In this document: one piece after another, positions 1 through 64,000 of the stretch
Numbering within the stretch: position 1 is the stretch's first letter
Layout of the letters: every line of letters begins with the position of its first letter
NCBI GenBank assembly: GCA_009869945.1
Contig: WIXG01000103.1
Location: 124,001 to 188,000, forward strand
Length of the DNA stretch: 64,000 nucleotides
Source of the DNA: Mesaphorura yosii
Taxonomy: Eukaryota; Arthropoda; Collembola; Poduromorpha; Tullbergiidae
Direction of reading: 5' to 3'
The notes under the pieces: model-generated
Seen by the model: only the letters and a program-made list of their open reading frames with translations
The model's database searches: none
What the model was told of the DNA's origin: nothing
Translations under genes and position numbers: made by a program

Positions 1-34
1 GGTCAGCTAAAGCTAAGTCTCACTTTCACTCTAG

Positions 35-2460
<2,426 letters not shown>

Positions 2461-3597
2461 TACAGTATATTGATGTAAGTTAGTGTTTAAGACAATTAGA
2501 ATTGTTAGTAAGTAAGCCTAATTCATTTTCGCTTCTCTTTATTTTCTTAAGACTCAGAACCAGCCGTCGTTTTTTGCATTTACCAATCAATCATCTTCAA
2601 ACCGCAAACCATCACAAGAAACGTGAACCTCATCTTGAATGCCTCCATCAACCTCATTTCTGGACTCAGCTGCTTCTTAACATCAAGAAAGATTTAGCAT
2701 TAACTATTTTTCAAAGCGAGTGTTTTGTCTAGTTTTGACTTTAAGTACCAGTATGTATTTTTATTTTAATTTCAAAAATACTGTTGATTGAACATTCCCA
2801 TTTGGAAAATTGAAGTTCGTTTCTTCGTCTCGATGTAAAACTCTCGCTGAAGTTGTAAACTAGCTCGACAATCATTTCTGATGTTTCTTTAGTTTTTCCT
2901 TAGTTAAGTTATCCGATTCAATCATAGGGTAAGTACCGTAACTCTAGTTTAAGCCCCTTTCGTCACTGATGGAGGTTGTGAAGGATTGAGCGTGATTCCT
3001 GCCATATTGCAAGAAATGATACGAATAATTTATTGTAGCAGGCAGTTGTAAGGTCCGCAAAGCGTAAAGTAGTCAATTAATACGTACATTTTTTATAGGT
3101 TAAAGATGCCATAACGTTAATGTATCACAATTCACCACGTACAATTCAATCTCTTGTTTCTTAAACTTGCTAATAAACGTACCTTAATCCTGCCTGCCAA
3201 ATGAGCATGAAACTTTAACGATAAGGGCAAGGGCTCATGAAAGCCGTAGACGCGATTCTTGGACTTTGAGAAGCTAGTTCAAGGGAATGTGCATTGGGCG
3301 CAGGCAGTGAAGACAATTAATCCGTGTAATTGAAATTCGTCGAAGAGACGCCAGCTATCTTACCTTACTTATTAGTGTTAATGTGAATCGGAACTGTTTG
3401 CATTGTGTAATAGTAATTACTGTAATTTATGCGGTTTGTATTCAATGTAGATAAGTACGTACGTAGTAATACTTGACTGAGTTGCAAGTTTAAACACAAC
3501 TTCAGAAAACAATAAAGAATCTGCAACCAATCGAAGACGACTTTCTTATCTCGGACGCATAGTTGAATACTGCAATTTATTATTTATTCGGCAGTCA
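2461..3597. other. B56 3' UTR and convergent gene ends
   Basis: No credible coding sequence is present. An AATAAA at 3511-3516 on the plus strand is the probable B56 polyadenylation signal, giving a 3' UTR of about 1 kb. On the minus strand AATAAA motifs (TTTATT at 3576-3581 and 3583-3588) lie only 10-20 bases past the PIG-F stop. The two transcripts thus end tail to tail within about 60 bp. Confidence 0.6.
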
Positions 3598-4830
3598 TCA
3601 GTACACTTTAACTTTATCAAGTTGTCTGAGAGTAACAAATTGTCTAAACCTCTTCCAATAAATCAGTCCAGCAAGGTAAAGCAACAGCAGACAATGAAAA
3701 ATTGTGTAAAATGCAAATACTGATACGACGCAGGGAACCGGCCATCTTTGCCATGGACGATCCCAGTCGAGGGGAAACGCGATGGCTCCGCACCAGGCAC
3801 CGAATAAAGTTGCAATGAATCGGAACTGAGATCGATAAACCCATTCAATGTTTACGTCCCAGAATCTGCAAGAATACAAAACGCCGACGGTTATTGTAAG
3901 GTCAGAAACGAAAACCAAGCTTTCAGTGTCAAATGCCAAGTCAGGCTAGCTCACCTCATAAATAACACTTCGAAAATGACTGTGGCTGGAGGAACGTTCA
4001 TGCACAATGGAAGAAACAGCCATGTCACAGCAATGAAGCTGAACTGTAAAGTCAGTAGCTTATCCCTGATAGAACAAAAATGCTTTAAAGTAACTTTAGG
4101 TTCTAATCAGTTAAAGTTAAGCTGTGAAACGTACACAAGCACTGGAGCTCCAAACAGAATGATCAAGACATGACCAGCTCCAACCGCCAGCGCAAACATG
4201 AAAATTCCTTTTACGAAGTCCAACACCTGCAGTAAAAGTGAAAGTTGTAAGCCCGTCAATAAAGATTAAAGAATCGTATAGTTCTTGTCTAATTACCTTG
4301 AACAACCAGCTGATTCGATCCATCCCAGTTTCCTGTCGGCTCTGGTCACGAAGGAAGGGCGAGTTATCATCACTGTCGTCATCTTCGTCGACCTTATCAC
4401 TTCTGCCAAACAGGAACGCGCTCTCGTCCCTTCCCCAAATCTTTACACCATCGTATTTTGGAATTTCTCGATAGCCTTCCTCTTCTGCGTCTTCAAACTC
4501 ATCATGCCCACCTAAGCCTTTGCCGCCTAGCTCGATACTGACTCTCCTCCGTTCCATTAAACTCGTGCCGGACACGTTTGACAAGGGGTACATGACCCTG
4601 ACTAGCCCAACTTTGAAGAGCTCCACGGATCCAACGTACACAAGTAAATACGTTGGCAATTCTTCTTTCTGTTTAACGTACTCGACGAGATCAAAATCAT
4701 TGACGAACCAAAATGCAGGCATTAAACTGTTTGCAATCAACGATAAGAGGCAGTAGGTAAATTCACGCTTCCGATGAAAATCTTTGATGAAAATGTCTTC
4801 ACGAGACTCGAGGCCATTGTTGTAGTCCAT
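3598..4830 (-). CDS. PIGF: PIG-F-like GPI ethanolamine-phosphate transferase stabilising subunit
   Basis: PIG-F is an ER membrane protein that stabilises PIG-O and PIG-G, the enzymes adding ethanolamine phosphate to the GPI anchor. Exons 4297-4830, 4135-4226, 3955-4065 and 3598-3865 join in phase to 334 residues. The diagnostic C-terminal block is FGAWCGAIAFPLDWDRPWQR followed by WPVP, matching the family signature GA-x-PLDWDRPWQ-x-WP. The block FVKGIFMFALAVGAGH then ILFGAPVL matches the third transmembrane region. The N-terminal exon has two hydrophobic segments (about residues 25-43 and 60-82), as in PIG-F. It then has an insert of about 90 residues rich in Asp and Glu (for example DEDDDSDD) that the human protein lacks. 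The splice between exons 2 and 3 uses GTACGT, the only donor that keeps frame. The start is the only ATG ahead of the first hydrophobic segment. No alignment was run. Confidence 0.85.
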
Positions 4831-5975
4831 GTCTTACCGAATCTTATCAGTTCAGATTAATCATTTAAATTAGATTCAAACATTAATTGCTACATTTTAA
4901 GAGTGGTAGAAGCGGATGAAAGTGAATGGTATTGACTGTCTAATGAAGTTCGCGCACTTGGGCTCCTTTCTTGCAGATTTTTTGCTGGTTCAGTGTTTAT
5001 GATGTGTGGGCTTTTATTCCGTAGTAGTAATTTCATCTCTCATCTGCTCATTCTCATCAGTATTATTATTGTGTACGTAGTTCCGTTCGATTGCTGGTCT
5101 TCTTTTGGTCGTATGATCACAATAAAGACGGCATTGAACTTATTGAGTTTAAGCCAACAACTTTAACTACATCTGCAACACACGAAAGTATTATTTAATT
5201 GCTCATTTAGTTTTATTGCGTAATAAATATTCATAACTTTGGTTAAACTCGACTAATCCGGGATCGCAACGCCATTAGGAATCCGATATCAGCAAGCAGT
5301 ACGGAATGACGTGAACAACCAAGCCAGCCTTAAATCCTAATAACAGTTAAGATTCTTATCAGACTCGGTGGCGGTGGCTGCGGTCGTTTAATTGCGACTA
5401 CATGAAACTCTGACAAGCATTTCTGCAGTCTACCCTACGCCAAGTCTCCAAGGTAAGCATTTCGCGCTCCGTCGATCTCCAGGTGCCCTCGGATCGACTG
5501 TATCGACACAAGAAGGATAGTCATGTCAACAAAAAGTTTGGCCATCAGCCCTCAAAAGTATCAAAGCCAAAGCCAAATCTTTACGATTAGCGATTAAGAG
5601 ACCACTAATAGTGAAGACACGTTGATCAAAGCAGTTCCTCTGTTAACGATTCACCCTGTTTAGCTGCAATAGAACAAAAACTTTTGTGTTGACCAAGTGG
5701 CAGTTCGCAGCTGATGCTGAACATAATCAATTCAGGGTGCAAAGGGTTGAGTACTGGCTCGGGTTACTAGTTAGGACAAAATTGAATCATCCTGATGATT
5801 GCAAACTTCCCCACATCGAAGTTGTTCCCCAAGGTTGTTATAAAAGCTTCATGTTTCAGTGCTTGTTGATCTAACTCCTTCCACAACCTTTCTAATTTAG
5901 TAAAATTAGTACCATTTTGTGATTTAGCTACATCGGTTGGGATCTACGTGTAACTACTTGGAGATTTTTGGAAAC
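4831..5975. other. Divergent intergenic region, PIG-F / BTBD9
   Basis: About 1.1 kb between two divergently transcribed genes. It must contain both promoters and the 5' UTRs, but I see no clear TATA box, no conserved coding stretch and no repeat family. Short open frames here, such as one at 5686-5874, show no family resemblance. Confidence 0.5.
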
Positions 5976-8781
5976 ATGAGCTCCACAGGTTGCGACACTT
6001 CAAGACATCAATCTGAAATACCCCATTCACACGACGTCGACCATGTGGTGTCGCTGTCTGATAACATAAAGACAGCACTATTTTTAAACCCGGAATACGC
6101 CGACGTCAACTTAATTGTCGAAGATGAAACCTTCCCGGCTCATAGGATCATCTTGGCTGCAAGATCGCAAGTAGATGCCAGAACTGAACTAATCTATTGA
6201 ACGAATGAACAAATAATGGCATTGATATTTGCAGTATTTTCGTGCACTCTTGTTTGGAGGAATGAAGGAATCCAAGCAGCCAGACGTTGAACTGAAGTGT
6301 GCAAGCAAATTAGCGTTTAGAACACTTCTGAAATACGTGTACAGTGGCAGAATGTCTCTGGCAGAACTGAAGGAGGACGTCATCCTTGACGTCTTGGGGT
6401 AAGTGCCAATTGGAGCAACTTTACCCATTGCCATTCACATCGATTCACAGGCAATGCTTTTCTTTAGGTTATCACATCAATGGGGGTTTGAGGAGTTGGA
6501 AGCAAGTATTTGTGAATTCCTGCAAGCAATTCTCCATGTTGGAAATGTGTGTGCTATTCTTGACACCGCCCTGGCGTTTGGGCTTACCTCTCTAGTAAAT
6601 ACCTGCGCAGTATTTGGCGACGCAAACTCTTCTACCTTGTTGGATCATCCATCCTTCATGACACTGACACCGGTAAGATAAAGAAAAACTTTCTCATGAT
6701 TCGCATTACGTTAGAAAGTCTTTCATTATGAATTGATTCATTAGGCCGGAATGACTGAGCTCATTCAACGAGACTCCTTTTGTGCAGTGGAGGAGAAAAT
6801 ATTCGAATGCGTGTCTGAATGGGTTAGGCACAATCAAGATGTCCATCCGAATGCGCAATCAGTTCTTTCTGGAGTACGGCTAAGCTTGATGCCTGTGGCG
6901 ACGCTTCTGGAAACAGTAAGACCGACTGGTTTGGTTTCCCCAGACCTAATCCTCGATGCTATTTCTGCGCAAAGCAAACGCGACAAAGAGCTGAGACATC
7001 GTGGGTATCTGGGTAAGCTTCCAACTTGATCAGACTATCAGACGTTGTATCAGTCATTGACAATGAACGCAGTTTATTTGTGCCGTTGCAGTACCCGAAG
7101 AAAACGTTGCTAGTCTGAAGCATGGGGCGCAAGTCTTGAAAGGAGAAATGAGACAAGCTCTTTTGGATGGCGACCATCAAAATTACGATGTTGAAAGAGG
7201 TTTTACGAGGCACATAATTGATGAACAAGGTGAAAGTGGTGGAATTGTAATCAAACTTCGGCAGCAATGTATTCTGAACTATATAAGAATGCTACTGTGG
7301 GATCGAGACTTAAGGTACTTCACGCGCTACGTTATAAAACTGACACCAGCTGAATGAACTGAAGCCTTTTTACGTTCTTCACTTCAATTAAAGGTCTTAC
7401 TCGTACTACATTGATGTTTCAATGGACCAAGAAGACTGGGTTCGAGTTGCGGACCATACCAAATACCACTGCAGATCTTGGCAAAATATTTACTTCCCTC
7501 GCAGGGTGGTCAAGTAAGGGATTAATCGGATTTATGACACGGACTATCACATAACTCTATTGATAAGTTACAAGAGTATTAATCGCTGCCTTTATAGATA
7601 CATCAAGATTGTCGGAACACATAATACAGTAAGAATTTTGGAACAATTTCAATGGTCTTTAAAGCGGTACTCGTTCACGAAATAATATCGAGCATTTTTG
7701 ACAGGTTAACCGAATGATGCACATTGTGGCTGTCGAAGCGTACTACACAAACCGAAATTTCACTCTTGATCCGAAATGGGGACTGTTGGGTAAGCTCATT
7801 GCACTTGAGAATAAAAGATCAGCTCTTAGTCAGAGGATCAGATCAGAGATGTAGAAAATTATCCGTCTGAACAGTTCCAACTGAGAATATGGCAACAATC
7901 GACATGAGTGCATGTGTGATTGAAGGTGTATCGCGAAGTCGTAATGCGCTCATCAATGGTAAGTTGGAGTTAGTTAGCTATTTATACGGCGTGAAAAGGT
8001 ACTCAAGCTACTAACTTTTTCTCTTAGGAGAAACCAAAGGTTACGATTGGGATTCGGGGTACACTTGCCACCAATTGGGCAGTGGTGCAATTGTTATTCA
8101 GCTTGCTCAACCATTTGTGCTGTCGTCGATGAGACTTCTCTTGTGGGATTGTGATGACCGGTACTACAGCTTTTACGTTGAAGTTTCATCAAATCAAAGA
8201 ACATGGGAAATGGTTGCAAACATGTCGCGAGAAAGATGCAAATCATGGCAAACTCTGACTTTCAACCCAATTCCTGTTGTCTACGTTCGAATCGTTGGAA
8301 CGGATAATTCGGCAAATGAAGTACGCATGTCATATAGTTATTACAAGTCTTTACACTTTACAGCAGAATTCAACATGTTCATTGTAAATTCTTCTTGCAG
8401 GTGTTTCATTGTGTCCATTTCGAGTGCCCGTCTCAGCTCCGAGTTGATGAAGACACTTCGCACCAGATCGACCAGACGAGCCCTTCTCCTGCACAATTTA
8501 AGGATGCGGCCACTGGTTTACAGGGAATGATACAGACTATACAGACTCAAGTCGTCTCTTCTGCACCTTCCACTTCGCAAACATCGGGAAGTTTCATGAC
8601 AGTACGTCGAGAAGGTGCTGCCAGAATGCAAGACATGTACGGGGGTTTCAACCATGCTGAAGGTGCGGAAATCGAAGAGGAACCGGAGGTGGAGGATGAA
8701 ATCAGCGTCGAGGTTGAGCTTGAACCTGAGCCCATGAATGCTGGCGGTGGTGTCCGCGATTATGATTTGAAAGCAGCTTGA
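5976..8781 (+). CDS. BTBD9: BTBD9, BTB-BACK protein with two discoidin-like domains
   Basis: BTBD9 is a BTB-domain protein proposed as a cullin-3 substrate adaptor; it affects sleep, dopamine and iron handling in flies and mammals. Eleven exons (5976-6170, 6235-6398, 6468-6672, 6745-7012, 7092-7314, 7394-7513, 7598-7628, 7705-7789, 7875-7958, 8028-8320, 8401-8781) join in phase to 682 residues. The BTB domain starts near residue 30 (YADVNLIVEDETFPAHRIIL). A BACK domain follows to about 250 (VRPTGLVSPDLILDAI). Two F5/8-type domains come next: the first has LLWDRDLRSYSYYIDVSMD, the second has GYDWDSGYTCHQLGSGAIV and LLLWDCDDRYYSFYVEVSSN. The C-terminal tail is acidic and unconserved. The first ATG is in a good context, and an in-frame upstream extension lacks an ATG. 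Identification is near certain. Confidence 0.96.
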
Positions 8782-11163
8782 GCGCGACTCAATCTGTACA
8801 CGCAATCTCATTATTACGTGAAAAATCGTGTGACAATCTCATTTTGTCCTTAATTTACGTGGCACAAGAATATACAATTTTTTGACTTGAATATGTTTAA
8901 TGTGATAGCAGGTTGTGTTTAAGTAGCTTTAGCTTATACATCCGACATCGGTACAATAACCAAACTCAATTAACTTTGAATTTAAATCTACAGAAAAATA
9001 GACATAAGGCGAAAGTGTTGGATGTTTTTGTGGAGTAACACAATTCGTAAGCGATCGAAGCTTGTCATTGCAATGAACTAATAGTTTAAGCGCAATTAAT
9101 CCTCTCAAATGGCGTGTAATACTGCTTGATTGCACTAATAATACAATGTGTAATGTGAATAAGTCTGATTTGGCGTGAGTTGATGGTACAAACTTAAAAC
9201 CTCTTCATTTAAATCACCTTTGAATTGTTAACCTTCCTTCCTCAAATCTGCATTTAAGATACCTAAGTACCTAAGTTAAGTTTATAAATTCTTTAATGTC
9301 TTTTAAATATTACATTACTTAAATCGCGAATTTATTCAGTCATGGAATAAAAAGGTGCAAAATTTAACCTCATTAAACCTATTTATCGTATCATTTATGT
9401 AATCTGGACCTCTTTCAAAATATTCTGAGTTGCTCGGCGTCTCCATTCTCAAATATGGAAATATCCTCGAGGTTACTGCATGAAACAAGCAACGTGTACC
9501 AAAGGTTAACGGGAGCCTGATCGCTGCCGACTGCCTGCAAATGCACTTCGATAGACTTCCAAAAATTAATTCATGTTTTCGCAACTAGTTTGTTCATCTT
9601 GGAAGACAAGATGTGCTAATGAAGGTCATCAAATGCGCACCATTCCTGGAATTGAGTTGTTTTTCAGTTTTCTACTGATTAAACACGAAGATTAGTGGTT
9701 TTGCATTTCACCTTTAAGAATGACCCTTCGTAGTTCATCAGACCTTCATTCCAATGTTGAACTACAAGAAAAAGCAAGCCGCGCGGCGCTGTGATTGCAA
9801 ACCTGAGCGCCAGATTTTCCGTAATACGTTTTAGGTAAACAATTGCGGCGCAAAGATAAGCTATTTCTATTTGGCAGGGTTGTTGACGAATGATTACTGA
9901 CTGAGTCATCCTAGATTACACAGAAAAGCTCACGCACGCACACACTACAAATTAACATTGCTAAACTCAATTTTTTAAAATCTGGGCCTTTGTCCGGGTA
10001 CACAAGAAACAATTAATACGTGAAATGTATGGGAAAGTACCTGTGCCTCCAGTCGCAGTGCGATGTGCGGTCATGCGATGATGACTGTGCGTTTCTGGAG
10101 ACTTCCGTCAAGCCTGACTCAAAAAAGATAATTGCGCACATGTTATCCATTGTTGTCGCCAGCCAATTGTGGAATTAAACGCTTAATCATATGAATTGCG
10201 AGCACAGAAATTCAGAGCTCATTATTACGAGACATGCCCACGAATTCTAGAAACTGGAACTTTCGCGATCGCGTGGCCCTGACATGCGACACGCGAAGAG
10301 AAGCTAGCCTGGACGGGCATTGGACTTGCGAGGACGTTTCTGAAAAATTCGGCCCGCATTTCCATTCTGAATTGAAATTACTTTCCTCGTGGTGCCTGGC
10401 TCTTGGGATTACTCGTTCGCAAACTCGCATGATCTTGGCAAAATGCAAATCGTTCGAATAATTCACAATTCCACGAAATGATTCATCAGATACATATTTT
10501 GAGTCCATCATCCGACGACCCGAGCACGAGTTCTGACATGGCCGGCTCTCGGCTGTCATATGTCGTTTGCTGATCTGCCATTCACAATTCACAACATTTC
10601 TGGATTTGGATATGGTTGCGACTGAAAAATGGAATCGAAGTCAAAATCAGAATCATGTGCAATTTGTTAACCAAATTCGTGCCATTATTTGCTGTGTGCC
10701 CATTGAATTCAATTTCCTTTTAAATTGCGAGTCGGAGTCAGAGTCCATTATGTAACTGACGAATTGACGGCAACAGCAAAACTAGACCTGGAGCCGGAGC
10801 ATGACAGTGAGTCATGTCAGGCGACAGCAACGCATTCAGTGTGTATTTGTACTTGTGTACATGACTAAAGAATCACCGCATTTAACATAGCATGGCATAG
10901 GTCATGATGAAAATGTTGATCTCGTATTTGTATAGCTAATTCACGTTCTGTTGCAATGTCGATGCCAAAGTAGCATCAGAAGATCAATAGAAGGTCATTT
11001 CAAGCAATCATTTTGATTTCGCAATGCACTGAAGAAACGTTTCGCGTGGAGCGGCTTTATAAAGAAGTTCAGGCTCAATTGAAGCTTCAGTCCTCCACTT
11101 GGCGTCCTACCGAACAGCCCACTACAACGCCTATTGCCCATTAAAGTTCCTGCACATTTCAAT
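8782..11163. other. Intergenic, BTBD9 3' end to secreted-protein promoter
   Basis: About 2.4 kb with no recognisable gene. A plus-strand AATAAA at 9346-9351 could end BTBD9 transcripts, which would give a UTR of roughly 560 bases. Open frames on both strands (up to 126 codons at 10212-10592, minus) have no motif or domain and are probably chance. The last 110 bases hold the core promoter described next. Confidence 0.5.
11058..11092 (+). promoter_or_regulatory. TATA box and arthropod-type initiator
   Basis: TATAAA at 11058-11063 is followed 29 bases later by TCAGTC at 11087-11092, which matches the arthropod initiator TCAGTY. Spacing and order are those of a strong core promoter, 72 bp before the ATG of the secreted protein. 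Few other genes in this window show a TATA box, so this one is probably highly or tissue-specifically expressed. Confidence 0.75.
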
Positions 11164-12664
11164 ATGGCTCTAATTGTCACAAAGTTCCTCCTCTTCTTAG
11201 GCTTTGCTGCCTCATACGCAAATAGCAGATTTGTCATTTCTCGACCTGACGTCTCGCACAAAAACTACAAAGTGTTTTCAAACTTCGAGGATGGCGACAA
11301 CCCAACCACAAATTTTGTACCAAGCAGCCTCAAAGTCGAAGAGAGCACTTTCAGCAAGCTGCTGGACAAACTTGACCAGCAAGTTTCTGACGACTTCAAC
11401 CTGAAATCCGTTCCTGGCTACTTCCCAAAGGGTAAATTGCCTTTTAACCTATTCTGAGTGACGCCTGAGCTTAAAATTGTTGACGATTCGTAAAAGATTG
11501 CCTGCGCCAGAGGTTGAGGTCAAATCATGCATGCATTTTGTACGTGCTATCTTCTTATCAGTTTTGTTATTTTCTTTAGATGTCGAGACTGACGAGTGGG
11601 ATGAACTCGAGTACATCAACAACTACGACGAGACTCTCGACGAAGACGACATCGATGCGATTTTCAACGTTCCAGACGATGGAGTCTCTGTTACTGCACA
11701 ATTCGGCCGTCGCGACTTCAGCTTCTCGAAGGTCCTGGAGGTCAACAAAAATGGCACTAAGACTTTCTCGAAAGTTCGTCAATCCGTGAGGGTAACCGGC
11801 GATGCAAAGGCATCCATCAGCGGTAACTTGAACACGACACTCGTCGATGCATCATCTGCATCAGCCAACTTCGTTGCCAACGTGTCTGTGTCCACGAGGG
11901 GCAAAGATACGCGCACCGTCGTTTCAGGCGACACTTCAGTTAAGGCCAACTCTAAATCCAAAGTAGAGAAGAGAAGATCGTTGTCAGACTCGAATGCCCA
12001 AACTTCCAGCAAAATCCGAATTTCATCGCTGGACGAGGATGTCACAGTCAACACCGTGTCTCGTACAGACTCCGAGACATTCAAACTGCCATTCAGAACC
12101 TTCTTCACCCTCTTCGGGGCATCGGTCAACATGAGCACCGACTACGGCGTGGGTTCAAATGGAAAGATTGGCGGTGAAGTCACGTCTCACGTCGCATTCG
12201 CTTCAAGAAACCATTCGTTGACAAAATCCTGCATGAAGGTATTCATCAAGACGGTAGCCACCTCGTCGCAAATTTCAGATGACGACGACCAAGACGTCAG
12301 CAAGGATGACAGCGCCACCGACAGCGACCAAAGCAGTCAAGAGGCTTCTAGCAAGGTAGTACAAGTCGTCCTGGTCAAGGCAAAGACTCACACATGGACG
12401 AAGACTGTCTCTGCCTCGAAATCTGAAATTGTCCTGGATATAATCACCGCAACCAAATCACGCGCGTACTCGAAGGGAATCCAGAAGGGTAAATTTGTTG
12501 TGTTCTCAGGCACTGGGCAGGTCCAGTGGGAGAAGACACAGCTTCGGTTGACCGGCTCAGATCTCGAGAACTTGTCGCCCCATGAGTACGGGATTTATCA
12601 CGTCAACAAGCTGCTCGAGAGTGGCTCACTCATCGGGTTCGGAGTAACTACCGGCGTTATTTAA
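11164..12664 (+). CDS. Unrecognised secreted acidic Ser/Thr-rich protein
   Basis: Two exons, 11164-11431 and 11580-12664, join in phase to 450 residues. The N terminus is a good signal peptide (MALIVTKFLLFLGFAASYA, cleavage likely before or after NS). An acidic stretch around residues 95-120 (DEWDELEYINNYDETLDEDD) comes next. After it lies a long Ser/Thr/Val-rich region with alternating hydrophobic residues that suggests beta structure. A dibasic site (KVEKRR, near residue 217) could be cleaved by a furin-like protease. A second acidic Ser/Asp patch lies near residue 335-355 (DDDDQDVSKDDSATDSDQSS). Cysteines are almost absent (one near 314). Codon use is richer in C and G at third positions than in the neighbours, as in highly expressed genes. 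I recognise no family. A structural, cuticular or secretion-related role is possible but only a guess. Confidence 0.8.
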
Positions 12665-13062
12665 GCAAGAGCAACTTTCATGTTCCATTGCTCCAAATAA
12701 TCGTTTCATTCACTGCAGACGCAGATTAGGTAGACTGTATAATTAGAGATTTAGCATTAGTATTACTTTACTTTCAGAACTACGACTAGAGTACTCAACA
12801 GAGTGTATCAAAATGTTCAATGTTCATTGAAACCATTAAAACTGTGATTGTAGTTGAGATTGCATCAAGATGATTGATTATGTAACTTCGACACTTGAGT
12901 AGTCTTCACCGGCTTCGTCGGTGTACTCGAGATGAAAAGCTGCATTGTTCCTTAAACAGCGTAAATGAGTGCCGGGCTCCCACTGCTCAAAAATTAGAGT
13001 CGAAATTATTCTAGAGGATTTGATCTTTTCACGGTAAACTGACGCGTAATGAGCATTGATTC
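12665..13062. other. 3' UTRs of convergent genes
   Basis: About 400 bp between the secreted-protein stop and the sarcoglycan stop. An ATTAAA at about 12835 on the plus strand is a plausible polyadenylation signal for the secreted gene. Nothing else is visible. Confidence 0.5.
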
Positions 13063-14805
13063 TTACTTTGGATGAGTGTCTCCATATTGTGGAGGCATGG
13101 GAGTCCTTTCCCTTCTGTCGACATCATTGAGCTCCTTCGGCGGTTCAGAATACCGGTCACGCGTTATCAGAACTACATTCTCGTCGCCGGTTGGAGATTT
13201 GTACAACTGTGAGTGGTGCTGATATGACTGTGCTCCAATTACGAGATCGTTGTCCGATGATTCCTCTTCCGTCCGCTTGCATCTGTAAAATATCCATTCA
13301 CACATTACTTATGGGGTCTCCACATTTCAGTGGCTCAGTGGAAATTAATCGAACATAAGTCAAATTAATTAGAAATGAATAATAAATTAAACCTGAATCG
13401 GAATAACGAAACCAGAAACCGAAAGGCAGCTTCAAAAAATAGAGCATCGCCGTCTCTGTGCATTGCAAAGAAGGTGCCAATGAAAAACTTAAAAGTGTGC
13501 AAAATTATAGGCAGAAGATTTACATCGGCGATTCTTCTTCGCGATCCTGCCAAAAGAGCACAAGCAGAATAAATCCGATGACACTGCCGATGCTTCCTGG
13601 AATTACGGTAGCGAGCACGATTCCAATGAGGTAGGATTTTTCTGGGACGTCGCCAGTGAAGTAGAATATTTCATCGTCAATCGAGATCTCCGACGCAGTT
13701 TGCGACGTGTCGACTAATTCAGAGAGCGGTGCCTCAGTTGATGTGGGTGCATCTAACCCTGCTGCTGGTGTCGAAGATACAAGTCTGAAGGAACACCAGT
13801 CCATCAACACATTCTCGTTTCGGAAGAATCTTTCCATGGACGTCCGTTTTACATCTCGCGGGCATGGCCTCAGCTTCCATAAACGCGAAACTTCTAACTG
13901 TAATTTGTACAGTTCCGCACTGAAGTTCTTGTCGGAGCCAAGATGTAGTATCACCCTATATAGATCATTGATTGAGTCCATGTTTTCCTGTGCAATGTTA
14001 GGATACATTAACTGCATGCCTGCTTACCCTTCAGATTCACCTGGCCTCAATGGCACTCGATTTTCGCCCAACTCAACTGCCGAAGCCAAGTAAACAGGCC
14101 GCACGGGTTCACCGCTCAATTTATGCCAATTCAGATATTTCGTGAAAACCCCAATGACCTTTTCCATTCTCTTCGACTTGCAAATATCCTTCGCGTTCAA
14201 GTTGTCGATCTTCAACTCAACCACAAACTCGTATGTGCCCATCTCTGCGGGTGGGACAGAGGGACCGGAAATTTGCCCAGACGCAGGAGTTGCTGGCGGT
14301 GACCAGAATTGCGACGGCATAATGTCAATCGATATGATGAGTTTCCGGAGGCTGTATTCATCTTCGCGGTTCCAGGCAATGACATGAAGATTCAGAGCAT
14401 CGATTGTTGCTGGCGGTACGCCGTACAGGAAGCCTTCTGACCGAAATTCGTCGTACGTGTATTGAAGCCATGTTGGAAGGTCAGGATAATTGGCAATTCT
14501 CGCATTGTACTCGATTTGAAACACCGAATCTGAAATACAAGGAGCGACTTATCGATGAAGGTAATTCTCAACGAAAGCGACAAGATCTTGTTGAATGGGT
14601 TACCTGGATTCTTAGCCCATCTAAACAACGCTGGTGTGATTGGAATCACGCACAATTCTGACGAATTCTTCACAATCTTCTGCTGGAACACTTCCACTGG
14701 AGCGAAATTTTCATCATCGCAAGCGCGGCTCAAATGCAACTGCAAAACTACAGCAATGATTAGGAACGCGATTGGCAATACAGCGTATATGATGTCTCTG
14801 AACAT
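13063..14805 (-). CDS. SGCE: Alpha/epsilon-sarcoglycan
   Basis: Sarcoglycans form a transmembrane complex with dystroglycan and dystrophin that stabilises the muscle cell membrane. Exons 14604-14805, 14028-14529, 13524-13955 and 13063-13282 join in phase to 451 residues. The signal peptide or anchor is VLPIAFLIIAVVLQLHL. The family signature follows: YNARIANYPDLPTWLQYTYD, then EGFLYGVPP and LHVIAWNRED, and the ectodomain block VYLASAVELGE joins across an intron to SEGVILHLGSDKNFS. A single membrane segment near residue 365 (VLATVIPGSIGSVIGFILLV) precedes a cytoplasmic tail with HHSQLYKSP. Intron 2 was placed with GTAAGC...ATATAG because it is the only in-frame solution and restores a conserved block. 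Invertebrates usually have one gene covering both vertebrate alpha and epsilon, so the symbol is nominal. Confidence 0.9.
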
Positions 14806-15749
14806 TATCAATGCGGCCTAAATACTCAAGTAAACCCAAGACACTCTTTAGTAATTTAACTGAATGAATTTGTTTTTATTTTGAACCCGCACTAAAGTGT
14901 ACGCTGCTACTAACGGTATTGATTGTGTACATCTTGAAACGTGATTGTGAGCCATGAGCATGCACTTTGCACTTGCTCTTGTTCCTGTTCCGGATTTGGG
15001 TTCTATAAAATGGATCGATGCCAACTGAAAAACCATACTTTTCTAGGCAAGCAGTCATGTCTGTGGAAATGAAATGGGGAAAGAAAGCTCCTTTTAAACT
15101 ACATACTTACGCGTTGTAAAGCAAGAATCAGTGCGTAAATTCATTCTTGGATCAACCACAAAATTGATTTCGCACTTCCACCAATGAAACGCCGGGCCCC
15201 TGAGTGGCTTTTGGCTCTCATGTCTTCCAAATTTGAAGGCCCTTACCTTGGCAATTAAATCATGTCAGCCGTCAGCGTCTCATAATCACTGCCATCCATC
15301 AGCATGTGGCTTCTTTTTGGGGGACGCACTGTGGGATAAATGACTCCAAGTCGGTGCACGGTACATTTAGCAATGTACGAGACGACCATATTGACCGTCG
15401 GGGTGGAGGAGCAATGGAGCCGCCAATTTGGGGTGGACGCCATTTTGGGGCGGGGGTTCTATGATGACCCCATCTAAATGAGGTGTCGTTGGTAAGCCTA
15501 GACTATGGAGAATCTAGTGATGCAACCCCATTGTTCTGCGTCAACTTGACGGCTCGCAGCAGCCGGTCAAAGTTGGTCATCTCTTGCATTGCAAAATGTA
15601 CCGCGCACCGACTTGGAGTCATTTATCCCACTGTGGGACATGGCTCGCGCGGCAATGAGACTTTCCGTCGTATGAGCGTGCATGAGCCGAGCTGGACTTG
15701 AGACGCTGTGTTGGATTTGTCTGTTGCAAAATTTTCGTCTAAATTAGAG
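14806..15749. other. Intergenic with an inverted repeat, upstream of the broken MsrA
   Basis: About 940 bp between the divergent sarcoglycan and MsrA copies. Apart from the inverted repeat at 15327-15638 (separate entry), I see no gene, no TATA box and no other repeat. Confidence 0.5.
15327..15638. repeat. Inverted repeat, arms about 70 bp, loop about 160 bp
   Basis: The left arm (about 15327-15400) and right arm (about 15562-15638) are reverse complements at roughly 85-90% over the core, including an exact stretch GTGGGATAAATGACTCCAAG. Both arms encode the same short peptide in opposite orientation (AHRLGVIYPTV and VHRLGVIYPTV). This suggests either a small non-autonomous transposon (MITE-like) or two opposed copies of one fragment. 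No target-site duplication was found by eye. Confidence 0.7.
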
Positions 15750-16811
15750 ATGGGCGACTCGCTGTTCAATGAGATCACTGGACAGAAAGCCATATTTGGC
15801 ATGGGTTGTTTTTGGCATGTGGAGGCGAGTTTCGGGTGTTTGCCAGAATCCGTATGAGGGTCAGCTATTGCGGTGGAACAGGACTTGGTCCAACATGCAA
15901 ACGAATATAAGCATGTACACTGGACGTTGCTCTGGTCAATTGAACATTAAAATTAGTTATAGCGTATTTGACATTTTGCACAGTGGCGATTTTGTGGAAG
16001 CAATTGAGATTGAATTTGATCCTTTGAAAACATCATACGAAGATCTCTTGAAATACTTTTGGGAGAATCACGACCCTACGTCGTTAGAACAGAGCCAAGT
16101 AAATCCATATACGTGCAATTAATTGATAGGTATGTCTGTAGCGATGACTGTTTTCAGCATCGTTCGGTTATATTTTACAAGAGCGAACACGAAAAGGAGG
16201 CAGCAATTAATTTCTAAAATAAACATAATCGCGATGGGGTCACGACACAGATTCTTCCAGCACCAGAATTCTACACTGGAGAAGAGTAAGATCCTATTTT
16301 CTTATCTCTGAAATTTTATCCTTCAATTTACACTATGTCACGTAAATTCTTGTGCATAAACTTTATTCAAATTTTAAATTGTAATTACAGAAAGGAGGTG
16401 AGCCATAACTTTACAAACCTGATATCATTAGGTACACTAGTAACTTGTATATTTCTTTGTTTGAATTTCAGCCATTGCAACAATCAAGTTACCACCAAAA
16501 ACACGCTTTGCAGCAGTACAGCAATTGTAGTCGGACTAAAGATCCCACAAAATCGCCATCGCAAGTCTCATGTCGCTACAAGACTGAAAGGATACGTCGC
16601 TGGTTATGGGACAATGGAGAGCTTCGATGTTGAGTTGGAGGAGCTTGGGCTTTCGAAAGAGGTTGACAAACATGTTCGAGAACTGATCGAAAACAATGCG
16701 GGTGGCAAAAATACGAATGGTGGACTCATTTGCGAAAGTGCCAATGTAGGAAAAGAGCCGGAGGAGCCCGTTGAAGATGCTTCCAAGATCATGCAAAACG
16801 AACGCTTGTAA
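15750..16811 (+). pseudogene. MsrA: Peptide-methionine (S)-S-oxide reductase A, disrupted copy
   Basis: MsrA reduces methionine-S-sulfoxide in proteins. The N terminus is intact (AIFGMGCFWHVEASF, with the catalytic Cys), and later pieces match in order: VSYCGGTGLGPTCKRI, then VEAIEIEFDPLKTSYEDLLK with YFWENHDPTSLEQSQ, then HRSVIFYKSEHEKEAA, QILPAPEFYTGEE and SYHQKH. The C-terminal part is SHVATRLKGYVAGYGTMESF, as in animal MsrA. These pieces sit in different frames and are broken by several lesions. There is an in-frame TGA with a one-base shift at 15855. An intron donor at 15907 reads ATAAGC where GTAAGC is expected. There is a shift or stop around 16130-16141 and an in-frame TAA near 16215. 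A further frame change lies between about 16490 and 16560. One lesion could be an assembly error, but four or five in one gene beside intact genes argue for a pseudogene. Confidence 0.82.
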
Positions 16812-16892
16812 ACAGACAAAATTCCAATGCAAAGATTCAGTTTATTAAGGCCCTCTTTCAAAATCAAGAATTACCTATATCATTAAATGTCT

Positions 16893-17846
16893 TTATTTCG
16901 TTAATACGGGTAGAAATATTTCTGCCATCATGCACCGCGCGCTGCCTCCGCCAAATTCTTCAATCCAGCCGATGTCGGAATGAAGGATTTTCTGGTTGAG
17001 CGACTCCAATCGACGAACTTGGTCCTTCGTCAGGCTTTTGTGAGCCCGAGTCGACATGATTAAAAATTGTTCCCCGGCCGAGTTAGAAACTTGGAGCATG
17101 TTGCCAGCAAAGTTGTACATTTGGTCCATTGTAATCTCCACGATTGCTTTGCCCGTGTCCTTCAGACTGGAGATTACCTTCGCTTTTTGCTCCGTGTATT
17201 TAATTGCGTCCAGACATATGACGGCAAAATCTTTCCCGAGACACATCAGCACGTTTGTGTGATAAATGGGCTGACCGATCTCGTCGAAAGCTTCAAAGAC
17301 GACAAGTTTTTTGTAGTAATTGAGTTCAGCAGCGAATTTCTGGAGTACATTCACATTTGATCTCTTGGAAGTGCACATGTACGCGACATAGTTCTCGTGG
17401 TCTAAAATCAAGCTTCCCGTCCCTTCCAAGAACTTGCCCTGATCCTCGAAAGGTGTCAAGTCTACAACTTTGCCAACATGAAACCGCGTTTTCAATTTGT
17501 CCAGAATCTCCAGTCGTCGTTCCCTTCTCCTGACTGTCGACATCATAGGATAAATGCAAACAGTCCCATCTTCATGAAACGTTATCCAATTATTCGGGAA
17601 AATTGCATCCGTTGTTTTTAAGGATTCGTCGTCCTCAAAGATTATTACGTCAATTTTATGTGCCCGCAGCAGATTCACAAGCTGATTGAATTCCACCAGT
17701 GCCTTTGCTTGAATTGCTTTCTGATCGATTGTGGGCTGTACTTGGAATGCATTGTCAACTGCGGTCTCCTGATTGAATCCGAAACTGGCTGGACGCACAA
17801 GTAAAAGGTAAGATGCGGTTTGAGAACGTGGAACTTGTGTACTCAT
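16893..17846 (-). CDS. ctlX: CtlX-type amidinotransferase-fold hydrolase, intronless
   Basis: This is a member of the guanidino-modifying superfamily (arginine deiminase, DDAH), closest by eye to bacterial CtlX, linked to citrulline or related amide hydrolysis. One uninterrupted frame of 317 residues starts at the second in-frame ATG (17846), where bacterial homologues begin; an ATG at 17885 would add 13 residues. The N-terminal block LLVRPASFGFNQETAVDN is typical. The expected catalytic residues are present: Asp80 in TDAIFPNNW, Glu141 in LEGTGS, His196 in IYHTNV and Cys305 in GGGSARCM. The stop codon TAA lies inside an AATAAA motif (16891-16896), so the 3' UTR is minimal. It is the only long intronless gene among intron-rich neighbours, which together with the bacterial-type family suggests horizontal transfer. 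The exact substrate is not known. Confidence 0.88.
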   Translation of the reverse strand: MSTQVPRSQTASYLLLVRPASFGFNQETAVDNAFQVQPTIDQKAIQAKALVEFNQLVNLLRAHKIDVIIFEDDESLKTTDAIFPNNWITFHEDGTVCIYPMMSTVRRRERRLEILDKLKTRFHVGKVVDLTPFEDQGKFLEGTGSLILDHENYVAYMCTSKRSNVNVLQKFAAELNYYKKLVVFEAFDEIGQPIYHTNVLMCLGKDFAVICLDAIKYTEQKAKVISSLKDTGKAIVEITMDQMYNFAGNMLQVSNSAGEQFLIMSTRAHKSLTKDQVRRLESLNQKILHSDIGWIEEFGGGSARCMMAEIFLPVLTK

Positions 17847-18047
17847 TGTCACTAGAAAACTAACTGCAGAACTCACAGCTGTCACAATTTGAAGTTGACC
17901 ACGTACAAGCGAAGATTCAGTGTTGTGTTCTCGTTATCTTTTTTATTAAACTTTATTGAAACAGAAGGACGAAACTGAAACTAACCTAACAAGCTTCTCA
18001 ACGAACTCAAGTCATAAATATCTGCAGCACATTTAATCTTCATAAGG

Positions 18048-20606
18048 TCAGTTAAGTTCATTTAATAGACGGTCCACTTTTGCCAAAAGTAAAGTGGTTG
18101 ACAACGACACGGGAGCTTCGCCATCAGATATCGTGACCTGATAAAAATGAAATAAACGTGGAAGACATTAGACACGAATGTCAAACCAGCTGACAAGCGA
18201 TTGGAATGGAATTGGTCTTACATCATCATCGAACGGTGTATCTACTTCAAGAATGCTGGACAGATTCTCATAATCTGTAATATCCTCGTCTCCTTCACCA
18301 TTCATGTTACTGACGTACAGCCCCGGACTCGTAAGCGACGACAAACTGACTTCGCCGTTGCTCTTGTGCAGGAATTCTCCTTCCGACAGTGCGTCGTTGG
18401 TTGTCTCAAAATCAAAGTGCTCCGAGGATTTGGCGGCTGAGATGCCCAAACCGCTGAGAATTGCTGACAACGACGGTTTCGGTTTAGATCTGCTTCTTTT
18501 GGGCTTCGCACTGGCTTCTGTTTGTACTTTCTTGCTGGCACGCGCCATTTCCACTGGATCGGACGAGCGTTCGTGTGACGCACTCTTCAGTGGAGTCGAC
18601 ATTGAAGCGTAGTCACATACACTGCTTTCTGTCACTGGCCTCGATGGGACCGAAGTCTTGGATGGAGTAGACACATTCTCGATCTCCATTTCGCTTGCTT
18701 GCTTTACTGGCCCGTGTGTTTGCATTTTGTTGTCGCTGAGAATGAAGTCTGAGAAAGAGCTGCAGTCGGTTACGTCGTGGCCGTTGTTGATTGTTTTCCC
18801 GTTCAAGCCATTTTTCCTGTGTAACAATTTTCCATTTCTGGAAACAGGCGTCATTTCAGGCGTTCGTACTTCTTCAATGCCTTCCTCGTCATCTTCATAG
18901 TCGTGGACTGGCTTCAGAATTTGGGCGGGTACCTTGTGTTGATATTGATAGCGAGCCTCTGGTGGCGTCAACTCTGGTGTTACCAGATTAATGCTCTCTT
19001 CATCGATTACTGACAGCTTGGCGTTACTTTTGGTGTCGGTCCCAGCTTTCCCTACGTCGCGGTCGCTACTTGTCTTCTGGACCACAGAGTCAAAATTGGC
19101 CTCCGAGTCCGTGTCATCTACCAGTTCATTCTTCAGCATTTCGTCCGCCTCCATGTGGATACAGTCCAAAATTTCTGCACGAATTAATTCTTGCAGAAGT
19201 TGCTCAACCAATTTGTCATGTGGCTGAGTCGTCGTGTCCTGCCTTGCTTGAGTCTGGCTTCTAGAGTGGATTGACGTTTTCTGCCTCGTTTCATTGCCAT
19301 GTTTCTGCATACGCCCTGCTTTTTCATACTTTCTTGCCAGAATTTGAGCAAGAAGTAGCTGATCAATCCTAAAATGAAATTATTGTACAACTGTTGCAAA
19401 ATACCTGGTATCGAACCCGACTCTAGCTTACTTGGATGGATCCTGTGAAACGTCTGCTATTTCTTGATTACTTCTCTCCGGTTTCGGTCGTTCCGGAGAT
19501 AGCGTAACCGTTTGTTTTCGTGCCTTGCCTGTGTCGATGGTTTCTTGAGCTTGTTTCTTTCTTTGCTCCAACAACCTACATTCTGGGCAGAATCTACTCA
19601 GTTCGGCACAGGACGATGAAGATAAAGTCGTGGAATCATTGTCAGATTCGGATGCACAATTCAGAGGGATCCTGACACCTACACTTTCATTTAATGCCAC
19701 GGTCGCTGACTTGTTCCCTTTTCCTTTCTCTTCTTCGTCTTGGCGTTTTGTGGGTCTTCGTGAATACAACTTTGATTGGAATCGTTTCAGTTGTTGTTCT
19801 TCGATTCTGGCCAAGCTCCTTATTTCGCTCAACATGTGCAGAGGTGAATGAGTGTTGGTAGAAGGCAACGTCCTGAGCAATGGCGACGACTGTGGCCCTT
19901 TGCTGGGCTTCTCAATGCTGTGCACCACGACCACTTTACTTCTGTAAGGCGAATTTCGAAGTCTAGACCTGGAGGATTGTGGCTGATGGAAATCCCGACA
20001 TATTTTCAGTAGTTCGCTGTCTGATTTTCTTTCCGGTGTGTAAAAACTTCTTAAATTTGGAACAGGCAATCCTGGACCACTTGCTGACCTTTGAATTGCG
20101 TTAAGACTTCCGTTCGTGTTGGTTGACACAGGCCGAATAGGCAATGGATTCGCAGGCTGGGTTCTAGTAAGTGGTCCTTTTCTTAGCGGGAACTTGTTAA
20201 GGTGTCTGACTGGAATCCGAGGAGGCCTCGAGTAAACGTAACTGGGCAAGCATCGCTCCCCACTGGAACCTGCTGCTGGGTCTGTACACAACCTTCGACT
20301 CGGACTTAATAATTCTCGGCGAGGCGGTGGTGATACTGATCGAATGCTCGCAGGTCTGATTGCTTTAGGAGTGGGTGACCGCCTTACGTCCGTTCTCTTC
20401 TCTGTCGTTTTCTGATTTCTCAAACCCAGTCCAACGGAACTTTTTGCCACCTTTCTGGGAGTATCTTCTCGAGAAGAGGATTCAAACAGGTCAGGGAATT
20501 CAGACTCAATTCGCAAAACATCTACCGGTCCCAAGTCACCGAGGCAGAACGGATCGTTGACTAATGCACTTCGTAGAAATGTGGGTGTGTACTTGACTGT
20601 ACTCAT
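18048..20606 (-). CDS. Unrecognised large disordered Ser/Pro-rich protein
   Basis: Exons 19432-20606, 18222-19368 and 18048-18137 join in phase to 803 residues. The N-terminal third is rich in Arg, Ser and Pro (SPTPKAIRPASIRSVSPPPR). Near residue 270-300 there is a short possible coiled coil (MLSEIRSLARIEEQQLKRFQ), followed by a CPECRLLEQRKKQAQE stretch. The second exon opens with two amphipathic helices (IDQLLLAQILARKYEKAGR and LVEQLLQELIRAEILDCIHM) and then carries LTPELTPPE and VRTPEMTPV, short motifs weakly reminiscent of the ciliary protein TALPID3 (KIAA0586). The last exon ends TTLLLAKVDRLLNELN. There is no signal peptide or membrane segment. A centrosome or cilium scaffold is the best guess, but the resemblance is weak and I assign no name. 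The ends of this gene lie close to CtlX (201 bp) and IRF2BP. Confidence 0.8.
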
Positions 20607-21812
20607 TATCTTTACGCTGTGCTCCAGTTTCAGTCAGTCAGTCAAGAATCCTGTGGAACATTAAATATATTAGTGTAATCGAACTGTGAATCTGCTGAGA
20701 AGACAATAAAGATGAAATGGCGGCGTGATTACATGACATTGCTGTGCCGAAGAAAAATCAGATGAAAATAAATCCAGACACGAGTGAATTCAAGATCAAG
20801 TCGTAAACTGTTTATTCCTTGTTTTGGTTCACCAGTATTTCTAAATTAATATTTCCTGGAACTAATCACTACGACCAATGTGCCATGCACTTCCTACAAA
20901 CGTGTACGAAATGCCAGTTAAATGCAATGGTCTTTAACTCAAATTACGCTAATAATTTAGCAAGAGGTCTTCTGAATCGATCATTATTCGCAAGAATTAT
21001 GTTGAATTGTGTTTGAAAGATAAAAATTGTTGAACTCATTGAATCTCAGGCAGAAAATTAACTATTGTTATGAAAATAATGAATTAATTCAAATTCTTTA
21101 TAAAAATTGAATTTTGTCATGAACAAAAATCTGAGCCCCAATTTCCAACTCTTTGAACATCAATCTCGGTACTTGTAAATCGATAGTTACAGTCTCACAA
21201 CTTGTCGCAAGCGAATCGTCTCAAATCAAAGTTCCCTGCAAATGCAATGTTGCCTTTCCCTATAAAGTATACTTCAAACGTTCAAACCCAATTACAGTTA
21301 AACTTGATTATTAAACTTCCCACAATGAATGAAGTCAATTTATCAGGATTAACGGACGAAAGACAAAACTATAACTTAAAATATTAGTAACATCTTAAAT
21401 CTGACTTCCGATGGCAGCTCTTACCTTATCTATTCTTAGAAATTCTTAATTGCAAGTAGCAACAATGTGATTATTTGCACGGTTCAGCCTAAATGTACAT
21501 GTATTGAATCATTATCCACAATAATCGTACTCACACGTGCGCTAACATAAAGCATTCGATTCAACCTCGTTAGTATAAAGTTCTAGCTTAAACAATGACA
21601 GTATTTGTACATGATTATTAACAAACTTAGTGTATTAAGAAGAAAATGTGGCCTTCAAGGTTAACGTTCCGTTACAATTCACTGTACTTTAAAACTACAA
21701 AGTTCTTTGCCGTGTCGGGTGTACGATTAAAGTGTAAAGCAAGTGGCAGCAAATTTCACAAAACTACATAAAACGTGGCGCCTCGCATGTGTTAAATGTC
21801 CAAGAGTGAATC
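20607..21812. other. Intergenic and IRF2BP 3' UTR
   Basis: About 1.2 kb between the start of the disordered-protein gene and the IRF2BP stop. A minus-strand AATAAA (TTTATT at 20811-20816) is the likely IRF2BP polyadenylation site, giving an AT-rich 3' UTR of about 1 kb. No coding sequence is visible. Confidence 0.55.
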
Positions 21813-24800
21813 TTATCCTTCGCGTTCTTTCTTCACTTTTGCACTTTCTCGACTGTCTCCAGCCTCGCCGAGAATTGTTGCGATTTCGTTTTGCATAAAC
21901 GCCCAAGGAACCGTGCTCTGAAATGGGAAATAAGAAAATCAGTATATTGGCCCAATTCCTCCTAATTAATTACTAATTTGCTTACCCCCGCGAGTGGACA
22001 CTTTTCGCCGCTGGGGCAGTAAACTTCGGCTCCTGCACCTGCAATGAACAAATAAGTAGGCAAATATAAAAATCCAGAGTATTGTTTATAGCTTCTTGTT
22101 CAGTCATGATTTGTTTGTTTGTACTAAATTGTTTGCACAACATTGTTCTTATTACTTCATTTGGCTTAGAACAACGTCAAGCACTACCACATTTACCTTA
22201 AAATCAGTTTCTTTGTCAAAAGTTGTAAAAAATGGCGACCCGAGAGAATAAGAAAATATTGAACAAAGTATTCGGGTTTAGTGATTCGGAATCCGAACCT
22301 GAAAAAGTAACCGCTGGAACTGGCGACGAACCAAGGATAGGAAAACTTTCAACCACCGTTCATGAAACCGTAAATGCTGACTCCCCTCCGCGAAAAAAAC
22401 ACAACACAAGAACGAAGTGCACAAAGTGAGAAATGTGTGGTCATACTTTCCACATCAAGATATGAAGATATTATCGAAGCTATTCAACTAATTAAGGCAC
22501 CTGAGAGGATTAAACTTACAGCTGAACTTTCTACACCCAAAGAACAGACTTCATCTACTGAATCGAGCGTTGACACAAGGCTAGCTAAGGTTCGGCAGTG
22601 GGATTCTGAGACCGGTGATCCAATATTGGAAGACCCCGCAAAACGTAGGGCATTTTTGAGGATAAAAAACCGATTATTTGCTAGCGAAACTATTATAGAA
22701 ATTTTGCCTTACAGCATGGGTGCGATATGTACCACCAGACTTCACACAGCAGCGAGCTCATCCAAGGCTGAATTTACAAAAGTCGAGAGGCAACTAATTC
22801 AGCGCTTCAAAACTCAAATGGAGAGTAACGAGAGGAAGTTCGTTAGAATTTCGGGCGACTACAGTACTCGGAGCGGCCTCGAGAATAAGTTTCTTCGGCG
22901 AATTTTGTCGTCACATAAAGAAAATTCACATACAGAGGAACCTGATCGGCGGTTTTACCCAATTCAATGTGAAAAAACTAAGTGAAATGTTAAAGCCTTA
23001 TTCAGAATTTCCTGGTGGTGGTGAAGAGCCGTCTCTTCGTTGCCCACAATTATCTGTGGGACAAGGCAAGTATACTAGTATTAAAAACTACCACAAGAAG
23101 AATCAAATATAAACTAAGTATTCTGAATCGTTATGACTTCAGGACTCGTGGCTCTAATCAATGAAAATGCTCAGTACGGTAATTATGGACCCGGGACATT
23201 TTGGTGCCGACATCATAAATGCCTCAATCGAGACATCGTGATAGCGTCATCAAAAGTTGACTACGGTTCTGAGCCGAAGATTACTCTCACCAAAAGATTC
23301 ACCTGTGCAACTCCGAACGTTGTCTACATGCTTCATTTTACAGCATGTCAAGAAACGGGCGAGTACTCTGTCCACGTGGGATCGACGAATGATTTGCACC
23401 ATCGTATTTCGCAACACATTGACCCAAAAGAGACAAACAGAACAGCTAAGAGGCAAAAATATTCAGAACAAATCCACGAGTGCATCGCAAATCACACTGA
23501 CCCAGACAATTTTAGACCTGACTCTCATTCATTTCTCGTTCGAGTACAAACAAGCAGGCCGTGCTATCGCCAGGGTCACGATTTTGCAGAAGCTTTCTCC
23601 CAATGACCACCCAAGAACAATTGAAGATTCATTCAAGAGTCAAACTGGTGAATATGATTACAAGGGTTTCGGACGTGGAAGACTCAACGCACACGGCGGA
23701 AAATTTCATATCGTATACAATTCGGACTTATGATTTGCCAATTTACCGTAATTCGTTATTATAGTCAAACCGTAATGTTTCATTATACCGTTGTTTTACG
23801 TTAAGTACTTTGTAACCTGTATTAAAACTTTCTTTGTAACCTAGAATTAAACTCACCTTGACGCTTAATCGATTGCCTTGAACAGGGGAAGCAGAATTTG
23901 TGGTTTGGTACAGAAGGACATTGAACAAAATGAGTATCCTCAAGTCTCTCTTGACACAACGTGCATTTCAACGCGTTGGACACAGGATCTGCTGTGCCGT
24001 TCCCCTCGGTTGAGGTCGGAGGTGTGCTTCCGTGTCGAGAAGACGATCCTGATGGGCGACGACTCACTACAATGACAATCAAACAGAAGTCATTAGACTT
24101 GAAGGTTCATTAATCCGGTAAAACATCTCCGTCCACAGAAGCGTGCCAACCTCCTGAGTTCGAAGTATTCATACAAAAATTGCTGACTGAAACTGAATTC
24201 CTGGCGGTGATTACTCAAGAATTGAGCTGAATTTAACGAATTGTCAAAAAATTATCGGAAATGTGCTCTCAAAAACGCTGAAACAAGAAGAATCAGAATG
24301 GAAGATTCTCATTTGTCATCACTGCATTTTACATTCTTCATTATTATTATCAACCATTGAAACTCTACTCCACCTTAAAATGCCAAAAATCGCGCTTTGA
24401 TAAATTCACTGCATTCTTCAGCTAAGTCGGCTTACATCAATTGTAAGAAAGTACGCGATGTGTGCATGTGCGAATATAAGCCTCGTCAACAATTTACGTT
24501 TAATCGAGAGGTAAGCACAATTCTAAACTGCTTCTGAAGTTCTGACGAAGTACATCACAATCTGGATCTTACCATTTGTTGTTGTAATGCTTCCTTGCTT
24601 GGAGTACAAAGCAGACGTGTCAAATGATGCTGTGCGAAGTGGTTTATCTTTGCTAATGTTTAATCCGGCATCGACACCGCTTGGAAGACTCTCGCCTCTT
24701 GACAGTGATGGACGACTCGCCGACGACTCCCCGTCCAAGACAACTCTGTCGAAAGAGAAAGAAACATCACAAAATTATTGAGACTGAAGACGGACATCGA

Positions 24801-27800
24801 ATGAGGGCATAATTACGCAAATGCAAATGCGTGCAATGTGGCCAGCAATGCAATTTATGCAATTCTATTAAAAGAAGTGAAAAATCTCAATTCTCATGTT
24901 TGCGGTGTAGAAATGTGATGTAACACCGTAAACACATAGCTTCGGCTGCATCAGCGATCATGCCAAACATTTCATTTTTATCTCCATTAATATTCCTTTG
25001 CCGTGCACGTACGGCACGCAGACGAAAGGAAGACATGCCTCAAAAAGGGTTAAAGAAGAAACATGCGCTGCTAATCAGAGAATATGGCGGCTTAGCGCCT
25101 TGAGTACGTCGCTTCATGACATTTACATGACTTGTAACGGATAAACGCGCAAGTACTCGTGTGCTCTGTTACTCACAAACACAATTCTCTCCGGTCTTGT
25201 TAATCTTATTAGTGCCTTTAAAGTTTAACTGAACATATTTATTTATAAGTATGAGTGACCATCGTCGAAACATGTTTTCAGAAAACTCACGTTCGCTCGA
25301 GTCGTAGCCGTGCCGTTCCCGTATTTCATTATTTATTACATCAACAAAATCATGAAAGGAACTTGCAAAGCACCGAGCACTGGCTAGGCTCACAACCCAC
25401 GGGCTCACACCATCTCCGCCAAGCACCATTCGCCTTGGCTATATTAGACTATTTAGATTCAGACTCACATCTCACTCGGTCTCTCGTCTAGTCTCAGGTC
25501 TGTATACTTTTCCATGTTTAGTCATTGGGATGCAACGTCACGTACCGCTCGTAGAAAAACCTTGTGCTTTTTCAAGTTAGGTCATAATCTGTGCCTATGC
25601 ATCTTGCATTCTCATTAAAAGTCTCGAAAGGTGGTTTGGTAAGTTGTAAAAAAAATATTACATTAAAGTGTAAATAGTAATAGTAGGCACGAACACGAAC
25701 TGACGAACTTGCTCAAGGTGGAAACAATGTGTACACAGAGCATCAGACAAAAATGCATAGCAGAATGTTATGAAGTCGAGTTGTAGTTGTATATTAAATT
25801 GCATGGAGAGGTAAGGAAATAATATGAAGGAAGTCTGTGCATACTTAATTCTTGGAGAGAAGAGTCAACTTTGCTCGCGGCTCACACGCAGAATATGAAT
25901 GTGAATTCCGATTGGGATTCTTTCTCACTTTATGACTCCGTATCTGCAGTTCTCTGACTTCAGACCGTAACGCGCGTATTTAACACAATTCATTGCCCGA
26001 CTAATCTATCCTCCGTCAGTTTCAACAATGCACCATTTGAGATCTGAGGTGTAGTAAAGCAAACGTAATTGTCACGAGTAGAATGCTTTTATAGTCAACA
26101 CGAGACAATGTAGCCCATTTGTCATTCATTCGGCAATAAACCGCGTCTGTCTAACGACTTGGCAGGGTAGGCATTTGTTATTAGCAATTTATGGCCTGCA
26201 TTTGCATTTCGCTATTTCTTATTTTGCAGGTCGCAAATTGCATATATGACGTACCGTTTGGCGTCCGACCCGGAGCCGCCGCTTGACAGTGACTCGGTGT
26301 CTTCTTCTGACAATCGTTTGAGTCCGATCGTAAGCGGTGCTGTGGGGATTGAGTTGGGTCTGCTGCTGTTACTGCTTGGCGGAACGGACGTTGGGGGTCC
26401 TCCAGACTGACCTTGGGATTGGCTCTGATGAACTTGCTGTTGGGGTATGACGGCCATAAGCCCAGCTCCAGCACGCACGGGAGGATACAGCAACGAGCTT
26501 CCTTCTGCGAAACGAAAACAAAATGATTAAAAATCATTACAGCGTTAAAAATCAATGGAGCCTTTATCGAGCCGATGAAATGGCTCAGGCGGCATACGCG
26601 GTTGCATTGTGACACGCACACACGTACCACATTTGGTACGCTTGATACTACCGTAATTAAACAGAATGAGAGCCCAGACCGACCAGGCACCGGACCAGAC
26701 CACAGTTCAATCTTGTTTCATGTCATTAATAAATTGTTAGCGGTTACAGTCTAACGTATGTACGGTGGAGTGCAAAGTTGTGCCTGGCAATTAACACCTA
26801 GCCACTCGGTACACGTAATAGACTGACGTAATTTTGGTTTACTAACGATTCAGGTACTTAAGAGCTGATGGTTCAACGATCGATGAAACACACATGGAAA
26901 AAAATAATTGAATCGATGCGACACGCGATCCTCAGCTCGTTTCTTGCGTACTGCGACTGCCGCCTAGATTGCCTTGTACATTTGCATTATGACTACGAAA
27001 CACGATTGCATGTCACTCGCACGGACACGCGAAAAATTATTAATAAGTTCTTAGCGTACCTTCTCTAAAAATCAAATTGACGTGACAGAAGCGTCAGCGT
27101 CAAGCTCAAGCTGAGTTAGCTGGTGCCTGGCAACCTTGTGCGGTCTGCACCGCGCCTTTGCTTTGCGCTTCTCCATTAATTTCATAATGTATCAATGAGA
27201 GTACGAAGACACGACACAGCATGGATTGGCGTTTCTCAGTCGTTTCATGTCATTTGGGCATTAAGTTGAAATGAGTCGGTCATGTCCAGCGCAGCGCAGC
27301 CTTTCATAATAACAAAGTTTGTGAGGAAAGTTATTATTTTATGCCGTGCCGTGCTCCGTCCACCTTAATAAAACATGCAATTCTTTCCCGTGTTGGTGCC
27401 CCACGTCAATCCTCCATGCTGAATGCCGATGCCGTGCCGCTGTCGCTATTAACTTCTTCCTTCCTTCCAAGTGCATGATGAATTCAAAAGGGTTCATTAT
27501 CATAGCGAATGACACGCAATTTCAAAATAAATAACGCAACCCGACAGACCCATCGCGTCGTGATCGTGCCGTGCCATCATGCAACCTGCTGCAACACAGT
27601 CAAGTCAATAGCCAAATTATCCTGGGCACAATTTTGGAATTGGTGGGCTGGCGGTGATGAAATATGCATGGCAGGCAGGGCTGAGGCCCCTGCTTCCCCA
27701 AAATGAGGTGAAATTGTGGCTCAAAATACCAGAAGTCGATTGACACGACACGAACATGTACTGCCACAAACTACAAACAGGAGGAGGTTGAACTGTGCCA

Positions 27801-30233
27801 TTAACCGCGTCCATTAATCTTGCAACCTGCAACTTGCAAGTAGCAACCAATTACTCTAAACCCCGCCACAATAAATCATTTGCACATCCAATCAATCCTA
27901 CTTGTGACTTGTCTCGAGAAGGAAGTACTTTCCAGCTGGTCCATTATTCAAATTGCTCACATTCAAATTTGGTTTTGTTCCATTCACTAAACGAGCAATT
28001 TCGAATGAATTGATTTGAATACTACAAAAGGGAACGAGACTGGAGACACGTAAATGAAAAGCGATCGCGGCGGAAGACATATGCACATTGACAAGGCAAT
28101 ATTTACGTAAGAACTTGGTGATTTGGTCATAAATTCTACAACCTATTACGAATCATGCGAATAAAGGTTACGAGTGATAAACTCTTGACTTGGCTAAGGT
28201 TAAAAGAGTCTCATTGGTTTTTGCCCGTCTAAACTCAAACTGATTACATCTCTGCTGGTATGTCGTAATCATGCCTTCAGCGGTCGCTTACTTTGAAGAA
28301 GCTTAAGAGCCAAGCCGTATACATAATTTTGTAAATAATCCAGCACCCAGCACAGGCAGTGGCTATTCTAATCATAATCGTAGTCGGCAAGACGGCTCCA
28401 GTTTCATTCATTTTTCTAGCATGTTAGGTTATGTGTTGTGGATGTGCATAGCAGCCAAGATTCTCACACTCACTCGTCATTCGCCTCTGCCAAGACCAGT
28501 GATAAGTCAGGTCAAACTCCAAACTACAAATACTAGCATCAGTTGAAATAATGGTTGACGGTTCATGTCTGACTGATTGGGTCGGGTACGTTGTTGAAAC
28601 TATAACCCTGGAGCCGCAGTGTAACTGCATTAACTCGTCAAGTCCACGTTCACGAGTTAACTTCAGTCGTTCTCATTGACCACGCAACGCAAGTTCACAA
28701 TTCTGTAGTCTTTCTTATCACCAGCAAACTTAAACACACATGCTCACGTTATCAGCCCAAAGTTCTCTCCAGCCAATCCGCGCACCGCGCTTACTGACTT
28801 TTCATTTGCAGTCAAGTCAGCCTGTCGCAGTCAGCCACCCAACAGCAGTCTTTCAATTTCATAATCTAATCAATGCTTGATTGGAAAACTAAAGCACATT
28901 GAGCGCGTCTTGTATTTACAAACATGTATCACTCTGCGGCTGTGTTGTAGAGTGAAATCCTCCGCGGCGACTGATATCAGTTCAAGAGTACTTCCACGTC
29001 CAGTTCATCCACCACACCACCACGCCATGAACCGGCTGGTTGGAATCGCGTTATCAGTACTCTTATCAGTGCACTGAAGTTGTGTGCTCTGACATGCTAG
29101 TATGGCACGGCACAGTCGGTCAGATTCTGACTGCCTCGTTTCTTCCTGGACAATTGAAGCCTTGAGCTCATGCTGACGCGGAAACTGAGGCTGTATCCGT
29201 GAGTCTTGTTTATGACGAACACGAAGACGAAGGGCGCATGAAACTGATTAGCTGATTACCTGCCTTGTGCCTCCTATTAATACATGTTATGACCGTCCAA
29301 TAAACTCTTAATTCATTGTAACCCTGATAAGAGAAAATTAAATCAGACCACCATATGAGGCGTACAAAAGCTCTCTTATGATTTTCCATTTTCCTGGAAT
29401 GATATGATACCGCTGGCGACCAGAATTTAATTTGCCTGACAATTCTAGGATGCAATCTCGACGTAGATGAAGTAGACATGTAAATGCGACTGTATCAATG
29501 AACCATATGTATGTACTCGATTTTTCTGTGAATGAACTTAAGTTTTCAGATATTGCAATGTTGCACCAGGTGAGACAGTGGAGAACGAAGAGATGACTAA
29601 CAGACTAACGGGGCGGTATCACCACCAGGCTCCAGCCAGTTTTGCGAAGGTGAACTCGATCTCATTGGGAAAGCCATCATGCCATAGTTCATAGTTAACA
29701 GAACTGTGAAGAATTGTTCTGTCAAAATCAAGAAACTTACTTGTGGTAGTCGTGATGCTATGCGATGTTATCGGGACGGATGTGTTTGGTGGCAGGCTGA
29801 TACTGTTCACACTGTTCGCCATCATCCTGCCACCTCCGTCCATGCCTCCGAGACTTGAACGGTGACTTCCACCGTGACCATGCGATGAATGCGACAACGG
29901 GTGCACTGACGACGGATGGTGTTGCGGTGGCGGCAGGTGAAAGAGTCCGTTCTTCTGCGGAGGACCGCCCATGCCACCGCTCCCGCCAGACCTCGGCGAC
30001 TGCGGCACACTTCCGCCAATTATCCCCACATTGATTCCGAGCCCAGGTGAGTCTGGGTAAGCGTGATGAGCGCGTTTCATCTGTCTCGCCGTGTCCAGCA
30101 CATTCTCGATCCGATCAGCTCCTTCGTAATTGACACAGCCGCGGCAGACTGGCTCACTGAAATCGTTTATCATGGCCCATGGCATTCGTGGGAGGTCGCA
30201 GAGATAACAATGTTGTCTCTTGCTCATCGACAT
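21813..30233 (-). CDS. IRF2BP: IRF2BP-family zinc finger / RING transcription corepressor
   Basis: IRF2BP proteins are nuclear corepressors with an N-terminal zinc finger for oligomerisation and a C-terminal RING that binds IRF2 and may act as a ubiquitin ligase. Exons 29741-30233, 26255-26504, 24573-24745, 23857-24066, 21986-22038 and 21813-21917 join in phase to 427 residues. The N terminus [20 protein letters not shown] (then [15 protein letters not shown]) is almost identical to the vertebrate finger. The C terminus has [20 protein letters not shown], then [14 protein letters not shown] and [11 protein letters not shown], and ends [20 protein letters not shown] and KVKKERE. The linker is Gly/Pro/Ser/His-rich and disordered. 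Introns 1, 2 and 4 are 3.2, 1.5 and 1.8 kb, far larger than the 70-bp norm here; intron 4 contains the nested GIY-YIG gene. The large introns and empty 10 kb upstream suggest elaborate regulation. Confidence 0.96.
22232..23736 (+). CDS. Nested GIY-YIG endonuclease-like gene or decayed element in IRF2BP intron 4
   Basis: It lies wholly inside IRF2BP intron 4, on the opposite strand. The C-terminal part reads [20 protein letters not shown] followed by [14 protein letters not shown]. This matches the GIY-YIG nuclease pattern (VYML standing for GIY, VHVGS for YIG, then the conserved Arg). Before it is a Cys/His cluster (FWCRHHKC), the arrangement seen in the endonuclease part of Penelope-like elements. 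No reverse transcriptase motif is visible. Upstream coding stretches ([35 protein letters not shown]) have no family I know. The pieces are in several frames. A GC-AG intron (GCAAGT near 23076 to TTCAG at 23142) and a possible intron from 22842 (GTTAGA) to about 22935 restore frame. A change near 22380-22440, and another near 23525-23580 leading into [18 protein letters not shown], may be introns, frameshifts or decay. Exon limits are provisional. Confidence 0.55.
24067..24572 (-). other. IRF2BP intron 3
   Basis: A 506-bp intron between the linker exon and the RING exon, with normal GT and AG ends. No conserved element or open frame of note was seen. Confidence 0.7.
24746..26254 (-). other. 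IRF2BP intron 2
   Basis: A 1.5-kb intron starting GTACGT and ending ACAG. It contains no recognisable gene or repeat family. It is one of three introns in this gene that are over 15 times the local norm. Confidence 0.65.
26505..29740 (-). other. IRF2BP intron 1
   Basis: A 3.2-kb intron starting with an optimal GTAAGT donor and ending CGCAG. No coding sequence, tRNA or clear transposon was recognised on either strand. Its size and position just after the exon with the N-terminal finger make it a candidate site for enhancers. Confidence 0.65.
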
Positions 30234-31521
30234 GCTTACGGTCTTGAGATAAAATCTGAGCAGGAGTCGTAAGAGACAACAATTGAATTAACTCATCCAA
30301 ACCTCAATTAAGTTCAAGTCTCAAGACGACGAAAGTATGAGTTTGCTTACTTGTTCGATGCAATCTTGAAGCCGTTTGCAATTCTCGTGTTATTTGCCAA
30401 ATGAGGTTTGCCGAAAGAAGAAACGGCAACTCGCGCTATTTGCACGGGAGGTCCATAATTTCACTTGGTAATGCAGCTGAAGCAGGATGCGAGATCTAAT
30501 TACATAATCCGAGTCCAAGAATTCCGACCAAAACTGTGAATTGTAGCGTTTTCTTGCTCGATCCAAGAATTTGTACTCGTAACCCACAGCACAATGCACA
30601 ACACGCTTCAACTTCGAGTGATTCCAAAACACACACTAAACCATAATACCAAATCCAGCAAGACGAGATTCCTTCGCCAGCCAGTTGGCTTTGGTCGTTT
30701 TGTATGGCACTTTCGTTGTACTGGCTGCACTGGGGCTAACACTGGCACAAACGGGTACCCGAAGGTACCTCAAACTCGTCCTGGCTCTTTCGTAACACAA
30801 CACTCAGTTTAGCCATTGTGATTGTCGATTGTGCGAGTCAGAGCCACGGCCACGTACCACCAACGTCCACGTTCGTAGTAGCCTCGCCAGCCGCCTGCCT
30901 GCTCGTATTTACTACGTAACACACGATTCGATCGTTTGTGTGTACACGAAAATTTTATAAGAGTAGGTAGGAACGACTACGACTACGACTGACTGCTTTT
31001 TATCTCACAACTGTTGTAATATATTACGTTTGTGCGTGTCTGCTGGTTGTATGGTAGGCAAGCATGGAATTTGCATGAACCCTTTCCATTATGGAAGTAG
31101 GATCGGACGCAGCAGTCACGTCATGCCAGTAAACGAGCGTATGGCACGGGTGTTGGTGGTACTCTTGTACCTCGAATTCCTACTATTATGATTATTAGTG
31201 AAAAGTACGTGTTTGGTGCAGTGCAACAGTCGAGTCGAAGTCTCGTCATGCGATGCATAAAGCACAAAATACAAAGTTGTACTCACTACGGTGAGTATTA
31301 TTATGACAGAATTACGATGAGATAATAATAATACCGTATGGCATGGCAGAATCTTTGTACGCGAACGAACGTGTAAATTGCGACTCTCATTATGAGGAAT
31401 CATCTTCCTTTTGTGTACGCTACGCTGCTGTACAATTTGCGAATTGTGAATGGCTTTTTGTGTTTGTGTGTGCGCGTGATGCGGGCTGCGCTGTATTCAA
31501 CTACGTAAAAATCTGCAGTAA

Positions 31522-31536
31522 CAGCAGCAGCAGCAG
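31522..31536. repeat. Short CAG microsatellite
   Basis: Five tandem CAG units in non-coding sequence upstream of IRF2BP. They are not in any credible reading frame. Confidence 0.8.
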
Positions 31537-34500
31537 ATAGATAAGAGTACAAGGCCAACTGCAGTACAGAGCGCGGTAGGCTAAGAAAGAATCGCTGAAT
31601 GGGATGGGCTAATTTTAATGATGCATGAAGTGTATTTATAGCCATAACTCACGCTGCCTGCAGCCTGCTTACACGAGCATTTTACGAGTATCACAGGTTA
31701 ATCAATCATAAAATAGGAAATTAATGACATTTAAATGACTGCCACCGCCACGTCACGCATGAAACCGGGCGCTTGGCAGGGAATTCGTGATCATGCCTAG
31801 AAACTGGAAAAAAATTGATTGAGCTTGAGTAGTGACATTGCGAGCCTGTCTCAAAGCCCCTATTTGCTTTTAATGTTTAAAACCATACAGGGTCAAATAG
31901 CAACCGCGAAAAGGGGCTAAGAGTTTAAATCTTGTCTGCATAATTTGCAACTATTCTACTTCGGGTTTAATGTTAAAAATCCAAGGAAAGTTCAAAAACG
32001 CCTAAGACAAATTGTCTAGGAACATATTGTTTCAGGTGATTTCGTTCCAGATTGAGATCATGTAATCATACCGCCATTTGAAATGTCGCATTTCTTTACA
32101 AATATTGAAGATTGATTGAGTTTGAAAGACTTACAAATTGTTGGTCAGTTAAGCTCGGCTTGGCGAGGACCTCGAAAAAGACGATAATCGAAACATCAGA
32201 AATTGGTTTCCGGACCTGCAATGCATGAAATAATAAGTTAATTGCTTCATGTTTCATTTGAACGACAGAACGAGACAGCGTGTCATTTTGCAAACTGTCA
32301 AACTGTTGCTATTGCTCGTTCGGGTCAGAGACTGGAATTTCAGGTCTCGCACACGTGCCCATTAAACAACTGGAATATGGAATACCCAATTTCTTTCTGT
32401 ACCTCGTCGGCAACATTAAAAATGCGTATTAGTAACCTTACTACTATTCGAATTCCCTAGAATTCGAATTCGAAAAAGGAATTTGATGCAAGCCAGAACT
32501 CACAACTCAAAACGCCTTAAAACCGGTTAACGCGTTAATGAGAGAGAAAGTCATTCGATAGGATCATAAAAGGCAGACAAGACAGCAGTGTGTACGTGCA
32601 CGTCAACAATTTATAGCCATGACTATCAAATTGGCGGCAAGGACAGCCACTTGGCGATAGCGTTTAGTATGCCAGAGTGCAAATGGGCAGGATGGCGACT
32701 GTGCTAGTATAAATAGCCAATGAAGTGGTCGGAAAGTAGTGCAAAATGCAACCCTGACATAATTAGTGAAATCAAACAACTTATTGTACATTGTCTTATC
32801 ATTTGTAAGGCAAACGACTCAACAGCTTGTACGAGGCAAGAGTCAACAATGAAAACCCATTTACTTGAAATAAATTTCCTGCATCCTCAAAACAAAATGC
32901 AGGAAGCTGCCAACGAAAATTTGAACCAAGACGAATTGGAATGCTGTTTTCTAGTTTCGATTTCGGTAACCGGGCCGGTCCAGAGAACGAGCCAACGAGC
33001 GGACCAAGCCGAGGAATGTGGCGTGGCGTAACTCAACCCTTGCGTGGGTACATCGCTGCTGGCACATGTTTATTTGAGGTTATTTATGTTCAATGTTGAT
33101 CATACCATGGCATGTTTCCAAAGATTAAACTATTCATACACTTTTATACAACTCTTCCAACATGAACAGCTTACGCGCCCAAGATCGCGTCTCGCCTCTC
33201 GTGATCTCATTGCATTGTCGTGCTCTTCGAATGCCACGTTGATAATTACGATTACGAGTAGGAAGACCGGGAGGACCAGGTTCATGTTCTTAATGCCGCC
33301 GCACTTCGACAAGATCACGTCCCGATCTCCATGCACGGTCTCGACGGGCAATACGAAAGCAAAAAAGCAGTCTGGCTGGTTTTTCCGCTCAGTCCAGTCC
33401 ACGTTCGTTCATTTTACGATATACAAAAAATTGTTAGCCCTCATCTTTCTTGAAGTACGTGAATCTCGTGCTCGTACTCGTGATACGTGAATCCACGATC
33501 TAGAAACCTCATCTTTTGGGCTGCTGCGGCTGCTGTTGCATGATCATCGCATGCATACGAAACGCAAGATGAAAGCGAGAAAAACGAATTGAGATTCTTG
33601 TTTGGAGGAGTCCAAGTCGCACTCAACCAAAATAAAACTTGTTGGGTTGGTTCTCGTTCCTCGCTCGTGGTTCCTAAAAAGCTGCTGATTTTATTGGATT
33701 TTTGTCAGCCCCAACAGTTCCTGCCTACGTAACAACGTAATGGCATGGCATGGCAGTGAAAAGCATGTCTTCGGTTCATGGTTGTTGGTGCTGCTATTAT
33801 GGATCCGTTCCGTGCAGCAGCGGTTCGAGTACCTGACACAGCACTTTGCTAAGCGAACTTTCTCACACTTGCACTTGGAAGCGAAGTACACAAAAATTTC
33901 ACACTTCGATCCTGCTTTTACTTTACTTCAGCAACCCTTTCGTTGAGCCGCTGAGTTTCTGGGCCTGATTCATAGCTTGGCACGGTACGGTGGCTTGGTT
34001 ATGTAATGACGAGGATCCCAAACACGCAGTGCAGGCAGGCAACAGTTGTAGACTGAGCCTACTTGTGCCTGATCTTGAGCTCGTAACTTGCTCCAACAAC
34101 CATATGCTCATGCTCATCTCGATGGATGGACGAATTTTGGTGAATTCTTTCCCGTCACGTCATTTTCATCCTTCTAACAATGCCAATACAATAACAAAAA
34201 CTGCCTCAAGACTCGTGCACTCAAAGTCTGCTGACTGTACATTAATAATCCTCAATGGCAATATGGCACGCATGCAGGCAGGCACGTCTGTCAGTCATCG
34301 TACTGGAACGCGAACGCGGCGCTCGGCAAGAGATTCATGAATCATGACACGCTATGCATCTATGCATGATGTAGTGTATGATATAGTAGCCAGATCATTG
34401 ATACTTTGTGGCCGTGGCAGACACGATACGGCGACGGCACTGCCGAGCCCACAGCCGATGGAGGGATTCTTCCCATTGTAAGATTTCATGCTCCAGCGAT

Positions 34501-35749
34501 TTAGCAGAGCAGGATGCAACAATAAGGTTCTGCTTTTCGGTATTACGGAATATGAAAACTTTCAATGAAACGCGGTACGACGGTACGAGGTAACGACCAG
34601 AAAGAAAATTGGTTTCATTTGAGTAGACATGGATTCTGGGATCGAAGGGACGCGAACGAGATTGTCTATTGCACAAGAGTACAAATACAAAGAGCACCTG
34701 GGAACCAATTCTTAGAAAATGAACTTTTCCACCTAAAATGAACTCTGACCATTTAGTCGATGACGTGCGGTCGCGTAGGTACCTGAATTCTATTTGCAAA
34801 CAATGCACAAGCTGCGTGGAACATGATGAACCCGAATCTACCTGAATTAAGTCTGCCCGTCAAAGGGATGAAACCAGAAGTGACTCATGCACTCATGATA
34901 GGAACCTTATGTATATCAACATCCGGATGGCCACTGTCCAATCATTACACATAATGTTTCACGCACCTGCCAAGAGTTTATTTTAGAATCAATTCGGGTG
35001 ATGCCTCAATTATTGGTACTTTGATAATGTTGTAAAGATTGGTAAGTTTTGGCATGAACGTTTCACGAGTCAAATTAAACACGAGATTCATGAACATTCA
35101 ACGTTCAGTAAAGATTCAACGATTCAACGAAAACGTGTAACAAGTGGAACCTGTTCTGCCCGCTGTTATCAGTTTCGCTTATCTGGAAAAGGATTACCAC
35201 TGACGTCAAGTGCGTGCATGCAGTTGGTCATTTCATGTAACCCTCACATGCCAAATTAAGCTAATCATCTGCAAAAGTGGACTGAAGAAGTACTGACAGG
35301 TGGCAGGCTAGTATCAATTAATTAGCTTTATCAGAATCCCAACGACCATGAAATCCCTGCCGCTGATTAGAAACAGAATCCGTGCCCATGTGCTCTTGCA
35401 ATTCGTTCCACCGTCAAAGATAATTAAACCACGAATTTGTGAGCAATTCGTCGCCACAAGACATGAAGAAATGTACTGACTGAGCGCATATGAATTATTT
35501 GCATTAACAATGCGTCAATTCATTATCCCCATTCGCATTCACGATGAACACATTTTAAGCTGCTGTCACAGCTGAGAGCTGAATCAATGCGAGTGGGGAT
35601 TACATCTGTGATTGGAAATGACGATTGACGATTAGCGCAGTAGTCGTCAATAGTGCCGTGTCAGATGTCGTTATTATGCAAGATATGCAAATAGAATTAA
35701 GGTTATTTTTATCCGCAGCAGTTGCAGTCGGCAAGTGTTTACGGCCTGT

Positions 35750-35768
35750 CATCGTCGTCGTCGTCGTC
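35750..35768. repeat. Short CGT microsatellite
   Basis: About six tandem CGT/TCG units in the gene-free region. Nothing suggests that they are coding. Confidence 0.8.
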
Positions 35769-36089
35769 ATTGCCAGTTAATCATCAAATTAGTGCTACTT
35801 AAAGGCTGACGCTACTTCGTATTTAGCGTATTTGAAGGATGCGAACGAATTGTTTCATTTGCTCTCCAGACAAAACTTTCACCTTTCTGCTGTTTGGTTC
35901 AGACAAAACCTTACATTTCCGTTAACAAACGAACTCAGCAGTAGAGATATAAAATGGAATTTGCATGCGTAACTTTTGCCTTTCAAGAAATGGTACATGC
36001 ACTTGGAAGCAGTCTGTGAGCGTTACGTAATAGTCTTGATCTTGTATTTGTATGGCATTCCGTCCCGTTGCATTGTATGACTCGCCACT

Positions 36090-36107
36090 CGCAAGTCGCG
36101 ACTTGCG
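36090..36107. repeat. Perfect 18-bp palindrome
   Basis: CGCAAGTCGCGACTTGCG reads the same on both strands. Related fragments (ACGTCGCGAGTCGCG at about 36113 and CTCGCAAGTCGCA at about 36248) lie nearby, so the sequence is locally repeated. It could be a dimeric protein site or a small hairpin. Confidence 0.75.
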
Positions 36108-39100
36108 TTACTACGTCGCGAGTCGCGCTGCGTTCACATTCAATCGATTTTTATCTTTCATCATCACATACTGTCTTCGCCTCTGTTGACTCTGGTTTGG
36201 CTTGCCGCGTCGGCATGTCTCATTACACACGACCAGAACGAGACTTTCTCGCAAGTCGCAACTACGACTGCCCCTCGCCTCGTCAGGACTGCTGGAATGA
36301 ACTCATCTGATTCTGCTTTCTGCTCCTTCCTCGTGCGAGGTTGTGAAACGAACGTGCAACTATTTATTTCCAGTTTAGAATAGCGGTACTGGAAATTGGA
36401 AGACTCCTAGACTTGAAAATGCATGCCATTGAATTGCGTAATATGAGCCGAAATTGCTTTACTCTGGTGAAAGTATGAGAATAGCTTCAACTTTGCAATT
36501 GAGTCCTGTGTCAAAGTCAAAGTGAAACTCGATCGGTAAAACCAGACTGAATCGGGATTTCAATCGACGGACAGCATTTAACACCAGTATAACGAAAATA
36601 ACGTTGGTTTCTGTCATAACTTAGCACTCTTCAGCCTCCATTTGGCAGATTTGACCGTGCTTCATTAAAGTCGGAAAGAAACGCCGACGCACATCCTGCA
36701 TGGTTTCCGAAGTTGTAAAATATCAACAAACACCCCACCCGGAATCTGAAATTTTCTGAAAGCCATAAATGCACATATGCGAAATGGAGTTGCGAACGAA
36801 GTCTTATTATCTTATTGGCCAGACATAAACGCTCCGAAAATCTACAACTGCAGCGTACTTCTCCAAATGCATGAATGAATGTAATACTGGCTTGGGTACG
36901 AATAGCTGCAAAATATTTACACTAAAATCTGGACTTTGCCTAGCTGCCGGCTGTCAGTCAACTGCGAAATAATTAATGCAGAAGTCAGTATGACTATGAC
37001 AGGAGTCGAGTCATTGTCGGCATCAGACATTTGGCAATATGGCAAAGGGTAAATGGAGAAAGTAGCGATTCATTCGTTTTTTCGCTTCTTGCGTATTCGA
37101 CTTGGGGTAGGAAAGTGAGCTAGAGGAAAAGCACGCTTTAGAACGGATGCGGATCGATGGTGATAGGAATTCGATTTTCTGTCTGGCGTTTTGAGGCTCT
37201 GAAGTGAGGGTTGGCTGGCGGCTAACAGTGAAAGCACGCAACTTGAAGGTCCCGACCGACCGGAGCCCAAGTGCACGTACTTGTGCTCAACGCAAGACGA
37301 GATTCCAACGCGAGCAGCAATGCACAAGAGCACGGAGTTTTTTTATTCCGTGGCTTGGTTCACCAGGCAAGAGACAAAGTCCCGGGTTTCTTTTCCCTTT
37401 GCGCTTCCTTGACTGCCTTCGTGCTTTCACCAGCCCACGGAGGGAAGATGAAAAAATTGGCTGAAGTGGAAGCGGGTAGAAAACGTATCCTACTCAACAT
37501 TCCAAGAACGTGCTCATATTATTTCCATAGATTTTTCCTACATTTTCCGCCTCACGTTTTGGGCAGCCGCTTTCTCCAGCCAGCACAGCGCAGCGGTTCT
37601 CAATCCAACTCATCAACAACATCCCTCCTGCTTTCGTATTTCAGTCAGGTTCCTGGCGTTTCTCTTTCTCCCTGACTCCCTTAACTTTTCGTTTAGTTTT
37701 CCACTTGGATTCGATCTTCTCACAATGTGTACCATGCCCCATGTCCATGTTCATGCCGTCGCGATTCTCCTTCAACGATCTGTCATTCCGAGGATGACTC
37801 AGCATCACAAAACAACTAAACTAAACGAACAAACCCCAAAAGACAGGCTCACGGCTGTCTGGAAGCAGACGGCTGGCGATGCTGGATGAATGCAAAGGTG
37901 AAACGAAAGGATTTCAGGTGGGCAGCGATGAATCTGAGTCTGGAGTTGAGCGAGGCTGATTGGGTTCGAATTAAGCTGAATTTGATTTAAAGTTTTGGGA
38001 CGACGACGAAAGTTTTGAATTTTCAATTCATTCATGGCATCCACGTTCAGAATTTACGCGTGCCGAGGAATTTATGGGAATGAAGTCCGCCGCCGCGTTT
38101 TCGTTTGCTGCTTCCAGCGATTCCAGCTTCGCCTGGTCCTGACGCAGGTTGTTTTTATTCGAGAGAAGCCAGCATCATTGGCTTCATTGGTGGAATTGTC
38201 AGCGACAGTTTTTCAGACTGCGGCCTTTCATTGCAGCTCACGATCCGTGAAAAGTGGTCGTGTTTCCAGCCGACACATGAGCTTTTAAATGGAATTGAAT
38301 GGCGAAATTATTATTAAGTGCAAAGGAAACGAGCAAAGTAACAACTTGCACCTTCAAGTCACGTTCAGAAAAGCAATCTACGGTATCAGCAAAAGAAAAC
38401 CTCATAAATACTAGTCTGAGCACGCCATGCCGAGGCACGAGCGTCGAGTGTGTGCTCCATCGAAGGTTATTTGTGCTCGTGAGGTGTGCCCATGAATTGA
38501 TGATGATGGGCAGAGGCTCAGGCTTAGGTTCAGCAACAGCAATCCATATTTTGGTATTCCGGGACATGTTTCATTTGACTTATCCCTATTCTATTAAGGA
38601 AATGAGAAAAAAGACAATAGTTCTCTGTCCGACACGACCAGCATATGAAAGTTAGTTTCCAATTTGAGTTCAGTTCAGAGAATTAACACAACAGAAATTG
38701 AACGGGATCCTCTCGGCCATACTGAGAGCATTGCGCCGTGATCCTGCATAAACGATTGCACGAGTGGGAATTCGATTCTCATGCCATGCTTCAAGCACGG
38801 CACGAGTTTGCAGTTGAGATAAGTCCAAATTGTCTAAATTCAGTCGAAGCACGGCTTATCTCGTGACAATTTCTTTCAAACTTATGTAACTGCAACTCTC
38901 GCTGGAGCTCAGTCAATGCCTCAATAAAGTTGCTCAATAAATGCTGGACGTTATCGATGAAACTTTGGACTTTAGTCGCTATCACTTTAGCGTTTAGCGA
39001 GTGGCACCTGTAATGCAGTTTTCGTTGTGTCTCAATTGCATGGCATGCCGCATCCAACGACTTCGAGTGGTATGAACGTGATGTGGTAGAAAAAGCACGC

Positions 39101-40250
39101 AAAAATTATGATCCTTATTGAGATATAAATGATCGTGCTATTCTAAAACTATAGTTCACACAAACAATGAGATAAGATAAAGCTCCAGAGTTTTAAGCCA
39201 TCGTGTTTCTTCTGATTGCAAAACTGAATTAATTACATACAAATCAATACCTGCAAAGTGTGCGAAGTATTAAAACCTCAAGGTGTAAGATGTACAGCGC
39301 ATTTTATCTACCCGCATGTAAACAACGACAAGACGGTCATGAGTCATTCCGCCCTCACCACCCCGCAAGACACCATTCTCATGGTCAGTGTTATAAAACA
39401 TGAAGTAGCCTTGAGATCTCGTTTGTACAAGCGATGGGTTAATATTAGTCATTAAAACCATTAATAGTCGTACGATTACTCATCTGAATATAAAATGCCT
39501 TGAGTTATCTGGAAGGCGGCGTCTAGTCTCATGTTTGATGGGTGCCCAGTTCTTTTGCCAACTTGCTTGCGGTCAGTTAATTAGGAGGTCGTGTAGCAAA
39601 GAAGGAATCATCCACAACCAAAGAAAGAGACGAGACCTACCGCTATCCTGCATACGTGAGAACTGGATTAATGGACCATAATCTCTGGCTTCTCTTAAGC
39701 GTTAAGCGTATATGAAGCATCATTAAAGTTAGCCTAGTCGCTCCAGTGCAGTCTCATGACCAAGAAGTTATTTTTCCGTGGTTGCACAACTGCTGCCACA
39801 TACACCAAACTATGGAACTTCTGATAATGCACTAAAGTTGAATTCAAACCCCATTTCTTGTGAATCATGTTGTGAAACCGTAGTCGTGTCCGTCTTCCTG
39901 AAGTGAATGTTGGTTCCTTCATTCATTAGGTGCGGCCTCCTCGTTTCGTTTAGTCATTTAGAGTAGTTAAGGTCTGTTCTTTTATTAGTTAATTCGTTTT
40001 AAACGCACCAGTTAGTCCCTTTTAGTCTAGTGTGCATGTGAATCGTTTTGTAATGGGAACGTGCTGAGAATATCACGCACAAAGGAACCACCCACAATCA
40101 CGAAGGTACAGATTTTGCAAATGCCTTCATGTTAAACTGTTTCATCTGTCATTATGTCTTTAATGACGAACTTATCACTTTCATATTGCAGGTTCCCATA
40201 TCTTCCCGAACGTCCCGAAAACTGGTCCCGAGTGAGCACCGCTTGCAATC

Positions 40251-42325
40251 ATGGCATCTCGTAAACCCACCCTGGACTCTCTAATCACACATTTATTGCA
40301 AGGTGAGCCACACACCGTTGCGTCTTGTTTGCTTAACTCTTTGGTAGATGATGGTCAAGATTACACTGACCACGCACTCTTAAAATTCCAGAAGCGTCGA
40401 GCACCTGCCAAGAAACACACGGCCTGGAATGGGAATGGAAACATTACACTAAACTATACGATATTGTCCAACAAATTCAAGAAAAGGAGGCAGCTCGTGA
40501 CTCAGCCGATGATGATCCGAGTTGGTCCAATGATATAGAAAGAAGGAAGGCTAAGCTTCCAGCATTTTTAGCCTGGCTTGACGACAATGGGATTTTTCGA
40601 GATAGAATTGAAATTGTACCGGTGCATTCGTCTGGCACGGCATCAGGAGAATTTGATGGCTTTGGAGTTGTGGCGAAGGAGAAGATGGCGAAAGCGGAGC
40701 TTGTGTTCCAAATTCCAGAAAGGTTGATGATCACTACGAAAGTCGCACGAGAGTCGAAATTGGGTACGGAATTAAATTAAAATACCGGAGCATGGTCACC
40801 AATCAGACTGTCCGTCTAGTCCATCAAACTAATCATTCTAAACTATTCGCGTTCGTTTTAGCAATACTAGCAACGAAGGATCATTTGCTTCGATCAATGG
40901 ACAATGTGCTGCTGTCTATCTTTCTACTGTACGAGAAGTATGTCAGCCGTGATGCATCGTTTTGGAAGCCTTACATTGACATTTTGCCCAAATCCTACGA
41001 TACCACGGTGTACTTCAAGCCGGATGAAATGAAACTGCTCATGCAATCCCCAACCGGCTTCCGTAAGTAGTTGAATTTGCGTAAACATGAAATGGGACTG
41101 AATTACTGAATTTCAGTATGAACTAAATCTAATCAACCTTTTGCTGCAGGTGAAAGCCTGAAGATGTACCGCAACATTGCTCGACAATACAGCTATTTTC
41201 ATACTATTTTTCGGGTAAGTACACTTAATGTACAAATTCTCTGTTTAGGTCCTATTCACATTTTGTATGCTTTGCCTCTTTTAGAAAGCTACTGATTCTG
41301 GAAGCCGTGCCTTGAAAAATATATTTACATTTAAAAGATATGCGTAAGTTTTCAACTATTTCATGTTATACTTGCCAACTCTCGTATCTCATATGATGAC
41401 TGGATACTTTTGCATTTAGTTGGGCTTGTTCTTCTGTTATCACTCGTCAGAATATTGTTCCGCGTCCCAGTAATATGCCTGATGACCTGAGCTTGGTTCC
41501 TTTGTGGGATTTGTGTAACCACCAAGAAAATTCCGACCTTTCTACTGATTATAATGTCCAGGAGCAACGACTTGTTTGTTACGCGAGCCAAGATTATGAT
41601 ATTGGCGAAGAATTTAAAATATTCTATGGTCATCGGTCATCATTGGAATACTTTATTCGTAAGCCTAGGCCTAGAAAAGAAATGATGTCGAGCTTGCATT
41701 GCCGCTAATACCGCGTTTTCTTACTAAATAGATGGAGGGTTTGTTCCGCAATCGCACTACAGCGACTATTACACTCTCGAATTGGGAATCAGCAAGAAAG
41801 ATCCGGCCTTCTTAAGAAAGAACGCGATTCTGGAAAATCTTGGACTACAACATCAACTAGCTTTTAAGGTCAAGCCGGAGAAAATAAGCACGTCACGAAC
41901 CCTTTTTGTGTTTGTGAGAATTTTTCTCGCTGATAAAGGTAAGCACAGAAGTGTGATTGCGATAGATGTCATGTTCTAATGTCCAAAACCAACGTTTTGT
42001 TAACATAACTTTAGAATTTCTGGAGAAAGTTAAAAATGAAGAAGGCGACTATGCTTATTTGGGTACGCCCACTGAGGCAGCGTGGAAGTTCTTGGCGACT
42101 CGTTTCACACTGCTCAAGCAGTCGACTGAGAACAACATGAACAAGCTTCTGAAGATGATATTTGAGGAATACAAAATCGTGTCACAAGATGAAAAGCAAT
42201 TAAGCGCCAGACAATTGATGATCTTGCAGTTGTTTAAGAATGAGAAGAAACTGCTCGACATACTTGCGAATTGCTGCAACGACCATCTAAGTCAAATGCT
42301 GAAACCGACTGATGCTGAAAACTAG
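40251..42325 (+). CDS. SETD3: SETD3, actin histidine N-methyltransferase
   Basis: SETD3 methylates His73 of actin and uses a SET domain followed by a Rubisco-LSMT substrate-binding domain. Exons 40251-40302, 40392-40763, 40862-41062, 41150-41214, 41285-41343, 41420-41658, 41732-41938 and 42015-42325 join in phase to 501 residues. Recognisable blocks are GEFDGFGVVAKEKMAKAELV (start of SET), SFWKPYIDILPKSYDTTVYF, SRALKNIFTFKRYAWACSSV then ITRQN, LVPLWDLCNHQEN (the NH motif) and EEFKIFYGHRSSLEYFIRHG (the catalytic Tyr region). The C-terminal helical domain is clear but shorter than in human (594 residues), because the disordered tail is missing. An AATAAA at 42529-42534 ends the transcript. A 5' UTR intron (about 40106-40190) is likely. 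Confidence 0.94.
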
Positions 42326-43512
42326 TTAATCTCAGAACAGATTACCCTTATTATAATATCACCCGCTTCCTAACTAACTTTAAGATTTACACGGTCTATT
42401 GGTAAACATATATTCAACATCTTATCTTGTCTTGCTATGAACTTGCTACTTCTTCAGTATTTAAGAAGAGTTCTGATCATTTTTATCTTTGTTCGTCTCC
42501 CTGAGCTGGAACTTTTGTATGATAATTGAATAAACTGCATGAACTAAACCGCGTGGAATAATCTTGGGCTTCAAGCGTCAGCAACGATTTTGGTGGATGT
42601 ATAACCAAATCATAGAACAATTAGATGATCGGCATACCTTGTCTTGAATGCATGCACTGGCAATCGAACTGTCGCATCGGGGAACCATACCGACGAAGTG
42701 GTCTCACGTAACCCCCCTGGAGCATTCGTGGTATTAAAACACATAAATCCAAGACACATCCATTTGGTTTTGTTCGCGGAGAAGGTCCGGTGAATCTTTC
42801 CTTAACATCCAACTCAATTTGAGAACGGTGACACCGGTTTCTAGTTGATTGTCAACTTCGTACGCAACTGCATCGAAACTCAACGCACGCGCACTACAGG
42901 GTGTACTCACGAACCGCAATGTAGAGTCTGGCTAATAACAAAGACTCAATTAATTCAGCGGGCGCACTAATGAATGTCTTAACAGCGTGCAGTGCTCAAC
43001 CGTAAATGAGTACTTCAGTTGTACATTACGGAATTTGTCCTGAGCAGTAATGACTAGTCACTTAACTGGCTAGACAATTGTACAGGTGAAATCAACGCTC
43101 ACTTGCCTGCGAAACCCTTTCCCGCTGTTTTGTTGTGATTCGAGTTCATCATAGACAACGCGTGTACGCGTGTACGCATAATGGACCACAACAATGCGAA
43201 AGGCAAGGATTAATGTGAGATCCCAAACAATCGAAATAATTTTATACCCGGAGATCCCGGAGAAAACAGGGACCGCGATCATCCTGAAACATGTAAGCTC
43301 AAAGAAGACTGGCGCTGGCGGCTTGAAGTTATGATGTAGCATCAAGAAATTACGCGTCTTAAAACAATGCAATGTGGTCATTTATTCCAAGTTTCTGGAT
43401 AACGTAACAATAAAATAATTCTGCTAAACTACGGTTGCATATTAGAATAATAAAATGAGGTCGACAAGTGTGAGATTATCCCCACTGATCGTGTTGAAAT
43501 ACTGACACGGCT
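42326..43512. other. SETD3 and BAP1 3' ends
   Basis: About 1.2 kb between two convergent genes. The SETD3 polyadenylation signal AATAAA lies at 42529-42534. Open frames at 42621-42919 and 43070-43381 (minus) show no family resemblance. Nothing else is visible. Confidence 0.5.
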
Positions 43513-45458
43513 TCATTTCCTTTTCCTTCCGGTTCTCATGTTGCCCGGTTTCTTCTTTGGAGGCCCTTCCGATCCTGTAGGAGATGACCTAGACAGAAGG
43601 AAACAAAAGAACAGGATTGATATATGGGCATGTTGGGCTTGCTCCACTTGATTGCAAGATTCAATGCTTACTTATGGGCTCTGCTGTGGCCTGTCGGTTT
43701 TTGGCTCATCAATTGCTGCTCAACAAGGTCCTTCAATTCTCCTTGCTCAGATAACATTAACAGAAACGTTCTAATAAATTCGTCGTAATCGTGGGTCCGT
43801 CGTTTGCAATCAATCTACACCAAAGTAAACATCTTCATTAGAATTGGTTCGAAAGTCATACCACAACATGACTCACCTCATACTTCTTTCGTTTTTCAAA
43901 CTCGTCCACTAACACAGCTTCAAGCTGCGCGATTTCTTTATCTAATCCACTTAGAATAGAAAGCAAGTCGGTAGGAGCAAACTTCCTATCCTCGAATATA
44001 GCTGGGTACTTCGCTAGCCATTCAATCCCCCCAGGAATGTCTGAATCTTTCGTTTCCGCTTCTGCAAACCACAAGAGAATGTTTGCTGATTCTGTGCTCG
44101 CGATGATAAATGAATACATACGATGAAATTATTGCTTGGCTCGGACTCATACCGGGTTCATTATAAAAGTCCAAGTCTTCATCACTCGTCATATCAGACA
44201 CCATCTTTTGAATATCCGTACTGCTTAAATTGGAGTAGTCCGACGAGAGAGAAATCGGATCGGAGTACGCTGCAGAAGATGATGCCGCTTTCTGCTCTTT
44301 CTTCTTCTTAATGTTCTCGTTTATTTGGTTAATGATGATATTCCTACGATAAAACGAGTACATTATGGATAAGGCAAACCAGATAAGGATAAGAGTAGTC
44401 ATCAATTGTGCGCGTACCTATTTCGCTTTCGTAGTTTTATTTTATTAATTAGCGACATTCTCTTGTCTGGAACAACGGCCATCAAATTGTATTTGATATC
44501 ATGGTTCGGCTCACCACCGGTAGCAATACCCAGTCTTTCAATTATAACACGTCGAAAATATTCTGTCCAGTCTTCATTAGGATCCCATGGCCCTAAAAAC
44601 ACATTTCACCGGATTTACTTTTAAATGGTCCAAGGGGCACTAAAATGTGTTAGCTTACCATGGTCCTTAGGATATGGCTTCAATCCATCCAGTTCGTACA
44701 AGCTGCCATTTACTGGAACATAGCTAACAAAGTGGAAAGTCTCTGCTGCAAATCTTCCGGAAGTGGGGAGGCCAGGTATTTTGTTCTCATTTTTAGGTTT
44801 GGTGGCTGCACCCGGAGTTGCATGCGAGTTGTGTGCCCTCGCCAGCTCCGGGGTATTACCAATTGCCCAACCTTTGTTTTCGGGATTCATTCCTAATGTG
44901 TGTTGTTTTAGAAGATTCAAAGTCTCTCCGAGATCGAAAGGTGGTTTGTCCGGGCAATTCAGTAAGACCGATACCAAGGCATGGGTTGCGCAACTGTTAG
45001 GAACCATCTGAAGAAAATGAAACGAGAGTGATTATACCCACTTCAAAATCACTGCTTAACAGCTTAAGGAACATACCTGTTGAGCAAAAAATATCTGATT
45101 CACCGCTTCTTCATCCCGCAAAAATAGGTCATTATCATCAATGATTTTTCTCCGCGACCTCCTCTCTTCACTCCAGCGAAACAGGAAGATGAAGCCGTAA
45201 ACATCGCCTTCCATGCGATTTTGTAGATCATAGATTTCTTCCACTTGAACACCTTTGACTCCAAAGCCTTCTAATAAAAGCGTGAATAGGCCTAAAAGTA
45301 AAGGAAGGCACTGAATTAATTTGCCACTGGCAAAGTGGTTTAATCAACAACAACGGTAGCCTCGTCATTGTTATAAAAACTGTGCTTTAACAGAACATAC
45401 CAGGATCGCTTTCCAGCTCTAGCCAGCCTTCAGTAAGCTTGCAGAGATCAACAGGCAT
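43513..45458 (-). CDS. BAP1: BAP1/calypso, nuclear UCH-family deubiquitinase
   Basis: BAP1 (fly Calypso) with Asx forms PR-DUB, which removes ubiquitin from H2A Lys119 in Polycomb silencing. Eight exons (45401-45458, 45077-45291, 44659-45007, 44418-44592, 44153-44343, 43877-44061, 43672-43814, 43513-43588) join in phase to 463 residues, close to Calypso (about 470) and shorter than human BAP1 (729). The UCH domain starts at residue 1 ([25 protein letters not shown]). It has the catalytic Cys in [16 protein letters not shown], the His in [19 protein letters not shown], and the Asp and crossover region. The C-terminal ULD has [20 protein letters not shown] and [20 protein letters not shown], which binds Asx. 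The tail is basic (KKKPGN; TGRKRK), as in proteins that bind nucleosomes. Identification is near certain. Confidence 0.96.
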
Positions 45459-46494
45459 TGTGACACTAATAACTAATCTAAAATGCCAGCACTAGTTTAC
45501 GGCTACGGCTACCTCATTTTTGTGATGTTTAACATTAAAATTCTTTGAAACAAAACTTTGAAATAATTCCAAACCCATCGTTTTATTCAAGTATTAGTCA
45601 GGAATAGAAGCTGTAATTTCACTTTCATCCACTATCCCGCTCATTGTCTGGTCGTATTTCACTTTGTCACTTTCACTAATTGCCTCTGCAACACAGTGAA
45701 GTGAACAGAGTACCGGTAAATTCTCATTTCGATTCTCTGAACATTCCTGACCACCTGACTGGCCTTATCAACTGATCAATCAGCAAAACGCAGACGAAAA
45801 TGTGGCAATTTCACTAAGAAGAGTTTCTGGAAAAAATTATCTAGGAACAATTGTCTAGGAAAATTCATTCGGAGCACAATGTCTCTGGATAACTTGTTCC
45901 CTTGACCGTTCTTAGCAGTTTTGGGTGCAATTCGGATTTCTAGTATTCTCCACCGAAGCGAATAATTGCGCCTAACTGTATTCAAAAAATCCCAGCACCT
46001 TTAGTAGCTTTCTTACTACTCTGAACTTCGAATGATGCAGAATTAAGACGCGTTTTATCTGTACGAAATTTTACGGCAACTTTGCCATTTTTATTTCAGT
46101 TTGATCTTGTACAAAAGTTAAGTTCTGTGGTTAAAATCACAACAGAGAACTCTGAGTTTATGAGATTAAATCTTATGGACTAATACAATTGAGAACGGTT
46201 CGGTGTAGTTCATGGCTTGTTTTAAATGAGTAGAACCAGTGCGGAGGGTTCTGACGATGCGATGCGCAGATGCATTCACACTGGAAACGAGTCGTTCGTC
46301 AATTCGTCGTAATTGCCAACATCCATTGTTGAACTGGTTGTCGATATTGGTGAATTTGCCACGGTTGGTGATCCTCCGCGTTTTCGACGAGCTTCACCGT
46401 ACTTAATGCGTCCCACCGGCCCTTTTCTGAATACAAAATCAAGGTTTTATCGAAATGATCCCAACTGGGACCCATTAATTAGTAACGCAGTTTC
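45459..46494. other. Intergenic, BAP1 5' / Sgf11 3'
   Basis: About 1 kb between two genes on the minus strand. It must hold the BAP1 promoter and the Sgf11 3' UTR. No TATA box, gene or repeat family was recognised. Confidence 0.5.
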
Positions 46495-47344
46495 TCAGCC
46501 GTACTTCTTCGGGGATATTTTTTCGCCAGGCTTTTTAGTCTTCTTTTTTTTTTCGATTGTCCATTCCTCGTCATCTTCATCTTCTTCGACGAAATGGTCA
46601 TCTTCAGACAACCCTTCCTCACAGTTCTACACAAAATTTAACGGCAACGCAAGCATTAGAACTGTGAATTCATTATATTCAATTGATACCCTTCGACTAC
46701 AAACCTTCAGAGGAGACGAATCGTTGGACCCATCGCTGGAGTTAGAATTCGTATTTTGTGTGAACATATTCACGTCTCTCGTGGCACTGCTCGCTGCCAT
46801 GACCGAACTGTTACTTGAAGCGGCCAGCCTCCTATTTTTCAGGCTGGCAATTCTGGAACTGTTTCGCCCCATCCCCATACATTTTTCCAGATGTGGAGCA
46901 AATCTAGCAGCCGCAATTGTTCTTCCACAATGTGTACAGTCGCACTCAAATTGTGACTTTTTTGTTAATGGGTTCCCAAAAATATCATATCCCGGCGTCT
47001 CAACAACTTTGTACTCTTCTGACGCATCTTCCAGCATTCCAAGAGCTTCCATGTCCCCAAAGCGTAGTTGTCTTCCACAGTTGGTGATAAAACTGAACGT
47101 CTCTTGATCCATGAGGTGAGTGAACACATTTTCCAGAGCTTTATTAAATGTCTCCTAATTATACAAACAATCGCATCAAACCATTGACCACGATTAATCC
47201 CACTCGCCTGAACTTCTTATCTCATGCACTTACTGTATTCGTTTTAAATAGCTTGTGAGCATTTGGACATCCCGTGACAGGATTCGACTGTTGAGACGAA
47301 TTTATCAATAGCATATTGCTGGAGCCTGAAGAATTCGAATCCAT
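46495..47344 (-). CDS. Sgf11: SAGA-associated factor 11 / ATXN7L3, histone H2B deubiquitinase module
   Basis: Sgf11 (ATXN7L3) is the SAGA subunit that activates the USP22/Nonstop deubiquitinase on H2B and docks it to the nucleosome acidic patch. Exons 47234-47344, 46705-47154 and 46495-46626 join in phase to 230 residues. The SGF11 zinc finger, residues about 108-140, is FECDCTHCGRTIAAARFAPH then LEKCMGMGRNSSRIA, with all three Cys and the His in place. The helix before it (NKALENVFTHLMDQETFSFI) is the part that anchors to the enzyme. An acidic then basic tail (EEDEDDEEWTIEKKKKTKKP) is rather like that of vertebrate ATXN7L3. The SCA7 domain of vertebrate ATXN7L3 is not visible, so this is closer to fly Sgf11. 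Confidence 0.93.
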
Positions 47345-47879
47345 TTATACCTAAAGACTAAGGACCAAGATCTACGAGAACATGAAAAACAATAGATTGA
47401 AACACTTGATTGAAATAATTAAGACTAAGCTGGACACGCTTACCTGAGCTACTACACGCAATTACAATTCAATTTATGAATCATATCACTGTGGGTCATA
47501 GAAGTTAATTAGCGCTTAGAATTTTATTTCCGATCTCAACCAAAAGCAGACTCAAGTTTGTTGTTCGTACATTTGGACTTTACAAGGATGTTTCATACGG
47601 CATGAAACGCACAAGATGTTGAGGGCAATGAATCCACCATCCACCACGGCCGGACCGACTAGACTTGCAGTTGCACTCGTTTTCGAAGTCTCTTTTTGCA
47701 ACTCATCATCCCATCGCCTTCTCGTAACCTCTAAATGCCTGTATATTGCATTCATTTCTTTATTCAGAGTGGAATTAAATCAAATCGTTCAGTACAACAC
47801 TTTTAATTCAAGTTACGTCTGCAATTAATTGTTGGAATAGTTAATTGGTGTTTGGTCGCGTCGAGAACGATATCACGGG
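47345..47879. promoter_or_regulatory. Head-to-head spacer, Sgf11 / PSMC1
   Basis: Only 535 bp separate the start codons of two divergent genes, so the stretch probably works as a bidirectional promoter. No TATA box is seen. An open frame at 47552-47755 shows no family resemblance. Confidence 0.45.
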
Positions 47880-49877
<1,998 letters not shown>

Positions 49878-50264
49878 ACTGTCATTTTCTTTTAACAAAT
49901 GTAATACAAACAATTCATAAACTAACCAATACGAAGTAGTAAAATTCTAAATTATTATTTGGGATTCAGCGAAGCTATGAATATGAACCAATAAAATGAT
50001 TTCAGTTTGTACTCTTCACGTAAATTAGAGTTAACTAAGGACTAAAAACAGATAGAGGTAGATTGAACGGGGAATGGCGACTACCAAGTACACATCGAAT
50101 GTAGTAGGTTGAGATTGAATGCATGTCACAAGATTACAAGTCACCGAAGTTTTCACCAGGGCCAATTACTAACTAACGAAAGCATAGCATATTTACGCAA
50201 CTACAAATATAAACGTTTGCAAGCGAGCCGCAGATCTTTCGTAACACTTGGCACTTGATGCAGT

Positions 50265-52044
50265 TTACGAATGGTGTGACCTCATGTGAAGCTTCAGCGT
50301 GTGTTTTCTCATAAACGTGTTCCCACAAACCCCGCACGGTATCTTCTCGCCTGCGTGTGACCGAGCATGACGGTCCAGATCAGCTGTTCAACAAAACCAA
50401 GAGAAAATGAACACAAATTATCAGTTATGGACCAAGCAATGTGAAGGGCAAGGCGATGCCAAGCGATGGCAATTACCTTTGGTTACAAACGCTGCAATGC
50501 ACCCTGAATGGGAACATGAATAATTCTTGAGTCCTGCGTGCCTCTTCTCATGCAGCGTCAACTGCGACTTTTGTCGAAACTTATGACCACATTTGAGGCA
50601 GCAAAATGGCTTCTCATTGGAATGAATGAGCCGGTGACAATTTAAAATCGAACTCTGACTAAAGCCTTGACCGCAGTCGGGACATCTGAAAGGAAAACGA
50701 AATGTTTGCAACACTCTTCATTTGATCCTGTAGTCTTACCGGCATTTTTTATGATAGTGCTTACACGTATGGTCTCTCTCCAGTATGACGGCTTCTTTGG
50801 TGAATCAAAAGAGATTTCTTCTCCGTGAACTTTGAGTTGCACACAGAGCAATTGTATGGTTTTAGTCCCTGATGAGTTAGCACATGCCTCCTGAGATTTC
50901 CACTGTTGTTAAATCTTGCAGCACATTTGGAGCATACAAATGGCTTCTCCCCAGAATGAGTCCGACGATGAACTAAGAACAAAACCATGACTCACAGATT
51001 GCAGACGACCCCAATCATCAAAATTACTCACCATTCAAGTTTCCTCTCGTCGTGCAAACAATGTCGCATTGATCGCACTTGTACATCTTCTTGTGAGATG
51101 GTTTATGATCTGAAAGAAATAAACTTAAGCACCCATTCGACGAGCTTCGAAAGTTCTGTAAGAAAAACATACTTTGGAAAGTTATCCAGTCAAGGAATAC
51201 TGCCGGACAATGTTTGCATTTCCAAGTTGATAATGGGTCCTCCTCAATCAGAGACATTCCTGAACCATTGACAGCATTACTGCTAGAGCTGCTTAGGATA
51301 ATTTCGCCCAGAGGATTCTCATCTATGATTTTAACGGGTCCGTTCGGTGGTATCTCCACGTTGTTCTGGCGTTCATTTGTCTCTGGAGCAGTATGAACAG
51401 GAACATTGGCTGTCGCCTGCAACAGCAGTTCCCCTCCAGAATCAAGGTCAGCCTCCATGTTTCTCGGAATATCCCTTCCTGATTGGTCGGCATTTCTCGC
51501 ACCAGTAGGCAGGTTAGCTTGGGGTCTTCCGGGAGGCGCAGTCATGCGTTTGCTGCTTAGTGAAGTTGATTTGTGTATGCTACCGCTACCATCATGCTTG
51601 TCAACCAATTTGACATTTCCAGTTGTCGATGAGGTCGATCGCGGTGTCAGCTGAGTATGGTTAAGCAACTTCTTCCCAAGATCCTTCCAGATTCCGTGAG
51701 CACGCTGTCGTTCTTCTGGGCAGAACTTGGTCGTCAACAAAATCAACTTTTCCGCCTGCAAAGTTAAAGAATGTGCCGAATGTTTATAGGCCGGTAACAA
51801 AGATTTACTAATTACCCGGATATTACTAATTTCTTACTTTTGTTTTGAAGTCGAGGAATTCCTGAGACGGTGCTGGCGGTGAAGGTACAATGAAATGGTA
51901 TGGACTGGCCGCAGCGTTTGTACTAAATTCAGGCCTCGGGCCAACAATGCCATCACCATCATCCAGTAAAGCCAGACTGATGTCAACGGCGTTACCTCCA
52001 CCAGGCATACAGGAGGAATTGAGCTCCGCACGAGTTGGTGTCAT
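50265..52044 (-). CDS. C2H2 zinc-finger protein with eight fingers
   Basis: A probable sequence-specific transcription factor. Exons 51838-52044, 51173-51755, 51032-51109, 50765-50972, 50477-50685 and 50265-50383 join in phase to 467 residues. The first 230 residues are low-complexity, with a Ser/Pro region and an acidic stretch ([10 protein letters not shown]). They carry no ZAD or other named domain. The eight fingers run from about residue 235 to the end. They read CKHC...HKPSH, CDQC...HRRTH, CSKC...HVLTH, CSVC...HQRSRH, CPDC...HRLIH, CLKC...HEKRH, CSHSGC...HARSH and CGVC...HMRSH. Some linkers are the TGEKP/SGEKP type, consistent with DNA binding, while others are divergent. Orthologue unknown. 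Confidence 0.9.
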
Positions 52045-52693
52045 CGCTTAAAGCGTTCTGTAATGTAAAAAGAAATTAGCTGTTGCGCTCGACTCTCATC
52101 GATCCATCCAGGAAACAGGCTGACCTGGATTCCTGGATCTGGTTCCTTATCAGTCAGTGTGAATGAAATGTGATTACTAAGAATCGAAGGGCTATTTTAA
52201 AGCTGGTCGAGGAAGATGTGCACGGAACCCAATTAGCAATAAAAAAAATGTAAAAGTAATTTCACTGTTTAAATGATTTGCACGAAAAGCAATGGCAGCC
52301 TCTCAGCCCTCAGCTAGCCAGTGTTGTTCAAGTCAAGTAGTGGAATGCTCGTCTTTGTTCGTGCAACGAGCAAAGGACGAACACACGCGAGCTGCGAGCA
52401 GGACAGGTGAATCGATAAAGTGAAAGCTTTTAGATCATTTTACAGCTTGAAGCTTGTGACAAATCAGATACCTTCGAGTGACAGCCGGCTCCCACTTCAA
52501 ACCATCTTCCATTGCAACAAAGAATCGAATACATTCAGACCAGTTTTGTACATGAATCCGGCAATAATGAAAATACAATTAAATCTAGTGAACGCAATCG
52601 TTAAATAAAACAGATCTTGCACAGGGCTTGATCAAGACGTTGAGGACCACCTTCTGTATTTTATTTTAGCATAACATCAAACGATAATAAACT
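52045..52693. other. Intergenic, zinc-finger 5' / IFT70 3'
   Basis: About 650 bp between two genes on the minus strand, holding the zinc-finger gene promoter. No TATA box or open frame of interest was seen. Minus-strand AATAAA motifs occur at 52660-52665 and, overlapping the IFT70 stop, at 52693-52698. Confidence 0.5.
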
Positions 52694-55600
52694 TTATTGT
52701 TCCAAAAGTCGCAGAATAAGAGCCTTTAGCAATCTGGATTCGTAAGTCACCGTGTTTTTGCCAACATGCAATGGTGAAGCTTCTAATGGCGACTCGATAA
52801 CCGTCTTCACATTCTTGCCGTACGCTGAAATCGTAAGGAACGAGCGCTGCTGTACGTATTTTATCACCAGATGAAAATGGCAATGATCGATCTTACTTTC
52901 ACAATGTTCCAGAAACTGGATGCAGTCATTAAAGACACTGTCCCTGACATTGATTGTGTGCTTGGTTCCTTTCTCGATCATGGACAGGAAACATCGTTTC
53001 GCGTAAAACCTGTGAAGAGGAGCAAAAATGTACTCTCCGTAGTTGAGGATTCTGCTTGTAAGGACTCTGATTACCATGTGTCGGTGCCAAGCTTCTTATT
53101 ATAGGGCTCCAGGCTCTTAATAATTCTAGAGATCCCGAATTCGTAGTTGCCCTTCGCGCAGTACAGAGTGCCAATCACCATGTTCACGATGCAGAGGTGA
53201 AAGAGCTTTTGGTCAGGATTCTCAAATGAAACTTGCTCCTCCTCGCGTTCGATCTTTCTCATGAGCTCTTCAGCCTCCTCATTTTGTCCAGTCATAATGT
53301 ACGCTGCGCACAAATTCGCGAGGACAATCGCACTGACATCAAGCACCTGTGCAAAGGCAAGTTGTTTTCAAACTCAACATTCAACTTTCGGTTTTTCGAC
53401 TCCACGTTTTTAAATTAAATACTGTGAAATCTTACGTGGTTGTAACTTTTCTTGACGATGGCTTCATAAAAGCTCGCAGCTTCTCGAAACTTATTTTGCA
53501 TGAAGATAACATGCGCGACATTTAGCTTCCAAATGTCCGACTCATTGCAAAATTCCACTGATTTCCGAAAGATTTTCTCAACCTGAGCGTAGTTTTCCTT
53601 TTCCCAGAACATTTTGGATTGTGCCATCAAGACTGGGATGTATTTGCTGTCAAAATACAAAAGTCCATGTCAAGGTTCAGTCGAGAGGCTGCTAATAAAA
53701 AATCAGATGATCTGGCAGGGTCGAAACGAGCTGAACTACCTTGCTAGCAATTCGTCATACTCCGCACAGAGTTTGCTCGCCTGAGCATCCTGGTCCAGGG
53801 ATTTGGCTTCCTGGACTTGTTTCGTCATTTTCCTGAGCGATTCAGCTGTGCGATTGGCTAGTTCGTCGAACTTCTTGTATGCTTCTTCTGGTGAAGTTTG
53901 TTGTGTGATGAGAGCATCGAAGAAGTCGTAAATAAACTATTCAATTACGAAGTCATCAAAATGCACATCAACGAACAATCTCTAGAGATCTATTCCCTTT
54001 GAACTCAATTTTATGCACTTCTTACTGGCGTCAAGTACTTGTACGACAGATGCGCGTAGTCCGCAATGACATCGGCGGCCTGGTCATAACACTCGTACTT
54101 GCAGTAGAGCAACAAAATATTTCTGAAACAAAGCAAACGTTCCTGGTGAATTGAAACTCATCATCATTTTTTCATCCGTTCATTTCCTAGTCGTCGTCAA
54201 CCCAGTTTCAAGTTTAGCTAATGTAAGCAAGACTGTAGACAAAAATCTAACCTTTCCTAGAGCCACGTCTTGAATTTAAGTGAAAAGGATTACCCGATCA
54301 AAGCAGTCGTGTAGGTCAAATTACATATTCGTGGTTAAACTAATCTTTCATGTTAAAACTGATGTTCTACTCCTTACACAATTGCTCAAAATGTTAACTT
54401 AAAATGTTAATGTTAAAATGTAGTTGATTTCTCGTTTACATTAAAACAGCAATGAAACGTTACCTACCTCAACGTTTCCGGTGGAAATGAGTTCTGCGCC
54501 AGGAGAAATTGCAGTTTCTCGAAGCCTTCGGTTGGATGGGTGTCCATATTTAGAATGGCTTGATTATGCAGCGTGATCGCGTCCAGTTCCTCCTCATTTC
54601 GCGGCGGCATGTCCGTCAGTGCCTCGCGTGCTCCTTTCGCTGGTGGAGCAAACAGTTTGTCAGTCAATTACGGCACGTATCAAAAGGGCATCTGCAAACG
54701 TCTTACGGTTTTGTATGTCGAACTCGAAGGCTGCTTTCAGGTTAAATGCTTCAATGAACGCAGTTTCGTGCAATGTTAAAGTGTTCCCGACGCTTGGAAG
54801 TTCGATTCCCTCAGTGATCACACCGACGCCCATTTCAGGATGTGAACTCACTTCATTCTGGATTATATCGGCTGTGGATTGTAAAAACTACCAATGATTG
54901 TACTGTACTCGAGTTCCGAGAATGCATGACCCGCAAAGCAACAGCGATTCTATTCTTACCAATATGCTTAGCGGCCATGGGAATGTTTTGCAGTCGGTAG
55001 TACGTGAGAGCGATGTTGTACGATTGATGGGGCTCATATCCACTTACTTGAGCCGCCATTGTGAATCGCTGCAAAGCTTCTTCGTATCGGCCTTCCTAAT
55101 ACATCATCAAACATGTATCCGTCAGATACAGTCAAAAGTCAGATCAAAATTACAGCACTCACTTTGTAAAGCAGGCAACCACGATTGATTTCGGTGTCCG
55201 GATCGTCCTGAGGACATTTATCGACCAACGTCTTGGCGTCAGTCAGTTCGTCAGCACCGTACTTGATGGCAGCCTGCAGCTTGAGAACCTGAGAAACAAT
55301 CGATTCCTAACCTCGATCGAACCCGCAGCAATGTTGGTGCTGGTGTCATGAATTATTGGATATGAAATTACCTTTCCTTTCATAGCTTCATTTTCGATTT
55401 GACAGGTCGCGTCCATCGCTTCCTTATAGTTGCACGAATGATACAGCGCCTGAGCGTAGTACAGGCGGTATTCGTCAATGTTTGGAAACAACAGGATGAG
55501 TCGTTCGTAGGCGGCAGCGGCATTAATAAAATCTTGCGTGTAAAAGTAGCAGTAGCCCAACAACGATAAGGCGGCACGACTCTACAAATTAATAGATCAA

Positions 55601-55861
55601 ATGTTTAGACGTAACAACTCATAAACTGGATTCACAGATTCAACAGGGCTTGCTAACATTTGGGTTGATTTCATGCTGGTATTCCAGGACTCCGACCGCA
55701 TCCTTGTACTGCTGCTCTTTTATCTGAAGAGACATGCATTGATAAATACATGAATATGAATATCGCACGCGTCATATTGGCAGGCACATTTTCCAGTTAC
55801 TCACCAAATTGTAAATCACTTTTGTGTAATCGCCCTCTCGAATCTCGACGTTGCCTCCCAT
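52694..55861 (-). CDS. TTC30: IFT70/TTC30, intraflagellar transport complex B
   Basis: IFT70 (TTC30, DYF-1) is a TPR protein of IFT complex B required for tubulin glutamylation and cilium assembly. Thirteen exons (55805-55861, 55658-55723, 55372-55581, 55163-55288, 54960-55095, 54707-54871, 54468-54639, 54026-54122, 53740-53936, 53436-53646, 53075-53346, 52897-53009, 52694-52824) join in phase to 650 residues; human is about 665. Clear blocks include AALSLLGYCYFYTQDFINAA, NEEELDAITLHNQAILNMDT then HPTEGFEKLQFLLAQNSFPP, EKIFRKSVEFCNESDIWKLN then VAHVIFMQ, and VLANLCAAYIMTGQNEEAEE followed by LMRKIEREEEQ. The C terminus has LHVGKNTVTYESRLLKALIL. Tandem TPR repeats fill the protein. The TAA stop overlaps an AATAAA. 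Arthropods carry cilia only in sensory neurons and sperm, so the gene implies retained sensory cilia. Confidence 0.96.
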
Positions 55862-56729
55862 TTTGCTTACACAATACACGAGTGCAATCAGATTTTAATT
55901 AAGGGTCGGATCGAAGGACTCCGAATTCGCTGGTGATGAAAATGCTAATGAAAGTTGGTGGTGCAAGCACCGCCAATTTATTAGCTAATGCCAATTTCCA
56001 CAGCTGCAAAAGCACGGAATGTTCGCCATCATCATGCCAAGATTCAGCACTTGTAGCAAAAGGATCAAAATTGAATCATATTGAACTGAGTGAGGATTGC
56101 AGGCACCGACGGAGAGCTTCATGTTGAACCCATTGTTTTGACCTGGAAACTATGGAGACTGAGCCCACCAGCGCAATAGCATGCCATGGCACGAGGTGGA
56201 CGTGCTCCTCACGCGGTATTTTCGTGATGTGAGGTGCAACGTCCAAGGCTCTCATGAACCCGAAACGAATGAATGAATGATTTCTAGAGTTAGACTTTGC
56301 ACAGCGATTACGCACATGGCACGTGGCACACTAGATCCTACGAATTTATTTGCAATTTACAAGGTGACAGCAGAGAATGATAACAAGCACGAGCACTATG
56401 AAAGTGCGACCAGTCGCGAAATATTTACAAATAATTAGTGCGGAAAAAACCATCGACCAACTTCCATACATACGTCGTTTCCAGGCTTAATTGTCCAAAA
56501 ATGTTATAAAATAAAGCATGTTTGTGTAATTTACATAAAAATAGACAGAATTTGACCCTCTCGTAATACTTTGTGTACTGTTCTTGGAACCGGAGTCCAA
56601 GTTCCGTTTTCGCAATCGGCAATTGACAGATTTACTTTGCACTTGTACCAGATATAAAGATTGTATGTATAAACAGAAATTAGTAACCCACAACCGCATA
56701 ATTCTAAAGCTGTTTATAAGAATCCTAAT
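55862..56729. other. Intergenic, IFT70 5' / RING gene 3'
   Basis: About 870 bp between two minus-strand genes, holding the IFT70 promoter and the 3' UTR of the RING gene. I see no gene or repeat in it. Confidence 0.5.
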
Positions 56730-58277
56730 TTAATCTGTGAACTTTCTCTTACATATCGGGCACGCATCGCAGCTCTTGACGAGTAATCGTAAGCAGTTTG
56801 CATGAAAGAAATGCCTGCACGTTGTCATCCTCACATTCGAGTCCAATTTAACGAGGCAAATGACGCAGGAGTCGTCCAAATCGAGAATCTCGGCTTTGTC
56901 GGCAACCTTGAAGTTGTCAATGATATTCCACTCTTGGGCAATTAGTCGCTTTATAATTTTCAACTTCTTGTACCCGAGCAGGTAGACGTTGACGTAAAAG
57001 ACGAGGAGACACAGCTTGAAGTTGGATTTCGTTGCAATGATGATGAATATGGAGTTCAGGACGATTGTGGTCAGAGTTGCGACATATTCCGTGTAAATGT
57101 GCTCGAGTCCGTTGATCTTCTCGATGACGATGCATTTGGTCAGGAGTTTCTCGGTGATGATGTAGTACGAAAGTGTGATGATCAGCTGCTGCGGAGACGT
57201 GTTTGTGAGGAGATTGTGGTTGTTGGACAGGACTGGAATTCATACGAAAAGATGAATAACACCATGGACGGGTGCAATGCTCGTATTCATCAAGGCTCCT
57301 CCTTACCAATAACTAATGTCACAAGAGTAATGACAAAAGTGACCAATTTCGTCCATTCCAGCACAATTTTCGTGACGCTCATTGCTAAATGCCGGATTTG
57401 TGATGAGTTCGAGACTGTCACAGTCCATTCTTGTCGATTGGTGAGTTCCTGAGAAGGAAAAAAATTTGCGATTAGTCAGGCGCGTGTGCCAAGTCAACCT
57501 CTGATCGGTCGAAATAATGAAATGCGTGCGTATATGCATAGATGAATTGTCATACAGGATGTGCATGGTCCTTATCTCATCTTTTGCCTTGAAGGCGAAG
57601 TCATGCATTTTTCTTATGCACAATGAAACTTTGGAATAATAAAACCACATATTGCACTTGCAAATTCCAGAATTCGAGTACCTTAACGTATGAGAAACAG
57701 TAGGCACTGAAATTGTAGAAGACAAGAGCGTAGAGGCTTGTGCGAAGTCCAAGAACTTGATCACAAAGTTGGAAGAAGCAAACCTGCGGAAATTCGACAA
57801 AAGCGGATTACGTAATGTCCATAAACCATATGCGAACGCAAATACTCCCACACACTTTTCGCACTTTGCTCTCTTTCACAAAGTTCTTATTCATATCACA
57901 AGCACAAGCTGCAGAAGAAATTCGCAAGTTCTACAAGTTATTATTGATAGAATTCTATTTTTACAACCCTTTTCATATGGCCGGCATTTTGGCAGCAAGA
58001 ATTCGCGGACAATTCATGAATGAAATGGTATTAACATAAAATCACTCTTGTTCGATTATTGGTATGTCGCACGCGATTAAATGAAGTCAAGTAAATGAAA
58101 GATTTAAGCGAATTGACAATTGAGGGCTGCATTACGGCGTACAAAATCTCAAAATTACGAAAATGTGTTATTTTAAGAAGTGCGTGAATAGAGAATAACC
58201 TGATTGAGGAGTACCGAGCCATTCCTTTCGATGAATCCGTCCTCCCATTTGTTCACACGTCGCTGAACAAATTTCAT
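56730..58277 (-). CDS. Small multi-pass membrane RING-H2 protein, putative E3 ligase
   Basis: Exons 58200-58277 (first ATG used), 57682-57783, 57307-57448 and 56730-57232 join in phase to 274 residues. About five hydrophobic segments precede a C-terminal RING: around residues 40-60 (LGLRTSLYALVFYNFSAYCF), 83-105 (LVTFVITLVTLVIVL), 120-140, 150-170 (TTIVLNSIFIIIA) and 175-192 (CLLVFYVNVYLLGY). The RING is C-x2-C, then C-x-H-x2-H-x2-C and C-x2-C, read as DSCVICLVKLDSN, then CRHFFHANCL and CDACPIC. The layout recalls ER ligases of the TRC8/RNF145 type, but those are much larger, so I leave the name open. The coding frame of the first exon continues upstream past the ATG to an AG acceptor at 58284, so more N-terminal exons may exist further right. 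Confidence 0.7.
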
Positions 58278-60365
58278 CCATTTCTGGAAAACTGAACATA
58301 TTTCATAAGATTACATCGATTTTGTCAACAAGTCGATTTAGCAAGAAACGAGCCGGACTTTGACCAGTCGGAACAGCGCATGAGGCAATAAACACAAGGA
58401 CTGGCATGCCGACATGTTCCAGCAGATGATCGGCTCAGGCTGATTTTGTCGTTAAGGACATGCCACGGTAGTCTAGCATTACATGATCTTACTGTATCCC
58501 AGTGCATTCGCAAATATACCTTATGTGATCTCATCGATCTCAGATACGCCAAGCGTGTACACTTAACATGATCGCATTATCATGTTCAATCTCAATTAGT
58601 TCGCTGGCAATTTACAGTTACTGTGTCATTGAAGTTGTCCAATTAGAAGCCACCGCAGTCTAATTTTTGTCCAAGAATGTTATCATCTATCATTGCAGAC
58701 TCCGGTGACAAGAGCTGCACCAGAAGCAAGGGCAATGTTTGCGGTAGCCCCCAGAAGGTGCGCGAATCGGACGTGTCAAACTAGTCAATCTATAAGGAAG
58801 GGAAGCAGATTCTTCGGTAGCACCAACCGAGTGGGCCAACCGGTCGTGACCTGAAGTTTCACGAGATTCTGGAAATATAGCCTGGTTCTGGTGCAAGAAT
58901 TTGGGGTGACATCACGTAAAGTGTGTGTGATTGGCCGATTGAGATACAACTGAGATACAGTGAGATCATGTAATGCTCATGCCGCACAAGCAGAAAGATT
59001 TCGAGAACGTCTTGTCACTGATTAAAACGCTGTTCCGTCAAGTGTAACGTTCAAGCCAAGCGGACGGGCGACGAAAATTGAAAGTCTCAAATCAAAGTGA
59101 CAAGTCAATTTCAGCCTCAATCGAAAACAACATTTTCATGATAATAAGTTTGTGGTCGAGCCTTCTGCCTTTTACTGAAGAATTCGATTGGTTAACATTT
59201 AGCACTAACAGCTCGTGTGGGATGAGATTAAAGTTCTATTTTTCGAAAAGCATGCATATAAATTATTGTATTTAAATTTTGTGTAGTTGTGTCGTCAGCT
59301 GCCGGCTCTGGGCTCTCTTTTCGTCTGAATCTGACAGCCTGCATATGTTATGAGGAAACCCCACCGCAGCTTCGTTCATGCTAAATCATGCATTAAAACA
59401 AGCATAAGCAATAATTTTAACGGAGCTGATCGATCGCTACTCAAATGGAGCGTGTGAGAAGCACAGATTGTGGTTTATATCGACCGGCGAAGAGTATAAA
59501 AGGGTATGACCTACTGGTTGAAATGTTATTAGTTAGAGATACAAGTTGCAATTGAAAGAAACAGCAGCTCGCAAGCACGAGTCCTTGTCTTCCCAGAAGA
59601 AGTGGCAGCAACAGAAGAGGTAAGTCTGGAACAGGAAAAGCAACGCATTAGTTAGTTGAGAAACTTGTGATGGTTTACTTCGGGTGGTAGTCGCCAATGG
59701 AAGTTCGGAATGGAGCAGCCTTTCAGTTTATGACAACCAGTGCCGGCAAGAGTCAATTGAATTCGTGAGACACTTGGCTATTTGTGATTCTGACTCACGA
59801 TCTGTCTCTGCGGCATGGCATGCAGACTCAAGTCGTTTGCTGATTCTCATCTTACATAACGAAGCCGACAACAATTATGTCACACTTCACCGTTCGACCA
59901 GCGCCTAATCGTCTGACCAGTCGACCAGATGACGTATAAAACCCTTACTCAGATTCAGGAGTGTAACATTACTTACTTCGGCTCTCGAAGGTGATTGAGC
60001 TTCTCTTGCCTGGTCGTCTCAACAGCATCGTGACACTTTTCCACGTCCAATCCCTCTAACTATAACAACTTTCGAAAGATTGCAGTGAACAATTTTTAAT
60101 GTGAAACTGAGAAAAACTGTGCCCGTCCGAGAATCAGTGCTGGACGCTTGAATTCATAAACTGAAACACGGAGGCCCGCACCCGTCACGAACGAACTCTG
60201 CTCGAAAACAACTGGTGAATGAAATTATAAATATTTTTGTTGTCTCTTTATTTCGCATCAGAGATTCGCGAGTACTACGAAAGACGAAGTAAAGCAAGCC
60301 GAGGAAGTCATCCACGCCAAAAATAAAGTTTACATCAAATTATTCTCCGTTCAATATTGTAGAAA
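58278..60365. other. 5' flank of the RING gene and neuroparsin promoter region
   Basis: About 2 kb without a credible coding exon on either strand, although extra 5' exons of the RING gene could lie here. On the plus strand it contains the neuroparsin TATA box and its 5' UTR exon, about 59525-59619, which ends AGAAGAG then GTAAGT. The large 5' UTR intron ends TTGTAG at 60362. Confidence 0.5.
59495..59500 (+). promoter_or_regulatory. TATA box of neuroparsin
   Basis: TATAAAAGGG at 59495 lies about 30 bases before a 5' UTR exon that ends with a strong GTAAGT donor at 59620. Peptide-hormone genes often have TATA promoters, which fits the downstream gene. Confidence 0.65.
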
Positions 60366-61379
60366 ATGGCCTGTGGAGGAATGGCACTGACACATCTTTG
60401 GCTTTTTGCCACGCTCTTCTTCGTTCCAAAGTAAGTTCATACAAACTCCCTGCTTGTGTTGCCTGCTTGCAAGTGCCGACCGCGAAGTTTGGATTCTTGT
60501 GACTACATAAAACCAAAACGATCATATCGTTGTGAGTATAGTACATACACTACCAGAAAACGTAAATGAAGCGCATATGTGCAAAACTTTCCAGTAAACA
60601 TTTTGCCAGATTTTCTGCTGGCCAGATTTATGAATTATATGACCAAAATGATACCACGCCTCAAGCTCAGGCTCACTCGTCTTATTTCATTGACTTTAAT
60701 TCTGAGTCTTTAAATCGTAATTTTTGTTTTATGAACTGTGTCGGAATAAGAGACAATCTATTTTTTGGGAAAATAACATTTTATTTTGGCGAACCACTGA
60801 AAGACAAGTGACAGTGAAGTCGTGGCCCAGCTCTTTTTGGCACCTTGTTGCATGCGGTTTGCTTTTACGTAACATAGGACCACGCCTTAATGATTTGTTC
60901 TGCGCTTGTTAAGCTCGGGACGTGCGATGAAAATGAAACACACGCTCGTCACCAAACAAGCGACAAGATATTATCAAGGACGAGCACGTAACTCGAATGT
61001 TGTTTTGTAATTTTGCAGTGGCTTAGTTGAAGGATGGCCAAGATGCCCACCAGCGCAAGACTGCAGCAGCGGCGAGTGTCCCCCACCTCCAAATTGCGTC
61101 TATGGCCTGTCCACAGATTACTGCGGGAAAACAGTTTGTGCGAAAGTAAGGCGTATTTTGAGAATCAAACCAATGAAAATGATCTGAACAACGAAAGTTT
61201 TCATTCACTATACTTTATTCCAGGGTCCGGGTGAAGCATGTGGTCAGGGAATGTTTCGAGATCTGTACGGCAAATGCGGAGACGGAATGATTTGTAGATG
61301 TGGTCGATGCTCCGGGTGCCATAAACAAACTTTGGAATGCTACACCAAAACCTGCGTCGGAAGAGATGATCCGCAGTAA
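60366..61379 (+). CDS. NP: Neuroparsin precursor
   Basis: Neuroparsins are secreted cysteine-rich arthropod neurohormones related to the IGF-binding-protein N-terminal module; they affect reproduction, fluid balance and metabolism. Exons 60366-60430, 61019-61145 and 61224-61379 join in phase to 115 residues. A signal peptide (LTHLWLFATLFFVP) is followed by a region with about 14 cysteines. The diagnostic core is CVYGLSTDYCGKTVCAKGPG, then YGKCGDGMICRCGRCSGC, which matches locust neuroparsin in cysteine spacing and in CAKGPG, GKCG-x-GM-x-CRCG-x-CSGC. The C-terminal tail is short (TCVGRDDPQ). A 5' UTR exon lies near 59525-59619. No other family has this pattern. Confidence 0.92.
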
Positions 61380-64000
61380 AAAAAAAGACGGAGAAGAACA
61401 GTGAACAATGAAGCCCACGAAATGAGAATCAAAATCTAATTTTAATTGTGCGGAAATCAGAAATCTCAGAATTATGAATCCTGACAGAGCTAACCTGAAT
61501 TCCACGCGACACGTCATAGTGCGGCGTCAAGAAACGTTCAGCGTGTATTTATTTGACTCATCATCAAGATGACGACGACGCGATATTTTAAGCATTCCAA
61601 GAAACAGGACCACGTGGATGATGACATTTGATGAGGCTTTCTTCTTGTGATATTTCTGCAACCTTATGTTAATCTTTTTTTTATTGTTTTTGTGCTGTAT
61701 TATTTTGTATAATTTATTTCGTAAGACAAACAGAGCAGAGTTTAGTCTTCGAAGTGCATTTAAACTCTGAAGAATTCAGTAATGTAGTGATAAAATTAAT
61801 AGGATGTTATAAAATGTTAATAAACACTACAGCTCGTTGTAGTTTGCATATATGAACTCCTTTGCTCTGGCTCCTTGCGCAAATGTGTAGTGTGTTTTTG
61901 GACACGATTCATTTAACTTGGCAAAACAAAGATAACGAAAGTGCATCTTTCAAAAGGCTACGACATGAAATAGGACCTTGAACTAGTCCCGATAATGAGA
62001 AGACGTGATCGCTGACTGCGCCAAAATACACAAAACCGGACATCACAGACCAAAAAAAAGAGCAAGAAGAGCAGAGCGCAGTGCAGCGTGCATTTGTGGC
62101 ACAAAAGTGCATTGAATTTCGCCAATTATGGCGAAAATAATCAAATAATTCTCGCTGAATAAACTCATATTTTGGCAAAAGCTATGGGCTATTTCCGGGT
62201 ATTTTGATGGCCCTCTCGTCCGTGCTTGAATTCTGCGAATTCACACGTGAAATCTCATCAAATTAAGATGTGCGTTTTATATTTGTCTGTCACCGTGAGC
62301 GATAAGCGTAAACAAAAGCACGAGATCAAACGCACTTCAGATACGAAGATAAGGTGGCATGGCTAGATACACACGGGGTTGATACAGAAGAGTTCAATGC
62401 TGTTTTGACTGTCTGGCGATGAGCCGACATTTTCGAAAAATTCTATTTTGGCCGTTTCTCAACAACTCAAGATCAACATTCTTCGTATTTCTACAACGAA
62501 GCTAAAGTCCCGAGTTCATTCATTTCTGTCGCGTCGCGTCGTGTCCGCGTACCCACGCAATTATTTCACGTAAACAGAAATGTGAATTTACGAAATACGA
62601 ACAAGAGTTGCAAAGTGGGACTGTGAGTCGAAATTTCGAAATGAAAGTGAATCTAATACGCACACTTCCTTGATGTTGATGTGCTGGCCGTGAGTGCTGA
62701 ATTTGTCACGTACGTGGCCACGCAGACGACAAAGTCTAAAAATGAGGTTGTAAACAAATTGGTGTTTACCATGATACAAGACGACCGGCCATCTGAAATT
62801 ACTGGAATTATGAATATTGAAGATTCACGTTCATGTCACCCTCATGTCAGTCAATTTGAAGGGTTGTTTACTCGAAATCGAAATTAGACTAGATTGGAAT
62901 GTTCCTTCGGCTGTCAACTCTTTAATCACAGTTCACTGATACACTGATAGTATCTGAGTCGAAATGGCAAGCTTTTGTAGCTAGTCCTTGTGTAGACCAA
63001 AGATCATTCTCTCACAACTTCAAATCATGATTATGGTCTAAGTTAAGGCATTGGGGCTTCGGGTGTAAAGTTCGCAAGACTGTGTACACGTGCAGGCTTC
63101 CGTCTGAATCCTCTGAGTTAACAAAACTTAAGTTAGTTCCGATCTCTGGCTCCGACGCATTGCTAAAGTCGTGAGAATGAAACTTTCCAAAACCAAATTC
63201 GATCTCTAATTGAAAGATTTGATGAAATTTGAGACGGACTGATGGGGGAAGGTCATTGTCATCGTACAAAGTACAACCTTGGACGGGCTGAACATATGCA
63301 AAGACTCGATGAATTTGCACTGCACAACCTGGCTTGTTTATATTGTCTGCTCTGTTCCGTGGCAGTTTCACTTTAAGTTCAAATCCGAAACGTACAGCGG
63401 ATTTTATGCGAGATTGCAAGATTAAATTAAAAATTACGAATCAAAAACTCAAAATACTGGAGAATGGAGAGTCGTCTTGTAAATTTTTTATAGTAGTTTT
63501 CGTAGTTTTCGTTTCATGCACTCAGAAGTTCCTAAAATATTCGTACAAGTGGCCTGAAAGTATTTTCGTTTTTATGAAGTGTCAAATTCGTCAGATCATT
63601 TAAAGAATCTCAATTAATTAGACACGCCTTCTTATCTGTGGTGTGCTGGACGCTTGGCCCGGACCCAGAGATAAGCACACAAAACGTAAGTAGAACCTCG
63701 GAATAACAAACTGGATTACAGAAATTTTAGTGATGTTATTACGCCATTGCATGTATTTATCTTATCAGCCCGTTGTCTGCTTCGTTGATGACATGCATCG
63801 AAACGAAAGCTTACGGTGCTTGCTTTACTGTTACTAATTAGTAATTACGTTTCATTCTTTTCATTCACATAGGTTCTTGTCTGGAAAGTGGTTGACATAC
63901 CACGCTCCTGAGTTTGGCTTGTGATTTGATCTTCAATTTATTTAAATGAACTAGCTCTGTAAGATAATTAAGATGTATGGAAGCGAAATTATCAACCTCA
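61380..64000. other. Right-hand intergenic region
   Basis: No recognised gene. A minus-strand open frame of 135 codons (63012-63419) and a plus-strand one of 68 codons (62681-62887) have no familiar motif. A plus-strand AATAAA-like signal about 61818 (TTAATAAACACT) may end neuroparsin transcripts. The rest is AT-rich and featureless. Confidence 0.5.

Follow-up and report, generated by a model that had tools for sequence, protein, structure and literature searches.

A broken GIY-YIG-like nuclease gene in an IRF2BP intron of Mesaphorura yosii is probably a fossil of a selfish element whose family is found in spliceosomal introns

An intron of the IRF2BP gene of the collembolan Mesaphorura yosii holds, on the opposite strand, a stretch that resembles a nuclease gene, which raises the question of whether this gene serves the host or is what remains of an element. 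The locus lies in a 64,000-nucleotide stretch of contig WIXG01000103.1 (positions 124,001 to 188,000), referred to here as the window. The original prediction described a nested antisense GIY-YIG endonuclease-like gene that was either domesticated or free-standing, or else the remnant of an element. The exon and intron limits of the window copy were obtained from alignment with its relatives, and frame breaks were called by eye. The features of the locus are as follows.

22039..23856, minus strand: IRF2BP intron of 1818 bp enclosing the entire nuclease copy; splice sites from sequence
23857..24106, minus strand: IRF2BP coding stretch 5' of the intron, with a RING-like zinc finger (PF25454, E = 1.2e-17, in the 23822-24106 frame)
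22107..22145, plus strand: TTTGTTTGT...AAATTGTTTG motif 5' of the nuclease start codon, with similar ones ahead of many copies
22232..22644, plus strand: nuclease exon 1, with a frame break near 22400
22645..22714, plus strand: nuclease intron 1, GT-AG, its position shared by 14 copies including this one
22715..23065, plus strand: nuclease exon 2 (WVRYVP...FLRRIL...), with frame breaks near 22757 and 22915
23066..23142, plus strand: nuclease intron 2, GC-AG in this copy; three aligned relatives have a GT donor
23143..23733, plus strand: nuclease exon 3, with a Cys cluster and the GIY-YIG-like domain; frame break near 23531
23846..23851, plus strand: ATTAAA resembling a poly(A) signal, within the IRF2BP intron and 5 nt from its 5' splice site

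When the IRF2BP flanks were joined, the IRF-2BP C3HC4 domain was restored across the junction (13-68 of 68 matched, Pfam E = 7.4e-27), confirming that the nuclease gene (22232-23733, plus strand) is nested antisense to IRF2BP. The enclosed copy also accounts for the size of the intron, and the alignment with relatives recovered the predicted introns of the nuclease gene itself, one of them of the GC-AG type. In exon 3 of the window copy, VVYML, HVGST and the Arg share one frame and IED and GRLN lie in another; this second frame, which holds the Glu and GLN motifs, extends the domain to about 23700. The stop codon of the family is missing, and the frame stays open to 23733. With at least four frame breaks and the loss of the family stop, the window copy is a pseudogene. 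We infer a promoter role for the TTTGTTTGT...AAATTGTTTG motif. Two 24-nt tandem units (CTTTGTAACCT...), 75% alike, lie beside the IRF2BP donor (window 23808-23855). The IRF2BP copy is a relic without evident host function.

The identity of the encoded protein was evaluated using profile searches and the order of its motifs. GIY-YIG nucleases carry, in order, the Tyr of GIY, the YIG motif, an Arg, a Glu and an Asn. The predicted core, with a Cys cluster upstream, is present in exon 3 and its motifs are common to the family, in the order GTFWCR...C, VVYM.HC..C...G.Y..HVGST, Arg, IEDKFKR, GLGRGGLN and stop. The profile check did return a GIY-YIG match for the window peptide, but at 18.4 bits (E = 0.0026) it stayed below the Pfam cut-off of 22.6. 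PF01541 matched 8 of 14 family members at E < 1, with a best value of 2.2e-4, and both L007, the most nearly intact of ten other copies with printed frames, and the window scored under the curated cut-off. VVY and the Arg are nearly invariant, and the Glu and GLN are found in most alignment rows extending that far, but the position of the YIG Tyr holds His in 13 of the 14 members aligned and Arg in the other. A VVY...HVG-type core was detected in 23 of 31 copies scanned with a pattern whose YIG position admits no residue but His or Arg, and the His count was therefore taken from the alignment. For the nuclease, PDB searches by sequence and by profile, NCBIfam and PHROGs gave no significant match, and hhalign comparison with two T4 nucleases (SegA and SegF) was not significant. 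The sub-threshold profile scores and the motif order suggest that the enzyme was likely a DNA-cutting, GIY-YIG-like nuclease. The N-terminal half had no significant match in Pfam or PDB, and the proposal of a new domain combination stands only to that extent.

The genome assembly (93.0 Mb, 1127 contigs) was then searched for copies. The window peptide 23130-23603 gave 49 matches, corresponding to the window and 38 other places after merging by hand, with identities of 26-59% and a best E of 3.8e-49 outside the window. The full exon 3 of L007 gave 80 matches at E ≤ 0.01, merged by hand into 52 places on 43 contigs, and the N-terminal half of the nuclease gave 33 matches. So many dispersed matches indicate a repeat family rather than a single gene. 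Copies in other genes had escaped the original prediction, which missed the dispersal of the family in introns of many of them.

The three-exon structure is seen in the frames of ten other copies and, in 14 copies, in the DNA where the frame first breaks. The protein is roughly 420-450 amino acids long and the whole element about 1.8-2 kb. Intron 1, whose position is common to 14 copies including the window, has an AAAC|GTAAGT-like donor and ...CAG|C(A/G)TGG at the acceptor; in some copies these splice sites have decayed. Intron 2 could be aligned in four copies, three relatives with a GT donor and the window with GC. None of the ten other copies with printed frames has three intact exons; L007 comes nearest, its frame being broken in exon 1, and exons 1-2 are absent from L010, L011 and L017. 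Together with the broken window copy, this argues against a domesticated gene and in favor of the remnant of an element, and a single domesticated gene was rejected because many copies are broken. Comparison between copies gave pN < pS in 104 of 104 pairs, and dN/dS was 0.11-0.43 where estimable among the 25 closest pairs, dS being mostly near saturation. DNA likeness between copies is almost limited to the element; the exceptions are 150 bp upstream of L009 and L014, which share one contig, and 56 bp downstream of L004 and L017. Searches by DNA and by pattern for relatives lacking the gene added no place to the 52, and one L007 peptide, a query that reaches close relatives only, found no relative in phages, viral_contigs or genome_contigs. 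One locus (L034) holds two copies of opposite orientation about 3 kb apart (682-1155, minus; 3782-4337, plus).

Host flanks were read for 34 of the 52 places, with the splice sites of host introns read from sequence alone. For each copy the splice search offers numerous candidates, and acceptance of a host required either a Pfam or PDB match or reading by eye. Both flanks could be resolved for 20 copies; every one of these is contained in a host intron, and joining the flanks restores host reading frames. In 14 of them a Pfam or PDB match crosses the junction, as for IRF2BP (window; Pfam), SH3/MAGUK (L002), CUB (L003, crossing by only about 6 residues), LIM (L008), TRRAP (L013), CDS (L028), alpha-actinin (L023, E = 5.8e-35), Rab3 (L053), UPB1 (L056), RPB1 (L063, E = 9e-37), DNAH6 (L041, E = 1.5e-15), B4GAT (L064), SYDE (L016, E = 1.1e-5, below its cut-off) and myosin (L004, sense). 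For six others both flanks were read partly by eye: HDAC-like (L006, both flanks by eye, joined peptide without a Pfam match), neuroglian-like (L010, both flanks by eye, without a Pfam or PDB match), nAChR (L012, acceptor flank by Pfam, joined peptide and donor-side ORF without a Pfam match), Rab1 (L015), LRR (L055, both flanks by eye, without a Pfam match) and cadherin-like (L049, sense, LamG exon by Pfam).

Seven further copies have a recognizable host exon on one side, bringing the copies with an identified host to 27 of 34: NHR2 (L007), ion channel (L014, joined peptide without a Pfam match), CBM_14 (L017), cation ATPase (L020), PDZ (L022, host exon about 800 nt off), myosin (L027, exon by eye) and CUB (L077). 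These seven are likely intronic as well. No host was assigned to the remaining 7 of 34, L005, L009, L011, L018, L019, L034 (682-1155) and L059. The hosts are mostly unrelated, with the same family recurring as two MAGUKs, two Rabs, two CUB proteins and myosin twice. What seems to be one muscle myosin heavy chain gene on contig C8 carries two copies (L027 and L004/L032) about 10 kb apart, one antisense, by eye, and one sense.

Relative to the host, 25 of 27 copies are antisense and two are sense (L004 in myosin, L049 in the cadherin-like gene), an excess with a two-sided binomial probability of about 6e-6 by hand; an interim count of 20/21 had given 2e-5. A donor-like site on the opposite strand lies past the stop codon in many copies. 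Pfam matched 8/10 joined peptides in one set and 6/8 in another. Host-strand ORFs or joined peptides had Pfam matches in 4/10, 3/10 and 3/10 cases (10/30), compared with 2/10 sense-strand control ORFs (the sense host of L049 and a carnitine acyltransferase in L064), making annotation alone a weak test of strand. The carnitine acyltransferase-like frame (L064 1-516) is on the opposite strand, beyond the host exon of B4GAT, and was taken as a neighboring gene. Codon usage scored the host strand above the sense strand in 25 of 32 loci, four of them in the training set, and it called L049 wrongly.

How the copies came to lie in introns was assessed from intron lengths and element ends. The 16 host introns measured span 423-2239 bp, of which 12 (1768-2239 bp) are little longer than the element; the short introns of the UPB1, RPB1 and B4GAT hosts contain only part of the nuclease gene. 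The complement of AATAAA or ATTAAA occurs within the first 50 nt of 8/16 host introns, against 6.8% of random window stretches and 2/22 AGGTRAG donor-like sites (p = 3e-5). Toward the acceptor, copies repeatedly show CCAAT-like and TTTGTTTGT motifs, and arrays of TTTGTTTGT and CTGATTGG lie 5' of the start codon in many copies (L007 435-510, L009 300-450, and the copy 5' end in L028). By BLAST, the DNAH6 and NHR2 copies (L041 and L007) are alike at both element ends. The 5' end of L007 is 85% identical to the DNAH6 copy and 88% to the UPB1 copy, the likeness beginning 13 nt and 10 nt, respectively, from the host acceptor. The likeness of the DNAH6 copy's 3' end to L007 runs until 13 nt short of the DNAH6 donor; to the UPB1 copy this end is alike by BLAST only in its earlier part, whereas multiple alignment and inspection by eye place the element end of UPB1 near the UPB1 donor. 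The DNAH6 and UPB1 host introns both start with GTTAGTG.

These ends bear on the best-surviving alternative, an autonomous introner, in which the element itself creates the host intron and its ends supply donor, branch point and acceptor. In most full-length copies the intron is about as long as the element, no more than 26 nt of the DNAH6 intron lie outside the element, and the UPB1 intron, with likeness starting 10 nt from the acceptor and a donor end close by multiple alignment and eye, probably has no more, which favors either intron creation or later loss of the old intron. In contrast, roughly 150-190 nt of other intron lie on the acceptor side of L007, which, together with the two sense copies in the myosin and cadherin-like genes, favors insertion into existing introns, and donor sequences vary between copies. 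The Rab3 host intron is 4 nt and one phase off the intron of two Rab paralogues. We put insertion into existing introns first and regard the autonomous introner as rather unlikely; the element may perhaps have made some of the introns.

Conventional hallmarks of transposons were also sought. The assembly has 22 RVT_1 matches, none adjoining a copy and the nearest on a shared contig (C43) 16 kb off, in line with the predicted lack of a nearby reverse transcriptase. No Rfam match, hammerhead included, was found in 12 loci, and no consistent long terminal repeats in four regions scanned. Short inverted repeats occur in single copies and none is common to those four regions, where the copies are old and their ends uncertain; for the same old copies and uncertain ends, no target-site duplication was seen by eye. 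As the copies retain the nuclease introns, copying from spliced mRNA was rejected.

We consider it quite unlikely that the family is a degenerate Penelope-like retroelement that lost its reverse transcriptase and was moved by one from elsewhere, a route in which introns could be retained. The Cys cluster followed by NVVY..C..C...G is an arrangement that we take to resemble Penelope endonucleases, and the absence of exons 1-2 from some copies (L010, L011, L017) would fit. On the other side, RVT_1 adjoins no copy, the 12 loci and four regions searched gave neither Rfam matches nor consistent long terminal repeats, the N-terminal half matches nothing significantly, and a PF01541 search, of low sensitivity with split genes, found one sub-threshold place, itself a family member. 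In the available text of two papers, Penelope likewise combines a GIY-YIG nuclease with an intron-retaining eukaryotic mobile element but carries a reverse transcriptase (PMC3846280, PMC1564403), which was not found beside the family copies; Penelope is described as able to keep introns (PMC3846280). That these are nested host genes of an ordinary kind, serving the host and multiplied by segmental duplication, is highly improbable. Such a family would have its own introns and promoter-like motifs and mostly synonymous divergence in its favor, but the hosts are mostly unrelated, the window copy is disrupted, the ten others printed include no intact one, and DNA likeness nearly confined to the element makes segmental duplication an unlikely source of the copies.

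The locus is therefore best explained, with a probability of roughly 0.7, as a fossil copy of a selfish nuclease element whose family colonized spliceosomal introns and which, on the best reading, is extinct or nearly so. The 52 places, the retained introns, pN < pS in every pair and the lack of adjoining RVT_1 speak for it; the absence of a common inverted repeat, of a target-site duplication and of any intact copy seen, the His in place of the YIG Tyr in 13/14 and the sub-cut-off GIY-YIG scores speak against it. The nuclease would have cut chromosomal DNA, the element would have been copied in as the cut was repaired, and copies would have persisted where the host spliceosome removes them. 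Such cutting and repair-copying into spliced introns would explain spread without a reverse transcriptase, retention of introns, dispersal and decay of copies. The antisense bias could reflect selection against poly(A) and splice signals on the sense strand, or a directional target near the 5' splice site. The element may have spread while its protein was under selection and decayed afterwards. A transposable element purged from exons would likewise be found in introns. Since no intact copy was seen, the activity of the element is putative.

Among known systems, the shintrons of mirusviruses appear to be the closest published parallel, judging from the available text of PMC12768974, which states that an association of nucleases with spliceosomal introns was previously unobserved. 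Like the family, shintrons place nuclease genes, GIY-YIG among them, within GT-AG spliceosomal introns of protein genes and are without group I or II intron signatures (PMC12768974). By the splice sites read, the defining arrangement of a nuclease gene inside a GT-AG intron appears in 20 of 34 copies, 14 of them with a junction match. Compared by description, shintrons reside in the genomes of viruses, where they concentrate on virion genes and have gene-specific targets (PMC12768974), whereas the family occupies many genes of a nuclear animal genome, is mostly antisense and has an intron-split nuclease gene. Introners resemble the family as related introns in unrelated genes but are described as derived from non-autonomous elements, with autonomous partners sought via a transposase database; the available text never uses the word endonuclease, and only two groups of animals are reported to carry introners (PMC9860276). 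Group I introns of nuclear rDNA, in the part of PMC9548176 available, also carry intronic nuclease genes, one of them antisense, polyadenylated and with a spliceosomal intron within, but they are self-splicing, occupy one rDNA site and encode His-Cys nucleases of demonstrated activity.

Tentatively, the family may go further and represent an autonomous mobile spliceosomal intron of an animal nucleus, a possibility that we doubt more than we favor: a GIY-YIG element that would spread by its own nuclease, form or take over introns of unrelated genes, and leave small derivatives such as those in UPB1, RPB1 and B4GAT. A literature search, covering few subscription papers, found no cellular or animal counterpart. 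The origin and spread of introns is an old open question, and this nuclease-coding family, repeatedly found within introns of different animal genes, offers loci at which intron gain can be weighed against colonization. If true, this reading would carry spliceosomal homing introns beyond viruses, into animals.
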